Positions 1 to 64,000 of a stretch of DNA of 64,000 nucleotides are shown here, piece after piece. The position numbers and the translations under genes were made by a program. Source of the stretch: Gemmatimonadetes bacterium SCN 70-22 (GTDB taxonomy: Bacteria > Gemmatimonadota > Gemmatimonadetes > Gemmatimonadales > Gemmatimonadaceae); the NCBI GenBank assembly GCA_001724275.1, contig MEDZ01000027.1, positions 1 through 64,000 of the forward strand, read 5' to 3'. The notes beneath the pieces were generated by a model. That model was given only the letters and a program-made list of their open reading frames with translations. It searched no databases and had not been told where the DNA came from. How positions within the stretch are numbered: position 1 is the first letter of the stretch; every line of letters begins with the position of its first letter.

Positions 1-54
1 CCCCCCGCGCCGCCTCCCCGGCGCTCCCGCGCCCCCCTCGCCTTCCCTCCCCCT

Positions 55-1401
55 TCACCGCCCCACCCCGTGCGCGCGCTGCCACGCCGCCAGCGCGCCT
101 AACGCGCGCTCCGCCAGCCGCTCCTTCCGCAACCGCTTGTCGCGCGGCGCGTCGGCCAGCTCGTCCACCAGGCCGAAGTTGGCGTTCATCGGCTGGAAGT
201 AGCGCGGGTCGGCCTCGCGCAGGTAGCGGTACAGCGCCCCCAGCATCGACTCCGCGGGCGGGACCACCGGCGCCTCGCCGCGCAGCATGCGCGACAGGTT
301 GATCCCGGCCAGCAGCCCCGTGGCCGAGCTCTCGGTGTACCCTTCCACCCCCGTCAGCTGCCCGGCGAACAGGACCTGCGGGTCGTCGCGCAGCGACAGG
401 TGCGGCGTGAGCGCGGCCGGCGTGTTCAGGTACGAGTTGCGGTGGATGGAGCCGAAGCGCAGGAACTCCGCCTCGCCCAGCCCCGGGACCATGCGAAAGA
501 CCCGCTGCTGCTCCGGGATGCGCAGCCGCGTCTGGAACCCCACCATGTTCCACATCTGCCCGGCGCGATCCTCCTGCCGCAGCTGCAACACCGCCCACGG
601 GCGGCGCCCGGTGCGCGGGTCGGCGAGCCCCACCGGCTTCATCGGCCCGAAGCGCAGCGTGTCGCGCCCCCGCTTCACCATCTCCTCGGCGGGCATGCAC
701 CCCTCGAAGTACGGCACCGCGTCGAACTCGTGCCCATGGAACTGGTCGGCGGAGCCCAACGCGTCGATGAAGGCCTCGTACTCGTCGCGGGTGAACGGGC
801 AGTTGAGGTAGGCCCCCTCCTCCCCCGCCCCCGCCATCGTTTCCTTGTCGTAGCGCGAGGCGCGGAAGGCGACCGACAGGTCGATCGAGTCGCGCTCGAC
901 GATCGGCGCGATGGCGTCGTAGAAGGCGAGCCGCTCCACCCCCAGGCGCGCGCCGATGGCCTCGGCCAGCGCCTCGGAGGTGAGCGGACCGGTGGCGACG
1001 ATTCCCGGGCTCGGGAGCGCGGCGACTTCCTCGCGCACCACCGTCACCCGCGGGTGCGCCACCAGGCGCTCGTGCACCCCCGACGAGAAGACGTCGCGAT
1101 CCACCGCCAGCGCCGAGCCGGCCGCCACCCGCGCCTCGTCGGCCGCCGTGAGGATGAGCGACCCCAGCATCCGCATCTCGGCCTTGAGGAGGCCGTGGGC
1201 GTTGGAAAGCTCGGTGCTCTTGAAGGTGTTGGAACAGACCAGCTCGGCCAGGCGGTCGGTCTTGTGCGCCTCGGTTCCGCGCACGGGACGCATCTCGTGC
1301 AGCACGACGTCGTGGCCGCGCTGGGCGAGCTGCCAGGTGGCCTCGCTCCCCGCCAGCCCGCCCCCGACGACGTGGACGACCTGTTCGACTCGTTGGGACA
1401 T
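55..1401 (-). CDS. trmFO: TrmFO, folate-dependent tRNA (uracil-54-C5) methyltransferase
   Basis: FAD-dependent enzyme that uses methylenetetrahydrofolate to make m5U54 in the tRNA T-loop. The N-terminus has the dinucleotide-binding motif VVGGGLAGSEATWQLAQRG followed by the family-typical HEMRP and the LVCSNTFKS segment; the C-terminal half carries GYTESSATGLLAGIN and the NANFGLV signature. I chose the ATG at 1401 (MSQRVEQ), giving 448 residues, the usual family length; the open frame continues 30 codons upstream but that part is hydrophobic filler encoded partly by short repeats. It is transcribed away from topA and separated from it by a repeat block and a terminator, so it is probably a separate unit. 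The CGTTAGGC octamer near its 3' end encodes Leu-Gly with a TTA codon. Confidence 0.93.
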   Translation of the reverse strand: MSQRVEQVVHVVGGGLAGSEATWQLAQRGHDVVLHEMRPVRGTEAHKTDRLAELVCSNTFKSTELSNAHGLLKAEMRMLGSLILTAADEARVAAGSALAVDRDVFSSGVHERLVAHPRVTVVREEVAALPSPGIVATGPLTSEALAEAIGARLGVERLAFYDAIAPIVERDSIDLSVAFRASRYDKETMAGAGEEGAYLNCPFTRDEYEAFIDALGSADQFHGHEFDAVPYFEGCMPAEEMVKRGRDTLRFGPMKPVGLADPRTGRRPWAVLQLRQEDRAGQMWNMVGFQTRLRIPEQQRVFRMVPGLGEAEFLRFGSIHRNSYLNTPAALTPHLSLRDDPQVLFAGQLTGVEGYTESSATGLLAGINLSRMLRGEAPVVPPAESMLGALYRYLREADPRYFQPMNANFGLVDELADAPRDKRLRKERLAERALGALAAWQRAHGVGR

Positions 1402-1412
1402 GGAAACAAGAT

Positions 1413-1444
1413 AGAAGACGAGAAGACGAGAAGACGAGAAGACG
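1413..1444. repeat. 8-bp tandem repeat (AGAAGACG x4)
   Basis: Four perfect copies of AGAAGACG lie just upstream of the trmFO start. With the CCCGTCT block at 1492-1533 they form the purine-rich left arm and pyrimidine-rich right arm of a loose inverted element that brackets the terminator of topA. Confidence 0.85.
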
Positions 1445-1462
1445 AGAACCGCGCCGGAGACG

Positions 1463-1490
1463 AAAAGGGCCCGCGCCGAGGCGCGGGCCA
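1463..1490 (-). terminator. Intrinsic terminator downstream of topA
   Basis: A 10-bp perfect stem (GGCCCGCGCC at 1468-1477 pairing with 1480-1489) is followed on the minus strand by TTTT (AAAA at 1463-1466). Its position after the topA stop and before trmFO fits termination of the aroC-aroK-smg-topA operon. Confidence 0.75.
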
Positions 1491-1491
1491 C

Positions 1492-1533
1492 TCCCGTCTC
1501 CCGTCTCCCGTCTCCCGTCTCCCGTCTCTCGTC
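1492..1533. repeat. Heptamer tandem repeat (TCCCGTC x5, plus one variant)
   Basis: Five perfect copies of TCCCGTC and one TCTCGTC abut the topA stop codon. The same heptamer recurs near 61.8-62.0 kb and 63.45-63.55 kb, in each case with GA-rich copies on one side and TC-rich copies on the other. Confidence 0.9.
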
Positions 1534-4164
1534 CTACCCCCCGGCTTCCTCCTCGACCTTCACCACATCCCACTCATTCTGGCACTTGAGGCAGCGCCGG
1601 TACTCGCCGCGCGTCTTGTTGGACTTGGCCTCGGCCCCCACGTAGCCGCATTCCGGGCACGTCTCGGGGACGGGCCTGTCCCACACCACGAAGTCGCAGT
1701 TGGGGTAGTTCTCGCACCCGAAGAACGTCTTGCCGCGCGCCTTGCTGCGCCGCTGGGCGATCTCGCCGCCGTCCTTGGGGCAGCGCACCCCGGTCGGCAT
1801 GGAGCGCGTCCCGCGGCACTTGGGAAAGCGCGAGCAGCCCAGGAAGTCGCCGGTGCGCCCGTGGCGGACGACCATCGGGGCGCCGCACTCGTGACAGAGG
1901 TACTCCGTCAGCTGGGCGGGCTGCCGCTCTCCCGACACCGGGCGGGTGTAGTCGCACGTCTTGGGGTGGTTCACGCAGGCGACGAACGGTCCGAAGAACC
2001 CCCCCTTGGGAACGAGCTTCCCGCCGCACTTGGGACACTTCTCGCCGGCCAGCGCCGACAGGTCGTGCGCCTCGCCGATGAGCGCCGCGACGTCGACGTT
2101 GTCGAGCGACTTCTCGAACGGGCGCCAGAAGTCCGTGAGCACCTTGCGCCAGCCGAGCGAGCCGTCCTCGATCTTGTCCAGCTCCACCTCCATGTCGGAG
2201 GTGAAGCCGACGTCGAAGACGTCGGGGAACTGCTTCACCATCACCTTCTCCACGCTCTCGCCTAACGAGGTGGGGGTGAAGCGGCGCTGCTCGAGCAGGA
2301 CGTAGCGCCGCTCGGCCAGGACCGAGATGATCGACGCGTAGGTGGACGGGCGCCCGATGCCGAGGCGCTCCAGCTCCTTGACCAGCGACGCCTCGGAGTA
2401 GCGGGGCGGCGGCTCGGTGAAGTGCTGGTTGGGGGTGAGCTCGTTGAGCGGGATGCGCTCGCCGACCTCGGCCGCCGGGAGCGCCTGCTCGTCCTCGAGC
2501 GCCTTCCCGTCTCCCTCCTCGCGCGCCTCGCGGTACAGCGCCAGGAAGCCGGGGAACTTGACCACGCTCCCCGTGGCGCGGAACAGGAAGGCGCGCGCCT
2601 CACCCTTGGCCGGCGCTTCGCCCCCGAGCTTGAAGTCGATGGTGGTGGTATCGAAGACGGCCGGTGCCATCTGCGACGCCATGAAGCGCTGCCAGATGAG
2701 CTGGTACAGCTTGAACTGGTCGTCCTTGAGGTACTTGCGGACCTGGTCCGGGTGGCGCGTGGGGTCGGTGGGACGCACGCTCTCGTGCGCATCCTGCGTG
2801 TTGGCCGCCTGCGCCGCCTGGCCACGCGCGCCGCTGGTGCCGTACAGCTGCGGCGCCGCGGAGAGGTAGGCCTTGCCGAACTGGCGCTCGACGACCTCGC
2901 GCGCCTGCAGCGCCGCGCTCTCGGCCACGCGGGTGCTGTCGGTGCGCATGTAGGTGATGAGCCCCACCGCCCCCTCGTCCTTCCCGAGCTCGATCCCCTC
3001 GTAGAGGTCCTGCGCCAGGCGCATGGTGCGCTTGGAGCCGAAGCCGAGCTTCTTGGCCGCCTCCTGCTGCAACGTGGAGGTGGTGAACGGGGCGGCGGGG
3101 TTCTTGCGCCGCTCGCGCCGCTTGACCTCGGTGACGGGGAAGACGCCTAACGCCCCCCGCTGCGACTTGCCCAGCGAGTCGGCGAGTCGCGCCGCGGCGC
3201 GCGTGACGTCGTCGACGATCCCGGTCGCCATGGCGGCGTCGGGAATCTCGACCTTCTTCTCGTCGATGGCGTGGAGCTTGGCGGTGAAGCGATGCCCCCC
3301 CTTCTCCAGCTGGGCGGCGACCGACCAGTACTCCTGCGGCTTGAAGGCGCGGATCTCGCGCTCGCGCTCGACGATGAGGCGGAGGGCGACCGTCTGCACG
3401 CGCCCCGCCGAGAGCCCCTTCTTGACCGTCTTCCACAGGAGCGGAGACGCCTTGTAGCCGACGAGCCGGTCGAGGAGGCGCCGTGCCTGCTGCGCGTCGA
3501 CCAGCTTCATGTCGATGTCGCGCGGGCGCTCCATCGCCGCGCGCACCGCATCCTTGGTGATCTCGTGGAAGAGGACGCGGCGGATGGAGGGGCGCATCCC
3601 CTTTCGCCCGTTCCCCTCGCGGAGCGCCTCGGCCACGTGCCACCCGATCGCCTCGCCCTCGCGATCGGGGTCGGTGGCGACGTAGACGGTTTGCGCCTCC
3701 CTGGCCGCCGCCTTGAGCTCGGCCAGCGTCTTCTCCTGCCGGGCGATGGTCACGTACTCGGGCTCGAACTGGTTGTCGAGGTCGATGCCGAGCTTCTTTT
3801 CCGGAAGGTCGCGCACGTGGCCGACGGTGGCCTTCACGCGATAGCCGCGGCCGAGGTACTTCCCGATGGTCCGGGCCTTGGCGGGCGACTCGACGATCAC
3901 GAGCGAGGAGGTACCGCCCGAGGATGGCTCCTCGCCCTCCGTCTCCACAGCCGTAACGCGCCGGACGCGCTTGGCGGCCGACCCCCTGGCGGCGGTCCCC
4001 TTGGCGGCCGCCCCCTTGGCGGCGGTCCCTTTGGAGGCCGCCCCCGTGGCGCCGCGGCGCGCGCTCTTCTTCTTGGCGGCCGGACGCGCCGAGGCGCCGC
4101 GACCGGCGATCCGGCGCGTCGTCGAGGCTTCCTTGTCAGCGGCCGGCTTCTTCTTGGCTGGCAT
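1534..4164 (-). CDS. topA: DNA topoisomerase I (type IA)
   Basis: Relaxes negatively supercoiled DNA by transient cleavage of one strand. 876 residues. Residues 1-85 are a Lys/Ala/Gly-rich basic tail with repeated AAKG units that probably contacts DNA. The Toprim domain starts near 87 (SLVIVESPAKA) and carries the metal-binding TDPDREGEA (about 164-172). The nucleophile is Tyr405 in GLITYMRTDST. The C-terminus holds four zinc-ribbon modules starting at about 710, 757, 795 and 836; three have the usual four-cysteine pattern, while the third reads CPKDGG, so its first pair is incomplete. It is the last gene of the aroC-aroK-smg-topA operon, 3 nt after smg. Two CGTTAGGC octamers inside it supply TTA leucine codons. 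Confidence 0.97.
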   Translation of the reverse strand: MPAKKKPAADKEASTTRRIAGRGASARPAAKKKSARRGATGAASKGTAAKGAAAKGTAARGSAAKRVRRVTAVETEGEEPSSGGTSSLVIVESPAKARTIGKYLGRGYRVKATVGHVRDLPEKKLGIDLDNQFEPEYVTIARQEKTLAELKAAAREAQTVYVATDPDREGEAIGWHVAEALREGNGRKGMRPSIRRVLFHEITKDAVRAAMERPRDIDMKLVDAQQARRLLDRLVGYKASPLLWKTVKKGLSAGRVQTVALRLIVEREREIRAFKPQEYWSVAAQLEKGGHRFTAKLHAIDEKKVEIPDAAMATGIVDDVTRAAARLADSLGKSQRGALGVFPVTEVKRRERRKNPAAPFTTSTLQQEAAKKLGFGSKRTMRLAQDLYEGIELGKDEGAVGLITYMRTDSTRVAESAALQAREVVERQFGKAYLSAAPQLYGTSGARGQAAQAANTQDAHESVRPTDPTRHPDQVRKYLKDDQFKLYQLIWQRFMASQMAPAVFDTTTIDFKLGGEAPAKGEARAFLFRATGSVVKFPGFLALYREAREEGDGKALEDEQALPAAEVGERIPLNELTPNQHFTEPPPRYSEASLVKELERLGIGRPSTYASIISVLAERRYVLLEQRRFTPTSLGESVEKVMVKQFPDVFDVGFTSDMEVELDKIEDGSLGWRKVLTDFWRPFEKSLDNVDVAALIGEAHDLSALAGEKCPKCGGKLVPKGGFFGPFVACVNHPKTCDYTRPVSGERQPAQLTEYLCHECGAPMVVRHGRTGDFLGCSRFPKCRGTRSMPTGVRCPKDGGEIAQRRSKARGKTFFGCENYPNCDFVVWDRPVPETCPECGYVGAEAKSNKTRGEYRRCLKCQNEWDVVKVEEEAGG

Positions 4165-4167
4165 GTA

Positions 4168-4596
4168 TCAGTGTATGGTCACCTGGTCGGGGGCGGTTCC
4201 ACTGTCATCGGAGCCCCCCACGTCCATGAGCGTACGAATGTCGTCGAGGGCAATGCGCCCATCGACCTGGGAGAGGGCGCGGTCGATGACCGTCTCCAGC
4301 TCTCCCGCGGAGAGCGCCCCTGATGCGGAGAGCGAAAGAAGGTACCCCCACGCCTCGGGGGTGAAGCGCCCCCGTTCGTGCGGCCCCATGACGCGAATCG
4401 GGACCGACCCCTCCCCTGCCCCCGTCCGGGCGTCGGTCACCGGGGGAATCTCGGAGACCCAGGCGGAGACGATCTCACCGATTTCTCGCCGGTTGTACCC
4501 TTCCGACGACAGATACTCCACGACCTCCCCTACCTCGGCGTCCGAGGGGAATCGTTCGCGAAGCTGGGAGAGTGCGTGCGCCAAGCGGTGGTCCAT
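4168..4596 (-). CDS. Smg-like protein (DUF494)
   Basis: 142 residues. The N-terminal half (EVGEVVEYLSSEGYNRREIG) and the C-terminal half (RFTPEAWGYLLSLSASGAL, then ETVIDRAL) match the layout of the DUF494/Smg family, which is found beside topA and DNA-processing genes in many bacteria and has no established biochemical role. It overlaps neither neighbour: the aroK stop is 3 nt upstream and topA begins 3 nt downstream, so translation is likely coupled. The family call rests on pattern recognition of two helical segments. Confidence 0.7.
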   Translation of the reverse strand: MDHRLAHALSQLRERFPSDAEVGEVVEYLSSEGYNRREIGEIVSAWVSEIPPVTDARTGAGEGSVPIRVMGPHERGRFTPEAWGYLLSLSASGALSAGELETVIDRALSQVDGRIALDDIRTLMDVGGSDDSGTAPDQVTIH

Positions 4597-4599
4597 GCG

Positions 4600-5104
4600 C
4601 TAACCTACCCCGAGGCGCCAGAGCGTGGCAAGCGCGGCGGACTGTGACACAAGTTCTTGCAGCGTAAGCGTTTCGGTATCGAGCACCGCGTCGGCGGTGG
4701 CGTAAGCGTCGCCCCTCGCCTCCCAGAGGGCCTCCAGCGCGGCGAGCGGATCGGGGTGAGACAGAAGGGGGCGTTGGGCCACTCCCCCCCCCATCCTGGC
4801 GAGAGCGAGGGAGGGAGAGACCCGAAGGTGAATGATACGCCCGGGCGGGCGGACGAGTGCCACCACCCCGGGCTGCGTCATCCACCCACCCCCCGGCGCG
4901 ACGACACGGGACGATTGGGCGGAATGTCGCCTCCCCGTCAAGGGCGAAGATATCGGGGACCGACTTCCCCGCGGCGCGCGCGATCTCCTCGTCGAGGTCG
5001 ACGAACGGGACGCCGAGCCGCGCGGCCACCAGGCGCCCGACGGTCGACTTGCCGGCCCCCGGGAGCCCCACGAAGAGCAGGTGCGCGCGCGCTGCGGGAG
5101 GCAC
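4600..5104 (-). pseudogene. aroK: Shikimate kinase, frameshifted with a small internal loss
   Basis: Would phosphorylate shikimate in chorismate synthesis. The first frame, from a GTG at 5104, has the P-loop GLPGAGKST, the shikimate-binding segment DLDEEIARAAG and GEATFR, and then reads nonsense. A second frame resumes with SSRVVAPGGGWM and continues through RPLLSHPDP and the Arg/Tyr-containing lid and C-terminus to 4600. The switch lies near 4915-4920. In intact kinases about 15 residues separate the FR and the strand before GGG; here only four or five fit, so roughly 35 bases seem missing as well as the frame being changed. AroC begins 3 nt upstream, so this is the expected partner gene. 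Either a genuine lesion or an assembly error; an error is plausible because the pathway is usually essential. Confidence 0.8.
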
Positions 5105-5107
5105 CTG

Positions 5108-6337
5108 CTACTGGCCCGCGTCCACCGGGGGGGAGGCCAGCCGTCCGCTCCCCACCCGCTGGGCCACCCGCGCCAGGTAGCCGTCCACGTTGCGCCGCAC
5201 CTCGCCCAGCGAGTCGCCGCCGAACTTCTCCAGCCACGCCTGCGCCAGGACGAAGGCGGTCATCGCCTCGGCGATGACCCCCATCGCCGGGACGGCGGTG
5301 ACGTCCGAACGCTCGGCCACCGCCGCCGCCGCCTCGCCGGTGGGGATGTCGACCGTGCCCAACGGGCGCATGAGGGTGGCGATCGGCTTCATCGCCACGC
5401 GCAGCACCAGGGGCTCACCGGTGGTGATCCCCCCTTCCAGCCCCCCGGCGCGATTGCTGCGGCGCCGGACGTTGCCGGCGCGCGTGCGCCCGGCGGCGGC
5501 GTCCATCTCGTCGTGCACCTCGGCCCCGGTGCGCCGCGCCGCCTCGAAGCCCATCCCCACCTCCACCCCCTTCACCGCCGGGATGGACATGAGGGCGGCG
5601 GCCAGGCGCCCGTCGAGCTTGCGGTCCCACGAAACGTGCGCCCCCAGCCCCACGGGGAGCCCGGTGACCACGACCTCGGCGATGCCGCCTAACGTGTTGC
5701 CGGCGCGCTTGGCCTCGTCGACCAGGGCGATCATCCGCCGCTCGGCGTCGGGGTCGAGGGTGCGGAGCGGCGAGGCGTCGGCGACGGCATCGAGGTCGGC
5801 CGGCAGGAGGTCGGGGACGGCGGCGTCGACTCCCCCCAGGTGGATGACGTGGCTCCCGATGCGCACGCCGAACTCGTCGAGCAGGCGCCGGCAGAGGGCG
5901 CCGGCGGCGACGCGCGCCGTCGTCTCGCGCGCCGACGCGCGCTCGAGGATGTCGCGGGCGTCGTGCCGGTCGTACTTGAGGAGCCCCGCCAGGTCGGCGT
6001 GCCCGGGGCGGGGGCGGGTGACGACACGCTTGCGCGGCCCCGCCGCGTCGGTGGCGCGCGGGGCGGGGTCCATGATCTCGCCCCAGCTCTTCCAGTCGCG
6101 GTTGCGCACCAGCATGGCGACCGGGGAGCCCAGCGTCTCGCCGGCGCGGACGCCGGAGAGGAACTCGATCTCGTCCCGCTCGATCTGCATGCGCCGCCCG
6201 CGCCCGTAGCCCTGCTGGCGCCGGGCGAGTTCGGCGTTCACCTGCTCAGCGGCGAGGGGGAGCCCGGCCGGCAGTCCTTCGAGGATGGAGACGAGCGCCG
6301 GTCCGTGTGACTCGCCCGCGGTGGTGAAACGCAGCAT
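5108..6337 (-). CDS. aroC: Chorismate synthase
   Basis: Converts EPSP to chorismate with reduced FMN, the last step of the common aromatic pathway. 409 residues from the ATG at 6337 ([13 protein letters not shown], the classic first signature GESHG); a further in-frame start 7 codons upstream is less likely. Other family marks are [12 protein letters not shown], the [16 protein letters not shown] strand, and [13 protein letters not shown] near the C-terminus. It heads the aroC-aroK-smg-topA operon. One CGTTAGGC octamer encodes the Leu-Gly of NTLGGI. Confidence 0.96.
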
Positions 6338-6363
6338 GGAACTCCCTGGAAACGACACGAGCC

Positions 6364-6379
6364 CGGCCTGAGGAGGCCG
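6364..6379 (-). terminator. Small hairpin between the pilus lipoprotein and aroC
   Basis: A 6-bp perfect stem CGGCCT/AGGCCG with a 4-nt GAGG loop follows the stop of the upstream lipoprotein gene on the minus strand. The downstream T content is poor, so it may be a weak terminator or a processing hairpin. Confidence 0.3.
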
Positions 6380-6426
6380 AGCTCGCGTTCGGACGGGGGG
6401 CGACCCGGAGGGCGCCTATCCCATCG

Positions 6427-8874
6427 TCATCGTGGCACGTTGTCGATATCTCCTGTACGAACATCTATGACGACGATCCCATCTTTGGTCAAGCCGAAGA
6501 GCTTCACGGCGAGCGACGGATCGGAGGCGCGCTCCGCGGGAGTCGGAACCGCCGCGCGGAGAGGGCCATAGAGGTTCTCGCGGATCGGGATGCGTCCGCG
6601 CAGGCGGTAGCTGTACGTATCGACGATCTGGATCGACTTGTCGCCGGAGGCCACGAAGGCCACGCGGGCGGTGCTGTCGGCCGTGTTCTCGTCGATGTTG
6701 TTCGGGTGGAAGGCGATCCCTGCCCCCGACTGGAAGGTGGCGAACTTCCCCTGGAGGCGCAGCGACGAGTCGGCGAAGAAGGTTTCCACGCCGTGCACGC
6801 CGATGTTCGCGCTGTTCGCGTTGATGTCGATGCCGAACACCTTGTCCGACGCGTTGTTGGTGAGGTCGGCGACTTCTATCGGCGCGGAGTACTGCGCGCC
6901 GTTGGCGGGAGTCCCGCTCGGGTCGTAGACCATAAGGACGCGACCGGCACGATCGGGGGTGTGTCCCTCGCCGAAGGCGACGCGCCGGCGGTCACCACCC
7001 ACCGCCACGAAGTTCGTGTCGGGGAGGGCGAGCGAGGCGACGGCCAGGTCCTTCACCGCCTCCACGTTGCCGTTGATCGGACTCGATGTGAGGGCGGCCA
7101 CCGCGGCTTCGACGGTACCGGCGTTGACGCACACGGCGGTATTCGGTGACTGGCCAGGGGTGTGCTCGCAGATCACGATCTTGTCGGGGACACCGTTCTC
7201 CCCCTCGATCACGTCGACGAAGTCGGCGTTGAAGATGACGTAGTGGTTCTTGAGGAAGGCACCGTACTGCCAGATCTGGCGCGGTTCGGCACGCGTATCG
7301 AGGAAGTTGTCGATGCGGCGCAGCGTCCCGGGGGTGGCAGTGTTGGTCGGGCGCGTGGAGTAGTACAGCGCTCCCGACGCCGATTGGGCGATGTACTGCG
7401 GGCGGTCGGAGTAGTCGATCGGGGGCGGCACCTTGAACTTGAAGCCGCCGCTCGTTTCGTCCTTGGAGTAGGAGACGTCGTAGACGTACTCATTCGCCGT
7501 CTTGACGCGTCCCGTCTCCCGCTGCTCGACGAGCGAGACCATGGAGACGTTCGTTCCCGCCGAGTTGGCGACCAGCAGGAGCGAGTTGGAGTTGTCGATG
7601 ATCATTCCCCACGGCTGGGCGCCGACGGCGATGGCCGGGAGCTGCTGCAGCGTGGTGGAGTAGCTGAACGCCTCGACCTCGTTCTTGGTGAGGTTGGAGA
7701 CGAAGACACGGGTGCGCGCGGTGTCGACGGTGATGTCGGCGCCGAGGCTCCCTTCGGGGAGGGCGTAGGTAAGGCCGTAGGCGTACACGGTGGCGTCACG
7801 CTTGGCCAGGGTGTCGCTATTGACGGGGACGCTGGCCCCGGTGCTGACGGCGTAGCCGGTGCGTCCGGCGACGTCGGTGGCGTAGGCAGTGACGAAGAGC
7901 GCCTGGCCACGGAGGGCGACCGGGGCACGCCACGCCTTGCGGCGCGTGACCTGCTGGGCCGGTGTGGCCAGCGTGTCGGCCGAGCGATAGACCACCGTGC
8001 CGCTGGCATCCTTGGCGATGAAGCCGATGATGCGCACCAGCCCGTCGCTGTCGCGCGCCGAGATGTCGATGGAATCCGGCGCCTCGAGCCGCGCCGCCAC
8101 CGTCTGGTAGACGAGCGGAGGGAGGAGGTCCGGGCCGGCAGCCGCAACACGCACGACGATCGGCGTTCCACCGCCGCGCAGGCCGTCACGGTTCTCGGCG
8201 AACGGGGTGATGGTGATCGAGGCGCCGGCGGCGATGCCGTTCGGCACCTGGAACGAGTAGCTCACCGTGTCGCCCTTGGGATAGGGAACCGGGAAGAGCG
8301 TCGAGTCGGCCTTGGAGAAGCCGGGGGTGGTGGCGCGATAGCCCACCTTGGTGATGCCGGTGGAGTCGGCGATCCCGACATCGAACGTGTAGGTCCCGCC
8401 GACGATCACATTCGGCTGCGGCTGCACGATGGCGAGCCGCGGGACGTTGGGGTCGAAGGCGACGGCGTGCGCCTCGCTGGAGGCGGAGTTGCCGGCGCCG
8501 TCGGCCACCGACGAGCGGACGGTGATGGTCTGGCCGGGGCGAACCCCGGCGAGGGCGATGGTGAGCGTCCGGCTGTACGAGCTGGAGGCGCTCGGGAAGG
8601 CGGTCGAGTCGCGCCCCACGAGGACCGTGTCCGCGAAGACGCGGGTCACGACCCATTGGAGGGCGGCGTTGTCCTTCGCACTGACCGCGACCTGGAGTGG
8701 GACGCGCAGCGACACCGAGTCGGTGCCCTCGCTCCCCACCTTGCTCGCGATGGCCACGGTGAGCTCGGGGAGGATCTTGTCACTGGACGTCGACGCGATC
8801 TCCGTGCTCCCGCAGCCCGCGGCCAGGGCGGCCGCGAGCAGCGCCGGGGCGACGCGACGAATCATGGTCTTCAT
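6427..8874 (-). CDS. Large secreted lipoprotein with Ig-like and YncE-like propeller regions
   Basis: 815 residues. The N-terminus is a lipoprotein signal with lipobox LAAGC, Cys21 being the predicted lipidated residue. Residues of roughly 40-330 contain repeated beta-strand segments rich in Ser/Thr/Asp that look like Ig-like folds (for example VADGAGNSASSEAHAVAF). From about 360 onward, segments such as RVFVSNLTKNEVEAF and PWGMIIDNSNSLLLVANSAG resemble YncE/NHL propeller blades. It starts 19 nt after pilQ and is probably the last gene of the pilMNOPQ operon, which suggests an outer-membrane or surface accessory to the pilus, but no known pilus family was recognised. Confidence 0.65.
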   Translation of the reverse strand: MKTMIRRVAPALLAAALAAGCGSTEIASTSSDKILPELTVAIASKVGSEGTDSVSLRVPLQVAVSAKDNAALQWVVTRVFADTVLVGRDSTAFPSASSSYSRTLTIALAGVRPGQTITVRSSVADGAGNSASSEAHAVAFDPNVPRLAIVQPQPNVIVGGTYTFDVGIADSTGITKVGYRATTPGFSKADSTLFPVPYPKGDTVSYSFQVPNGIAAGASITITPFAENRDGLRGGGTPIVVRVAAAGPDLLPPLVYQTVAARLEAPDSIDISARDSDGLVRIIGFIAKDASGTVVYRSADTLATPAQQVTRRKAWRAPVALRGQALFVTAYATDVAGRTGYAVSTGASVPVNSDTLAKRDATVYAYGLTYALPEGSLGADITVDTARTRVFVSNLTKNEVEAFSYSTTLQQLPAIAVGAQPWGMIIDNSNSLLLVANSAGTNVSMVSLVEQRETGRVKTANEYVYDVSYSKDETSGGFKFKVPPPIDYSDRPQYIAQSASGALYYSTRPTNTATPGTLRRIDNFLDTRAEPRQIWQYGAFLKNHYVIFNADFVDVIEGENGVPDKIVICEHTPGQSPNTAVCVNAGTVEAAVAALTSSPINGNVEAVKDLAVASLALPDTNFVAVGGDRRRVAFGEGHTPDRAGRVLMVYDPSGTPANGAQYSAPIEVADLTNNASDKVFGIDINANSANIGVHGVETFFADSSLRLQGKFATFQSGAGIAFHPNNIDENTADSTARVAFVASGDKSIQIVDTYSYRLRGRIPIRENLYGPLRAAVPTPAERASDPSLAVKLFGLTKDGIVVIDVRTGDIDNVPR

Positions 8875-8893
8875 CGGTTAGGCTCCGGGTGAG

Positions 8894-10927
8894 TTACTTG
8901 CTGCTCCCATCGGGCGGGCGGACTGCGTCGCCCTCGTCGATGATGTGCGGCGTGATGAGGATGAGCAGGTCCTTCTTCTCCTCGCGGGTGTCGGTCTGCG
9001 AGAAGAGGCGGCCGATCAGCGGGAGCTCGGAGAGTATCGGGATCCCGGAGCGGTTCTTGGTGACCTGCGTCTGGGTAAGGCCGCCGATGACCGCCGTCTC
9101 GCCGTTGTTCACGAGGAGCTGCGTCTTGGCGTTGCGCTTGTCGATGATGAAGCCCAGGTCGCCGCCGACGATGCGGAGCTCCGACTGCTCGGCCTCCATC
9201 GTCATGCGGATCTGGCGATTGTTGGTGATGTGCGGGGTGACGGTCAGGATGATACCGGTCTCGCGGAACTGCACGTTGGCGCGGACCGGGGCACCGATCT
9301 GCGACACGCTTCCGGCGTCGATGACGCGGACCGGGGTTTCCTGGCCGACGAGGATGCGCGCCTGGCGGTTGTCGAGCGTGACGATGCTCGGCTCGGCCTG
9401 GATGTCGGAGAGCTGCGTCTCGCGGAGCGCGTCGAGGAACGACGTGAGCGAGTACTTGCCTAACGCGGTGGAGAAGATGAGGTTGAGCGCCGAGCCCTGC
9501 TTGTACTTGCGCTGGGCGTTGGAGACGCCGGCCAGGGCGTCACCGCCCAGCTCCACGCGCGAGTCGAACGTCCCCGGGCTGCTCTGCCCCTCGGGGATAC
9601 GGGGGAGGAGCGTGTTGAAGAAGGTGCCGTTCGAGCCCAGGTCGTAGGAGAGCCCCAGCTGCTCGATCTCGGTGCGCGAGACGGAGATGATCTTCGCCTT
9701 GAGGGCGACCTGCGGCGTGCGGACGTCGAGCCCCTTCACGTACTGCAGGAGGTCGGGGAGGCGCGACGTGACTTCGGTGACGATGAGCGAGTTGGTCCCG
9801 CTGTCGGCGGCGATCGAGCCGCGGACGATGCACCCCGGGGCCACGGCCGGCGCCCCGCCGCCCTGCGACGGCGGCGGCGCCGAGGCGCCGATCGGGCACT
9901 CCTTGTGGAGGAGCCCCTGCACCGTCGGCACCAGCGAGCTGGCGGCCACGTAGTTGATGTTCACCATCTGCGTGGTGACCGGCTCGCTGGCCTGCTTCTC
10001 GAGGATGTTCTTGTAGCTGTCGACCGTGATGATCCCCGAATCCTCCTGGCTGGCGGCCAGCCCCTGCGCGTCGAGGATCGCCTTGAGGGCGACGTCCCAC
10101 GGCTGGTCCTTGATCTCGGCGGTGATGAGCCCGGCGACGTCCTTGCCGACCACGATGGTGCGGCCGGAGAAGGTGGCGAAGCCCGCGATCACGTCACGGA
10201 TGTCGGCCTCGGACCAGGTCACGGTGATGCGCGGCTGCTGCGACTGCTGGCGCTGCTGGGCGGCGACGGCGTCGGGGGTGGCGCGCACGTCGGCCGGCTC
10301 GTCGGCCGCGGCCAGGCGCCGGACGGGGGCGGTGGCGCGCGCGATGACGGCGTCGACCGTCGCCGCCGAATCCTCGGCCGGCTTCTCGGGGAGCGGCGCG
10401 GGGGCGGCGACCGCCCCGTTGGAGACTTCGGTGGTCACCTCGCGAGGGGCAACCGCCTCGGCGAGCATGGCGCCCGACGAGTGCCAGGCGGCGAACGAGG
10501 CGTCTCCCTTGATGGCGACGCGGATCTCGCCCTCGCCGCGCGTCACCTTGTAGGCGCGCGGCCCGTCGACATCGAGCACGATGCGCACGACGTCGGCGCG
10601 GTACTGCGAGGTGCGGATGTTGGTGATGCCACCGCGACGGACGCGGTCATAGGCGTCGCCCAGCGCGCCGAGACGGGCGCCGGCGAGGTCGATGACGATG
10701 CGGTGCGGCGAGGGGACGGTGAAGTCCTGGACCGCCACCTGTCCCGAGACCGCGATGACGACTTCGGCCTGCCCCTGTCCGGGGACGAGCGCGAGCGCCG
10801 TCACCGCGCTCGCGGCGTTGGTCGGCGCGAGCGCGACCGGAGACCCGATGTGCGCGGCGCGCGCGGTCGACGCGCCGACGATCAGCGCGACGGCCGGCAG
10901 TGCGGCCAGCGTCCAGACTCGCCTCAT
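8894..10927 (-). CDS. pilQ: PilQ, type IV pilus secretin
   Basis: Outer-membrane channel through which the pilus is extruded. 677 residues with a signal peptide (cleavage near STARA). An AMIN domain occupies about 45-130 (PSPHRIVIDLAGARL), an STN/N0 domain about 230-305 (WSEADIRDVIAGFATFSGRTI), then an N1 module and the secretin barrel, ending in the conserved GGLTQTQVTKNRSGIPILSE and LLILITPHII. Between these modules is a Pro/Ala-rich linker. It overlaps pilP by 4 nt (ATGA). A CGTTAGGC octamer encodes the TALGKY segment. Confidence 0.95.
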   Translation of the reverse strand: MRRVWTLAALPAVALIVGASTARAAHIGSPVALAPTNAASAVTALALVPGQGQAEVVIAVSGQVAVQDFTVPSPHRIVIDLAGARLGALGDAYDRVRRGGITNIRTSQYRADVVRIVLDVDGPRAYKVTRGEGEIRVAIKGDASFAAWHSSGAMLAEAVAPREVTTEVSNGAVAAPAPLPEKPAEDSAATVDAVIARATAPVRRLAAADEPADVRATPDAVAAQQRQQSQQPRITVTWSEADIRDVIAGFATFSGRTIVVGKDVAGLITAEIKDQPWDVALKAILDAQGLAASQEDSGIITVDSYKNILEKQASEPVTTQMVNINYVAASSLVPTVQGLLHKECPIGASAPPPSQGGGAPAVAPGCIVRGSIAADSGTNSLIVTEVTSRLPDLLQYVKGLDVRTPQVALKAKIISVSRTEIEQLGLSYDLGSNGTFFNTLLPRIPEGQSSPGTFDSRVELGGDALAGVSNAQRKYKQGSALNLIFSTALGKYSLTSFLDALRETQLSDIQAEPSIVTLDNRQARILVGQETPVRVIDAGSVSQIGAPVRANVQFRETGIILTVTPHITNNRQIRMTMEAEQSELRIVGGDLGFIIDKRNAKTQLLVNNGETAVIGGLTQTQVTKNRSGIPILSELPLIGRLFSQTDTREEKKDLLILITPHIIDEGDAVRPPDGSSK

Positions 10928-11544
10928 TGCTTCCTCTCTTTGTTGGAATCCAGGAGCGGCAGCGTTTCCTGCCGGCTGTAGCCGAACTCTTCGATCGTGA
11001 ACACCACCGCGCGCGGCGTGATGGCCGCCACGCGCATCCGGCCCAACGACTGGCCGACCTTCACCCGGTACTGGTCCTTCGTGTTGAGGTCACGCAGCAC
11101 CGCCACCGAGCCCCGGCCGTTGGTCCCGTAGGTCACGCCCGACAGGCGCAAGTCGGAGATGAGCGGGCGCAGCTCGCCGGTGGTCATCAGCGACACGAAC
11201 GGGTCGCGCCGCCCGCTGCGCGCGTAGTCGAACGTCTCGCGCTCGAGCGAGACGCCGCGCGCCCTGGCCGACGAGGCGTTGGAGACCGCCGCCGAGCCCG
11301 AGGCGCTGTCGGTGGCCGTGGCGCGCGTGGCCGCCTGGGCGCGCGTGGACGCCTGGGGGCGCGGCGCGCGCGCCTGCTGGGCGGGCGCGTCGGCCGGGAG
11401 CGTGCTGTTGGCCTCGACGGCCCGGTTGGTGGCGGCGACCGCGCGGGCCGCCGCCTGCTTCGGCTTCATGATGTTGGGCGCCGACTGCGCCGCCGCGGGG
11501 GCGGCTGCCAGCAACAAGCCCATCGCGAGGAGCGCGCGGGTCAT
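10924..11544 (-). CDS. pilP: PilP-like pilus assembly lipoprotein/periplasmic protein
   Basis: 206 residues with a signal peptide ending near AAAQS; no lipobox Cys is seen, unlike many PilP proteins. Residues of about 25-95 are Ala/Arg/Thr low-complexity linker. The C-terminal domain begins with the PilP hallmark SGRRDPFVSL and goes on with LRLSGVTYG and a beta-rich segment. PilP links the inner-membrane PilN/O pair to PilQ. It sits between pilO and pilQ with 4-nt overlaps on both sides, the standard order. Confidence 0.85.
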   Translation of the reverse strand: MTRALLAMGLLLAAAPAAAQSAPNIMKPKQAAARAVAATNRAVEANSTLPADAPAQQARAPRPQASTRAQAATRATATDSASGSAAVSNASSARARGVSLERETFDYARSGRRDPFVSLMTTGELRPLISDLRLSGVTYGTNGRGSVAVLRDLNTKDQYRVKVGQSLGRMRVAAITPRAVVFTIEEFGYSRQETLPLLDSNKERKQ

Positions 11545-12152
11545 GACTTCCCTCCCTTGTCAGCGGCCGACGTCCGGGCCACGTAGGTCTGGATCTCGAA
11601 CTTCGTGTCGAGGGCCGCGGTGTCGTCCGGGCGGCGCTTCGACAGGACGTTCGGGTTGGTCGCCGTCACCAGGGTCAGGTTGACGGGGGCGATGATGCGG
11701 GTCAGCGACCCGACGTTCGTGAGGAACTGCGCCACCGCGTGGTAGCCGCCGTTCACCGCGAGCTTGTAGCGATAGGTGTCGAACTGGTCACCCTCCACCA
11801 CCGGCTCGGGCTCGACCGTGGCGATGTCGAGCCCCGCGCGGCGGGCCGCCGTCGACACCTGCTCCAGCAGCGCCGGGACCTCGTTGCCGGTGGGGACCAG
11901 CTGGCGCATGACCTCGAGGTCGCGCGCGCTGCGCTCGGCGTCGGCCTTGAGCTCCTCGACGTTCCCCTTGGCGAGCTCGGTCCGCGCGCGCTGGTTGCGC
12001 GACTCCAGCGTGTCCACCCGCTGGGCGAGGACGGCGATCTCCTCTCCCTTCGGCGTGTAGACGTAGTTCCAGTAGAGACCCGCAAGGGCGAAGGCCACGA
12101 TGCTCACCAGGAGCATGGCCTGTTCGCGCTGTGACTTCGGGGGAAAGGCCAT
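11541..12152 (-). CDS. pilO: PilO, inner-membrane pilus alignment protein
   Basis: 203 residues. One N-terminal membrane helix (residues 15-32), then a coiled-coil stretch with TLESRNQRARTELAKGNVEEL, then a ferredoxin-like periplasmic domain (GNEVPALLEQVSTAARRAGLDI and the YRYKLAVNGGYHAVAQFLTNV segment typical of PilO). It pairs with PilN. It starts 2 nt after pilN ends and overlaps pilP by 4 nt. Confidence 0.9.
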   Translation of the reverse strand: MAFPPKSQREQAMLLVSIVAFALAGLYWNYVYTPKGEEIAVLAQRVDTLESRNQRARTELAKGNVEELKADAERSARDLEVMRQLVPTGNEVPALLEQVSTAARRAGLDIATVEPEPVVEGDQFDTYRYKLAVNGGYHAVAQFLTNVGSLTRIIAPVNLTLVTATNPNVLSKRRPDDTAALDTKFEIQTYVARTSAADKGGKS

Positions 12153-12154
12153 GA

Positions 12155-12895
12155 CTACCTCACCGACAGGGAAACGGGAGCCAAAGTCAGCACCTCCTTG
12201 GCGGGGCGCTCGTATTCGGCGTCGAGCTGGAACTCGGTGACCTCCTTGCCATCGACCATGACCACGTCCGAGCGCGCGAGCTGCACGTTCTGGACGAAGG
12301 GCGAGGTCTCCAGGAGCTTCATGAAGCGGGTGAGCGCCTGGATGTCGACGGTGTGGCCGACCACGCGGAAGCGCAGCGGCTCCTCACTGGGCTGCGGGTC
12401 CCTGCTCCCGGCCGTGGAATCCTTGGCCGCCTTGTCGTTCCCCGCCTTGGCGGCGGGCGACGGCGGCGGGACCGGGGCGGCGGTCTGGGCGATGGACTTG
12501 AGCCAGGTGTAGGGCGGAAGGGCGCGCGACACCTCGTCGAGGATGTGCGGCCAGACGAAGCGGTCGTTGTCGATCGACTTGATGATCGCGAGTTGGCGGG
12601 CCACGGAGTCGCGCTTCGCCTCGAACTTGCGCCGCTCGGCGAGGACGACCGCGAAGCGCGCCGAGTCGCTGACCGCGACCTCTTCGCGCGCCGCGAGCTC
12701 GCCGAGGGCCGAGCCCTGGGTGAGGTGCATGCCGCCGATCACCGCCGCCGCGACCAGGACGCTCGCGATGGCGGAAAGCATGTACGGGTCGCGCACGCGC
12801 GCGGACGCCTGGGAGGCGACCGACTTGAGCGAGAGGCCCGCGCCGCGCCCCTTGGACTTCTTGTCGGCGCCTGGGAGGAGATTGATTTCGATCAT
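12155..12895 (-). CDS. pilN: PilN, inner-membrane pilus alignment protein
   Basis: 246 residues. It begins with MIEINLLPG, the PilN motif that binds the groove of PilM. A membrane helix lies at about 40-60, followed by a coiled coil and a ferredoxin-like periplasmic domain. An Ala/Pro/Lys/Asp-rich insert (about residues 140-175) interrupts that domain. It lies 24 nt downstream of pilM. Confidence 0.9.
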   Translation of the reverse strand: MIEINLLPGADKKSKGRGAGLSLKSVASQASARVRDPYMLSAIASVLVAAAVIGGMHLTQGSALGELAAREEVAVSDSARFAVVLAERRKFEAKRDSVARQLAIIKSIDNDRFVWPHILDEVSRALPPYTWLKSIAQTAAPVPPPSPAAKAGNDKAAKDSTAGSRDPQPSEEPLRFRVVGHTVDIQALTRFMKLLETSPFVQNVQLARSDVVMVDGKEVTEFQLDAEYERPAKEVLTLAPVSLSVR

Positions 12896-12919
12896 CGTGG
12901 GGGATCTGCTCGGGAGCGC

Positions 12920-13963
12920 TCAGGCCGCCTTGCGGAGGGCAAGGCCGATGGGGAGCATGAGGAGCGGGGCGACTTCGTCGGTGACCAGGTGGTCCAGCGC
13001 GCCTTCGCGCACGCGCAGGTTGGCGAGCGGGTTGGCCTGCTCCACGCGGATGCGGAGCCGGTTGCCTAACGCGTCGGCGAGCCCCGGGACGCGAGCGCCG
13101 CCGCCGCAGAGGTAGACGGCGCGCAGCTGCCCGCCCGAGCGCGACGACGACGCCAGGAAGGCGGCGGCGCGCTCGACCCCCATGGCGATCTCCTCGCCGC
13201 GGCTGGCGATGACCGCGTCGAGGTGCGCCGAGCGGTCGTAGCCCTGCAGGAGCGACTCCGCCTCGTCGGCGCCAAGGCCGCGCTCGCGCTGCAGGTCCTC
13301 GCGGAAGCGGCGGGTCCCGACGGTGATGTCGCGCGTCAGGATCGGGACGCCGTCGTCGAGGATGTTGATGTTGGTCACCTCGTGGCCGATGTTGATCAGC
13401 CCCACCAGCCCGCGCATCGCGTCCGGGTGGTTGACCTCGAAGGCGTTGTGCAGGGCGAAGGCGTCGACGTCGACGATGGCGGTGTCCAGCCCGGCGTCGG
13501 CCAGGAGGCGCAGCTTGCTCTCGATGAGGTCGCGCTTGGCGGCCACGAGGAGGACGCTCATCTCCATCCCTTCGGCGTCGGGATCCAGGATCTGGAAGTC
13601 GAGCTCCACCGACTCCATGTCGAAGGGGACGTGCTGCTCGGCCTCCCATCGCATGAGTTCGCGCGCCTGCTGCTCCTTGACGCGCTCGATCTGGATCTTC
13701 TTGATGATGACGTCGCGCCCGCCCACGGCGGTGACGACGTCCCTCGTCTTGAGGCCGGCCTCTTCGACGGCGCTGCGGATCGCATCGGTGACGATGCCCG
13801 GATCCATGATCTCGCCTTCGACGATGGCGTCGGCGAGGAGCGGCATGATGACGACCTTGGCAAGCTCCGGCTCGCCGCGGCCGTGGTCGATGACCGCGAC
13901 CTTGATGAGCCCCGAGCCGATGTCGAGGCCGATCGTCGTCTTCTTGCGACCGAAGAGCGCCAT
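12920..13963 (-). CDS. pilM: PilM, actin-like pilus ATPase scaffold
   Basis: Cytoplasmic actin-fold protein that binds PilN. I chose the ATG at 13963 (MALFGRKKTTIGLDIG), giving 347 residues, the family length; the frame is open another 130 codons upstream but is not PilM-like. Visible marks are the phosphate-1 motif IGLDIGSGLIKVAV, RWEAEQHVPFDMESVELDFQIL typical of PilM, and the C-terminal VYLCGGGARVPGLADAL adenosine motif. First gene of the pilMNOPQ-lipoprotein operon. A CGTTAGGC octamer encodes Leu-Gly in DALGNR. Confidence 0.95.
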   Translation of the reverse strand: MALFGRKKTTIGLDIGSGLIKVAVIDHGRGEPELAKVVIMPLLADAIVEGEIMDPGIVTDAIRSAVEEAGLKTRDVVTAVGGRDVIIKKIQIERVKEQQARELMRWEAEQHVPFDMESVELDFQILDPDAEGMEMSVLLVAAKRDLIESKLRLLADAGLDTAIVDVDAFALHNAFEVNHPDAMRGLVGLINIGHEVTNINILDDGVPILTRDITVGTRRFREDLQRERGLGADEAESLLQGYDRSAHLDAVIASRGEEIAMGVERAAAFLASSSRSGGQLRAVYLCGGGARVPGLADALGNRLRIRVEQANPLANLRVREGALDHLVTDEVAPLLMLPIGLALRKAA

Positions 13964-14086
13964 AACGATGTGAGGGTGCGGAGGAGGAACGACTGGGCAC
14001 GCGCGGCGCGCGCGCCGACCTGCGGGACACTTTGACCGAGGGATCGGTCGATTCTGCCAATGACACGACCGCCCATGGCGCGGGGT

Positions 14087-14109
14087 AACAGCAGAATGCG
14101 CTTGCTGTT
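14087..14109. promoter_or_regulatory. Inverted repeat upstream of pilM
   Basis: AACAGCA and TGCTGTT form a 7-bp perfect inverted repeat with a 9-nt spacer, about 125 nt upstream of pilM, followed on the plus strand by TTTTT. No plus-strand gene precedes it, so a terminator role is doubtful; an operator or small-RNA end is possible. The rest of 13964-14192 shows no gene. Confidence 0.35.
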
Positions 14110-14192
14110 GCGTTTTTCCTCCGTAGTGCGTCAGATCACCAGCGGGCGGTGACAGGCGGTCCCGGAGGAGCGGGAGTTCGGCCGTCCCGCGG

Positions 14193-15443
14193 TCAGCGCA
14201 GCGGGTGCCACGCGCGCTGGGTGACCGGGACGAGGCGCGCCGACCACTCGAGGGCGAGGGCGGCCGCGCACGACGAGCGCTGGACGAGGGTGCTGCCGTC
14301 GAGGCGCGAGTAGTCGCCAGCTGCAACCCGCGCGTCGGCCGCCAGGACGGCGCCAAGGAGCGTCCCCCCGGCGCCCGTGCTCACGACGTCGTCGAGGGCG
14401 ATGACGACCCCCGAGAAGCGCGCCCCGGCCTCCAGCACCAGGTCGCCGTCGACGAGGAGCACGCCCTGCCCCGCCCCGCCTTGCAGCCGCAGGTCGCCGG
14501 TGGCCCAGATGAGCGGCGCGTAGGTCGCGCACGCCCCACTCCCCGAGGGATCGCCCCAGTTGTCGGCGCGCAGCCGGTCGCAGCGCCCGCCCGACACGGC
14601 GGGGGCCGGCGTCACCACGCTCCCGGGGGGGAGGACGATGGCGGCGTGCCGCGTGAGCGTGGCCCAGTGCTCGGGGCCAAACGCGCGAAAGCGTGCGGGG
14701 AGCGCGGCCGACGAGTCGGTGAGGAGCGGGGGGGCTCCCGTGATGCGCCCGCTCACGCTCCCCCCCCCGCACGTCCCGTCGCACAGCCGGGTGGTGTCGG
14801 GCATGGCGATGGCGGCGGCCGGAGCCGGGGCCGCACTCGGGCAGTGCGCCGCCAGCGCCGAGGGCAGGGTGTCGCTCCCCATCACCCGCGCGCTCCCGGC
14901 GACGGCGACGCTGTCGCGCACCACGAGGGCGGCGTTGGCCGGGATGTCGGGGATGGCGAGGCGCAGGGCCACCGCCACGGAGCGCCGCGCCAGGGTGCGG
15001 GCCAGGGAGTCGCCGGCGCGGCCGGCGCTGGTGACCCACCAGGTGGTGCGCGAGGCGCGGACGGCCCGCGCGACGGCGGTCCCGCCCGCCAGCTGCATGG
15101 TGTCGGGGCCCAGCACCGCCCCCACGGGGAGGGCCTCGTGCGGGACGAGGGGCCAGCGGCGCAGGAGGTCGTAGGCGCCGGCGTCGGCCGCGTTCCCGGC
15201 CTGGCGCGCGACGCGCTCGTCGCGCGAACGCTGGAAGTCGCCCCGCCCGAGGTGCATGGCCCCCGCCGCGAGGACGGCGAGGAGGATGATGGCGACGAGC
15301 GCCGAGAGGAGCGCGACGCCTCCCGGGGGCGCAGGCGCGAGGCCACGGTGACGCGTGCCCGCGGTGCGACGGCGACCCGGGAAGACCATGCCCGGGCGGC
15401 GCGCCGCCGCGCTCCCAGCTGCAACATGCGCCGGGCAGATCAT
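14193..15443 (-). CDS. PilX/GspK-like pilus assembly protein
   Basis: 416 residues from the ATG at 15443, which overlaps the stop of the previous gene as ATGA. A single membrane segment (GGVALLSALVAIILLAVLAAG) lies at about 40-60, followed by QRSRDERVARQAGNAADAGA, the segment expected of PilX-type proteins. The rest is Ala/Gly-rich extracytoplasmic sequence with several cysteines and beta-rich repeats (RLQGGAGQGVLLVDGDLVLEAG) like a surface-exposed fold. It is the last gene of the minor-pilin operon. No known domain was recognised beyond the N-terminus, so PilX is a positional and N-terminal assignment. Confidence 0.6.
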   Translation of the reverse strand: MICPAHVAAGSAAARRPGMVFPGRRRTAGTRHRGLAPAPPGGVALLSALVAIILLAVLAAGAMHLGRGDFQRSRDERVARQAGNAADAGAYDLLRRWPLVPHEALPVGAVLGPDTMQLAGGTAVARAVRASRTTWWVTSAGRAGDSLARTLARRSVAVALRLAIPDIPANAALVVRDSVAVAGSARVMGSDTLPSALAAHCPSAAPAPAAAIAMPDTTRLCDGTCGGGSVSGRITGAPPLLTDSSAALPARFRAFGPEHWATLTRHAAIVLPPGSVVTPAPAVSGGRCDRLRADNWGDPSGSGACATYAPLIWATGDLRLQGGAGQGVLLVDGDLVLEAGARFSGVVIALDDVVSTGAGGTLLGAVLAADARVAAGDYSRLDGSTLVQRSSCAAALALEWSARLVPVTQRAWHPLR

Positions 15444-16351
15444 GGCGCGTTCCTCAGGGCGATGTGCCGCGCCAGCGAGTCGCGGTGGTGCCCGGCGGTC
15501 ACGCCATCCATGCGCACGACGCGGCGCGTGGCCCCGCGCAGGGTGAGCGCGACGCCGCGCACGGGGGCGCCGGGGACGGGGGCGATGACGGCGCCCCCCG
15601 AGTCGCGCCAGGCGAGCGAGAAGCCACTTGCCCCCGGCGGTGATGCGTGGGGGAGGAGCGGCCCGGCGACCGGCTGGATCCCCTGCCACGCGCCGCTGGC
15701 CGCGTTCCACTCGCTCCACCCGAGCATCCATTCACCCAGCGAGCGATAGAGGGCGAAGCGTTGCGGGCGCACGACGAGGACCGGCGCTCCCGCCGCAACG
15801 GTTGGGGGGAGGGGGAGCGACAGGGTGAGGCGCCACCCGCTCTTCCCGGCGTCGGCGATGGAGTCGAGGAAGGGGGTGTGCAGGCAGGCGTCGGGGAGCG
15901 CGTGCACGGCGCTCACGGCCGCGTGCCACCAGCGATCGTCGCCCGCGTCGCGCCGACCCCCCTCGTCGAGGACGAGGAGCGAGTCGGAGGGTTGGGGGGA
16001 GCTGTTCCACCAGGTGATGGCGGCGCCCGAGGCGATGGTGGCCGGCGCCAGGTCGAGCGTCCCGGCGCCCACGTTGCAGGCGACGGCGCTCCCCACGCGC
16101 CCCAGGTAGGCCACGGCGGAATCGGTCGCCGACAGGAGGTCACCGTCGGCGGGGGCCACCGCTTGCAGCTCGGTCTCGACGGCGAAGGCGGCGACGGCGA
16201 GCTGGGCGCGCTGGTCGGCGAGCTCTGCGGCCCCGCGCGCGAAGCGCTGGGAGCGATCGACCAGGCGGAAGAGCGCCCCCGCCAGGAGCGAGGTGAGGAC
16301 GATGGCCGCGAGGAGCTCGACGAGCGCGAGGCCCTGCCGCTTCAGCTGCAT
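15440..16351 (-). CDS. PilW-like minor pilin
   Basis: 303 residues from the ATG at 16351 (MQLKRQGLALVELL). The N-terminus is a short type IV prepilin leader: Gly before the cleavage point and Glu at mature position 5, followed by a long hydrophobic helix (AAIVLTSLLAGALFRLV). The remainder is beta-rich with a few cysteines, as in PilW. It overlaps the preceding pilin by 10 nt and the following PilX-like gene by 4 nt, so the three are translationally coupled. Confidence 0.75.
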   Translation of the reverse strand: MQLKRQGLALVELLAAIVLTSLLAGALFRLVDRSQRFARGAAELADQRAQLAVAAFAVETELQAVAPADGDLLSATDSAVAYLGRVGSAVACNVGAGTLDLAPATIASGAAITWWNSSPQPSDSLLVLDEGGRRDAGDDRWWHAAVSAVHALPDACLHTPFLDSIADAGKSGWRLTLSLPLPPTVAAGAPVLVVRPQRFALYRSLGEWMLGWSEWNAASGAWQGIQPVAGPLLPHASPPGASGFSLAWRDSGGAVIAPVPGAPVRGVALTLRGATRRVVRMDGVTAGHHRDSLARHIALRNAP

Positions 16352-16728
16352 GGAATGATGGCCTCCTCGACGAGGGGGGCGTGCACGCGTCCCGAATTGG
16401 GGGTGAGGACGGCATGCAGCTGCCGCGTGGCGCCGGCCACGGTGGTGGTCCACCGCACCGTGCCGGCGGCGGTGGCGGCCGATCCGGCCGCGAGGGAGGA
16501 ACAGGGGGCGCTGCGCAGCGAGTCGACGACGCTGGCGGTGGCGCGCGTGGCGGCGGCGAGGGCGCGGGCGGAGGCGGCGAGCCGCGCGACGAAGGTGGCC
16601 GTGGAGGCGACGCCGAGTGCGGCGACGGCGAGGAGGGCGACCGCCACGACCACCTCGACGAGGGTGAAGCCCGGGCTGGGGGGGCGACGCGGGTGGCGGC
16701 CGCCGGCGGAGCGAGACGATCTCGACAT
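16342..16728 (-). CDS. PilV-like minor pilin
   Basis: 128 residues from the ATG at 16728; an in-frame GTG at 16746 is an alternative and would place the start inside a CGTTAGGC octamer. A basic leader of about 20 residues ends in PSPG, then FTLVEVVVAVALLAVAALG, a canonical class III/type IV prepilin site with Glu5. The globular part is short and Ala/Ser-rich with two cysteines. First gene of a three-gene minor pilin operon. Confidence 0.8.
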   Translation of the reverse strand: MSRSSRSAGGRHPRRPPSPGFTLVEVVVAVALLAVAALGVASTATFVARLAASARALAAATRATASVVDSLRSAPCSSLAAGSAATAAGTVRWTTTVAGATRQLHAVLTPNSGRVHAPLVEEAIIPCS

Positions 16729-16828
16729 GCCAGCGACGTTAGGCACGCCGCGCGCGAAGGCGTCATCGATCGGTTCCGCGTCGTACCGAACGGGTGCGGG
16801 GAGACGGCGCTCGGGGGAGGGGGAAACG

Positions 16829-16866
16829 CACGCGGGGGCGGCGCCGGATGGCGCCGCCCCCGCGTG
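16829..16866 (-). terminator. Very strong hairpin after pilA
   Basis: A 17-bp perfect stem (16829-16845 with 16850-16866) closed by a GGAT loop lies 39 nt after the pilA stop on the minus strand. The following minus-strand sequence (GCGTTTCCCC) has only a short T run. It probably limits read-through from the highly expressed pilin gene into the minor-pilin operon and may also protect the pilA mRNA 3' end. Confidence 0.7.
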
Positions 16867-16904
16867 TCGCAGCCGGGAGGATGTGGCTGCGAGCGATCAG
16901 CCGT

Positions 16905-17321
16905 TTAGTTGCACTTCGGCTCGCCTTCGACCGTGGCCGGCGGAACCGCCGTGACGCCGATGAAGATGGCGCAGGTCTTGGACGTGGCGTTGTGGCCCGC
17001 AGTCGCGCTCCACCCGGTGCCGCCGCTGGCAGTCGCCGTGATCGTCACGCCTGACGACGGAACGAAGCCATAGATACCGCCGGCGGGGGAAACGACACCG
17101 GCCAAGTTCGACGCGGTCCCGGGGATGTAGGCCTGGTTGTCGGCGAAGTAGGACTCCTCGGTGGTGGCCATGTTGCGGAGGTCCGACTTCATCGACGCGA
17201 GGTACGCCTTCTCCTTGGTGTTCGCGAACTTCGGGATCGCGATCGCCGCGAGGATACCGATGATCACGACCACGATGAGGAGCTCGATCAGGGTGAAGCC
17301 CTTGCGCGTCTTGTTCAGCAT
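16905..17321 (-). CDS. pilA: Major type IV pilin
   Basis: 138 residues. MLNKTRKG is the leader, cleaved before FTLIELLIVVVIIGILAAIA, with Glu at mature position 5. The following segment IPKFANTKEKAYLASMKSDL continues the N-terminal helix; the head is small with the C-terminal pair of cysteines (TCAIF and PKCN) that would form the D-loop disulfide. RBS GGAG lies about 10 nt upstream. It is monocistronic by layout: 340 nt of upstream non-coding sequence and a strong hairpin downstream. The adjacent two-component system and glycosyltransferases suggest regulation and glycosylation of this pilin. Confidence 0.95.
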   Translation of the reverse strand: MLNKTRKGFTLIELLIVVVIIGILAAIAIPKFANTKEKAYLASMKSDLRNMATTEESYFADNQAYIPGTASNLAGVVSPAGGIYGFVPSSGVTITATASGGTGWSATAGHNATSKTCAIFIGVTAVPPATVEGEPKCN

Positions 17322-17661
17322 TGTGTCTGTCTCCGGGTTGTCGAACTGGGGAGTGGTGGGTGCGTCGGTTGGATCGAACTGCTCTCGGACACCAGGTAAG
17401 GCAATCGGTGGACCAGCCGCTGTCACTCTGTCGAAAGTTAGTACGCGACAATGAGTTGGATGATTTCCTGGACTGCGAGCAGACCGCGAGCGGAGAAGTG
17501 ATTTGCACGCTGTCTTGCAGTCTGCCACACGCCCAGCATCGGTGTGGCGCCCTGCTTCCACCTTCCTGCCCGACCGTGGCGGCTCCAGGAACAGGCCGTC
17601 CGGCAAGACACCCCCAAGACGCGGCGCCGCGGCAGGACGTAACACGCTGGCGGGCAACGGC
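17322..17661. other. Non-coding region upstream of pilA
   Basis: No convincing gene is seen. It must contain the pilA promoter. I looked for the -24/-12 sigma-54 pattern expected under a PilR-type activator and did not find a good match on the minus strand. Base composition is noticeably more AT-rich around 17430-17520 than in the flanking genes. Confidence 0.5.
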
Positions 17662-18477
17662 CTACCGCCCGCCCTCGGGCGTGCGTTGCGTCACCGGCCG
17701 GACGAGGTTGAAGCGCACAATGTGCCAGAACGCCGCCACGCCGTCGCGCCAGCTGATCTTCTTCCCCTCCGCGTACGTGCGCCCCGCGTAGGTGATCGGC
17801 ACTTCGTAGATGCGCGCCCGGGCCTGGGCCAGGCGCGCCGTGATCTCGGGCTCGAAGCCGAACCGGTTCGTGGTGAGCACGAGGCTCCGCGCCACCTCGC
17901 CCCGCACCGCCTTGTAGCACGTCTCCATGTCGGTGAGGTTGAGGTTCGTGAACATGTTGCTGACGGTGGTCAGGACGAAGTTCCCCACCGAGTGCCAGAA
18001 GTAGAGGACGCGGTGCGAGCCGCCGAGGAAGCGCGAGCCGAAGACCGCGTCGGCCTTGCCGTCGATGATGGGATCGAGGAGGAGCGGCCAGTCGGCGGGG
18101 TCGTATTCCAGGTCGGCGTCCTGCACGATCACGATGTTCCCGGTGCTCGCCGCCAGCGCCCGGCGGATGGCCGCCCCCTTCCCCCGGTTCACCGGCTCGT
18201 GGATGAGGGTGTCGATCAACCCGTCGGCGTGCAGCGCGTCGAGGAGCTCGCGCGTCCCGTCGGTGGAGCAGTCGTTGACGCAGATCACCTCCTTCCGGAC
18301 GGGGACGGCGTGCACCTGGTCCAGGATGATGCGGATGGTATGGCGCTCGTTGTAGACGGGAATGAGGACCGACAGCCTCACCTCTTCGCGCGCGATGGGC
18401 GTGCGGCCGCGCATGTACGGCGTGCCGCCATCGACGGTACCGGTGAACGAGGGAGTCGGATGCCGAGGGAGCGTCAT
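17662..18477 (-). CDS. GT2-family glycosyltransferase (dolichol-phosphate mannosyltransferase-like)
   Basis: 271 residues from the ATG at 18477. The GT-A fold shows LSVLIPVYNERHTIRIIL, then VICVNDCSTDGT, the metal-binding DADLEYDP, and FGSRFLGG, the pattern of DPM1/GtrB-type enzymes that charge a polyprenyl phosphate with a sugar. No C-terminal membrane segments are evident, unlike GtrB. It overlaps the upstream GT-C gene by 4 nt. The likely role is to make the lipid-linked sugar donor used by the two GT-C proteins next to it. Confidence 0.85.
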   Translation of the reverse strand: MTLPRHPTPSFTGTVDGGTPYMRGRTPIAREEVRLSVLIPVYNERHTIRIILDQVHAVPVRKEVICVNDCSTDGTRELLDALHADGLIDTLIHEPVNRGKGAAIRRALAASTGNIVIVQDADLEYDPADWPLLLDPIIDGKADAVFGSRFLGGSHRVLYFWHSVGNFVLTTVSNMFTNLNLTDMETCYKAVRGEVARSLVLTTNRFGFEPEITARLAQARARIYEVPITYAGRTYAEGKKISWRDGVAAFWHIVRFNLVRPVTQRTPEGGR

Positions 18478-20009
18478 CGGGCCAGTCTCTTGAAGATCGT
18501 GACGTGAGGGGTGCGCCCGACGGGACGGAGTTCGGGCGGGGTGCGTTCGGCCAGGGCGCGCGCGGTGCGGAGCCCCGTCGCCCCGCCGGTGATGAAGTAG
18601 TCGGGGTCGTACGCATCGAAGATCTGGCGCACGACGATGGCATCTTCCACGTCGGTGAGGGGGCGCAGGCGCTCGGCGGCGGTGAAGGTGGACGTGGGGA
18701 GCGCCTTGCGCCCGGTGTACAGGTACACGATGAGGTCGTCCTCGGTGGCCAGCACGTCGTCGGGCGAGGTGTGGCGCGCGACCCACTCCACGATGGGGCG
18801 CGCGCGCTGGCCGGCGTCGCGCTGCACCGCCGTCCACCACGAGTTGGCGTATCCGATGCCGTTGTACCAAAGGTAGCCGCCGGTCATCGCGAGGGCGCAG
18901 GCGGCGACGGCCACGCGCCACGGCCATCGCAGGGCGCGCGGGAGCGCCAGCCGCCAGCACGCCAGCGCGCCAAAGGCGGCCAGCGGGAACCACAGCGGCC
19001 AGACGGCGAGGAGGAAGCGGGTGGGTTCGAAGGGCCAGAGCATCACCACCAGGATGTAGGCGGCGAGGAAGCCCAGCGTGACCGGGGCATTGCGCGCGAA
19101 CCGTTTCGTTCCCGCCACGAGAAAGACGAGCAGCGCGGCGAAGGTGACGCCGCGCAGGAGCGCGTGGGTGACCGGGAGGATCATGTAGCCGATGGTGCGG
19201 TCGACGTCCTGCGCGTTGCGCACGACGACGGCGCGGGCGAACGCCCAGCCGCCCTCGCGATACCCCTCGGCCAGCCACGCGCCGTAGGAGCCGTACTTCC
19301 CCACCAGCGGATGCGCGATCTCCCCCTGGTGCGCCGAGACCCAGAGTTGCCACGGCACGAGGAAGAGCGCCGCCGCGATGCCTAACGCGAACGTCGCCCG
19401 CCAGTGCCCGCGCGCCACCAGGACGAGGGCGGCCGCGGGGACGGCGAAGGCCCCCAGCGTCCGCACCATGGCGAGGACCCCGATCAGGAGGCCGGCGACG
19501 ATCGCCGGGCGCACCTCGCCGGTGTCGGCCGCGCGTTCGCAGGCAATCAACGTGGGGAAGAGAAGCGCCAGGAAGAGCGGCTCCGAGAGGACGACCCCGG
19601 TGATGAGGAGGACCACCACGGAGATGGTCCCCGCCAGTGCGACGAGGGCGGCCTGCCACGGACGCACCCCCCATCGCGTGCGGCAGAAGCCGTACGTCCC
19701 GACCGCCGCCGCCGCCAGGAAGAAGGCGTTGGCGAACTTGAAGAGGACGATGTTGTCCGGGAACGACGGCCAGAGCTTCCAGAGCGCCGCGAGGACGAGC
19801 GGGTAGCCCGGCGGATAGTGCGTGTTGTACGGGGAGCCCGGGAGATTGGTGAGCCGGAATCCGTCGCCCGAGGCGAGCGCCTTGGCGAGCACCGTATAGA
19901 TGGCGTCGTCCTGGAAGGCGCCGACGGGCCACGGGGTGACGGTCAGGATGGCGACGAGGAGGACGAGGGCGGCGACGGCGAAGACGAGGAGGCGCTCGCG
20001 GTTGCTCAT
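18474..20009 (-). CDS. GT-C membrane glycosyltransferase (GT39/ArnT-like), copy 2
   Basis: 511 residues with about ten hydrophobic segments. After the first helix comes the acidic loop FQDDAIYTVLAKALASGDGF, where a conserved Asp pair is expected for a GT-C catalytic base, then NTHYPPGYPLVLA. The C-terminal soluble part includes HTSPDDVLATEDDLIVYLYTGR. It overlaps the neighbouring GT-C gene (ATGA) and the GT2 gene. It is a clear paralogue of the next protein: the loop, the YPP motif, WQLWV, GKYGSY and TGR segments match in order. A transferase moving sugar from a polyprenyl carrier is the best guess. Confidence 0.8.
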   Translation of the reverse strand: MSNRERLLVFAVAALVLLVAILTVTPWPVGAFQDDAIYTVLAKALASGDGFRLTNLPGSPYNTHYPPGYPLVLAALWKLWPSFPDNIVLFKFANAFFLAAAAVGTYGFCRTRWGVRPWQAALVALAGTISVVVLLITGVVLSEPLFLALLFPTLIACERAADTGEVRPAIVAGLLIGVLAMVRTLGAFAVPAAALVLVARGHWRATFALGIAAALFLVPWQLWVSAHQGEIAHPLVGKYGSYGAWLAEGYREGGWAFARAVVVRNAQDVDRTIGYMILPVTHALLRGVTFAALLVFLVAGTKRFARNAPVTLGFLAAYILVVMLWPFEPTRFLLAVWPLWFPLAAFGALACWRLALPRALRWPWRVAVAACALAMTGGYLWYNGIGYANSWWTAVQRDAGQRARPIVEWVARHTSPDDVLATEDDLIVYLYTGRKALPTSTFTAAERLRPLTDVEDAIVVRQIFDAYDPDYFITGGATGLRTARALAERTPPELRPVGRTPHVTIFKRLAR

Positions 20010-21631
20010 TGCCCGCCCTCCACACCGCTCGCCCCGCCCCGCCCCACCGGGGCGAAGACCCCCCCCGTGGCCAGCGCGCGCACGATGCGCAGCTCGGGCG
20101 GGTCGGCCTCCACCAGCCCCTTCACCGCGTACGTCCCGTACTGCGTCGACGCCAGCACATAGTCCACGCGGTAGGTGGAGAGGATCGTGCGCAGCGACTG
20201 CACCGCGAACGCCGGTGCCTGCGGGACGATGTGTTCCTGCGGGGTGAAGGCGCCGTTGGGGATCGCGCGGCGCCCGGTATAGAGGTGGATCAGGACGTCG
20301 TCGTCGGTGGCGATCACGGCCGAGCTGTCGGTGTTGGCCACGACCCACTCGGCGAGCGGACGGGCGCGATTGGCCACCGATCCCTCCACCACCCCCCACC
20401 AGTCGCGCGCCACCCCCAGGTAGTTGTAGCCGCCATACCCCACGGCGAGCGCGCCCAGCGCGGCCAGGGCGGCGCGGCGCGCGAGGTGCTGCGCCGGGCC
20501 GTCCGCGAGGCGGGGCGTGAAGCGCCACACCGTCACCGCCGCCAGGGCGAACACCAGGCCGATCAGCGGCCACACCCCCCACGTGAAGCGCGCCGGGGCG
20601 AAGGGCCAGATCACCACGACCGCCAGGTACAACAGGAGGAAGAGCGCCACGGCCGGCGCGCGGCGCCACATCGCCCCCAGCCCCAGGCCGAAGAAGAAGG
20701 CGAGCGCGATGGAGGTCGCATTGCGCACGTACACGTTGAGCGTGTCGGTGGCGGTGGACGCCCACCCCTGCGCCACCAGGCTCTTGAGGTTGGCCCACGC
20801 CACGTCGCGCAGGAAGACGAGGCCATCGGTGCGCACGGCGTCGGCCAGCCACCCCGCGTACGACCCGTACTTCCCCAGGAAGACGTGGGGGACCTCGAGC
20901 GCGTGCGCCCCGACCCACAGTTGCCAGGGGATCGACAGCGCCACCGCCACCCCCCCCAGGGCGAACGCCGCGCGCCACTGGCGGCGCCAGGCCATCACCA
21001 GCACGGTGGCCGGGACGACGAGGATGCCTAACGTCCGCACCATCGAGAGGAGGGCGGCGGCCCCCCCGGCCAGGGCGGCGTCGCGCGGGCGGCCGCTCGC
21101 CGCCGCCCGGTCGCAGGCGATGAGTGTCGCCCCGAGCCCGCAGAGGAACATCGGCTCCGAGAGCACCATCACCGTCAGGAGGACCACCGGCGCACAGGCG
21201 GTGAACGCCCCCACCGACAGCGCCGCCGCCAGGGGCCCCAGCTGCAACCGCTGGCGGGCGAAGGCGTGGAACAGCGCCGCCGCCCCGCCCAGGAACATCG
21301 CGTTGGCGAACTTGAAGAGTGTCACGTTCTGCGGAAACGCCGGGTCCAGCTTCCACAGGAGCGCCAGGAACGCCGGGTACAGCGGCGGATAGTGCGTCGC
21401 CGCCGGCGCCCCCGGGAGGTTGAGGTAGCGGTACCCCTCGCCGGTCGCCAGCGACTTGGCCAGGACGACGTAGATCCCGTCGTCCTGGAAGACGCCGACG
21501 GGCCACGCCCCGATGGCCGAGACCGCGGCGCCGAAGGCGGCCAGCGCCAGCAGCCACGGCGCCAAGCGCGCCAGCGGGAGCGACCGCGCCTCGCTCCCGT
21601 CGGCGGTGCGCGGCCCCGCCTCCCGGATCAC
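20006..21631 (-). CDS. GT-C membrane glycosyltransferase (GT39/ArnT-like), copy 1
   Basis: 541 residues from a GTG at 21631, 11 nt after the regulator's stop; an AGGCGAG-like sequence precedes it. The acidic loop FQDDGIYVVLAKSLATGEGY and ATHYPPLYPAFLA follow the first helix, as in its paralogue downstream. The segment ADPPELRIVRALATGG near the C-terminus also matches the neighbour's TPPELRPVGRT. Tandem duplication gave the pair; both were kept, so they may act on different acceptors or sugars. Cotranscription with a PilSR-like system and adjacency to pilA suggest pilin or surface glycosylation. Confidence 0.8.
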   Translation of the reverse strand: MIREAGPRTADGSEARSLPLARLAPWLLALAAFGAAVSAIGAWPVGVFQDDGIYVVLAKSLATGEGYRYLNLPGAPAATHYPPLYPAFLALLWKLDPAFPQNVTLFKFANAMFLGGAAALFHAFARQRLQLGPLAAALSVGAFTACAPVVLLTVMVLSEPMFLCGLGATLIACDRAAASGRPRDAALAGGAAALLSMVRTLGILVVPATVLVMAWRRQWRAAFALGGVAVALSIPWQLWVGAHALEVPHVFLGKYGSYAGWLADAVRTDGLVFLRDVAWANLKSLVAQGWASTATDTLNVYVRNATSIALAFFFGLGLGAMWRRAPAVALFLLLYLAVVVIWPFAPARFTWGVWPLIGLVFALAAVTVWRFTPRLADGPAQHLARRAALAALGALAVGYGGYNYLGVARDWWGVVEGSVANRARPLAEWVVANTDSSAVIATDDDVLIHLYTGRRAIPNGAFTPQEHIVPQAPAFAVQSLRTILSTYRVDYVLASTQYGTYAVKGLVEADPPELRIVRALATGGVFAPVGRGGASGVEGGQ

Positions 21632-21642
21632 CTCGCCCCCGC

Positions 21643-23018
<1,376 letters not shown>

Positions 23019-23022
<4 letters not shown>

Positions 23023-24701
23023 GATGTCACTCCCGCTTCGGCCTGGGACGTGGGAAGGAGGACAGTCACGCGCGTCCCGCGCGAGTCGCTGTCGACGAAG
23101 ACGAACCCGCGGTGCGACTCGATGGCCCGGTGCACCACGCTCAACCCCAGCCCGCTCCCGCCGGGCTTGGTCGTGAAGAACGGATCGAACAGGCGGTCGC
23201 GGACCTCCGCGGGGATCCCCTCCCCCTCGTCGGAGACGCGCAGCGCCACCCCCCCCTCGTCGAACGAGACCCCCGCCGGCGCATCGTCGGAGGTGAGCGG
23301 CGCCAGCTCCACGCGCACCGTCCCCGCGCGCGTCGACGCCTGCACCGCGTTCAGCGCCAGGTTGAAGACGGCCCGATGCAGCAGGTCCTCGTCCCCCTCC
23401 ACCACCACGCTCCCGCTCCCCACCTCGCATTGCACCTGCACCCCCTCCGGGCGGTCCGGGTGCGCCGCCACCAGCGACGCCGCGTCGCGCGCCACCGCGG
23501 CCAGGTCCACCGGCCCGATGCGCGTCACCCGCACCCGCGCGAAATCCAGGAACTCGCTCAGCAGCCGCGACAGGCGGTCCGACTCGCGCACGATCAGCGA
23601 CGAGAGCGACCGCTCGTCGTCGGTGGCCCGCGGCGAGCGCCCCAGCTGCTCCACCGCCGATCGGATCGACGCCAGCGGGTTCTTGATCTCGTGCGCCAAC
23701 GACGCGCTCAGCTCGGCCACCGCCTCCAGCCGCTCGGCGCGCATGTGCAGCGTGTCGAGCCGCTTCTGGTCGGAAATGTCCTGGAAGATGACCGTCGCCG
23801 TCCCCCCTCCCCCCCCGTTCCCCTCGCCACCGCTCGGCACGGTGACCGTCGTGTTGAGCCCGATGGGAAAGGTGCGCCCCGCCAGCTGCACCTCCCCCTC
23901 GGCCCGCGCCGTCCGCACCCCGGTGGCCGCCGCCCGCTCCATCGCCCGCGCCAGCGACGGCGACACCGGCGCGATGCGCCCGACGATCGGGCGCCCCACC
24001 TGCTCGTCGAGCGCGATCCCGAGCAGCGCGCTGGCGCTGGGATTGGCGTACAGCAGCGTGCCCTGCGCATCGATGGTGATGATCCCGCTGCGGATGTTGC
24101 GCAGGATGTCGCTCGCCTCGAGGCGAACCTTCACCAGCTCCGCCGCCAGCTCCTCCGTCCCCGCCCGCGCCTCGCGCAGCCTGGCCGCGATGTACCACGA
24201 CGACAGCGCCACCACCGCGAAGACGACCAGCTGCAGCCACACCCCCAGGTCCAGCGGGGCGTCCGACAGGAGGATGATGTCGCCGAAGTAGAGGAGGCAC
24301 GCCAGCGCCGCCGCGACGAACGCCCCGCTCGGCGTCAGCAGCACCGCCGAGGTCGCGATCACCAGGATGAACAGCGCCGCGAACTGCGACGCCCCTCCCC
24401 CCGTCACGTGGACGATGGCCGTCACCAGGACCAGGTCGAACAGCGACTGCAGCGACAGGAAGACCGCCCCCAAGCGCCTCCCCCGGTTCTCGCTGTACAG
24501 CGCTGCCCCGGCCGTGAAGACCATCGCCCCCGTCATCAGGAGCGAGGCGACCAGCGTCGAGCTGCGCTCCGCATCGCGCCAGGCGAAGACCGCCGCGAGG
24601 TAGATCGCCGTCGACAGCACCAGACGTCCCACATAGATGGACCGCAGCAGGCGCCGCGGCTCAATGAAGGAACGGGATGCGTCGGGAGCGAGTGCGTTCA
24701 C
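23019..24701 (-). CDS. Membrane sensor histidine kinase (PilS/NtrB-like)
   Basis: 560 residues from a GTG at 24701. Six hydrophobic segments in the first 190 residues, as in PilS; a PAS domain follows ([26 protein letters not shown]), with a glycine-rich loop, then HisKA ([21 protein letters not shown]; phosphorylated His in AHEIKNP), and HATPase_c with [19 protein letters not shown] and [10 protein letters not shown]. It is translationally coupled to the PilR-like regulator. The start is uncertain because no good Shine-Dalgarno is visible. Confidence 0.9.
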
Positions 24702-24875
24702 GCCGGGACGGGTTCTGGGGGCATTGCATCCTGCAACGGGGGTTGGACCGCCTGCACACTGGCAAAGTGCCACTCCCTTGACGACTCGCCACGGAACGCG
24801 TTTCCCGGCTTGGCCTTGGGGGAATAGCGAAACGCCGCGCTTCGGTTAGGCTTGACTGGGGTCCGGGGCCGCCGC

Positions 24876-24948
24876 CCCTGTCGGCGTACCCTGTCGGCGA
24901 CCCCGTCGGGGACCCCGTCGGCGAACCCTGTCGGCGAACCCTGTCGAG
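24876..24948. repeat. 12-13-bp imperfect tandem repeat
   Basis: About six imperfect copies of CCTGTCGGCGAAC lie in the 283-nt gap between the divergent kinase and methyltransferase genes. They occupy what would be promoter space for both. Confidence 0.8.
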
Positions 24949-24984
24949 CCCCCGCCTCGCCCCCGCCAGCGCCCAATTCGCCCC

Positions 24985-25836
24985 TTGCTCCCCCGCCTCT
25001 CCCGATCGATCGCCTCCGTGTCCACCCCCTCGCTTGCGCTCGCGCTCGTCCTGGGGGGGATGGCGCTGGCCGGGTGCGGTGCCGGGAAGGGGGTCGCCGA
25101 GGGGGGAGCGAAGGGCGGGGAGGGCGAGCCGCCCGCGCAGCGCCAACCGGCCGACTCGCCATGGACCGCCTACGCTCGGGGACTCTCGGCCGACTCGTTC
25201 CCCGCCCCGTCGCGCCGCTTCTCCCAGATCGTTGCCCCCCGCTGGACCGACGAGATCGCCCGCGACGCCGCCCACGAGGCGGAGACCGTCATGGACGCCC
25301 TGGGGCTCGCCCCGGGCATGCGCGTGGCCGACGTGGGCGCGGGCGACGGATATTACGTGCTCCGCATGTCGCAGCGGGTGGGGGCGACCGGGCACGTGTA
25401 CGGACAGGACATCGTCCCCGAATACCTCGACCTCCTGGCGAAGCGCGTGCGAGAGGCCGGCCTCACGAACGTGACGGTGGTGCGGGGCGATCCACACGAC
25501 CCGCGCCTCCCCCCCGACTCGCTCGACGCCGCCATCATGATTCACATGTACCACGAGGTCACCGACCCCTACGCCCTCCTCTGGAACCTGGCGCGCTCGC
25601 TCAAGCCGGGGGCCAGGGTCGCGATCCTCGATACGTCGTTCCCCACCGACCAGCACGGGACTCCGCCGTGGCTCCTCCGCTGCGAGCTCGGGGTGGTGGG
25701 CTATGGCTTCGTCCGGAGCATGGAGACCGGCGACGACGAGTACCTCGCGGTCTTCCGCGCGCCGGCGCGCGATTCCCTCCCGTCGCCCGCGGTGGTGCGC
25801 TCGCGCGTTGCCGCCGGGGCCTGCCAGCAGCGTTAG
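24985..25836 (+). CDS. Predicted exported SAM-dependent methyltransferase lipoprotein
   Basis: 283 residues from a TTG at 24985; a GTG at 25018 is possible but would leave the signal sequence without its arginines. The N-terminus looks like a lipoprotein signal (SLALALVLGGMALAGC). The catalytic part has class I methyltransferase motifs: motif I VADVGAGDGYYVLRMS, motif II GQDIVPEYLD, and an acidic DPHDPRLPPDSLDAAIMI. It ends in CGT TAG, where a CGTTAGGC octamer provides the stop codon. A methyltransferase outside the cytoplasm is puzzling because SAM is cytoplasmic; similar signal-bearing homologues do exist in COG4798-like families. Substrate unknown. Confidence 0.7.
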   Translation: MLPRLSRSIASVSTPSLALALVLGGMALAGCGAGKGVAEGGAKGGEGEPPAQRQPADSPWTAYARGLSADSFPAPSRRFSQIVAPRWTDEIARDAAHEAETVMDALGLAPGMRVADVGAGDGYYVLRMSQRVGATGHVYGQDIVPEYLDLLAKRVREAGLTNVTVVRGDPHDPRLPPDSLDAAIMIHMYHEVTDPYALLWNLARSLKPGARVAILDTSFPTDQHGTPPWLLRCELGVVGYGFVRSMETGDDEYLAVFRAPARDSLPSPAVVRSRVAAGACQQR

Positions 25837-25849
25837 GCGGCACGCGCCG

Positions 25850-25870
25850 GCGGGCCCGTCCCGGGCCCGC
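25850..25870 (+). terminator. GC hairpin after the methyltransferase gene
   Basis: GCGGGCCCG (25850-25858) pairs perfectly with CGGGCCCGC (25862-25870) across a 3-nt loop, 14 nt after the stop. No T tract follows. Confidence 0.45.
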
Positions 25871-25903
25871 ACCCCGGCGCCCGTCCACTCCCCGATTCAT
25901 CGC

Positions 25904-27223
25904 GTGGAACCCCTCTCCCTCTCCTCCCTCGGCGGCCGCCTCTCGGCGGTCATCGTCCTCGTCCTCCTCAACGGCTTCTTCGTGATGGCGGAGTTCGCCC
26001 TGGTGGGGGCCAGGCGCAGCAAGCTGGCCGAGATGGCGGACCGCGGCGATCGCGGCGCCCGCCGCGCCCAGGCGGCCATCGCCGACCTCGATCGCTACAT
26101 CTCGGGGACGCAGCTCGGCATCACCCTCGCCTCGCTCGCGTTGGGGTGGATCGGCGAACCGGCGCTCGCCGTGGTCGTGGACCGCGCACTGGCCCAGTTC
26201 GGGATCGCGGTCCCCGTGGGGATGGCCCATTCCGCCGCCGGGACCATCACCGCGTTCGTCATCATCACCTTCCTCCACATCGTCCTCGGCGAGCTCGCCC
26301 CCAAGTCGGTGGCCCTCGTCATGCCCGAAAAGGTCAGCGGGCTCGTGGCCCTCCCGCTGATGGCCTTCTCGCGGGCGATGTCGCCGTTCATCTGGGTGCT
26401 GAACGGGACGGCCTCCTGGCTCCTGCGCCTGGTGGGAATCCGCCCGATGTCCGAGGCGCACCACGCCCACTCCCCCGAGGAGTTGCGCCTCCTGGTGATG
26501 CAGGCGCGCGGCGCCGGGACGCTCAACGAGACCGACTCGGCGATGCTGGCCGGGATCTTCGACTTCTCCGCCAAGCGCGTGCACGACGTCATGCGCCCGC
26601 GCACCGAGATCGTCGCCCTCCACGTCGACGACGACGAGGCGGCCGTCAACGAAGTGCTGCGCCGCGAGCGCTACTCGCGCTACCCGGTCTACGACGAGTC
26701 GCCCGACGACATCGTCGGCGTCTTCGTCGCCAAGGACTTCTGGCTGCGTGAGGGCGAGACGCCATTCTCGCTGCGCGCCATCCTGCGCGAGCCGTTCTTC
26801 GTTCCCGCTTCACGCTCCGCCGAGCGCGTGCTCGACGACCTGCGCCGCACGCGGGCGCAGATGGCCATCGTGCTCGACGAGTTCGGCGGGACGGCGGGGC
26901 TCGTCACGCTGGAAGACCTCGTCGAGGAGGTCATCGGCGACATCGCCGACGAGTACGACCTGGCGACGCGCGACGTGGTCGAGGTCGACGGCATCCTCGA
27001 GCTGTCGGGGTCGATGTCGCTCGTCGACGTGCGATCGGACCATCGCCTCCCCGTCCCCGAGGGGGAGTGGACGACGCTCGGGGGGTACGTGTTCGGGCGG
27101 CTGGGACGGGTGCCACAGCTGGGCGATCGCGTCCCGTATCCCGGTGGGGAGCTGGAGGTCATCGCCATGGACAAACGGCGCGTTGCCGCCGTGCGGGTGC
27201 ATCGTGCCCCGGCCGCCGGCTGA
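25904..27223 (+). CDS. CorC/HlyC-family membrane protein (CNNM + CBS pair)
   Basis: 439 residues from the GTG at 25904. An N-terminal CNNM transmembrane domain (about 1-190) has SAVIVLVLLNGFFVMAEFAL and the GWIGEPALA and LGELAPKSVAL motifs; two CBS domains follow (VMRPRTEIVALHVDD; VLDEFGGTAGLVTLEDLVEE), and the C-terminal CorC_HlyC domain (about 355-435) ends the protein. Such proteins are linked to Mg2+/Co2+ efflux and resistance. The 3' end overlaps the following arfB gene by 20 nt. Confidence 0.9.
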   Translation: MEPLSLSSLGGRLSAVIVLVLLNGFFVMAEFALVGARRSKLAEMADRGDRGARRAQAAIADLDRYISGTQLGITLASLALGWIGEPALAVVVDRALAQFGIAVPVGMAHSAAGTITAFVIITFLHIVLGELAPKSVALVMPEKVSGLVALPLMAFSRAMSPFIWVLNGTASWLLRLVGIRPMSEAHHAHSPEELRLLVMQARGAGTLNETDSAMLAGIFDFSAKRVHDVMRPRTEIVALHVDDDEAAVNEVLRRERYSRYPVYDESPDDIVGVFVAKDFWLREGETPFSLRAILREPFFVPASRSAERVLDDLRRTRAQMAIVLDEFGGTAGLVTLEDLVEEVIGDIADEYDLATRDVVEVDGILELSGSMSLVDVRSDHRLPVPEGEWTTLGGYVFGRLGRVPQLGDRVPYPGGELEVIAMDKRRVAAVRVHRAPAAG

Positions 27224-27647
27224 CGACGACCTGGTCGTCGACGCGCGGCACGTGATCCCGCGCGCAGAGCTGTCGGCCCGCACCTCCCGCGCCGGGGGGG
27301 CCGGCGGGCAGCACGTCAACACCTCCTCCACGCGGGTGGAGGTCCTGTGGAGCCCGGGGACGTCACGGGCGCTCGACGACGCCGAGCGGGCCCGGGTGCT
27401 GGACAAGCTGGCGGGGAGGCTCGACGCCGAGGGGCGCGTGCGCGTGGTGGCCAGCGACACGCGGAGCCAGCGGCAGAACCGCGAGCTGGCGGAGGGGCGA
27501 TTGGCCGAGCTCGTCAGGCGGGCGCTCATCGTCCCGCGCAAGCGCAAGGCGACCCGTCCGACGCGGGCCGCCAGGGAGCAGCGCCTCGATACCAAGCGGC
27601 GCGCATCGGAGAAGAAGTCGCGGCGGCGCACGCGCGACTGGGAGTGA
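27204..27647 (+). CDS. arfB: ArfB-like peptidyl-tRNA hydrolase (ribosome rescue)
   Basis: 147 residues from a GTG at 27204, inside the end of the CorC gene. It carries the class I release-factor core TSRAGGAGGQHVNTSSTRVE with the catalytic GGQ, and lacks release-factor codon-recognition domains. The C-terminal tail is very basic (RKRKATRPTRAAR onward), as in ArfB/YaeJ, where it enters the empty mRNA channel of stalled ribosomes. Overlap with the upstream gene suggests translational coupling. Confidence 0.9.
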   Translation: MPRPPADDDLVVDARHVIPRAELSARTSRAGGAGGQHVNTSSTRVEVLWSPGTSRALDDAERARVLDKLAGRLDAEGRVRVVASDTRSQRQNRELAEGRLAELVRRALIVPRKRKATRPTRAAREQRLDTKRRASEKKSRRRTRDWE

Positions 27648-27802
27648 GGGGGGGCAGCTCGCCGAGGCGCGCACCTCCCGCACCTCCCGCACCTCTCGCA
27701 CCGGCCGCGCCCACCGCATGACGTCGCTTGACGCTGGCCACGGTCGCCAGAGATTCACAGGCTCCCCGCAGCATCCTCTCCCCTCGTACGACGGAGGAGC
27801 TC

Positions 27803-28102
27803 ATGTTCCTGATCCGCGACATCATGTACTGCCAGCCCGGCAAGGCGCGCCCGATGGTGGAGAAGTTCAAGGCGCTGGCGCGGCTGACGGACAAACTCGG
27901 GTTTGCGCGCATGCGCGTCATGACCGACGTCAGCGCCGAGCGGTACTGGACGGTGGTGGCGGAGTTCGAGGTGGCGAGCCTCGAGGAGTACACGCAGCAG
28001 ACGCGGAAGTCGATGGAGCTGCCGGAGTTCCAGGCGGCGATGGCGGGGTACCACGACCTCATCGCCAGCGGGCGCCGCGAGATCTACCAGCTGGAGTCGT
28101 AG
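27803..28102 (+). CDS. Small NIPSNAP/dimeric alpha-beta barrel-like protein
   Basis: 99 residues. A strong Shine-Dalgarno GGAGGAG sits just upstream and sets the start; the frame is open another 25 codons. The sequence FLIRDIMYCQPGKARPMVEKFKAL, then a middle strand VMTDVSAERYWTVVAEFEV, suits a ferredoxin-like dimeric barrel of the NIPSNAP type. No catalytic residues are identifiable and the function is unknown. Confidence 0.7.
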   Translation: MFLIRDIMYCQPGKARPMVEKFKALARLTDKLGFARMRVMTDVSAERYWTVVAEFEVASLEEYTQQTRKSMELPEFQAAMAGYHDLIASGRREIYQLES

Positions 28103-28118
28103 GATGGCGCGAGGTGCG

Positions 28119-28146
28119 GAGCGCCGTGCAACGTCGCGCGGCGCTC
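28119..28146 (+). terminator. Hairpin after the small barrel protein gene
   Basis: GAGCGCCG (28119-28126) pairs with CGGCGCTC (28139-28146), an 8-bp perfect stem with a 12-nt loop, 17 nt after the stop. There is no T tract. Confidence 0.4.
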
Positions 28147-28228
28147 GGCACACGCCCCGGGGGCGCCGGCTCCGCCCGCACCCGGGTGCCCGCGTTGTCA
28201 ATGGTGGCGACGGCGCTAGAATCCGGGG

Positions 28229-28765
28229 ATGACGACCTACTGCGAAGTCGCCCGCGGCCACGAGTATCATGGGCCGTATCACGACACCGAGTACGGCTTC
28301 CCCATTGCCGACGACGACCGCCTCTTCGAGCGGTTGATCCTCGAGATCAACCAGGCGGGACTCTCGTGGCTCACCATCCTCAGGAAGCGCGAGCACTTCA
28401 CGCGCGCCTATCACGGCTTCGAGATCGCGCGCGTCGCGCGCTACACCGCCCGTGACGAGGCGCGCCTCCTGGCCGATGCCGGGATCATCCGCAATCGGCT
28501 CAAGGTGAAGGCGGCGATCGAGAACGCGAGGCGCGTGCAGCGGTTGCAGGCGTCGCACGGGTCGTTTGCCGCCTGGCTCGACGCCCACCACCCGCTGGAC
28601 CGCGCCGGGTGGCAGAAGCTCTTCAAGCAGACGTTCACCTTCACCGGGGGCGAGATCGTGAACGAGTTCCTGCTCAGCACCGGCTACCTCGCGGGGGCGC
28701 ACGTCGAGTCGTGCCCGGTGTACCGCAAGGTGGTGCGGGCGCGCCCCCCGTGGAGCCGGCGTTAG
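28229..28765 (+). CDS. tag: DNA-3-methyladenine glycosylase I
   Basis: 178 residues. Excises 3-methyladenine from alkylated DNA. Family marks: YHDTEYGFP (zinc-ligand His), DDRLFERLILEINQAGLSWLTILRKRE, AGIIRNRLKVKAAIENAR, FKFVG-like FTFTGG, and the C-terminal zinc pair in GAHVESC. The N-terminal Cys5 is the fourth expected ligand. It ends in CGG CGT TAG with the octamer CGTTAGGC providing the stop. Confidence 0.93.
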   Translation: MTTYCEVARGHEYHGPYHDTEYGFPIADDDRLFERLILEINQAGLSWLTILRKREHFTRAYHGFEIARVARYTARDEARLLADAGIIRNRLKVKAAIENARRVQRLQASHGSFAAWLDAHHPLDRAGWQKLFKQTFTFTGGEIVNEFLLSTGYLAGAHVESCPVYRKVVRARPPWSRR

Positions 28766-28855
28766 GCACCAGGCATCGGCGCCGCGCGCCCGCGGGCGAT
28801 ATCGACGTTCCCCCCAGGCGTCCGCCAGACGCCACCCGCCCCCGCTGCCGCACCA

Positions 28856-28909
28856 GCGCCCGCTACCGCACCCGCGCCCGCTACCGCACGCGCGCCCGCT
28901 ACCGCACCC
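28856..28909. repeat. 18-bp tandem repeat, three copies
   Basis: Three nearly perfect copies of an 18-mer (GCGCCCGCTACCGCACCC) cover 28856-28909. The stop codon of the minus-strand BNR gene (28899-28901) lies inside the third copy, so repeat change could alter the C-terminus or 3' end of that gene. Confidence 0.85.
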
Positions 28910-31868
28910 GCGCCAGCGCCCCCTCCAGCTCCCGGAGCGTCGCGTCGGCCGCCGCGCGCACCTGCGTGGTGGGGGCGTAGTCGGCGCCATCCACCATGTC
29001 CAGGAGCTGCGTGAGCCGCCCGCTCAGGCGGCGCAGCGCCGCGTCCAGGCCGGCCGGCGCGCCTTGCAGCTGGCGCACCCGGTCCAGCCCCCCCGCCGCC
29101 CGGTCCACCCCCACGTGCAACCGCACGGCCAGCGCGTGCTGCGCCCGGATCCCCGCCGCCGGCGTCCGCACCCGCGGGTCCATCCGCACGGTGAGCGGCT
29201 GCGTCAGCACCGCCCCGTCCACCGTCAGCCGCACGGTGTAGCGCCCGGGGAGCACGAACGGCCCCAGCGGCTCCGGGACGGTCTGCCCGGGGATCGCCGA
29301 GATGGGGTACGAGAAGGCGAGCGCCCTCGGGCGCGGGTGCCGGATGTCCCAGACGAAGCGATGCAGCCCGGGCTCGGGGCTCAACACCGGCGACGGGCGG
29401 ATCCACCAGTCGGGCCAGTGCCCCTCGGCGCGCGGGTCGGGATCGGGATTGACCCCCTTCTCATACCGCCGCACCACCGTCCCCGCCGAGTCGAGGATCT
29501 CGAGCGTGAGCGTGCCGGCCGTCCCCCCGAGCCAGTAGTGCAGCACCGCCCCGTCCGGGGGGTTCTCGGCGCGCGGCTCGTCAGGGGGAAGCGGCGTGTC
29601 GGTGTACATCGAGTAGCGCACCCGCGTCGCCAGCGCCGGCCTGAAGAGGTGCGCCGCCTTCGCCGTCGGGTTCGACGCCATCTCGCGCAGCGGCGAGATG
29701 TCGTCCAGGATCCAGAAGCCGCGCCCGTGCGTTGCCACCACCAGGTCGTCGTCCTTGATGACGAGGTCGCGGATCGACGTCGCCGGCATGTTCACCTGCA
29801 GCGACACCCAGTGGTCGCCGTCGTCGAACGAGACCCAGACCTTGGTCTCGCTCCCGGCAAAGAGGAGCCCCCGCCGCTTCGGGTCCTCGCGCACCACGTT
29901 GATCGTCGCCCCGCTGTCGATCCCCGTCACGATCCGCGTCCAGCTCTTCCCGCCGTCGTGCGTGCGGAAGATGTGCGGGCGCAGGTCGTCCAGGCGGAGG
30001 GTATTGATCGCCGCGTAGGCGGTGAGCGTGTCGAAGTGCCCCGCGTCCATGAGGGAGACCTTGGCCCACGGGACGAGCTCCGGCGGCGTGACGTTGCGCC
30101 AGCTGCGCCCTCCGTTCATGGTGACGTGGATGAGCCCATCGTCCGACCCCGCCCAGATCACGTTCTCGCGGCGGTAGCTCGGGGCGATGGTGTACACCAC
30201 CCCCGGGTGGCGCGCCCGTGCGCTCGGCTCATTCGCATACTTCCCCACGTTGGGCGGGACGATCGAGTCCTTGCGCGTGAGGTCGGGGGAGATCTCGGTC
30301 CAGTGGTTCCCCCCGTCGGTCGTCTGCCAGATGGTGTTGGCCCCGAAGTAGAGCTTGCGCGGGTTGGTGGGGGCGAAGAGGATCGGCGCGGTGCGCAGCA
30401 TCCGGTAGTTGGCGTCGCGGAACGGCCTGGGGGCCACGTTCTGCGTCTGCCCGGTGCGGTAGTCGAACTTCGAGACCTTCCCGCCGTACATGATGTTCGG
30501 GTCGAGCGGGTCGGGCGCCACGTAGCCGTACTCCTCCACCCCCACCGGGCGCCACTCGCGATACGTGATCTGCCCGTCGTTCCCGCGGCTCAGCACGCAC
30601 GCCGACCCCGACTCCTGCTGCCCGCCGCACACCCGGTAGGGCCACGAGTTGTCGGTGGTGACGTGGTAGAACTGCGCCGTGGGCTGGTTGTACCACGAGC
30701 TCCAGCTCGCGCCGCCGTTGACGGTGATGATGGCCCCCTGGTCGGCGGCGATGAGGATGATGTCCGGGTTGTCCGGGTTGATCCAGATGCGGTGGTAGTC
30801 GTCACCGCCAGGTGCACCGCGAATCATCTTCCACGTCACCCCGGCGTCGGTCGACTTCCAGGTCACGATGCTCCCGCTGTACACCACGTCGGGGTTCTTC
30901 GGGTCCACCTTGACCTCGGCGAAGTCCGAGCCGCGGTTGTGCACCCGCTCGTCGCTCGACGTCCTGGCCCACGAGGCCCCCGCGTCGTCGGAGCGGTAGA
31001 TCCCGCTGCGCTCCCCCGCGTCGATGGTGATGAAGAGGCGGCTCGGCCGGCTCGGCGCGATCGCGATCCCGATGCGCCCCAGCCCCTCGGCGGGGGTGGG
31101 GAGCCCCTTCATGATGGGGGTCCAGCTCTCCCCGCCGTCGGTGGTCTTGAAGAGCCCAGTCCCCTCTCCCTGCCACACCCCGTTCTCCCACGGCCCCTGT
31201 CGCGACTCCCACAGCGCGGCATACAGCGTGTTGGGGTCGTCGGGCGCCATCACCACGTCGATGGCCCCGGTGTTCTCGTCCTTCCCCAGCACCTTGCGGA
31301 ACGTCCTCCCCCCGTCGAGCGAGCGAAACACCCCGCGCTCCTCGTTAGGCCCGTAGGGGTGCCCCAGCACGGCCACGAAGAGGCGGTCGGGATTCCCCGG
31401 GTCGACCACGATCTGGGGGATCTGCTGGCCGTCGCGCAACCCCAGCCGCGCCCACGTCTTCCCGCCATCGGTGGTCTTGTAGACCCCGTCGCCGGTGGAG
31501 AGGTCGGGGCGCTGGAGCCCCTCGCCGCTCCCCACGTAGATGACGTCCGGGTCGCTCGGCGCCACCGCGATGGCCCCGACCGATCCGCTCGGCTGCCCGT
31601 CGAAGATCGGGGTCCACGTGCGCCCGAAGTCGGTCGTCTTCCACACCCCGCCGTTCACCGCGCCGATGTAGAAGGTGTTGGGCTGCTGCCGCACCCCGGT
31701 GGCCGCCTTCGTGCGCCCGGCACGGAACGGCCCGATGTGGCGCCACCGCAGCTCGCCGAACAGCGACGAGGGATGCTGCGCCCGCGCCGGTGCCGGCAGG
31801 GCGGCGAGGACGGCGAGGGCGAGGAGGGCGGTGCGCGCGCGAACGAGCGAAGCCGGCGGGTGGATCAT
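28899..31868 (-). CDS. Secreted BNR/sortilin-like repeat protein
   Basis: 989 residues with a signal peptide (cleavage near ARAQ). Many Asp-box/BNR repeats are visible, for example VYKTTDGGKTWARLG, VFRSLDGGRTFRKV, LFKTTDGGESWTP, IYRSDDAGASWART and IWQTTDGGNHWTEI, which build the large beta-propellers of VPS10/sortilin-like and some glycosidase proteins. After the propellers comes a beta-sandwich-like part and a helical C-terminus. No catalytic residues can be assigned, so glycosidase activity is not claimed. It is the last gene of the symporter-DUF4105-BNR operon, overlapping by 4 nt. Confidence 0.8.
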   Translation of the reverse strand: MIHPPASLVRARTALLALAVLAALPAPARAQHPSSLFGELRWRHIGPFRAGRTKAATGVRQQPNTFYIGAVNGGVWKTTDFGRTWTPIFDGQPSGSVGAIAVAPSDPDVIYVGSGEGLQRPDLSTGDGVYKTTDGGKTWARLGLRDGQQIPQIVVDPGNPDRLFVAVLGHPYGPNEERGVFRSLDGGRTFRKVLGKDENTGAIDVVMAPDDPNTLYAALWESRQGPWENGVWQGEGTGLFKTTDGGESWTPIMKGLPTPAEGLGRIGIAIAPSRPSRLFITIDAGERSGIYRSDDAGASWARTSSDERVHNRGSDFAEVKVDPKNPDVVYSGSIVTWKSTDAGVTWKMIRGAPGGDDYHRIWINPDNPDIILIAADQGAIITVNGGASWSSWYNQPTAQFYHVTTDNSWPYRVCGGQQESGSACVLSRGNDGQITYREWRPVGVEEYGYVAPDPLDPNIMYGGKVSKFDYRTGQTQNVAPRPFRDANYRMLRTAPILFAPTNPRKLYFGANTIWQTTDGGNHWTEISPDLTRKDSIVPPNVGKYANEPSARARHPGVVYTIAPSYRRENVIWAGSDDGLIHVTMNGGRSWRNVTPPELVPWAKVSLMDAGHFDTLTAYAAINTLRLDDLRPHIFRTHDGGKSWTRIVTGIDSGATINVVREDPKRRGLLFAGSETKVWVSFDDGDHWVSLQVNMPATSIRDLVIKDDDLVVATHGRGFWILDDISPLREMASNPTAKAAHLFRPALATRVRYSMYTDTPLPPDEPRAENPPDGAVLHYWLGGTAGTLTLEILDSAGTVVRRYEKGVNPDPDPRAEGHWPDWWIRPSPVLSPEPGLHRFVWDIRHPRPRALAFSYPISAIPGQTVPEPLGPFVLPGRYTVRLTVDGAVLTQPLTVRMDPRVRTPAAGIRAQHALAVRLHVGVDRAAGGLDRVRQLQGAPAGLDAALRRLSGRLTQLLDMVDGADYAPTTQVRAAADATLRELEGALARVR

Positions 31869-32794
31869 GGCGTGCGGTCCTGTTGCGGTGAGGGAACGGT
31901 TGCTTCCGATGGTTTGTCAGCGCGGCGGGCGGGGCGAGCGGCCCCCGCGCGGATCGCCGCCGAGAAGTCGTCGCCCGGCCGCGCGGCGCGTGCGCGGTCG
32001 TTGATGCGGAAGCGCGCGCGGAGCTCGTCCAGCGATCCGCGCGCGTCGATGAGCCCCAGCGAGTGCGCGATCTCGTCGGTGTAGCCCGGGAGGATGGTCT
32101 TGAGGCTCGACGGGATGCGTCCGGGGATCATGCGGTTCACGTGATCCACCAGGTTCGAGGTGCAGTTGCTGGTGAGGGTGTGGTAGAACTCCGGGTGCTC
32201 CTGCAGCGCGTTGGCCCGCTGCAGCATCTCCACGAACATCTGCCGCACGCGCTCGCGCGGCGCCCCGATGGGGTAGAGCAGGACATCGTCGCCGTCGTAC
32301 AGCGCCCGCCTGCCGATGAGGTCGTGCTCGGTGCCGACGATGTAGGCCAGCTCGAACCGTCGCAGCGCGCCGGCCACGAAGCCGTACGTCTCCCCGACCT
32401 CGCGCCGCGCCTCCACCGAGATGGCGACGTACTCGCCGTCGCTGAACCCGAACGACACGAAGGCGTGCGCCGGCCCCCGCCACGCCGAGAAGAACGGCGT
32501 GAGGACGAACCAGGCGCTCTCGATCTCGCCCAGGTCGTACGTCCGCTCCAGGTATCGCTCGGCGAAGTCGTTCGCGGAGGTGTACGCGAAGTCGCGCAGG
32601 TCGTGGATGGTGACGAGCGAGCCGCCGTGGAACTCCGCCCGCGCCAGGCGCCGGTGTTCGGGGGTCCAGGTGCGGTTGGCGCCAGGGACCCTGGGGGCGA
32701 CGAGGGCGAGCCAGAGGAGGGCGACGGCCGCGGCGGCCACGCCAGCCAGCGCCGCGATGCGGAGCACGCTCCCGCCCGTCGACTCGAGGCTCAT
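31865..32794 (-). CDS. Membrane-anchored DUF4105 protein
   Basis: 309 residues from the ATG at 32794. One N-terminal membrane helix (AALAGVAAAAVALLWLALV), then the DUF4105 core: ARAEFHGGSLVTIHDLRDFAY, FSFGFSDGEYVAISVEARREVGETY and a region with YHTLTSNCTSNLVDHVNRM, whose NC and His residues recall a cysteine-peptidase-like (NlpC-like) active site. The domain is predicted periplasmic. Function is not established. It overlaps both neighbours by 4 nt. Confidence 0.8.
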   Translation of the reverse strand: MSLESTGGSVLRIAALAGVAAAAVALLWLALVAPRVPGANRTWTPEHRRLARAEFHGGSLVTIHDLRDFAYTSANDFAERYLERTYDLGEIESAWFVLTPFFSAWRGPAHAFVSFGFSDGEYVAISVEARREVGETYGFVAGALRRFELAYIVGTEHDLIGRRALYDGDDVLLYPIGAPRERVRQMFVEMLQRANALQEHPEFYHTLTSNCTSNLVDHVNRMIPGRIPSSLKTILPGYTDEIAHSLGLIDARGSLDELRARFRINDRARAARPGDDFSAAIRAGAARPARRADKPSEATVPSPQQDRTP

Positions 32795-34059
32795 CCGCCG
32801 TCCCCCCGGGCGCGCCGGGCCAGCACGGCCGCCGACGTCATGTGCCCCGTCACGTTGAGCGTGGTCTTGAAGATGTCGGGGACGGCGTCGAGGGCGATCA
32901 GGATCCCCACCCCCTCCACCGGGAGCCCCACGGTGGGGAAGAGCGGGGCGATGATGAACAGCGACCCCGAGGGAATGCCCGGCACCGAGAACGACATCAG
33001 GACGGCGGCGACGCCGAAGGTGGCCAGCGACGAGAGGCCGAAGGGGACGCCATACAGCCTGGCGATGAAGAGCCCGCCGACGATCCACGACACCGCCAGG
33101 TTGAGCCGGAAGGTCGACACCGCCAGGGGCAACGCGAAGCCCGAGACCTCCCTCCGCAGCTGCAAGCGCTGTTCGGCGGCGTCGAGCATGGCGGGGAGCG
33201 CCGCCAGCGACGAGCGCGTCCCCATCGCCACCACCTGCGCGGGGAGCGCCGCGCGGGCGAAGCGCCCCGGCGGCACGCCGCCGACGAGCACGGCCACCGG
33301 GTAGAGGAGGGCGGTGGCGGCCACCAGGAGGGCGGCGTGGGTGACGAGGTAGAAGCCGATGGCCCCCGCCCCGGAGACGCCGAGCCTGGCGCCGAGGGTG
33401 ATGGCCAGGGCCAGGATGCCTAACGCGGAGAGCCAGAGCACCGCCCGCACCAGGACCAGCATGGCGTCGGCGACGGCGCGAAAGACCCCCAGCACCACGT
33501 CGCGCGTGGCGTCGGGGAGGCGCGAGATGGCCAGGGCGAAGGCGACGGTGAAGACGATGAGGGGGAGCATCGCCCCCTCCGCCGCCGCGGCCACCGGGTT
33601 CACCGGGACGAGCGACGTGAGCCACGCCGCGAAGCCGGGGAGCGGCGGCACCATCCCCGCCCCGCCAGCTGCACGCTCGCGCAGGGCCGCCGCCGAGGCG
33701 GGATCGACCACCAGACGGTCGTACAGCGGAGGGGCGGCCAGGGCGGTGAACAGCGCCACCCCGGCCAGGAGGGCGATGAAGAGGGCCAGCGCGCTCCCCC
33801 CCAGCCGCCCCACCGCCCGCAGGTCGCGCATCGAGGCGATCCCCGTCACCAGGAGCGCCACCACCAGCGGGACGACGGTCATGCGGATCGCGTTCACCCA
33901 CATCGTCCCCACCGGCTCGCTCACCGCCAGGAGCACCGACGCGACGCCGGGAGACGAGGCGGCGGCCACCGCGCCGATGGCGAAGCCGACGGCGAGGGAG
34001 AGCACGGCCGCGAGGCCGCCATTGATGCGGATGACCGGCCGGCCGCCGCGCTTGCGCAT
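32791..34059 (-). CDS. Dicarboxylate/amino acid:cation symporter (SDF family)
   Basis: 422 residues from the ATG at 34059. About eight membrane helices plus two re-entrant hairpins. Family marks: VGTMWVNAIRMTVVPLVVALL, the Ser-rich hairpin region GTRSSLAALPAML, and the substrate/cation-binding stretch IALDAVPDIFKTTLNVTGH. Likely imports dicarboxylates or acidic amino acids with Na+ or H+. First gene of a three-gene operon. A CGTTAGGC octamer encodes Leu-Gly. Confidence 0.9.
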   Translation of the reverse strand: MRKRGGRPVIRINGGLAAVLSLAVGFAIGAVAAASSPGVASVLLAVSEPVGTMWVNAIRMTVVPLVVALLVTGIASMRDLRAVGRLGGSALALFIALLAGVALFTALAAPPLYDRLVVDPASAAALRERAAGGAGMVPPLPGFAAWLTSLVPVNPVAAAAEGAMLPLIVFTVAFALAISRLPDATRDVVLGVFRAVADAMLVLVRAVLWLSALGILALAITLGARLGVSGAGAIGFYLVTHAALLVAATALLYPVAVLVGGVPPGRFARAALPAQVVAMGTRSSLAALPAMLDAAEQRLQLRREVSGFALPLAVSTFRLNLAVSWIVGGLFIARLYGVPFGLSSLATFGVAAVLMSFSVPGIPSGSLFIIAPLFPTVGLPVEGVGILIALDAVPDIFKTTLNVTGHMTSAAVLARRARGDGG

Positions 34060-34134
34060 GGCCACAATGCTACGGCGCGCACCGGGGGGCCTCAACCATG
34101 GTCGCGCGAAGTGTCCGGCGCCCCCCCGCCGCGG

Positions 34135-34971
34135 CTAGAACAACCCCCAGCGGAAGCCGACGCGCCACGACAGGAGCGGCGTCTCCCCCTCGTTCACCCG
34201 CAGCTGGATCTCTCCCCCGGGGAGGTCGATGATGTCCCCTCGCCGCAGGTAGCGCACGTTCCCGTTGCCGTGATAGCGCACCCCGATGTCGAGCGCCCCC
34301 TGCCGCGACGCCCCGATCGGGATCAGGAATCCCCCTCCCCCCGTCCAGGCGAAGGTAGCGTCATCGTAGTTGGTCGACTTGGCGAACGGCTCGTTGTCCC
34401 ACGACCCCTCCACGCTCGACTCGGTCCAGAAGACGGAGAACCCCGCGGTCGCGTTCACGTACGGGCGGATCGGGCCCGAGGGTACAGTGAGCTGCGGCCC
34501 GACCCCCATCCAGAAGATGTTGTTCGACGTCGTCATGTCGACGTTCACGCGCCCGATGGTGGAGCTCAGTGGGACGCGCTTGGTCTCGCGCCCATACCCC
34601 AGGAAGCCCAGCTCGCCCCCCAGGGAGAAGATCCCCTGCCGGTCGAGCTTGTAGTGCACGTTGCCGTCCACCCCGAAGCCCTGCTTCACGTTGTCGCGGA
34701 AGTCGCCCTGCGGCACGGCATAGGTGAACGACGCCCCGGCGTACACGGGGGAGCGGCGCGGGCCGGCGGCACCCGCCGCACGCTCGCGCCCCACCTGGAA
34801 GACCTGCGCATCGGCGGCCGCCGTCAGCATGGTCATCGCCGCCATCGCCGCGGCCGTCATCGCATTCATCGACTTCATCGCCTTCATCGCCTTCGTCGCC
34901 TTCGTCGCCTTCGTCGCCTTCGTCGCCTTCGTCGCCTTCGTCGCCTTCACCACCGCACGCGCCGAGCTCAT
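34135..34971 (-). CDS. Outer-membrane beta-barrel-like protein with a repeat-encoded signal peptide
   Basis: 278 residues from the ATG at 34971, supported by GAGGT about 6 nt upstream. The n-region of the signal peptide is (KAT) repeated six times, then KAMKAMKSM, followed by the hydrophobic core TAAAMAAMTMLTAAADAQ. The mature part alternates strands typical of a small porin-like barrel (YAGASFTYAVPQGDF, GGELGFLGYG, YVNATAGFSVFW) and ends in WRVGFRWGLF, a C-terminal aromatic end suitable for BAM recognition. Function unknown. Confidence 0.7.
   Translation of the reverse strand: MSSARAVVKATKATKATKATKATKATKAMKAMKSMNAMTAAAMAAMTMLTAAADAQVFQVGRERAAGAAGPRRSPVYAGASFTYAVPQGDFRDNVKQGFGVDGNVHYKLDRQGIFSLGGELGFLGYGRETKRVPLSSTIGRVNVDMTTSNNIFWMGVGPQLTVPSGPIRPYVNATAGFSVFWTESSVEGSWDNEPFAKSTNYDDATFAWTGGGGFLIPIGASRQGALDIGVRYHGNGNVRYLRRGDIIDLPGGEIQLRVNEGETPLLSWRVGFRWGLF
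34874..34945. repeat. 9-bp minisatellite inside a signal peptide
   Basis: Eight tandem 9-mers, two TTCATCGCC and six TTCGTCGCC (plus-strand sense), with a degenerate ninth. On the minus strand each reads Lys-Ala-Thr (or Lys-Ala-Met). Copy-number change keeps the reading frame. Confidence 0.92.
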
Positions 34972-35121
34972 ACGAACCTCGTACCACTGTTGGAATTGGA
35001 CTTGTGCCGCGCACGCATCACTTGCCCGTGTGGTACGCCGACCAGCGCGGCGATGTTTCATGGCCGAGGGGCCATCCGCTAGCTTTCGCGGGGAGGGTAC
35101 ACCGGGGTACCGACACCCCTT

Positions 35122-35170
35122 CGCACGCCGCACGCCGCACGCCGAACGCCGCACACCGCACACCGCCTCG
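35122..35170. repeat. Heptamer tandem repeat abutting a start codon
   Basis: Seven consecutive heptamers: three CGCACGC, one CGAACGC, two CGCACAC, one CGCCTCG. They run up to 1 nt before the ATG of the dehydratase-like gene and occupy its ribosome-binding region; no Shine-Dalgarno is visible. Confidence 0.9.
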
Positions 35171-35171
35171 C

Positions 35172-36152
35172 ATGAGCTCCCCCTGGCCGATCACGATCGA
35201 CGACGTCCGCGCCGCGCGCGCGCGCATCGCCCCCTACATGGCGCCGTCGCCGTTGTACAACCACCCCCTCCTCGACGAGGCGACCGGGCACGGGATCACC
35301 GTCCACGTCAAGCACGAGAACTTCAACCCCACCGGGTCGTTCAAGGTGCGCAACGGGCTCTCGTTCATGACGGCGCTGGACGAGGCACAGCGCCGGCGCG
35401 GGGTGGTGGCGGCAACCCGCGGCAACCACGGCCTCGGGATCGCCTACGCCGCCCGCGCCTTCGGCGTCAAGGCGACCATCTGCGTCCCCGTCGGCAACAA
35501 CCCCGACAAGAACGCCGGGATGCGCGCGTTAGGCGCGCGCGTCATCGAGGAGGGGCGCGACTACGACGAGTCGGTGCAGGTGGCCCAGCGCCTCATGGAG
35601 CGCGAAGGCGCCACCCTGGCCCACTCCACCAACGACCGCGCGGTCCTGGCCGGCGCCGCCACGCTCTCCCTCGAGACCTTCGAGGCCCCCGTGCAGCTGG
35701 ACGCCATGGTGGTCGTGGTGGGGGGCGGGTCGCAGGCGGTGGGGGCGCTCACCATCGCGCGCTCCCTCTCCCCCGGCACCCGCGTCTACGCGGTGCAGGC
35801 CGCCGGCGCCTCGGCGTGCCACGACTCCTGGCACGCCGGCCAGCGCCTCACCACCGACCGCGCCGACACCTTCGCCGACGGCCTCGCCACCCGCGGCGCC
35901 TACGACCTCACCTTCCCCACGCTCCAGGCGGGGCTGGCCGGCTTCGTCACCGTCACCGACACCGAGATCGCCGAGGCGCTCCGCACCCTGCTGCGCACCA
36001 CGCACACCCTCGTCGAGGGGGCCGGAGCCGGCGGCTACGCCGGGCTGGCCAGGCTCGCGCCGCAGCTGGCGGGGCAGACGGTGGGAATCATCATCAGCGG
36101 CGCCAACATCGACGAGGCCACGCTCCGCCGCGTCCTCGACCGGGAGCTCTGA
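35172..36152 (+). CDS. Threonine/serine dehydratase-like PLP enzyme
   Basis: 326 residues. Fold-type II PLP enzyme: the Schiff-base Lys lies in NPTGSFKVRNG, the pyridine-ring-side segment is ATRGNHGLGIAYAA, and the phosphate-binding loop is VVVGGGSQAVGAL; the tetraglycine is altered to GGGS. VEGAGAGGYAGL near the C-terminus is also typical. It lacks the C-terminal ACT domain of biosynthetic IlvA, so a catabolic dehydratase or racemase is likely. The start is set by the ATG after the heptamer array. A CGTTAGGC octamer encodes RALGAR. Confidence 0.85.
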   Translation: MSSPWPITIDDVRAARARIAPYMAPSPLYNHPLLDEATGHGITVHVKHENFNPTGSFKVRNGLSFMTALDEAQRRRGVVAATRGNHGLGIAYAARAFGVKATICVPVGNNPDKNAGMRALGARVIEEGRDYDESVQVAQRLMEREGATLAHSTNDRAVLAGAATLSLETFEAPVQLDAMVVVVGGGSQAVGALTIARSLSPGTRVYAVQAAGASACHDSWHAGQRLTTDRADTFADGLATRGAYDLTFPTLQAGLAGFVTVTDTEIAEALRTLLRTTHTLVEGAGAGGYAGLARLAPQLAGQTVGIIISGANIDEATLRRVLDREL

Positions 36153-36264
36153 CGGCCGCAGCCGGGATGACCGCGGCCCCGGCGGCCGGGAGGCGCGACG
36201 ACCGGGCGATTCCCCGACCCAACACGCCGGCACTCGGCACCCCTAACTATCGGAAGCGATCACG

Positions 36265-36666
36265 ATGACGGACGGCGCAGGCGCCGGCAAGGTCCGGCTC
36301 GACAAGTGGCTGTGGGCCGCACGCTTCTTCAAGACCCGCGCCCTGGCCGCCGAGGCCATCGACACCGGGCGCATCGAGGTGAACGGCGAGCGCGCCAAGC
36401 GCGCCAGGCTCGTGCAGGCGGGCGACACGATCCGCGTCCGGCGCCCCCCGTTCGAGCACGTCGTCCGCGTGACCGCCACCGCCGAGCAGCGTGGCTCGGC
36501 GACCGTCGCCGCCACGCTCTACCAGGAAACCGAGGCCTCGAGCAAGGCGCGCGAGGCGCTGGCCGACCAGATGCGGGCCATCGGCCCCAGCGCCTTCCGC
36601 GACCAGGGGCGCCCCAGCAAGAAGGAACGGCGCGACATCGAGCGGTGGCGCGGACGGGGCAAGTGA
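36265..36666 (+). CDS. hslR: Hsp15-like S4-domain RNA-binding protein
   Basis: 133 residues. The S4 domain is VRLDKWLWAARFFKTRALAAEAIDTGRIEVNGERAK, and the C-terminal tail is basic (RPSKKERRDIERWRGRGK), as in Hsp15, which recycles nascent-chain-carrying 50S subunits after stress. Position and length match the family. Confidence 0.92.
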   Translation: MTDGAGAGKVRLDKWLWAARFFKTRALAAEAIDTGRIEVNGERAKRARLVQAGDTIRVRRPPFEHVVRVTATAEQRGSATVAATLYQETEASSKAREALADQMRAIGPSAFRDQGRPSKKERRDIERWRGRGK

Positions 36667-36756
36667 ACGCCGCGGATCGGGGCCCGGCGTGGCGTGCACC
36701 CCCCGCCGGGGCCCGGCATGCCACCCCCCGCAGGTGCCGCACCCGCGACCGGCGTT

Positions 36757-36780
36757 AGGCGCCCGACCTGCGGGGCGCCT
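36757..36780. terminator. Hairpin between convergent hslR and hydrolase genes
   Basis: AGGCGCCC (36757-36764) pairs with GGGCGCCT (36773-36780), an 8-bp stem with an 8-nt loop. The left arm overlaps a CGTTAGGC octamer. It lies between two convergent genes and could act in both directions; there is no T tract. Confidence 0.5.
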
Positions 36781-36785
36781 GAAGA

Positions 36786-37451
36786 TCAGGCGCCGCCGCT
36801 CCCCGCTCCCCCCGCCAGCGCCACCAGCGTCGCCCGGTCCAGCCGGTGCCCCCCCTCGAAGGCGTGCACGCGATAGGGGAGCCCGGCCGCAACGAGTCGC
36901 CCATGCATCGCCTCGGCGTCGATCCACGCGCGGTACTCGTCGCTCGTCCCCAGCACCAGGTCGACCCCCGCCGCCGGGAAGCGCGCGCGGTGCGCCGCGA
37001 GGTCCACGTCGCCCGGAATCTCCCCCGCCCAGGCGATCACCCGCGCCATCGGCGACCCTCCCAGCGCCACCCACCGCATCAGCGTCGCCACCCCCTGCGA
37101 GAACCCCAGCGCGGTGAGCGCGCGCCCGCCCGCGAAGCGCGCCGCCACGGTGTCGAGGTACGACACGTAATCCGCGATCTCCGCGTCGCGATAGTCGCGG
37201 GTCATCCAGGTGGCCCCCACGGGGCGATCGGCGCTCCGCGTGGCCCCCGCCTTCTCCTTGTAGAAGCGGTTGAGCGCCTCGGGGGCGACGATGGCGCGCT
37301 CCGGGGTGGCGATGGCCTTGAACGGGGCAAGGAACTCCGACGCCAGCTGCCCGAAGCCGTGGATCACGATCCACACCTCGCGCGCCTGCTCGGGATCGCC
37401 CAGGACCTGCACGCGCGCCGTGCGCGCGACGGTGAGGCGGTGCTCGCGCAT
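36786..37451 (-). CDS. Alpha/beta hydrolase (carboxylesterase/phospholipase-like)
   Basis: 221 residues from the ATG at 37451, whose first bases overlap the stop of the upstream LysM gene (ATGA). It has an HGFGQ oxyanion motif, nucleophile elbow LGFSQGVA, Asp in VLGTSDEYRAW, and His in EGGHRLD, in the order of the carboxylesterase/lysophospholipase family. No signal peptide, so it acts in the cytoplasm. Substrate unknown. Confidence 0.85.
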   Translation of the reverse strand: MREHRLTVARTARVQVLGDPEQAREVWIVIHGFGQLASEFLAPFKAIATPERAIVAPEALNRFYKEKAGATRSADRPVGATWMTRDYRDAEIADYVSYLDTVAARFAGGRALTALGFSQGVATLMRWVALGGSPMARVIAWAGEIPGDVDLAAHRARFPAAGVDLVLGTSDEYRAWIDAEAMHGRLVAAGLPYRVHAFEGGHRLDRATLVALAGGAGSGGA

Positions 37452-38227
37452 CAGCGCGCCTCCGGCTTCACCAGCAGGCGGCGTCCGGCGGTGATGCGGG
37501 TGGAGGTCAGGCCGTTCCACTTGATGATGGAGTCCACGCTGATGCCGTAGCGACGGGCGATGAGGTCCAGCGACTCGCCGCGCTGCACGAGGTGATGGAT
37601 GGCACGGCGCGACGCCGCGATGGCGGCCTCGGTGGCGCGTCGCTCCGCCTCGGCCGCGGCCCGCAGCGCCGCCTGCCGCCGCTCCAGCACCGCCACCACG
37701 CTGTCCATGCGCGCGCGGTCCAGGGGGAGGAAGGCGAAGCGCTCGCGCCCGTCCCCCACCGCCAGCCGCAACGCCGGACGCGTCCCGAAGTCGGCGGGCC
37801 CGAGGCGCACCGTCACCGGGCGGTCATACGGGATGCTCCGCACCAGGAACTCCTGCGGCTCGAAGCCGCGGGGAAGGAGCGCCGCCGGCGGGACCCCGAC
37901 GAAGAGCAGGCGCCGGTCGGTGGCCGCCAGCACCCCGTGCGTCACCCGGTAGAAGTCCCACCAGTGCCGCTGCATCACCGCCACCCGGTGCTCCACTCGC
38001 TCCCCGCGTTGCAGCTGCGCCTCGATCTCGGCGTTCGCCAGCCGCGCGCTCCCCTCGGCGTCGCCCCGGTGCACGAACAGGAGGACGGCGATCGCCGCCA
38101 TGATGAAGAGCCAGAGGAGCGACCACGCCGAGGTCACCAGGAGCCGCACCATGCGGCGCGTGGAGGCCGTGACCTCGCGCCGCGTCGATCGCGGCGCCGC
38201 AGCGGTCGTCACGGGGCCGGCGACCAT
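37451..38227 (-). CDS. Membrane protein with C-terminal LysM domain
   Basis: 258 residues from the ATG at 38227 (GTG at 38239 also possible). One membrane helix (SLLWLFIMAAIAVLLFV) after a basic N-terminus, a middle region with a PH-like strand pattern (GVLAATDRRLLFVGVPP), an Ala/Arg/Glu-rich coiled coil, and a LysM domain (HHLVQRGESLDLIARRYGISVDSIIKWNGL) that should bind peptidoglycan. It is coupled to the downstream hydrolase, suggesting an envelope-related unit. Confidence 0.75.
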   Translation of the reverse strand: MVAGPVTTAAAPRSTRREVTASTRRMVRLLVTSAWSLLWLFIMAAIAVLLFVHRGDAEGSARLANAEIEAQLQRGERVEHRVAVMQRHWWDFYRVTHGVLAATDRRLLFVGVPPAALLPRGFEPQEFLVRSIPYDRPVTVRLGPADFGTRPALRLAVGDGRERFAFLPLDRARMDSVVAVLERRQAALRAAAEAERRATEAAIAASRRAIHHLVQRGESLDLIARRYGISVDSIIKWNGLTSTRITAGRRLLVKPEAR

Positions 38228-38352
38228 GGCGGAAGACACGAACGAAGCGGCGGGAGCATCACGGTCAGGCGGCGCCTGAACACCCTCTCTGTGTCGAGCG
38301 GCCGCGTACAGCCGCCGCCCTCACGCGGGAGGGCGACACCCAGGGCGTCCGC

Positions 38353-38577
38353 TCAGTGCTTCGCCGCTCCCGGCTCAGCCGCCGGGGCCGCGTGCTCGCC
38401 TGCCGGGGCGTGCACCTCCTTGCGCGCCGTGCTCGGCGCCATCGGGTCGGTCGGGTGCATGTACGTGCGCTGCTTGATCACCCCCGCCAGCACGAACGCC
38501 CCCACCGCCATCGCGGTGATCAGCGTGGCAATCCCCCAGCCCTGCGAGAAGTTGGCTTCCTTGCGCCCAGCGGCCAT
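38353..38577 (-). CDS. Small single-pass membrane protein
   Basis: 74 residues. A membrane helix (IATLITAMAVGAFVLAGVI) separates a short hydrophilic N-terminus from an Ala/Pro/Glu-rich tail containing QRTYMHPTDPM. No family recognised. The clear helix and isolated position make it more likely real than chance, but no function can be offered. Confidence 0.55.
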   Translation of the reverse strand: MAAGRKEANFSQGWGIATLITAMAVGAFVLAGVIKQRTYMHPTDPMAPSTARKEVHAPAGEHAAPAAEPGAAKH

Positions 38578-38798
38578 GACGTCCTCAGAACGATATGCGG
38601 TGATCGCGCGGCGCCGACGCGCGCGCGGCGACCGACAAAACTAGTGCACGTCCCCCCGCTTGCCGAGTCCACCCGCCGTCCGCGAATCCCGCAGCCTCGC
38701 CCCTGGCACTCCCCGTCGGCCCCTTCGTCTCCCCCCAACGAGGCACCCCGCCAAGCCCCTGTTCGCCCGTCCGGACGCCTCGCCGTCGGCGCGCCGCC

Positions 38799-39341
38799 TC
38801 ACGCCACGCCGGGCTCCGCCGTGGCCCCTTCGGCAATCCGCAGCAGCTCGTCCAGGAAGGTCTGCCCCCTGTCACGCGCGTACCACGTGCGCACGTGCTT
38901 GTAGCGCTCCGCCTTGTCCATCCCCTTGCCGTGCGCCAGGTACCATTCCTGCAACGGCCCCGGGCGCGGCCCCCACCACCCGATCTCCTCCAGTTCCTCG
39001 TCCAGGACCATCACGACCGGGATGGATCGCGACGTCCCGGTCAGGTGGCTGTCCATCAGCTCGGGATTGGCGTCACGCCCCAGGACGCGCAGCTCCCACC
39101 CCGGTACCTGCTCCACCAAACGAGCCAGGAGCGGGAGGGTGTTCACGCTGTCGCCGCACCAGTCCTCGGAAAGAGCGAGGAAGCTCCACCTCCCCGGAAT
39201 GGCTCGGGCGCGCTCGACGTATCCCTCGGGGACGCGTGCCGTCCGGTACACCGCGTGCCACAGCTCCGCGTCCTTCTGCACCGTGGCGAGATGGGTGAGA
39301 AAGTCGGGCGCGGCGTGGTAGACGGCGGGAGCGATTCGCAT
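38799..39341 (-). CDS. Thioredoxin-fold protein (Thioredoxin_9 type)
   Basis: 180 residues from the ATG at 39341. The active-site region is LALSEDWCGDSVNTLPLLARL: only the first Cys of the usual CxxC remains (C-G-D-S), the pattern of the PF14595 family. A cis-Pro strand RSIPVVMVLDE follows. Cytoplasmic by lack of signal. It probably acts as a monothiol redox or binding protein. Confidence 0.8.
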   Translation of the reverse strand: MRIAPAVYHAAPDFLTHLATVQKDAELWHAVYRTARVPEGYVERARAIPGRWSFLALSEDWCGDSVNTLPLLARLVEQVPGWELRVLGRDANPELMDSHLTGTSRSIPVVMVLDEELEEIGWWGPRPGPLQEWYLAHGKGMDKAERYKHVRTWYARDRGQTFLDELLRIAEGATAEPGVA

Positions 39342-39505
39342 GGCGTCGGGAAAGGTGTAAGTGTTTGTGCGACAAGAAGTCTCGCGCATTGCACCTCGGC
39401 GCCAAAGGCGGGGAACTCCCCCCTCGTGTGTGCGGTATCCCCTTTCCGCGCCTTTCCGCGCGCGGCTAGCTTCGACGCTCCACGGACCCCAAGGAGCCCG
39501 CGCTG

Positions 39506-41668
39506 ATGCACCTCCCCCGTCGAACGTCGCGCCCCATGCTCCCCCTGCGCCTGCTCGTCCGCGCCCTCCCCCTCCTCGCCTGGCCGATGTCCCTCGCCGG
39601 ACAATCCATCGCATATCCCGCCACCCGCCGCACCGACGTCGCCGAGACACTGCACGGCGTACGCGTCGCCGACCCGTACCGCTGGCTCGAAGCGCTCAAC
39701 GCCCCCGAGACCGCCGAGTGGATCGCCGCGCAGAACCGCGTGACCGAGGAGTACCTCGCCTCGCTCCCCCAGCGCGACGCCTTCAGGGAGCGCCTCACCG
39801 CGCTCTGGAACTACCCGCGCATCACCCTCCCCACCCGACTCCGCAACGGTGTCCTCTTCTACCGTCGCAACACGGGGCTCCAGAAGCAGTTCGTCGTCCT
39901 CGCCCGCTCGTCGCCACGCACCCCCGCCAAGGTCGTCATCGACCCCAATACCCTCTCCCCCGACGGCTCCATCGCCCTCTCGCAGTTCGAGCCGTCGCCC
40001 GACGGACGACACGTCGCCTACGCCCTCAGCGAGGGGGGAGCAGACTGGCAGGATGTGCGGATCCGCCAGGTGCGCACGGGGAAGGACCTGGGGGAGACGC
40101 TGCACTGGGTCCGCTTCTCCGCCCTCTCGTGGACGCGCGACGGGAAGGGGTTCTTCTACTCGCGCTACCCGGCGCGCAGCGACGCCGACAAGCTCAGCGC
40201 CGCCCTGGAGCACCAGAAGCTCTACTACCATAGGATCGGGACGCCGCAGGAGCAGGACGTCCTCGTCTACGAGCGCCCCGACCTCCCCGCCTGGTTCATC
40301 TCCGGCGTGGTGAGCGAGGACGGGCGCTACCTGTGGATCTACATGGCCAAGGGGGCCGACACGAAGAACCGGCTCTACGTGGTGGACCTCCGCGACCCCG
40401 CCGCGCCCGACGTCTCGGCGCGCGCCACCGCCATCGTCGATACCGACGACGGCGAGTACAGCGTGATCGGGAACGACGGCGCCACCGCCTACCTCCGTAC
40501 CGACCTGGGCGCCCCCAGGCGCAAGGTCGTCGCCGTTTCCATCACGAACCCCGAGCGCGCCAGGTGGCGCACCGTCATCGCCGAGGGGGCCCACCCCATC
40601 GACGACGTGCAGCTGACCAAGACGCACCTCGTCGTCACGCGCCTGGTCGACGTCAAGGGAGAGCTGGCCCTCTACACGCTCGACGGCAAGCCGGCGGGGA
40701 AGGTCGCCCTCCCCGGGATCGGGACGGTGGCCGGGGTCAGTGCCTCACGCGACTGGGCCACCTTCCACTACGCCTTCACCTCCCCCCTCTACCCCACGAC
40801 CGTCTTCCGTTACGACGTCGCCACCCGTCGCAGCACGCCGTTCGACCCGCCGGCGCTCCGCTTCGACCCCTCGCGCTACCAGACGACGCAGCGCTTCGCC
40901 ACCTCCAGGGACGGGACGCGCGTCCCCTTCTTCGTCACGCACAGGAAGGGGATCGCCCTCGACGGCACCAACCCCACCCTCCTCTACGCCTACGGCGGCT
41001 TCGCCGTGACCCTCGCCCCCACCTTCTCTCCCTCCAACGTGGCGTGGATGGACCTGGGGGGCGTCTACGTCTCGGCGTCGCTGCGCGGCGGCGCGGAGTA
41101 TGGCGAGGCGTGGCACCAGGCGGGGATGAAGGAGAAGAAGCAGAACGTTTTCGACGACTTCATCGCCGTCGCCGAGCACCTGGTCCGCGAGCGGTACACG
41201 TCGCCGCGCCACCTCGTCATCGAAGGGGGGTCCAACGGGGGATTGCTGGTGGGGGCGGCGATGACGCAGCGCCCCGACCTGTTCGCCGTCGCCCTCCCGG
41301 CGGTGGGGGTGCTCGACATGCTGCGCTACCACAAGTTCACCGGCGGACAGGCGTGGGCCACCGAGTACGGGTCGGCCGACGACGCCGGCGCCTTTCCGTA
41401 CCTGCTGAAGTACTCGCCGCTGCACAACATCAAGGCGGGGACGTGCTACCCGGCCACCCTCGTCACCACCGCCGACCACGACGACCGGGTCGTCCCGTCG
41501 CACTCGTTCAAGTTCATCGCCGAGCTGCAACGCGCGCAGGGGTGCGACCGCCCGGTGCTGATCCGGGTGGAGACGCAGGGGTCGCACGGCTACCGTCCCA
41601 CCGACAAGCTGATCGCCGAGACCGCGGACGTCCTGGCATTCGCGATGGCGCAGGCGCAGAAGCCGTAG
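39506..41668 (+). CDS. Secreted prolyl oligopeptidase (S9A)
   Basis: 720 residues with a signal peptide (LPLLAWPMSLAGQS), so exported; an internal ATG at residue 11 is an alternative start. The N-terminal DPYRWLE segment and seven-bladed propeller precede the alpha/beta hydrolase domain. Catalytic residues: Ser in IEGGSNGGLLVGA, Asp in DHDDRVVPSHSF, His in TQGSHGYRP. It hydrolyses short proline-containing peptides, here probably in the periplasm for peptide nutrition. Confidence 0.93.
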   Translation: MHLPRRTSRPMLPLRLLVRALPLLAWPMSLAGQSIAYPATRRTDVAETLHGVRVADPYRWLEALNAPETAEWIAAQNRVTEEYLASLPQRDAFRERLTALWNYPRITLPTRLRNGVLFYRRNTGLQKQFVVLARSSPRTPAKVVIDPNTLSPDGSIALSQFEPSPDGRHVAYALSEGGADWQDVRIRQVRTGKDLGETLHWVRFSALSWTRDGKGFFYSRYPARSDADKLSAALEHQKLYYHRIGTPQEQDVLVYERPDLPAWFISGVVSEDGRYLWIYMAKGADTKNRLYVVDLRDPAAPDVSARATAIVDTDDGEYSVIGNDGATAYLRTDLGAPRRKVVAVSITNPERARWRTVIAEGAHPIDDVQLTKTHLVVTRLVDVKGELALYTLDGKPAGKVALPGIGTVAGVSASRDWATFHYAFTSPLYPTTVFRYDVATRRSTPFDPPALRFDPSRYQTTQRFATSRDGTRVPFFVTHRKGIALDGTNPTLLYAYGGFAVTLAPTFSPSNVAWMDLGGVYVSASLRGGAEYGEAWHQAGMKEKKQNVFDDFIAVAEHLVRERYTSPRHLVIEGGSNGGLLVGAAMTQRPDLFAVALPAVGVLDMLRYHKFTGGQAWATEYGSADDAGAFPYLLKYSPLHNIKAGTCYPATLVTTADHDDRVVPSHSFKFIAELQRAQGCDRPVLIRVETQGSHGYRPTDKLIAETADVLAFAMAQAQKP

Positions 41669-41692
41669 CCTCGCGCGGGGGCGCCCGTGCGG

Positions 41693-41729
41693 GGCGGCGC
41701 CCCGGCCGGGTGGGCGCCGGGGCGCCGCC
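41693..41729. terminator. Long GC hairpin between convergent genes
   Basis: A 13-bp perfect stem (41693-41705 with 41717-41729) and an 11-nt loop lie between the prolyl oligopeptidase stop and the GntR-family gene stop. It has no T tract and probably works bidirectionally. Confidence 0.6.
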
Positions 41730-41735
41730 GGCTGC

Positions 41736-42470
41736 CTAACGCGATGCCGCGTCGGTCACCGGCGCCGGCCCCCGCAGCGACCGCAGCACCTTCGAGACGT
41801 GCGAGAGGTGCCCCGCCATGGCCGCCGCCGCCCCGTCGCCATCGCCGCGCTCCACCGCCGCCATGATGGCCGCGTGCGAGCCCATTGCCCCCGGGATCTC
41901 GTCGCGGAACCCCACCATGAAGATGCGCTCCGAGCGGAGCATGCTGAGCAGGGTGCGGCTCACCACCTCCAACACCGGATTGCCGGTGGCCCGCGCCAGC
42001 TCGTGATGGAAATCGCTGTCGGCGTCGATGAAGGCGCGCGACATGTGGCGCTGCGCCTCCATCACCTGCATCAGCGCGCGCAGGCGCTCCAGGTGCTCGC
42101 CCGTCCGGTGCAGCGCCGCCAGGCGCGCGATCGGGACCTCGAGGATCTCGCGCGCTTCCTGCAGGTGCTCGGGGGTGTTGCGCACGTCGCGCAGCAGGAG
42201 CGACATCGACTCCACCACGTGGTCGGTGGTCAGCGCCGCCACGAACGTCCCCCGCCCCACGTGCACCTCCACCAGCCCCTTCTCCGCCAGCGACTTGATC
42301 GCCTCGCGCACCGCGGCGCGGCTCATCCCGAAGTGCTGCGCCAGTTCGCGCTCGGCGGGAATCCTGTCGCCCGGCTTGAGCGCCGCCGACAGGATCTGCG
42401 CCTGCACGTGGTCGACGATCTCCTGGTAGAGGCGCTCCTTGGGCCGGACGGGTTCGTACGACGCAGACAT
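41736..42470 (-). CDS. FadR/GntR-family transcriptional regulator
   Basis: 244 residues from the ATG at 42470. Winged HTH with LYQEIVDHVQAQILSAALKPGDRIPAERELAQHFGMSRAAVREAI and GRGTFVA, then the FCD ligand domain with metal-binding positions DSDFHHELARATGN and H in GSHAAIMAAV. These FCD proteins usually sense carboxylic acids. The stop codon is supplied by a CGTTAGGC octamer. The nearest divergent gene is tsaC, which gives no hint of its regulon. Confidence 0.9.
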   Translation of the reverse strand: MSASYEPVRPKERLYQEIVDHVQAQILSAALKPGDRIPAERELAQHFGMSRAAVREAIKSLAEKGLVEVHVGRGTFVAALTTDHVVESMSLLLRDVRNTPEHLQEAREILEVPIARLAALHRTGEHLERLRALMQVMEAQRHMSRAFIDADSDFHHELARATGNPVLEVVSRTLLSMLRSERIFMVGFRDEIPGAMGSHAAIMAAVERGDGDGAAAAMAGHLSHVSKVLRSLRGPAPVTDAASR

Positions 42471-42633
42471 GATGGGGACGACGAGACGTGCTACCGGGGG
42501 TGCGCCGGACCGCGGATCCTGACTGGTGAACGGTAGTCCGCGCACGTGGGGATGGAAAAGGGGGGAGGCGCTCGCCGCCCGCGCCGCTCCTTACATTGAC
42601 ACCGTCCATACGCCCCCCCCCACCCAATCGTTC

Positions 42634-43674
42634 GTGTCCGGACCGCCCCCTCCCCGCCCCCGCGTCCTCCGCGCCGACCCCGCCGACGGGGCGTCGTTCG
42701 CGACCGCCATCGACGAGGCGGCCGCGGTCATTCGCGCCGGCGGGCTCGTCGCCTTCCCCACCGAGACGGTCTACGGCCTGGGGGCCAACGCCCTCAGCGA
42801 GCGGGCGGTGAAGGGGATCTATGCCGCCAAGGGGCGCCCCGCGTTCAACCCGCTCATCGTCCACGTGGCCGACGTGTCGCAGGTGGGGCGCGTCGCGCGC
42901 GAGGTCCCGGCGCTGGCGCGCACCCTGGCCGCCGCCTTCTGGCCCGGGCCGCTCACCCTCGTCCTCCCGCGCGCCAGCGAGATCCCCGATGCGGTGAGCG
43001 CCGGACTCGACACCGTCGGCGTGCGCGTCCCGGCGCACCCGGTGGCGCGCGCCCTCATCGAGCGCGCGGGGGTCCCCATCGCCGCCCCCAGCGCCAACGC
43101 CTTCACCCGCGTCTCGCCCACCACGGCGGCGCACGTCGTGGCCCAACTGGGCGCAGCGGTCGACGTCATCCTCGACGGGGGGCCCACCACGGTCGGGATC
43201 GAGTCGACGGTGGTGGACCTCACCGGCCCGCGCCCCGTGCTGTTGCGGCTGGGGGGGGTGTCGCGCCAGGCGCTGGAGCGCGTGGCGGGGCCGGTCGCGC
43301 TCCCCGGCGCCGCGCTGGCCGGCGAGGCGCCGCGCCCGTCGCCCGGGATGGTCGAGCGGCACTACGCCCCGCTGGCGCGGCTGCACCGCTTTGCACCTGG
43401 CGATCGCGCCGCGGTGTGGGCGCGCATCGCCGCCGCCACCCGCGCCGGGGAGCGCGTGGGGCTCATCGCCTTCGACGCCGAGGGGGCCACCGCCAGCTGC
43501 ATCATCGTGGTGCCGCGCGACGCCGCCGGCTATGCCCGCGCCCTGTATGCCGCGCTGCACGCCCTCGACGAGGCGGAGTGCACCGGGGCCTGGGTGGAGG
43601 CCATCCCCGAGGGGGGGGAGTGGGACGCGATCGCCGACCGGCTCCGCCGCGCCGGGCTCCGGGCGAGCGGCTAG
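42634..43674 (+). CDS. tsaC: L-threonylcarbamoyladenylate synthase (TsaC/Sua5 type)
   Basis: 346 residues from the GTG at 42634, of Sua5 length rather than short TsaC. It makes threonylcarbamoyl-AMP for t6A37 in tRNA. YrdC core: GGLVAFPTETVYGLGANAL, KGRPAFNPLIVHV, FWPGPLTLVL, PIAAPSANAFTRVSPTTAAHV, and ESTVVDLTG. The linker SPGMVERHYAPLA leads into the C-terminal Sua5 domain. Its TAG stop overlaps the convergent gene's stop at CTAG. Confidence 0.93.
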   Translation: MSGPPPPRPRVLRADPADGASFATAIDEAAAVIRAGGLVAFPTETVYGLGANALSERAVKGIYAAKGRPAFNPLIVHVADVSQVGRVAREVPALARTLAAAFWPGPLTLVLPRASEIPDAVSAGLDTVGVRVPAHPVARALIERAGVPIAAPSANAFTRVSPTTAAHVVAQLGAAVDVILDGGPTTVGIESTVVDLTGPRPVLLRLGGVSRQALERVAGPVALPGAALAGEAPRPSPGMVERHYAPLARLHRFAPGDRAAVWARIAAATRAGERVGLIAFDAEGATASCIIVVPRDAAGYARALYAALHALDEAECTGAWVEAIPEGGEWDAIADRLRRAGLRASG

Positions 43675-44126
43675 AAGCGCTCCCCCTTCGCCTCGCGCGC
43701 CGCGCTCCCCACCGCGCGCACCCGCGACCACATGGTGTGGAAGAAGACGCCGATCCCCAGCACCTGCAGCAGCGACGCGGCAAAGACCAGGGCGCGGAGC
43801 CAGGGCTCGCCGTTCCACGCGCGCCAGCACTCTCCCGCCACCCGCAACGCCGTCCCGGCCGCCATCAGCCAGTAGGCCACCTGCGCCAGCCGCGGGTCGT
43901 AGCGCGTGTCGTCCTTGTCCGGGCGCGGAAAGAGCCAGAGCGCCACCCCCTGGATCATCATCATCACGAAGCCCACCAGGATGGCGTGGGTGTGCGCCGA
44001 GATGAGGTATTGCGACGGATAACGCCCCCCCAGCTCGCGCTGCCAGACGGCCACGAGGCCGAGGGCGAGCCCCACCACCAGGAAGGCGATCCCGGTCTTG
44101 ATGTAGCGGCGGACGAGGGTGTGCAT
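43671..44126 (-). CDS. 4-TM heme-copper-oxidase-like membrane protein, copy 2
   Basis: 151 residues and four hydrophobic helices. The second helix has AHTHAILVGFVMMMIQGVALWLFPR, which matches the corresponding helix of the protein encoded at 44651-45103. The paired histidines suggest heme or metal binding as in cbb3-type subunit I, but the protein is far too short to be an oxidase subunit on its own. Convergent with tsaC, sharing the CTAG stop. Confidence 0.65.
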   Translation of the reverse strand: MHTLVRRYIKTGIAFLVVGLALGLVAVWQRELGGRYPSQYLISAHTHAILVGFVMMMIQGVALWLFPRPDKDDTRYDPRLAQVAYWLMAAGTALRVAGECWRAWNGEPWLRALVFAASLLQVLGIGVFFHTMWSRVRAVGSAAREAKGERF

Positions 44127-44157
44127 GCCGAACGATACCCGATCGGGGGCGGTCCCG

Positions 44158-44643
44158 TTAGGCGCGGGCCAGCCGCACGGCGGCGATCACCACCCCGATG
44201 GCGGCCACCGCCCCCAGCCGCGCCAGCAACACCAGCCGGCGCCGCACCGCCGCCCCGTCGGGGCGCTGCGCCAGCTCCCGCGCCTTCTGCGGGGAGAGGG
44301 CGAGGTCGTGCCACAGGTTGAGCACGAGCATGACCGTCACCAGCCCCAGCTTCCACCCCAGCGCCGTCCCCGTCGCCCCGCGCCAGAAGTCGGGGGTGGA
44401 CAGGAGCCCCCACGCCAGCCACCCCCGCAGCTGCATGATCCACGTCCCGGTAACGAGCAGGACGACGACCGCCCCCCACCCCACGTAGCGGAAGCGCATC
44501 CCGACGATCTCGAACAGGCGGGCGCGCAACTCGGGGGGCTCCACGCGCCGCAGCGCCGGAGCCCCGACCAGGGCGAAGAAGATGATCCCCCCGATCCAGA
44601 CCATGGCCGAGAGGACGTGCAACGTGACCAGCGTGTAGTACAT
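44158..44643 (-). CDS. CopD-like membrane protein
   Basis: 161 residues, four membrane helices. The N-terminus YTLVTLHVLSAMVWIGGIIFFALVGAPAL and the internal RFRYVGWGAVVVLLVTG are typical of CopD/DUF2269-type proteins, with His8 and later NLWHDL as candidate ligands for copper or heme. The stop TAA is provided by a GCCTAACG octamer. It lies between two 4-TM paralogues, 7 nt after the upstream one. Confidence 0.7.
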   Translation of the reverse strand: MYYTLVTLHVLSAMVWIGGIIFFALVGAPALRRVEPPELRARLFEIVGMRFRYVGWGAVVVLLVTGTWIMQLRGWLAWGLLSTPDFWRGATGTALGWKLGLVTVMLVLNLWHDLALSPQKARELAQRPDGAAVRRRLVLLARLGAVAAIGVVIAAVRLARA

Positions 44644-44650
44644 CGCGAGG

Positions 44651-45103
44651 CTAGTCCCGGTCGACGACCGCCAGCTTCTCTTGCGCCTGGCGGGCGCGCC
44701 TGAGCACCTGCGGCCCGTCCAGCGTGCGCCACATGTTGTAGATGAAGAGGTAGGCGCCTAACGCCGAGATCGCCCCCCCCACGCCCTGCACCGGGTAGGC
44801 GCGGGCCCCGATCGTGGGGAGGAGGACGAAGCCGGTGGCGAGGATCGCCAGCCCCACATTCGCCACCCACCAGTGCACCACCGCCAGCCGGCGGCTGTGC
44901 AGCGGGTTCCCCGTGAAGCGCGGGATCACGTGGTAGGCCACGCCGAAGATCATCATCGACACGAACCCCAGGAGGTTCATGTGGAAGTGCGCCGTGCGGT
45001 ACATCGCCGCGTTCGGCCACGACGACATCACGGCGCCCAGGGTGACGCCGATGCCGAACCAGGTGAGGCTCGCCTTGATGAAGGCCTTGGAAAACCAGTC
45101 CAT
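44651..45103 (-). CDS. 4-TM heme-copper-oxidase-like membrane protein, copy 1
   Basis: 150 residues from the ATG at 45103. Four membrane helices; the second reads AHFHMNLLGFVSMMIFGVAYHVIPR, with HxH and a further His, parallel to the protein at 43671-44126. Annotated relatives are often called cbb3 subunit I-like. First gene of a three-gene membrane operon, divergent from ppk2. A role in redox or NO/copper handling is suggested by CopD between the copies but is not shown. Confidence 0.65.
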   Translation of the reverse strand: MDWFSKAFIKASLTWFGIGVTLGAVMSSWPNAAMYRTAHFHMNLLGFVSMMIFGVAYHVIPRFTGNPLHSRRLAVVHWWVANVGLAILATGFVLLPTIGARAYPVQGVGGAISALGAYLFIYNMWRTLDGPQVLRRARQAQEKLAVVDRD

Positions 45104-45234
45104 CGGATGTTGAAGTGCCAGGAGTTCGCGGGAATGCGCGCCGGCGCGCAATATCTCGGGAGCCGCCTCCCGCCCCTGTGCGGAAATACCCGACCGCGGC
45201 GGGGAGCTTCCCTGAAATCCGGCATAACGAATAT

Positions 45235-46044
45235 ATGATTCTAACCCCCGTCGATCCGCGCCGAGCCCTCCCCCTCACCGACAAGGGGGCCAAGCGCCCC
45301 AGGGCGCTCCCCAACGGCGATGAGCTCAAGGCGCTCCTCGACCACGAGTTGGCGCGCCTCACCGAGCTGCAGGCCGCCTTCTATGCCGACAAGCGGCACG
45401 CCCTCCTCGTCGTCCTCCAGGGGCGCGACGCCTCGGGGAAGGACGGGACCATCCGCACCGTCTTCGGCGCCTGCAACCCGCAGGGATGCCAGATCGCCGG
45501 CTTCAAGGCTCCCACCGACCTGGAGCTGGCGCACGACTTCCTGTGGCGCGTGCACCAGGTCGTTCCGCCCAGGGGGATGATCGGGATCTTCAACCGCTCG
45601 CACTACGAGGACGTCCTGGTGGTGCGGGTCAAGGAGCTCGTCCCGCGCCGCGTCTGGAGCAGGCGTTACCGGCAGATCAACGACTTCGAGCAGATGCTGA
45701 GCGAGAACGGTGTCGTGATCCTGAAGTTCTTCCTCCACATCTCGCGCGACGAGCAGCGCGAGCAGTTCCTGGAGCGCCTCACCGATCCCACGAAGAACTG
45801 GAAGTTCCGCGCCGGAGACCTGGACGACCGGGCGCTGTGGGGCGACTACACGCGCGCCTATCGCGACGCCCTCCGGAAGTGCAGCACCAAGTGGGCGCCG
45901 TGGTACGTCGTCCCGTCCGACAACCGGACCGCGCGCAACTACCTCGTCACCCGCGTCATCAACGACACCCTCACCCGGCTCAAGCCGGAGTATCCGCGCG
46001 CCCCCCGGGAGATCCTCGCGCTCAGGACTCGGCTCGGGGGATAG
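45235..46044 (+). CDS. PPK2-family polyphosphate kinase
   Basis: 269 residues from the ATG at 45235. Walker A in VLQGRDASGKDGTIRTVF, the lid region WRVHQVVPPRGMIGIFNRSHYEDVLVVRV with Walker B-like Asp, and LKFFLHISRDEQREQFLERL, are characteristic of PPK2. It uses polyphosphate to phosphorylate ADP/GDP or nucleoside monophosphates; class cannot be settled by eye. The start lies in an AT-rich stretch. Confidence 0.9.
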   Translation: MILTPVDPRRALPLTDKGAKRPRALPNGDELKALLDHELARLTELQAAFYADKRHALLVVLQGRDASGKDGTIRTVFGACNPQGCQIAGFKAPTDLELAHDFLWRVHQVVPPRGMIGIFNRSHYEDVLVVRVKELVPRRVWSRRYRQINDFEQMLSENGVVILKFFLHISRDEQREQFLERLTDPTKNWKFRAGDLDDRALWGDYTRAYRDALRKCSTKWAPWYVVPSDNRTARNYLVTRVINDTLTRLKPEYPRAPREILALRTRLGG

Positions 46045-46264
46045 CGGGCGCGGCGCCGGCGTCGGCCGAGCCGGCGGTCGGCGGTCGGCGGGGCGGGAGA
46101 ACGCCCGGGACTTGCCGTCCGACACGCGTCGTAAACCTTTCGCGCCGGCCGGGCGACTAACCGGACGTCCTCTCCGACCGGGCGCGTCCGCCGAGCGCCC
46201 GGTCGCGCGGGGCGATGGTGCCCCGCGCCTGATCCCAGACCCGCAGACCGCACGGAGAACGCAC

Positions 46265-47446
46265 ATGGTGGCCCGAGGTTCGTTGATGGTGGCGCTCGCA
46301 GCGGGCGCTGCCCTTCCCGTGATGGCGGGGGCGCAGGCGACGCGCACCCTGTCGAAGCCCGACGCCGAGTTCGCGGAGCCGTTCACGCAGGTGACCGGGG
46401 TGCGCGAACTGAAGGATGGGCGCGTGGTGGCCATCGACTCGCGCGACAAGATCGTGCAGGTCGTCGACTTCAAGACCGGGAGCGGCGTCAAGGTGGGGCG
46501 CGAGGGGTCGGGGCCCGGGGAGTATGCCTTCCCCATGCGCATCGTCCCCCTCCCCGGCGACTCGTCGGGGGTGTACGACATGCTCAACTCGCGCCTGCTG
46601 GTCGTGCTGCCTAACGGCAAGCCGGGGCCGTTCATCACCATCGAGCAGCCGGCCACCCAGGGGCCGGGGGGCGGAATGGTGCGCATCGCGACCTCGCCCC
46701 CGCGCTACGCCGATGCGCGAGGACGCCTGTACTGGACCGGACAGCCCTTCACGCCGCCGACCGATGGCGGCCCGCCCAAGTCGGCCGACTCGGTCCCCGT
46801 GATTCGCTACGACCGCGTCACGAAGAAGACCGACTCGCTGGCCTGGGTGCGCGTGGCCAAGGGGAACCTCCAGACCAGCGGCGGCGGTGGCAACGTGCAG
46901 ATGCGCTTCGGCGTCGCCAACCCCTTCACCCCGCGCGACGAGTGGGCCGTGACCCCCGACGGGCGCGTCGCCGTCCTCCGCTCGCCCGAGTACCGCGTCG
47001 AATGGTATGCACCAAGCGGCAAGAGCCACTCGGCCACCATCGCCTACGACAAGGTCAAGGTCACCGAGAAGCACAAGGAGCAGTGGCGCGAGTCGCGCAA
47101 GTCGCAGACGAGCGTGATGGTGACCGTGAACAACGGCCAGCGATCGGTGCGCACCGGCCCGCCGCCGGCCAACATTCCCGACCCCGGCAACTGGCCCGAG
47201 TTCATGCCCCCGTTCCTGGAGAACGCGGTCTTCGTCGCGCCGAACGGGCTGGTGTGGGTGAACCGCACCCGCGACGCCAGCGACGAATCGGCCGACTTCG
47301 ACGTCATCGACGCCAGCGGGAAGGTGGCGATGCGGGTCGTGCTGCCGCAGAAGGTGCGGCCGGCGGGGTTGGGGAACGGGGTGGTGTATGGGGTGCGGAC
47401 CGACGAGGACGATCTGCAATACTTGCAGCGGTACCGGTTGCCGTAG
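46265..47446 (+). CDS. Secreted six-bladed beta-propeller protein A
   Basis: 393 residues from the ATG at 46265 with GGAG about 8 nt upstream. Signal peptide LMVALAAGAALPVMAGAQA. The first blade has VVAIDSRDKIVQVVDFKTG and the signature GREGSGPGEYAFP, shared in form (GxGPGE-F/Y-x-x-P) with the propellers in the 49-60 kb region. Later blades include DEWAVTPDGRVAVLRSPEYRVEWY. No catalytic residues. The upstream 220 nt is non-coding. It contains a GCCTAACG octamer encoding Pro-Asn, so it looks resident rather than recently acquired. Confidence 0.8.
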   Translation: MVARGSLMVALAAGAALPVMAGAQATRTLSKPDAEFAEPFTQVTGVRELKDGRVVAIDSRDKIVQVVDFKTGSGVKVGREGSGPGEYAFPMRIVPLPGDSSGVYDMLNSRLLVVLPNGKPGPFITIEQPATQGPGGGMVRIATSPPRYADARGRLYWTGQPFTPPTDGGPPKSADSVPVIRYDRVTKKTDSLAWVRVAKGNLQTSGGGGNVQMRFGVANPFTPRDEWAVTPDGRVAVLRSPEYRVEWYAPSGKSHSATIAYDKVKVTEKHKEQWRESRKSQTSVMVTVNNGQRSVRTGPPPANIPDPGNWPEFMPPFLENAVFVAPNGLVWVNRTRDASDESADFDVIDASGKVAMRVVLPQKVRPAGLGNGVVYGVRTDEDDLQYLQRYRLP

Positions 47447-47473
47447 CGGATCAGACTCGGTGAGGCGGGAGAA

Positions 47474-47506
47474 GCGGGGGCGCCCCGAGAGATGGGGCGC
47501 CCCCGC
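47474..47506 (+). terminator. Strong GC hairpin after propeller A
   Basis: A 13-bp perfect stem (47474-47486 with 47494-47506) with a 7-nt loop follows the stop by 28 nt. T tract absent. Confidence 0.6.
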
Positions 47507-47566
47507 GAGCGTTGTACCCCGTTTCCCGGCCGCGAACAACTGTGAGCCGAGTCGTCAATTCCGAAG

Positions 47567-47604
47567 TTGACATACATATGTCACGGACGTATGCTGGTGA
47601 CATA
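47567..47604 (+). promoter_or_regulatory. vapBC promoter with overlapping palindromic operator
   Basis: TTGACA (47567-47572), a 17-nt spacer and TATGCT (47590-47595) form a near-consensus sigma-70 promoter. The palindrome TGACATA-CA-TATGTCA (47568-47583) overlaps the -35 box, and a third TGACATA half-site (47598-47604) reaches the antitoxin ATG. The expected start of transcription is at or beside the ATG, so the mRNA may be leaderless. This layout fits autorepression by a ribbon-helix-helix antitoxin. Confidence 0.8.
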
Positions 47605-47843
47605 TGCAACGCACGACGGTCCGACTTCCCGATGAACTCATGCGCGCCGCCAAGCGCCGCGCGCAGCAGACGGGGCGCACGCTCACCCAGCTGCTGGAGG
47701 ACTGCCTGCGTGCGGAACTGCGGCACCCCGTGCGGTCGTCTCGCGTCTCCGAACCCCTCCCCACGTACAGCGGCGAGGGACTCCGGCCCGGTGTGGACCT
47801 CAGCGACTCGAGCGCGTTGGAAGACGTGATGGGTGGTGGCTGA
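47604..47843 (+). CDS. Ribbon-helix-helix antitoxin (VapB-like)
   Basis: 79 residues. The N-terminal RHH domain is MQRTTVRLPDELMRAAKRRAQQTGRTLTQLL, followed by an acidic, flexible C-terminus (GVDLSDSSALEDVMGGG) of the type that wraps a PIN toxin. It lies 2 nt before the toxin gene, and the operator upstream fits autorepression. Confidence 0.85.
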   Translation: MQRTTVRLPDELMRAAKRRAQQTGRTLTQLLEDCLRAELRHPVRSSRVSEPLPTYSGEGLRPGVDLSDSSALEDVMGGG

Positions 47844-47845
47844 GA

Positions 47846-48271
47846 ATGGTCCTGCTCGATGTCAACGTGCTCGTCTCCGCCATGCGCGAGGACGCCCCTC
47901 GGCACGAGGTGCTCAAGGCTTACGTCGAGCAACTGCGCCGCGCCCCCGAACCGTTCGGCGTCAGTGAGCTGGTGCTGAGCGGCGTGCTTCGCGTGCTCAC
48001 CCATCCGCGCGTCTTCGTCCCCCCGACTCCCGCCCCCGTCGCCCGCGCGTGGGTCGATGCACTTCGCGCCACACCGAACATCGTGATCGTGGCCCCCGGC
48101 CCGCGCCACTGGGACATCTTTGTCGGGCTGCTCGAGAAATCTTCGGCCATCGGCAACCTGGTCGCCGACGCCTGGCACGCGGCCCTTGCCATCGAGCACG
48201 GATGCGAGTGGATCTCGGACGACGCCGACTTCGCACGCTTTCCGGGGCTTCGGTGGCGTCGCCCCGGGTGA
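47846..48271 (+). CDS. PIN-domain toxin (VapC-like)
   Basis: 141 residues. PIN acidic residues are visible in VLLDVNVLVSAM (Asp5), EPFGVSELVLSG (Glu), LVADAWHAALAIEHG (Asp) and ISDDADFARFPGL (Asp pair), the expected four-acid Mg2+ site of this RNase family. The module 'TA system VapC' of the 'SELVLSGVLRVLTHPRVF' type is common in soil bacteria. It converges with the rhomboid gene by 19 nt. Confidence 0.88.
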   Translation: MVLLDVNVLVSAMREDAPRHEVLKAYVEQLRRAPEPFGVSELVLSGVLRVLTHPRVFVPPTPAPVARAWVDALRATPNIVIVAPGPRHWDIFVGLLEKSSAIGNLVADAWHAALAIEHGCEWISDDADFARFPGLRWRRPG

Positions 48272-48290
48272 CCTGGCGCGCGTCGCTCTC

Positions 48291-49131
48291 CTACGCGTTC
48301 GCCCCCGACGGCCCTACCGAAACAAAGTTCCCCAGGAACGCGCGCTCGCGCTCGGTCAGCGCCGCGACCCCCTCCGCCGCCACCTTGTCCACGAGCCGCG
48401 TCACCGCCTCGCGGTTCACCGGGTGCACGGTCGACAGGTCGATGCTGCCCAGCCCCGGCACGGTGCGCACGTCGCGCGTCTCCGTGCTGCCGATGGGGGC
48501 CCGTGCCTCCGCGCGTGCGCAGCTTGAGGTAGGCGAACGCCCCCACATATCCCCCCAGGTGTGCGAAGTGCGCGACGCCATCGCGGCTCCCGCTGAAGCC
48601 GCCGAAGAGCGCCAGCACCGTCGTCCCGATCACCAGGACGCGCGCCGGGACGGGGAGCACCCCCCAGATGAAGATCCGCTCGTCGGGCCAGAACCAGGCG
48701 AAGGCGAGCATCACCCCGAACACCGCCGCCGAGGCGCCGAGGATCGGGGTGCCGGAGAAGAACATCGAGAGGAGGGCCCCCGTGACACCGCTGGCGAAGT
48801 ACAGGGTGACGAACGACCGCGTCCCCAGCAGCGCCTCCACGCGCGGTCCGAAGAAGTAGAGCGCCAGCATGTTGAAGAGCAGGTGCCCGAGCCCGCCGTG
48901 GAGGAACATGTAGGTCACGATGGTCCACGGGCGAAGCAGCACCAGGCGAGGCGCGAAGACCAGCGCCTCGGTGAGCCCGGGGACGGAAAGCTGCAGCAGG
49001 TAGGCGCCGATGGTGGCGACGAGGAGGAGGCGGACGGCGGGGGTCACGAGGGAGGCATGCTCGAGAGCTGGACTTGACGCCACGTCTGTGGCCGGAGCAC
49101 CGACCGACGAAGTGACCAAGATAGCATGCAT
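48291..49131 (-). pseudogene. Rhomboid-family intramembrane serine protease, frameshifted near the C-terminus
   Basis: The first frame (from the ATG at 49131) covers all six helices: PWTIVTYMFLHGGLGHLLFNMLAL, nucleophile motif GTPILGASAAVFGVML (GASA, where GASG is commoner), and catalytic His in VAHFAHLGGYVGAFAYLKL. Just after that, near 48515-48530 in a GCGCACGCGCGG run, the sense continues in another frame (RAPIGSTETRDVRTVPGLGSID ... ERERAFLGNFVSVG) down to 48291. One base gained or two lost would explain it. The protease core is complete, so even a truncated product could be active; a sequencing slip is also possible. Confidence 0.75.
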
Positions 49132-50450
49132 GCGAGGGTGGGGTCAGCGGACGACTTCCCGCAACGAGCGGCAGTGGCCATCGGCGAGCGCGGGCGGCAG
49201 GACGCGTCATCGCCGCGTGCCGGGGAGCCTCGGAATGGCCGTGTATTGCGTCACGGCGTCGTCGCCCCTTCGCCTGCCGCCGGCTCGTTAGGCTTCGCCT
49301 GGGCTGGCGCGCATCGCTTCGGCCGTGTGTGGCAGAAGTCCGTGCGCTCGCCCTGCTGCATGCCTAGTCCACGCTTCCCTTCTCCCCAGCACTTCGTGTC
49401 CTTGCCTGAAACCGGGCGACAAAGGGACTGCCATCGGCAGCCTCTCCTGCGAGAACGAAACCGCCCGGTGCCGCTGCCACGAAGTCAGCGCGACGAGGTG
49501 GCTCCAGGGAGTATCGGTACGCCCCTGTCGTTCCGTCGTAGACGTCCAGGATGCGCGCATCTCCCCCATCACCTGATCGAAACAGCACCGCGAAGTCGGT
49601 CCCGAACGCGGCAGCGCTCTTGGTCGTCAATCTCGCCCCGCGAGCGAGTCGTTGAGCGCCACCACGACGGGTCTCGACGCCCGCGAGTGGGACGTTGGCT
49701 ATCCACGATGCGATCTTCACCCCTGACGGGCCCCAGAGAGCCAGGTGCGGTCCGAAGCTCATCGTCTGCAGGCACGTCTCGCTCTCCCCATTGTGAAAGA
49801 GCATCGTCTGGCGAAGCAAGAGGGGGATACGCGCTGCATCTGCCCATGGCAGCGTCCAACTGCGTACGATGCGCCCCGCCCAATCGACTTCCACGAGCTC
49901 ACGGCCGGCCGACAACGACGTGATGAGTACAGTCGAATCACGAGCGCACACGCCAAGCGGAGACGAACCGAGCGGGAAGGCGACTTCGTGCGTCATCTCA
50001 CCGGACTCGGTGTATCGCCGAATGCGCCGGTTCCCGCCGTCGATCATCACGAACCCACCGGTGCGCAGAGGGGACAGCTGGACTACCGCGCCGATTTCAC
50101 CCGGCCCACGCCCCGGTCGCCCTGTTCGCCAGCGCTCACGTCCAGTCTCTGGATCGAGGCCGACGATTCGACGCCGCCCCGCATCCGCCACGACGACATG
50201 CTTCTGCGTCGCGATCAGCGCCACTATGGCGTAGAACGTCGTGTCGGCCTCCGTCCCCCCGACTTCCCACAGTTGCACCCATCGACTAGCGCGGAGCCGC
50301 CGCTGCCGGGCCGAATCGAGTGGGGATGTGCTCGCGACCTCGTTGGCCGGCGTCACTGCGGCCTGCCAAGCGGTCGCACCGGACTGCGCCATGGAGTTGA
50401 CCCGATTTGATGGACGCCGATCGACCCTTACCTTGGGGGGGAGGCAGTCC

Positions 50451-50780
50451 ATGAGCAAGCGCCGGAAGCCGGGCAGCGCCACGCCGCTTGAGCGGCGGAG
50501 CTCCACGGACGAGTTCAAGCAGGAAGCCGTCCGCCGGCTGCATGAGCGGCGCGCGGAGGGCGGGACCTTGGCCGACGTGGCGCGCGAGCTGGATCTCGGA
50601 GACAATCTGCTCCGGGGCTGGGCCCAGCGGTTCACCGCGTCGGACGAGACGCGGGCGGCGCGACTGATCGAGACGCCCGAGCAAGAGCTGCGGCGGCTGC
50701 GGCGGGAGGTCGCGACCCTGAAGCAGGAGCGGGAGTTCGCAAACAAAGTCGCGGTGTACTTCGCGAAGGAGTCGCGGTGA
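50451..50780 (+). CDS. IS3-family OrfA
   Basis: 109 residues. HTH transposase_8 type: RRSSTDEFKQEAVRRLHERRAEGG, TLADVARELDLGDNLLRGW, then a leucine-zipper-like coiled coil (QELRRLRREVATLKQEREF). OrfB begins at the GTGA overlapping its stop, the normal frameshifting arrangement. Intact here but without a full partner. Confidence 0.88.
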   Translation: MSKRRKPGSATPLERRSSTDEFKQEAVRRLHERRAEGGTLADVARELDLGDNLLRGWAQRFTASDETRAARLIETPEQELRRLRREVATLKQEREFANKVAVYFAKESR

Positions 50781-51133
50781 TTGACGCCCTGATCGCTCGC
50801 CACCTGGGCGAGTATTCGCTGCGACTCATGTGTCGGGTGCTCAAGGGCATGCGGGTGAGCACGAAGCGCGTCGCCCGGGTGATGCGCGAAGACGGACTTG
50901 CGGCGCGGCGGCCGCGCAGCGTCCGCACGACCGACTCGACACACGCGCATCCCACGGCCCCACACCTTCTGGAGCGGCGGTTCGACGTGAAGGGCGTCGG
51001 CGTGCATCAGGTCTGGGTCAGTGACATCACATACGTGCCGACCGACGAGGGCTGACTCTCTCTCGCCGTGGTGCTCGCTCTCGCCTCGCGGCGCGTGATC
51101 GGCTGGGCCATGCGGGACACCTTGGACGCCGCG
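50777..51133 (+). pseudogene. IS3-family OrfB, nonsense mutation and truncation
   Basis: Reads VIDALIARHLGEYSLRLMCRVLKG ... VHQVWVSDITYVPTDEG, containing the first catalytic Asp, then a TGA at 51053-51055 where TGG (Trp) is expected in EGWL. The same frame continues LSLAVVLALASRRVIGWAMRDTLDAA, then stops matching at about 51133. Only the first half of the rve domain is present; the second Asp and the Glu are missing. Dead copy. Confidence 0.85.
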
Positions 51134-51444
51134 GGCGCGCGCCGCCTGTTCGGCCGCCAGACACTCTGTGGCCGGCGCCGGCGCCTGCGCCTCGAGCTCC
51201 GATGCCCCGACTGGTCCCCACAGCGCGCTCCCGCCGAATGCCAGCGCCACGAGTAGTAGGGGACGTCTCATGATGCCGCTCCTCTCAGAAATAGTTGAAG
51301 AGCAAGCACCCGCCGAGCGTCACATTTGTGACGTAGCTGCGCGTGCTGTCGTTTTTCGGAACACCCACCGCTCGCCGGTGCGACGACCAGGAGTGATCGC
51401 CGCCTATTGATGACGCCCGACACGATATCACTTCCGGAAGACGG

Positions 51445-52578
51445 TCACGGCTCTCCCGACCACTCGCATGTGGCCAGATCGACTCTTGCGCGCTTTACGC
51501 GTGCGACCGGCCTCCCGTCACGGCTGACGTCTTGATATAGCATCAGCAGCGTGTCGCCACTCCACGCTGTCGCTGGCGGTGGGTCCTCAGGCACAGGTAG
51601 TGGCGCATCGACACACGCCCGCCTATTGCGCAAGTCGATCACGGAGAGGAACGCCGGTCCTCGGAACCGCGCGCCCGTGCGATCCGGGTCGACAGTCACG
51701 AGTCCGATAATCCCCTCACCGATCCACTGGAGCACCTGGGGTTGCGACACGTGATTCACTGCCTTAATGCCGAGTTCCTGATTGGCTCGCAAGAGCGGCA
51801 GGAGCTTGACCGGTGCGCCTTTTCGACGTGCAACGGGGATGTGCACGCTATCGACGAGGGAGCCATCCATCGTGAGGACGAATAGCCAGTTCGAGACCTC
51901 GTACGCCTGCGCGATCGTGTCGCCACGCGCCGCGAGCTGCGTGAGCCGGAACGCATCGGTCAGGAGCGGGTCGCCGTGTGCATCGCTCGGCAATCGACCA
52001 TGGGGCTGCAGGGCGGACCCGGAGTCGCTGAAGGAGACAAAGGAGCTGCCCCTGCCCGCGTCCAGCAATCCCATGACCACCGTGTCACCGACCGCGGCCA
52101 GCCCCGTCGTCGTCTTCGCATCGAATCGCCGCCCCCATAACCACGCGCCGCTTCGCAGGTCGAACGCTTCAATCCGAAACGCCGGTCCATTCTTCACCAG
52201 CAACAGACTGTCACCGAGCACCACCATCCAGCTGGGCGACGAGAATTCGCCTGGTCCCTTCCCTCGTCTCCCGAACGTGCGTAGGAGCCGGCCATCGCGG
52301 CTGTACTCGAGGACACGCCCGACTCCAGCATCCGCCACGAGGAGTTGCCCGCGCTTTTGCAGGACGATCGCGTTCACTTTGGAGGCGAAGACGCTGTCGG
52401 TTTCCTGAAGGTCCAGGCTGTCGATCACCGTGAGCGTCGCCCCGCGGAGAGTTGGACGCCGCGCCTCTCCGATGGCGTCCTCGCCAGGGGCACACGCCGT
52501 GAGCAGCGCCAGTGCACCGACCAGTACCCACTTCGACTTGCGCCTACGCTCAGCCGCGCTACAGGCTCTCATCGGCAT
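51445..52578 (-). CDS. Six-bladed beta-propeller lipoprotein C
   Basis: 377 residues from the ATG at 52578 (GAGG lies 12 nt before it). Lipoprotein signal with lipobox LLTAC (RRRKSKWVLVGALALLTAC). Propeller blades: QLLVADAGVGRVLEYSRDGRLLRTFGRRGKGPGEFSSP, with the full signature, then LLLVKNGPAFRIEAFD. It is divergent from propeller D and upstream of the interrupted propeller B on the same strand. The 173 nt between C and B contain no supportable gene. Confidence 0.8.
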   Translation of the reverse strand: MPMRACSAAERRRKSKWVLVGALALLTACAPGEDAIGEARRPTLRGATLTVIDSLDLQETDSVFASKVNAIVLQKRGQLLVADAGVGRVLEYSRDGRLLRTFGRRGKGPGEFSSPSWMVVLGDSLLLVKNGPAFRIEAFDLRSGAWLWGRRFDAKTTTGLAAVGDTVVMGLLDAGRGSSFVSFSDSGSALQPHGRLPSDAHGDPLLTDAFRLTQLAARGDTIAQAYEVSNWLFVLTMDGSLVDSVHIPVARRKGAPVKLLPLLRANQELGIKAVNHVSQPQVLQWIGEGIIGLVTVDPDRTGARFRGPAFLSVIDLRNRRACVDAPLPVPEDPPPATAWSGDTLLMLYQDVSRDGRPVARVKRARVDLATCEWSGEP

Positions 52579-52698
52579 ACCAGCCGCCTCGCACTCGTGG
52601 TGTGATGACCTGCTCGTCCATTGCGATCCCCTCTCACCGTCGCAGATTGCCATCGACTCGCCACTCGACATCATGAGGCCGACTCCGACGCCACGACC

Positions 52699-53784
52699 AT
52701 GACAGGTTCACCCCTGCGCCTCGGCCTCCTGCCGCTCCTTGGCGCGCTGGCCGCATGCGGCAATGACTACACGGCACCCTGTACCTCGCCGGCTGGTGAG
52801 ATCTCTGGCGGGCTGCTCACGCGCCTCGATTGCCGTGCGCATTTCGTCTCGGTAGCCGGTCCACGAAGCCAGCTCGCCGCCATCGCGTCCCTCCCAGCGG
52901 GATCGGCGGTGCTGGTCGTCCGCGATCCTGACTACCTCGTGCTATTGACTTCGGATACCACTCGTGCCATACCGCTGCTACTGCCCGACAGCGTCGACCA
53001 CGAGCGCCCGATCGGCGTCGCGGTGACGGACGACACACTCGCGTCCGTACTCTTCTATCCACTGGGCGATATTGCGGCGTACTCACTTCCGCGCCTCTCG
53101 CAGCTTTCCGTCTCCCGCTCGGTCCCACGAGCCTCGTCGCTGGCGCCGTGGCGTGGAGGTCATGTCGTGACTCATGCGGCGCGCGATAGCGGCATCGTAG
53201 TGTCCACTGCTGCCCTCGGCCCCGACAGCCCATCGCCAGCCCTGTTCGCCGAACGCTTCAGGACCGCACCGCGAGCTGCGAATCTCTTTGGTCGCGGACT
53301 TATCGCTGCGGGTGACTCGGGTCTCGCGGTGATCTCGGACGTTGCAGACGTCGCCGTCCTGCTCAGTCGGAATCTGCGCGTGCGCGACTCAGTGACCTTC
53401 GTTATACGTCTGCGGGACGGAGCGCCCAGGGACGTTGCAGCGACCATCGCGCGGTTGGACGCTGCTGGTCCCGCGCTTTCACGCATTGGCGCATCGTCAC
53501 CGGCCGTGCTCGCATTCGGCGAAGCGGGCTCGCTTCGCGTGGTCTTCGAAGACCTCGAGCTCGAGGCAGGAGCGTGGGGAAGCCAGGCATACATCTCGAG
53601 CGCGCGCCCCCGCGGCGGCACGGCCTGCGCGGACGTGCCAATCGAGGGCCCGTCCTTCCCGCGGCGTCGCTTCGCGTTTCGCGGCGACACCCTATTCATC
53701 GCCTGGTTGGATCCGCATCAGGAGACGCGCGTGGTGTTGGAGCGGCGCCTATTCGATGCCTCACGATGCGCCCCTTCGCCCTGA
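52699..53784 (+). CDS. Propeller-like lipoprotein D
   Basis: 361 residues from the ATG at 52699. Lipobox LAAC (RLGLLPLLGALAACGND). The body is a run of beta-strands rich in Asp and Ser with repeated segments such as GRGLIAAGDSGLAVISDVADVAV; the GPGEF signature is absent. It is a plausible divergent propeller, but the family is not certain. It is the only plus-strand member of the group and converges with the peptide operon. Confidence 0.6.
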   Translation: MTGSPLRLGLLPLLGALAACGNDYTAPCTSPAGEISGGLLTRLDCRAHFVSVAGPRSQLAAIASLPAGSAVLVVRDPDYLVLLTSDTTRAIPLLLPDSVDHERPIGVAVTDDTLASVLFYPLGDIAAYSLPRLSQLSVSRSVPRASSLAPWRGGHVVTHAARDSGIVVSTAALGPDSPSPALFAERFRTAPRAANLFGRGLIAAGDSGLAVISDVADVAVLLSRNLRVRDSVTFVIRLRDGAPRDVAATIARLDAAGPALSRIGASSPAVLAFGEAGSLRVVFEDLELEAGAWGSQAYISSARPRGGTACADVPIEGPSFPRRRFAFRGDTLFIAWLDPHQETRVVLERRLFDASRCAPSP

Positions 53785-53925
53785 GCCCCTCGCCAACGCC
53801 TCCGTCACTTTCGTCCCCTGGGTGCTGCGTGTGGACAGCGGCTGGTAGTCCGTTCGCGCTTCTGCCACAGGCGGCCGCGTCCCGCCGGCAACGCATGACC
53901 ACCCGTCCCCGATCCCCTGTGGCAC

Positions 53926-55077
53926 TTATCGCGGCACACCATCACTCGCGCCCTGCCTCTGCCAGAGTACCAAGCGTGCTCCCCCCTCTCGGTCACGCTC
54001 GACCGACAAGTATCTCGAGTCGGATTCGAAGATCGCGGGAAAGCCACGAGTCGGCAGCGAGTCCGTGCGATCCCCTGCGTGGCGATACCCCGTGATTGCA
54101 CCGGATGACCCGACAGAGAGTCGTGTCCAGACTTGGCCGGAAGGGGAGACCGCCACCGCGGCGACGAGTGGTCGTTCGGGCGCCATGCCGCGCTGCCGTA
54201 GCGCATCTCGCGCCGATAGCGTGCACTCGGCCATCGGGGTGCGCACACTGTAGCCGATCGGCAATTGAAGCGCAGCGGAATCCGACGCCTGCAGTCGCGC
54301 CAGCGGGAGTGAGTAGACCACACTATCACCACCCTCCGCATCCCATGACACCACGTGATAATCCGCCCCGGTGACGAAGGCCACCCTCGTCCCGCTCGCG
54401 TTCCATCGGATAGTCGGCCAGAATACCGGGGGCTCTGGAGGCAACTCCACGCGGCAGGGCATCATGATCGGGCGTGTCGTTGCGACCGGCGTGCGCGCGA
54501 GGAGCTGTGCCTCACGTCCACGCCGGATGTACAGGGCTTCCGCTCGGTGTCCAGGGGAGTGCTCGATGACCGAGTAGACCCACTCGCCGCTCGTCAGCTG
54601 GCGCAGTCCAGTCAGCAGGCTCGGGGGGACGCCGAGCAGGGTGTCGAGCGGAAGGTCTCCGAGCGCACGCCCCGTAGTGTCGAAGGTCACCAGCGCCCGT
54701 TTCTGGCCATCGACGACCCCAATGCCCTGACGGCTCCGGACCAGCATCTGCGGGAACTGTAGTTCCCCCGGCGCTCCCCCTCCGCGTGCGATCGTCCTGA
54801 CTTCCCGACCCGTCGTGTCGAGCACGACGATACGTTTGGCGCGATAGTCGAGGAACGCGAACGCTCCGTCGGCCCACCGCACGCCGGCGTATCCTTCCTC
54901 GATGCCTTCGAGCACGAACGACGCATTGTCGTCGGTCGCGAGAACTGCCACGGCCCGCCACGGTTCCGCTCCCCGTGGCTCCACGTGCGTCGTCTCGCGC
55001 TGGCAGCCCACCGTGGCCGCCACGCCAACGGCCAGTTGCCACCATGCTGACGCCTTCGCACGGCGAGATGCCTTCAT
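53926..55077 (-). CDS. Six-bladed beta-propeller lipoprotein E
   Basis: 383 residues, ATG at 55077, one nucleotide after the stop of the thioredoxin-like gene. Signal with lipobox ATVGC. Blades include FAFLDYRAKRIVVLDTTGREVRTIARGGGAPGELQFP, a variant of the family signature (APGELQFP), and IGVVDGQKRALVTFD. Several cysteines are present in the mature protein (MMPCRVEL, MAECTL). Third member of the tight operon with the cysteine-rich peptide. Confidence 0.8.
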   Translation of the reverse strand: MKASRRAKASAWWQLAVGVAATVGCQRETTHVEPRGAEPWRAVAVLATDDNASFVLEGIEEGYAGVRWADGAFAFLDYRAKRIVVLDTTGREVRTIARGGGAPGELQFPQMLVRSRQGIGVVDGQKRALVTFDTTGRALGDLPLDTLLGVPPSLLTGLRQLTSGEWVYSVIEHSPGHRAEALYIRRGREAQLLARTPVATTRPIMMPCRVELPPEPPVFWPTIRWNASGTRVAFVTGADYHVVSWDAEGGDSVVYSLPLARLQASDSAALQLPIGYSVRTPMAECTLSARDALRQRGMAPERPLVAAVAVSPSGQVWTRLSVGSSGAITGYRHAGDRTDSLPTRGFPAIFESDSRYLSVERDREGGARLVLWQRQGASDGVPR

Positions 55078-55078
55078 C

Positions 55079-55585
55079 TCAGAATGGCGTTGTCGTCAAG
55101 GATTCGACTTGCTGCCAGAAACGTTTGCGCACACTGGATTGGTGAAGCCCTCCTCGCCACACGCCGGTGATGGTGCCCTTCACGACGAGCACTGTTACCG
55201 GTGTGCCGCCTGAGACCGCCTCCTGCAGTAGCGCGCCCGAGGTATCCATGCAGACAGGCCGCTGTGTCTGGCGCATCAGTGCCGCCAAGGCCTCCACTGC
55301 TCTCCCTCTCGGCGCGTACAGGCCGACCCGATGCCGCAGTTCGTCTGCGACCTCGCCATGCACGTCGAACGCGGCAAGATGGTCCCGGCAGTAGTAGCAG
55401 TCCGCGGCGGAGACCACCGTGAAGAGCTCTGCTGGGGGCGTCATCCCGTCGCCATGCCGCGCCGCAGCGCAGTCGCCGCCCACGCTCCACTGCTGCCCAA
55501 CGGTGAGGTGCTTCCCGGGTGAGCGCTCGTGCCCTCCGCAAGCGCCGAACAACAGGGCTATGAGCCACACGCCCCCAGACTTCAC
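55079..55585 (-). CDS. Thioredoxin-fold lipoprotein with CYYC motif
   Basis: 168 residues from a GTG at 55585 that overlaps the stop of the upstream propeller (GTGA). Lipoprotein signal VKSGGVWLIALLFGAC with Cys16 as lipobox Cys. The redox motif is FTVVSAADCYYCRDHLAAF (Cys63-x-x-Cys66), a strand-helix join typical of thioredoxins. A later segment GGTPVTVLVVKGTITGVWRG has the expected cis-Pro (TP) strand. So it is a membrane-tethered periplasmic thiol-disulfide protein. Its position between two propeller genes and downstream of a four-cysteine secreted peptide suggests it oxidises, reduces or isomerises that peptide or the propellers. Confidence 0.78.
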   Translation of the reverse strand: MKSGGVWLIALLFGACGGHERSPGKHLTVGQQWSVGGDCAAARHGDGMTPPAELFTVVSAADCYYCRDHLAAFDVHGEVADELRHRVGLYAPRGRAVEALAALMRQTQRPVCMDTSGALLQEAVSGGTPVTVLVVKGTITGVWRGGLHQSSVRKRFWQQVESLTTTPF

Positions 55586-56628
55586 AAGACGCCGTCGACA
55601 ATGGTGGACACCCGAAGCACGATAGGCGCGCCGAGCGCCTGTCTGGCGACGACCGTGACGACAGAATCTCCGAGCACTCCGAGAACACGCTCCTCGCCGG
55701 CGGCCGTCGCACATACCGCTCGTCCATCGTCTCGACACCTTAACACCGCAAAGCGATCGCGACCCAACGCTGCATCATACGTCGCTCCTGCGAGCGTCAG
55801 GGTCGACCCCGACCGCCACAGCCCGGTCCACTCAACAGTCTTGGCGCGAAAGTGATTGATGCTTAACAGATCCATCGACATGCGCGCGTCTTCTCTCATC
55901 CGCCACCCAGGTAGGGGCACACGCCGTCGCTCTTCCAGTGAGGGCGCCATGACGATCACTTCCCCCGACAACGGTTGCTTGCAGAAGACTTCGTCCGCGC
56001 TCACGACCGCCGCAAATGAGCGGAAGATCGCGGTCATTCCGCGCGCCCTCACGCTTGCGCCATACCGCGGGTCTGCTCGACACCCCCTCCGTTGCTCCTG
56101 TCCTTGCAGATCGAAGTACCGCACAACCAGTGCAGAATCCACCTCGAACATCGAATCCGCCTCGGTAGTGGCAACCACATAGCCATCCGAGACCCTCTGA
56201 ACGCTCGTAACCGGCGTCTCGATCTCCAGGCGGGCAACCTTCCGCGCAATGCCTCGCTCATCGATACTCCAGATGCCCTCGTTCCCGTCGACTTCAGCGA
56301 CAATGAGCGTGTCACCAAACCACGAGAGCGCATTCGGCTGCCGCACCCGTCCCTCGATACCGCCGCCGAATGGTACACGCCAGCGCAGCCTCCCGCCGGT
56401 GGTGTAGCCGTAGAGTTGGCGACTGGCGTTATCGACGATTGCGATACCTGCATCCCCGACCGCCGCATATGTGATGTCGCCGGGGGACTCCGACGTATCG
56501 CGTCCGAGCGACAAGGTCCTCTCGGTTGCCAAGGCAGCAGGCATCGCACGTGGCGCGGGTGCGTCCTTGCTGCAACCGGCACCAAGCGCGGCGATCCAGA
56601 CGATCATCCGCCCTCGCCTACCGCTCAT
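55582..56628 (-). CDS. Six-bladed beta-propeller-like lipoprotein F
   Basis: 348 residues, ATG at 56628. Lipobox LGAGC (IVWIAALGAGC). Blades: GIAIVDNASRQLYGYTTGGRLRWRVPFGGG, DTLIVAEVDGNEGIWSIDERG. The family signature is replaced by GGGIEGRVRQPNAL, so this member is divergent. Mature cysteines occur in RRGCRAD, EVFCKQ, LRCRDD, VCATA. It lies 63 nt downstream of the peptide gene and overlaps the thioredoxin-like gene. Confidence 0.78.
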   Translation of the reverse strand: MSGRRGRMIVWIAALGAGCSKDAPAPRAMPAALATERTLSLGRDTSESPGDITYAAVGDAGIAIVDNASRQLYGYTTGGRLRWRVPFGGGIEGRVRQPNALSWFGDTLIVAEVDGNEGIWSIDERGIARKVARLEIETPVTSVQRVSDGYVVATTEADSMFEVDSALVVRYFDLQGQEQRRGCRADPRYGASVRARGMTAIFRSFAAVVSADEVFCKQPLSGEVIVMAPSLEERRRVPLPGWRMREDARMSMDLLSINHFRAKTVEWTGLWRSGSTLTLAGATYDAALGRDRFAVLRCRDDGRAVCATAAGEERVLGVLGDSVVTVVARQALGAPIVLRVSTIVDGVL

Positions 56629-56691
56629 TCGCTACCATGCGCGACACAGCTCCAAGGTTCGCATGCGTCGTCTCCATTGCCCGCACACTGC

Positions 56692-56865
56692 TCACTGAGG
56701 TTTCGGGCAGACGACGCAATTGATACCAGGGTCGTTGGTGCATGTCACGCTGTTTCCGTTCCAGTACCCGTAGTAACTCTTACAGTCCGGCTGAGCGGGC
56801 GCATTGACCGCAACCGCCAGTATCGTCAGTCCGATCATCACGGAGACGGGTGCCATTCGCATCAT
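56692..56865 (-). CDS. Secreted four-cysteine mini-protein
   Basis: 57 residues, not previously delimited because it is very short. ATG ATG at 56865/56862 with an ideal Shine-Dalgarno AAGGAGGAACG just upstream. The signal peptide is MMRMAPVSVMIGLTILAVAV followed by NAPAQ, cleavage predicted near APA-Q. The mature peptide of about 33 residues is Tyr/Trp/Asn-rich (SYYGYWNGNSV) with cysteines at 28, 42, 50 and 53 in the pattern C-x13-C-x7-C-x2-C, ending CVVCPKPQ. Two disulfides are possible. It lies first in a minus-strand operon with two propeller lipoproteins and a thioredoxin-like lipoprotein. No family recognised. Ideal start, clear signal and cysteine pattern make it very probably real. Confidence 0.82.
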   Translation of the reverse strand: MMRMAPVSVMIGLTILAVAVNAPAQPDCKSYYGYWNGNSVTCTNDPGINCVVCPKPQ

Positions 56866-56933
56866 CGTTCCTCCTTTTCGTTGGATGCACGATATGGTTT
56901 GCCATCGTTTTAGACGGGTCGCGTACCATTCTG

Positions 56934-56963
56934 GCTATAGCGCCTTCCCGGCGCCACTGTTAA
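56934..56963 (-). promoter_or_regulatory. Candidate sigma-70 promoter of the peptide/propeller operon
   Basis: On the minus strand TTAACA (56958-56963), an 18-nt spacer and TATAGC (56934-56939). The spacer holds the inverted repeat GCGCC-GGGAA-GGCGC, a possible operator. A 5' untranslated region of about 62 nt would precede the peptide ATG. Confidence 0.45.
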
Positions 56964-57192
56964 GATGCGACGGGAATGCGACACGGCATTGTGGGCGTCC
57001 GCCGCGCACCCGGTATGCGCCGCATGCGTCAACCACGGCTCTCAACGCTCCGTTGGCGCGGGCAAGCAAAGGGAACCAGCCTAAGGTCTGACATCCGCGG
57101 TTCGATGGTTATGCCACGCCCTCTTGCCCTCCACGGCTTCATGCCGCCCTGCCGAGGATCGCCTCGTGCGCGCAGGGACGCCATCGTACACG

Positions 57193-57274
57193 GGGTTGCC
57201 GGGTTGCCGGGTTGCCGGGGTGCCGGGTCAAGTATCAAGAAGTGTGTTGCCGGGTCAAGTATCAAGAAGTGTGT
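57193..57274. repeat. Tandem direct repeats next to the IS256 remnant
   Basis: Three or four copies of a GGGTTGCCG-like nonamer are followed by two perfect tandem copies of a 27-mer (57221-57247 and 57248-57274), each beginning TGCCGGGTCAAG and ending AGAAGTGTGT. The repeats end about 30 nt from the transposase stop. Confidence 0.9.
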
Positions 57275-57305
57275 AGTTCGCTACTGGGTGTTGGACGGGG
57301 AAGCG

Positions 57306-58425
57306 TTAGGCTGCCTGTCGGCGGCGGAGGATGTTCTTCACGTTGACGCTGGGGGAGGCGGGAATGATGTAGCGGCGCTTCGCCCAGACATCGTTGCGGT
57401 CGGCGGCGAGCGCGGTCACGAGGCGGAGATAACTGGCCTCGTTGGGGAAGATGCGGATGAAGCGGGTGCGGCGCCGGATCTCCTCGCGTTCGCGTTCGAG
57501 GGCGTTGGTCGTGCGCAGGCGGCGCCGGGCTCCGGACTCCGTGAGCACGTAGAACCCCAGGGTGTCGCCCAGGGTGTCGCCCAGCGTCTCTTCCAGCCAG
57601 GCGGCCACGGCGGGCAGCGCACGGCGCAGGGTCTGGCTCAGCGCGTGCCCGCGCTGCTCGGCCGTCGCGCGGGTCGGGGCGGCCCACACATCCCGCAACG
57701 CCGCGACCAAGGCTTCCTGCCGCGCCGCTGTGCTCACCCGGCTGAGGGCGTTCCACAGGTAGTGCACCTGGCAGCGCCGAGGCACCGCGTCGGGGACGTG
57801 CCGTTGCACCGCCGCCTTGAGCCCCGCATGCTCGTCGCTCACCACGTAGTGCACGCCGTGCAGGTCGCGCTGGTGCAGGTCCCGGAACACCCGGCTCCAC
57901 ACCGGTCCGCTCCCCGCGTTGCCGACCCAGAAGCCGAGATATTCGCGATGCCGTTCGCGCCGACGCCCAGCACCCAGAGCACGGCCGTCGACAGGACCTG
58001 GCCTTCGCGACGGATCCGTTCATAGTGGGCGTCGATGATGAGCTGCGGATACGCCTGCGCATCCAGTCGGCGCGCGCGCCAGCCGGCCAGCGTGCCATCG
58101 AGTTGTTTGGTCGCCCAACTGACCGTGCTGGCCCTCACCGTCTCGCCGCACAGCGTCTCCACCAATTGGCGCACCTTCCGGGTCGAGACGCCCTGCAGAT
58201 CGCACTCGGCGAGCGTGCGCACCAGCGCTTGCTCATGGCGCTGGTAGCGCGCGAAGACGGTGGCTCGAACAGGCGGGCCCGGTCGCGGGGGACCTGCAGC
58301 GCCAGATTGCCCACGCGTGTGACGAGCGTGCGTGGTCGCGTCCCGTTGCTCACACCTGCCCGCGCGGCCGTGCGCTCGAACGGGGCGGCGCCGAGAAGGC
58401 GGGTGAACTCGTCATGGAGCGTCTA
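57306..58425 (-). mobile_element. IS256-family transposase remnant with two frameshifts
   Basis: Three frames together spell one IS256/mutator-type transposase: an N-terminal part from about 58425 (LHDEFTRLLGAAPFERTAARAG ... LVTRVGNLALQVPRDR), a middle frame (VRTLAECDLQGVSTRKVRQLVETLCG ... LIIDAHYERIR, first Asp) and the last frame from about 57902 (VVSDEHAGLKAAV, second Asp; ALEREREEIRRRTR, Glu). Frameshifts lie near 58215-58265 and 57900-57925. The start codon is not obvious. The stop is part of a CGTTAGGC octamer at 57304-57311. Dead copy. Confidence 0.88.
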
Positions 58426-58855
58426 ACGGAGCATCGTCTGCCGCACCGTCCGGAGCAGATGGACGGTGGCCGTTTCGTCTTCTACCAACGTAACAGCTCC
58501 GTCCTCCGAACAACACACATCGAAGCACGCGACTCGTTGCCCAGCCTGCTGTCGCAAAGTTGACGCAACCCCGCGCTTGCCTCGGCGCCAGGTCGCGCGA
58601 ACCTTTGGCATCGCGGATGATGTATTCGCGTACGACGAGGCCCGCCCCTGGAGCGGCAGCCTTGCGCGAGTGAACGAGGAGCCACCGCATCCGGCGTACA
58701 CCCTTGACCTCCGCTCGGCGATGACACAGACCGTTCGCGTCCACGCACGCGCCGCGATCACGACGTCGCTGCTGGCACTGACCGACACACTGCCGGCCGT
58801 GTCCGTCCTTACGGCGCAGCACGCACCGATCGTCCCGATGCGTAAACCACCTCGC
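58426..58855. other. Stretch without a recognisable gene
   Basis: Open frames on both strands have no signal peptide, domain or start site I can support. It may hold decayed 5' sequence of the following propeller gene, whose signal peptide is missing. Confidence 0.5.
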
Positions 58856-59793
58856 ATGCAAGAGTCCACCCAACTGGTACAGCGCATCCGCATCCGCTCG
58901 CTGTCCGGCGACGCGGATGCGTTCGGAAGCATCACCTTCGCCGCGTTACGCCGCAACCGCGAGATCGTGGTCGCCGACGACCAGACACATCGCGTCAGCG
59001 TATTCGGCCCGGATGGAAAGCTGAAGCGGCATCTCGGCGGACGCGGACAAGGTCCCGGGGAGTTCGAGCTCCATGGCTGATCGCAGCCCTCGCCGGCGAC
59101 AGCCTCGCCGTATGGGACGCTGCCCTGGCTCGGGTCACCGTGTTCTCACCTGCTCTCACCTGCGTACGTTCGTTCGCGGTTCCTCCGATGTGGGCGGTCA
59201 ACAGCCTGCGCGAATTGCCCGACGGCCGCCTTCTCATCAGTGCACTTGACGTTGCCACGCGCAAGACCCTGCATGTGATGTCGCGCGCCGGCACGCCGGT
59301 TCTGTCCTTCGGCGACGTTGCGATTCCACCAGACGTTGCACAGTACGCCACGAGTCTTCTGGGTGGCCGTGCACTCGTGCTCGACTCCTCCATCGTGCTC
59401 AGTCACAAGTCCCCGTTTCGCATCGACGTGTACGACCTTCGAGGACAACTTCTGCGTCGGTGCGAGGGGCGCGCACACGCGACCACGGAACCGCGCGCGG
59501 CCATCTCCCGCGATGGCGCATCCGTTTCGCTACAGTGGAAGAAATTCGTGCACTCGACCGGCTTCCTTCGAGGGCCCACGGCTGGCGAGGTCTGGAACGT
59601 GATCACGGATCAGACGAGCGGCCGTACGACCGTGCAAGCGGTCGACATCCACCGCTGCGCCATGCTGCGCGAGCGCAGCCTGCCGGTGCCGCTGTTCCTT
59701 AATAATGCCAGCGCCGATGAGGTCGTTGGGGTGCTGGAGTCGGACTTTCCGGAGGTGATCGTCCATCGGAGTGCAGGCCGTGCGCGCAGGTGA
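58856..59793 (+). pseudogene. Six-bladed beta-propeller G, frameshifted and lacking a signal peptide
   Basis: The first frame reads GSITFAALRRNREIVVADDQTHRVSVFGPDG and then the family signature GGRGQGPGEFEL, then stops at 59080. Adding one C in CTCCATGG (about 59071-59074) restores GPGEFELPWLIAALAGDS and the sense runs on through VWDAALARVTVFSP to 59793. So a single base is missing exactly at the signature proline. No signal peptide precedes it; the start given is the nearest in-frame ATG. Probably a decayed member beside the IS256 remnant. Confidence 0.72.
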
Positions 59794-59861
59794 GTTCGCG
59801 AGGTATTCGCTCCATCACCGCGCTAAGCCGACATCGCACGCCCGCGCCTCCTCGCGTTCGT

Positions 59862-60512
59862 TCACAGCATCCCTAGCAGCTGTGCCGGCGGTGGCAAGCC
59901 TGCCTTGCGGTGACTTCGCTCCAAGCTCCGCCGAGTCACACCCGCTCGGAACGCAATGCTCTTGACGTTGGCGCGTCCGGGATCGGAAGCCGCCCACGAC
60001 CATGCGTTGCGAACATGGGCCGGCAGCCCGGTCAGATCCAGCGCTGCCGACATGACACACCACCCCACACAACGTGGACCTGAGACGATGTCGCGGATGA
60101 GCCCCGGAATCTTCTCGTCGTCGACGCCCCGCACCGCGATTTCGCACTCGATCAGCCGCGCCAGCAGGGCCACGCCACGCATGGACGAAGCCGTCGGATG
60201 TCCGAAGAGCACGACCTCCACGGGCGCGACACTCGTCTCCGTCAGGACCCGGAGCCGGGTGGCGATCCGCGGGTCGGCGGCGACATGAGCCGGGTCCAGC
60301 ACAATCACGCACGGACGGGCTCTGCTCGCCGCAAGGCGCGCGTACAACGCGCGCTCATCGCCAACGCCGACGACCGTCAACGGCCAATCTTCGTCCGTGC
60401 TCTCAGGCGAGCCGACGGCCAAGGCCTTTCGAATCAGTTCTCTTGCGGCATGGTCGGCCCATACAAGAACGAGCCCTCCCGCCGCTCCCCGCCTCCACCA
60501 CTTACGGATCAT
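59862..60512 (-). CDS. Helix-turn-helix regulator with receiver-like N-terminus
   Basis: 216 residues from the ATG at 60512. The N-terminal part (LVLVWADHAARELIRKAL ... RPCVIVLDPAHVAADPRIATRLR ... PVEVVLFGH) has the alternating strand-helix pattern of a response-regulator-like fold with an Asp in VLDPA. The C-terminus VKSIAFRAGVTRRSLERSHRKAGL looks like one AraC-type HTH. Gene neighbours give no target; it is divergent from the RND pump operon, so it could regulate it. Confidence 0.6.
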   Translation of the reverse strand: MIRKWWRRGAAGGLVLVWADHAARELIRKALAVGSPESTDEDWPLTVVGVGDERALYARLAASRARPCVIVLDPAHVAADPRIATRLRVLTETSVAPVEVVLFGHPTASSMRGVALLARLIECEIAVRGVDDEKIPGLIRDIVSGPRCVGWCVMSAALDLTGLPAHVRNAWSWAASDPGRANVKSIAFRAGVTRRSLERSHRKAGLPPPAQLLGML

Positions 60513-60677
60513 GTTCTCGCCCCAACTGAGCGCCACGCCCCAGTTTCGCCCAGAATCGCCCGACAGGCAACCCTTCCCCAGCTCCCGATGACAGATGTAG
60601 CGTATCCGTGCTACCCCGGTCGATCCGCGCATCCCGGCGCGGAGAGGTACATCACACCTGCCCTTCAAAGGACCCTG

Positions 60678-61895
60678 GTGTCGCCCTCCCTCTCGGCTTT
60701 CACTTTCGGACACCCCCCACGGCGCGCCCTCGCTTTCGCCCTGCTGATCGGCGTGGCCAGCGCCTGCGCCAAACTCCGCGGCGCAGGCACCAGCGACTCG
60801 GCCACTGCCGACTCCGCAGCCGCAATCGCCGACACCTCGGCCACGCCACGCGCAGCGCTCGCCCTCCCGGTCGCCGTCGCCGAGGTCCGCGACGGCGACC
60901 TGGTCCTCACCGTGACCACGACTGGCCAGGTGCGCTCCGACGGCGAAGCGATGCTCAAGGCCGAGGTGGCCGGGACGGTGGAGAAGGTCCTTGTCCGCCC
61001 CGGCGACCGCGTTAGGCGCGGCGCCCCCCTCGTCACCCTCGATCCGCGCCCCTTCGACCTCGCCGTCGCCGAGGCGCAGGCCGCGGTCGACGAGGCCCAG
61101 GTGCGCTACTACGACGCGGTCGCGCCCGACTCCATCGTCCTCGGGCGCCCGCCCAGCGAGGACCAGCGCCGCATCGCCCTCACCCGCTCGGGGCTGCAGA
61201 CCGCGCGCGTGCGCCTCGAGCGCGCGAAGCTCGACCGCGAACGCGCCACCATCACCGCCCCCTACGACGGGATGGTCGACCGGGTCGACATCTCGCAGGG
61301 CGAACGGGTCGCCGCCGGCGCCAGCATCACCCGCGTCGTCAACCTCGACGCCCTCCGCATCGAGGCCTCGGTCCTCGAACACGACCTCCCCCTCATCAAG
61401 GAGGGCGGCTCGGCGGTGGTCACCTCCGCCGCTGCACCTGACGAGGCGGTCACCGGGCGCATCACCGCCGTCCTCCCGGTCATCGACTCCACCACCCGCT
61501 CGGGGCGCGCCTACGTGCGCCTTGCCGGTGGCGGCAAGCTGCGCCCGGGGATGTACGCCGACGTCCGTCTCGAAGCCTCGCGCCTCCCCAACCGCCGCCT
61601 CGTCCCCGCTCGCGCCGTCATCGAACGCGACGGCCGCCCCCTGGTCTTCGTCGTCAAGGACGGCCGCGCCCAGTGGGTCTACATCCAACCGGGACGCACC
61701 AACGGCATCGACACCGAGGTCCTCCCCGACTCGGCCACCGGCCAGATCCCGGTCGAAGTCGGCGACGAGGTGATCGTGGAAGGACACCTGACGCTGACGC
61801 ACGATGCGCCGGTCAGGAAGGTGCAGGCCGAGACGGGAGACGGGAGGCGGGAGACGGGAGTCCTGCCGGCGCGGAGGAGGGCGACGCGACCCTAG
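60678..61895 (+). CDS. RND efflux periplasmic adaptor lipoprotein
   Basis: 405 residues from a GTG at 60678 with AAAGGA 6-9 nt upstream. Lipobox VASAC. Membrane-fusion layout: TVTTTGQVRSDGEAMLKAEVAGTVEKVLVRPGDRVRRGAPLVTLD (lipoyl half), a coiled-coil hairpin, ATITAPYDGMVDRVDISQGERV (second lipoyl half), then beta-barrel. The last 20 residues (AETGDGRRETGVLPARRRATRP) are encoded by the GA-rich arm of a heptamer repeat element, so the C-terminus has been extended by repeat DNA. Confidence 0.88.
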   Translation: MSPSLSAFTFGHPPRRALAFALLIGVASACAKLRGAGTSDSATADSAAAIADTSATPRAALALPVAVAEVRDGDLVLTVTTTGQVRSDGEAMLKAEVAGTVEKVLVRPGDRVRRGAPLVTLDPRPFDLAVAEAQAAVDEAQVRYYDAVAPDSIVLGRPPSEDQRRIALTRSGLQTARVRLERAKLDRERATITAPYDGMVDRVDISQGERVAAGASITRVVNLDALRIEASVLEHDLPLIKEGGSAVVTSAAAPDEAVTGRITAVLPVIDSTTRSGRAYVRLAGGGKLRPGMYADVRLEASRLPNRRLVPARAVIERDGRPLVFVVKDGRAQWVYIQPGRTNGIDTEVLPDSATGQIPVEVGDEVIVEGHLTLTHDAPVRKVQAETGDGRRETGVLPARRRATRP

Positions 61896-61992
61896 GACAA
61901 TCATCTCGACGACACTCCATCGCGCTAACGCCGGGCAGCGCCGGCCCCTGGCCGACGCTCTCCCGTCTCCCCACTCCCGTCTCCCGTCTCCA
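61830..61992. repeat. Inverted heptamer-repeat element between the adaptor and pump genes
   Basis: GAGACGG-type heptamers at 61830-61860 (inside the end of the adaptor gene) face CCCGTCT-type copies at 61958-61992 (just before the pump start). The two arms are complementary and could form a long interrupted hairpin over about 100 nt. Confidence 0.85.
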
Positions 61993-61996
61993 CACC

Positions 61997-64000
61997 TTGT
62001 CCCTCCCCCGCGCCGCCGTCACCCGCCCCGTCTCGACGATCGCCTCCGTCCTCGCGGTCGTCCTGCTCGGCTCGGTCTCCCTCGGCCGCACGCCGGTCTC
62101 CCTCCTCCCCGACGTCCAGCTCCCCGTCCTCACCATCCGGACGCTCTACACAGGGGCCGCCGCCGAGGAAGTCTCGCGCTTCATCGCCGAGCCGGTGGAG
62201 GAGGCCATCGCCGCCACCCCGGGGCTGGTGGAGCTGCGCTCCGTGAGCCGCAACGGCGAGGCGACGACGACGGCGCGCTTCGCCTGGGGGACGGACATGC
62301 AGACGACGCTGCTCAACGTGCGCGAGCGGCTGGACAACGCCCGCTCACAGCTCCCCGAGCGCGCCGAGCGCCCCACCCTCCTCACCAGCGACCCGGGGGA
62401 GCGACCGATCGCGGTGCTCTCGATGTCGCTCGCCGGCGACATGCGGCAGCTGGCCCGCACCGCGGAAGACGTGCACGCGCGCCGCCTGGAGCAGATCGCC
62501 GGGGTGGCCTCGGTCGCCGTCGTCGGGGCGCCGGAGGACGAGGTCCGCATCGAGGTCGACCCGGCGCGCATGCGCGCCCTGGGGCTCACGCCTAACGATG
62601 TTTCGGCCGCCGTCCGTGCCGCCAACGTGAGCGGCGTCGGCGGGACGATACGGCGCGGGCAGTTCCGCTTCTCGGTGCGCACCCTCACGGAGTTCCGCAC
62701 GCCGGACGAGATCCGCGACGTCCCCGTGGGCCCTCCCGGGAGCGGGATCACCCTCAAGGACCTGGCCACCGTCACCACGACGATCGCCGACCCCAAGACC
62801 CTCACCCGCTTCGACGGCAAGCCGGCGGTGGGGCTCGTGGTCTACAAGGACGCGGGGGCCAACACGGTCGCCGTCACCCGCGAGATCCGGTCGGTGGTCG
62901 CGCAGCTGCAAGGAGAGTTCCCCGCGGTCGCCCTCACGATCGTCGCCGCCCAGGCCGATTTCGTCGTCGACGCCCTGACCAACCTGGGGCAGGAGATCGT
63001 GGTCGGCGGCATCCTGTCCATCCTGGTCATCGTCCTCTTCCTGCGCGACTGGCGCCTCTCGCTCGCCATCGCCACCATGGTCCCGCTCTCGGTCCTGGTC
63101 GCCCTCGTGATCCTCCAGGCGCTGGACGTGACGATCAACGTCCTCTCGCTCGGCGGGCTGGCGCTGGGCGTGGGGCTCCTGGTGGACAACGCCATCGTGG
63201 TGGCGGAAGCGGCGGCCCGCAAGCGCGAGGAGGGGCTCACGCTCTTCGACGCGGCGATCGTCGCCACCGAGGAGGTGAGCGGCCCCCTCATCGCCGGGAC
63301 CCTCACCACGCTCCTCGTCTTCGGCCCCATCATCTTCGTGCGCGGGCTGGCGGCGACCCTCTTCCGCGACCTCTCGCTGGCGGTGGTGACCAGCGTCGGG
63401 GCGTCGCTGATCCTGGCGTTGACGCTGATGCCGGTGATGGTGGTGGGACGAAGACGGGACAGGGGAGGCGGGAGACGGGAGGTCGACGGCGCGCGGCTCA
63501 CGACGCGCGAGCGCAGCGAGCACTCCCGTCTCCCGTCTCCCGACTCCCGCCTGTCGTCCCTCGGCCACTATTTCGAGTCGCTCTACGAGCGCGGCATGCG
63601 CTGGTCGCTCGCCAACCCGCGCCCCATCTTCCTCACCACCATCGCGGTGAGCGCCCTGACGGTCTGGGTCACGATGCGCCTCCCGCGCGAGATCCTGCCG
63701 CAGGTGGACGAGGGGATGGTCGTGGCGGCGTTGCACCTCCCGGAGGGGACCGCCATCGAGGCGACCACGCAGCAGGTGGCGCGCATCGAGGCGGCGGCGC
63801 GGTCGCTGGGGGCGACGGGGATCTACGCCCGCGTCGGCATCGCCACCGACGAGGAGATCCTGGCCGGCGCGGAGCCGGGCTCCTCGGCCACCGCGCAGCT
63901 CCTGGTCCCCGTCCCCGGCGGCGCATCGGCGGCGCGCTTCGCCGACCGCCTGCGCGCGGCGCTCCCCGACCTCGCCCAGGGGGCGCTGGCGCTCGACCTC
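61997..64000 (+). CDS. RND-family efflux pump (AcrB/MdtB-like), runs off the window
   Basis: Partial: 668 codons to the window edge. The start is taken as TTG at 61997 because the sense begins there (SLPRAAVTRPVSTIASVLAVVLLGSVSLGRTPVSLLPD); the CCCGTCT repeats fill the ribosome-binding region, so the start is uncertain. Typical features: the periplasmic porter part DNARSQLPERAERPT, then TM segments LSILVIVLFLRDWRLSLAIA and the proton-relay helix NVLSLGGLALGVGLLVDNAIVVAE with paired acidic residues, then ATLTTLLVF-like helices. After the sixth helix a repeat-encoded insert of about 35 residues occurs before ESLYERGMRWSLANPRP. Confidence 0.9.
   Translation, partial: MSLPRAAVTRPVSTIASVLAVVLLGSVSLGRTPVSLLPDVQLPVLTIRTLYTGAAAEEVSRFIAEPVEEAIAATPGLVELRSVSRNGEATTTARFAWGTDMQTTLLNVRERLDNARSQLPERAERPTLLTSDPGERPIAVLSMSLAGDMRQLARTAEDVHARRLEQIAGVASVAVVGAPEDEVRIEVDPARMRALGLTPNDVSAAVRAANVSGVGGTIRRGQFRFSVRTLTEFRTPDEIRDVPVGPPGSGITLKDLATVTTTIADPKTLTRFDGKPAVGLVVYKDAGANTVAVTREIRSVVAQLQGEFPAVALTIVAAQADFVVDALTNLGQEIVVGGILSILVIVLFLRDWRLSLAIATMVPLSVLVALVILQALDVTINVLSLGGLALGVGLLVDNAIVVAEAAARKREEGLTLFDAAIVATEEVSGPLIAGTLTTLLVFGPIIFVRGLAATLFRDLSLAVVTSVGASLILALTLMPVMVVGRRRDRGGGRREVDGARLTTRERSEHSRLPSPDSRLSSLGHYFESLYERGMRWSLANPRPIFLTTIAVSALTVWVTMRLPREILPQVDEGMVVAALHLPEGTAIEATTQQVARIEAAARSLGATGIYARVGIATDEEILAGAEPGSSATAQLLVPVPGGASAARFADRLRAALPDLAQGALALDL
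63452..63557. repeat. Inverted heptamer-repeat element inside the RND pump gene
   Basis: GA-rich copies (AGACGGGACAGGGGAGGCGG, 63452-63471, and more) face TC-rich copies (CTCCCGTCTCCCGTCTCCC, near 63522-63540). The reading frame stays open across it. It encodes a basic insert (RRRDRGGGRREVDGAR ... SEHSRLPSPDSRLSSL) in the loop between the two membrane halves. Confidence 0.85.

Follow-up and report, generated by a model that had tools for sequence, protein, structure and literature searches.

A rare envelope gene cassette in Gemmatimonadota predicted to link an exported cysteine peptide with a thioredoxin-like lipoprotein and a propeller lipoprotein

Genome sequences of Gemmatimonadota contain a small, rare and patchily distributed set of predicted envelope genes, whose conserved core comprises a short exported cysteine peptide, a beta-propeller lipoprotein of a distinct clade (propeller F) and a thioredoxin-like lipoprotein. 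The set was recognized in a stretch of 64,000 nucleotides from Gemmatimonadetes bacterium SCN 70-22 (positions 1 to 64,000 of contig MEDZ01000027.1), hereafter the window. In the reading that we favour, with a probability of about 0.5, the peptide would leave the cytoplasm via the Sec route and be cut back to some 30-45 residues, and the thioredoxin-fold lipoprotein encoded alongside, as its dedicated partner, would oxidise, shuffle or reduce the cysteines of the peptide. The F-type propeller lipoprotein, which is translationally coupled to the thioredoxin gene, would most likely dock the peptide, judging from gene order only, and peptide made in excess would be released. The features of the window that bear on this reading are the following.

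56870..56876, minus strand: Shine-Dalgarno sequence AAGGAGG of the peptide gene
56692..56865, minus strand: gene for a secreted cysteine peptide, 57 codons, with relatives in genomes G030, G033, G085 (two), G137 and G197 (two)
about 56695-56793, minus strand: predicted mature part of the peptide, about 33 amino acids, codons 25-57
56664..56718, minus strand: stem-loop that spans the peptide gene's 3' end with its stop codon, weak at this locus (z -1.0)
55582..56628, minus strand: propeller F, a lipoprotein with lipobox LGAGC, distinct propeller clade
55079..55585, minus strand: thioredoxin-like lipoprotein with a GTG start and a CYYC motif
53926..55077, minus strand: propeller E, lipoprotein-like, paired with F in G029 and G054 and outside the peptide/thioredoxin core

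The peptide gene lies directly upstream of F, which is followed by the gene for the CYYC thioredoxin-like protein and then by E. An earlier note on this DNA had described a 57-codon gene with a signal peptide, four cysteines and a Shine-Dalgarno sequence upstream of three genes joined by overlapping or 1-nt junctions, and the sequence confirms both points: the GTG start of the thioredoxin-like gene overlaps the stop codon of F (TTGTGA), and the ATG of E is found one base 3' of the thioredoxin stop (TGAGATG). A second ATG of the peptide gene, at 56862, has the better spacing to AAGGAGG. Third-position GC is 0.71 in this gene, similar to the 0.70-0.76 of the neighbouring genes. The encoded peptide has a hydrophobic signal sequence that ends near ...NAPAQ and cysteines at residues 28, 42, 50 and 53 (C-x13-C-x7-C-x2-C), and the thioredoxin-like protein has a lipobox-like FGAC, a D-CYYC motif and a T-P loop. 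All four proteins of the window score below the curated Pfam and NCBIfam cut-offs. A second copy of the peptide was not found in the window's own genome.

The propeller cluster of the window looks like an insertion-rich island. Immediately 5' of the peptide operon lies a Mutator-type transposase (57306-58222, minus strand), and at 50241-51055 (plus strand) a frame for an IS3-like transposase overlaps a propeller frame (49364-51271, minus strand). Another propeller gene (58466-59793, plus strand) is split into two frames (58466-59080 and 59140-59793) and is possibly disrupted, and a frame at 47846-48271 (plus strand) is putatively PIN-domain-like (VapC-type) as judged by eye.

The arrangement of peptide, propeller and thioredoxin, for which the earlier note had proposed a search of related genomes, is present in five others, and the proposal is not refuted. 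One or more peptides with an F-type propeller and the thioredoxin thus occur in at least six genomes of two families (that of the window, G030, G033, G085, G137 and G197); genome counts are lower bounds, since the first search pass scored limited candidates per genome. Initial searches used the thioredoxin and the peptide as separate single-sequence queries against 148 genomes of the family, and the first and third best foreign matches of the peptide, in G030 (3e-4) and G033 (0.002), each map about 2 kb or less from a thioredoxin match that ranks among the three best foreign ones. A thioredoxin profile identifies the genomes of the window, G030, G033, G085 and G137, at least five of 179 family genomes. 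Extended to 346 genomes of the phylum, it adds G197, a member of another family (6.6e-39), where a peptide profile built without the G197 sequence has a weak match (0.03) 370 bp from the thioredoxin gene. Two tandem peptides in G085 and a single one in G137 are encoded directly upstream of the F-type propeller and the thioredoxin, and the two peptides of G197 are located behind the thioredoxin gene. In that locus (L062, about 7720-7762, minus strand) a 19-bp perfect inverted repeat, a terminator-like strong hairpin, lies 3' of both peptides.

A thioredoxin scan of genome contigs matched G085 alone (JACVCD010000006.1, Gemmatimonadaceae), and searches of viral sequences and plasmids gave no match to the cassette. 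Open reading frames with a signal peptide and the pattern C.{8,18}C.{5,9}C.{2,3}C near the C-terminus are confined to cassette loci within about 0.5 Mb of loci (overlaps counted), and none occurs in 2.56 Mb of first-order Markov sequence modelled on the window. The regulators near the window copy and the G085 copy are unrelated. Several candidates were set aside: weak peptide matches (E 0.01-1) look like chance frames on individual inspection; weak thioredoxin matches in G104, G108, G129, G005, G040 and G103 are unconfirmed by the profile and were counted as noise; a match in G325 (about 1e-7) was not counted, as its neighbourhood (L063) is without the cassette; and G016 and G079 (1e-6 to 1e-8) were left out of the cassette count. 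Separately, G070 encodes an exported cysteine-rich frame of 77 amino acids with a strong Shine-Dalgarno sequence (L087, 7679-7912, minus strand) beside a propeller gene (8044-9150, plus strand), both between insertion sequences; it may represent a second peptide class.

The peptides of the phylum have up to four cysteines each. Those of G085 end in C-x3-C instead of C-x2-C, and those of G197 retain only the second and third cysteines (C-x6-C), the first and fourth being missing together. Thus, the precise fold does not appear to be conserved. The joint absence of C1 and C4, seen in one lineage, suggests a core disulfide C2-C3 and a second bond C1-C4. Two AlphaFold models, neither built from the G033 sequence, are too poor for a fold search (pLDDT 37 and 43). 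Pfam, NCBIfam and PADLOC contain no match to the peptide. NVEALA peptides (PF14055) of Bacteroidetes are likewise short, exported and said to neighbour propeller proteins; however, a kinship along the lines of the earlier note's comparison is not supported: none of six peptides matches PF14055 at E<=1 and the NVEALA motif is absent from all sequences. The comparisons support a conserved exported product. Four cysteines with a terminal C-x2-C could also form a Zn or Cu site in a metal-binding peptide that hands metal to the envelope or takes it from there, but with two cysteines in the G197 peptides and the C-x3-C spacing in G085 this is extremely unlikely.

Propeller F belongs to a clade of its own. 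The F-type profile gives E<1e-40 in seven family genomes, and the next best match, an ordinary propeller, gives 1e-13. The likeness to six-bladed beta-propeller lipoproteins of PF17170 (DUF5128) is such that the F orthologues of G085 (27.1 bits) and G197 (43.1 bits) exceed the Pfam cut-off of 22.9, while window E remains below it (16.7 bits) and window F has no match; in contrast to that family, the F-type proteins stand apart as a group in which four cysteines of the mature protein are invariant (C183, C216, C298 and C306). In G030 (L042, 6882-7439, plus strand) only the C-terminal half of F is encoded, with the four cysteines kept; F may therefore be dispensable in this genome. A transposon that carries TniB/TniQ-like genes lies upstream of the shortened gene. 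Further neighbours of the cassette are an outer-membrane barrel in G137 and an extra protein and a propeller in G085.

G029 and G054 encode F followed by an orthologue of E (1e-57), and both the peptide and the thioredoxin are absent from these loci. In an F tree (unrooted, small taxon set) the two genomes group with window F with supports of 1.0 and 0.957, which implies two or more events in which peptide and thioredoxin were acquired or lost as a pair. Propeller E was rejected as a core member: it is not related to F at the level that defines the F-type clade, and it accompanies F in a different subset of genomes. Of the arrangement in the earlier note, then, peptide, F and thioredoxin stand as the core by sequence comparison, and propeller E falls outside it.

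Peptide and thioredoxin occur together in six of six carrier genomes and are both missing from the two genomes with F and E only. Nothing argues more strongly for action of the thioredoxin on the peptide, and not on F, than their joint gains or losses. The thioredoxin-like lipoprotein might instead serve the four cysteines of F, with the peptide as an operon bystander, and both the invariance of these cysteines and the overlap of the F and thioredoxin genes would fit; yet G029 and G054 retain all four in the lack of the thioredoxin, and the peptide is missing there too, which makes F a quite improbable client. Since thioredoxin and peptide co-vary and the cysteines of F persist without both, the peptide, not the propeller, is likely the redox client. 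The earlier claim that the CYYC protein sets the disulfides of the peptide is strengthened to this extent: the co-presence and joint absence are best read as action of this protein on the cysteines of the peptide.

By sequence, the CYYC protein is a member of the thioredoxin fold family. Its profile matches solved structures, namely Etrx2 of S. pneumoniae (2yp6, 8.5e-5), BF1870 (3ewl), 2m72, StoA (3erw) and ResA (3c73); short local matches to designed Pizza propellers in the same search were ignored. One member also matches Redoxin (PF08534, 4e-6). D62-C63, C66 and T128-P129 are invariant in the six thioredoxin-like sequences, while the active site varies (CYYC, CSAC, CSTC), so that the direction of the redox reaction is not readable from it. 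The likeness to Etrx2, StoA, ResA and Redoxin lies in the fold family by profile, the CxxC motif, the Thr-Pro loop and the lipobox. In contrast to these proteins, the cassette thioredoxin forms its own clade below all curated cut-offs, carries additional conserved cysteines (C39 in almost every sequence as aligned, C112 in all six) and always adjoins the peptide. In the window, G033, G085, G137 and G197 its start codon either overlaps the stop codon of F or directly adjoins it.

The peptide gene of G033 (L043, about 9294-9451, minus strand) has one in-frame TGA exactly at the second cysteine; the frame is otherwise intact and keeps the x13, x7 and x2 spacings (in the peptide profile, C was entered at this position). 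G033 encodes a full-length SelB (377 bits), which is absent from four of the five other carriers (G030, G085, G137 and G197). The remaining one, the window's genome, has both tRNA-Sec (G000:C53:11180-11272, minus strand) and SelB (G000:C23:79688-81514, plus strand) and probably decodes UGA as selenocysteine. Selenocysteine at C2 is thus possible in the G033 peptide, with a recent mutation or an assembly error as equal rivals that would give the same picture. These observations bear on a fairly unlikely alternative, in which the peptide itself is a small redox carrier or mini-oxidoreductase exchanging electrons with the thioredoxin lipoprotein rather than a signal or an antagonist. Besides the TGA and SelB, the persistence of C2 and C3 as the only cysteines in G197 fits this alternative, but the G033 assembly (90% complete) yielded no tRNA-Sec (the best matches are tRNA-Ser), a hairpin about 30 nt after the TGA (5-bp stem, loop UGUC, z +0.9) is no stabler than shuffles, and the last motif, C-x2-C or C-x3-C, is unlike a redox motif. 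In a further reading, also fairly unlikely, the peptides would make up a class of redox peptides not described before, exported and paired with a lipid-anchored thioredoxin of their own, and in at least one natural member selenocysteine would replace the second cysteine; if true, the function would be that of a secreted peptide with thiol/selenol chemistry outside the cytoplasm.

The window stem-loop is matched in stability by 29 of 200 shuffles; the corresponding structures between peptide gene and F have z -2.7 in G033, -4.8 in G085 and -4.6 in G137 (16 bp). Partial termination or 3' protection at this site would yield more peptide than lipoprotein, and the position of the stem-loop between the peptide gene and the lipoprotein genes suggests that the peptide is made in excess, better in keeping with a product that is released than with a fixed subunit.

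The nearest working parallel, by analogy, is the sublancin 168 operon of Bacillus subtilis SPbeta (sunA-sunT-bdbA-sunS-bdbB), in which BdbB forms the two disulfides of the peptide (PMC6391423). Both systems have a short exported cysteine peptide encoded first, with a gene for a thiol-disulfide oxidoreductase, a linkage found here in six of six genomes. However, in the cassette the signal peptide is of the Sec type, the thioredoxin is lipid-anchored, propeller lipoproteins are present and the host is diderm; the cassette is without a glycosyltransferase and a dedicated peptidase-transporter, and antagonism is only a candidate activity for it. A bacteriocin-like antagonist, matured by the thioredoxin, with F or E as immunity protein and nearby ADOP permeases for export or protection, is an unlikely alternative for the cassette. 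Sublancin's need for an operon-encoded BdbB is in its favour (PMC6391423), as are the patchy distribution, the diverged peptide pairs of G085 and G197, the insertion sequences close to the copies in the window and in G030 and the stem-loop 3' of the peptide gene. In G030 and G033 the thioredoxin gene is immediately followed by an ADOP-type permease (MacB_PCD and FtsX; 30% identical, 4e-73), which points the same way, but this permease is absent from the window, G085, G137 and G197. Moreover, neither an immunity gene nor a SunT-type peptidase-containing ABC exporter was recognized among the neighbours scanned, the ADOP permeases of the two loci being ATPase-less, and PADLOC, plasmid and viral searches are all negative.

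Methylamine dehydrogenase operons combine a small disulfide-rich protein, a propeller and a thioredoxin-like protein (MauA, MauB and MauD), the same three kinds of protein as the cassette. This is a resemblance only: MauA is a tightly bound subunit far larger than the cassette peptide, and no MauE or MauG was seen in the cassette loci. Exported cysteine peptides that come with a thiol-disulfide enzyme of their own are a known kind of system, and what appears new here is the addition of propeller lipoproteins and the setting in a diderm phylum.

To our knowledge, few envelope systems have been worked out in Gemmatimonadota. A guess from one genome has become a defined, testable gene family, in which a short exported peptide is genetically linked to a redox partner. 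That peptide and thioredoxin are present together and absent together hints at the client of the enzyme, and the natural variants, with C2 and C3 only or with TGA at C2, are ready probes for which disulfide matters.
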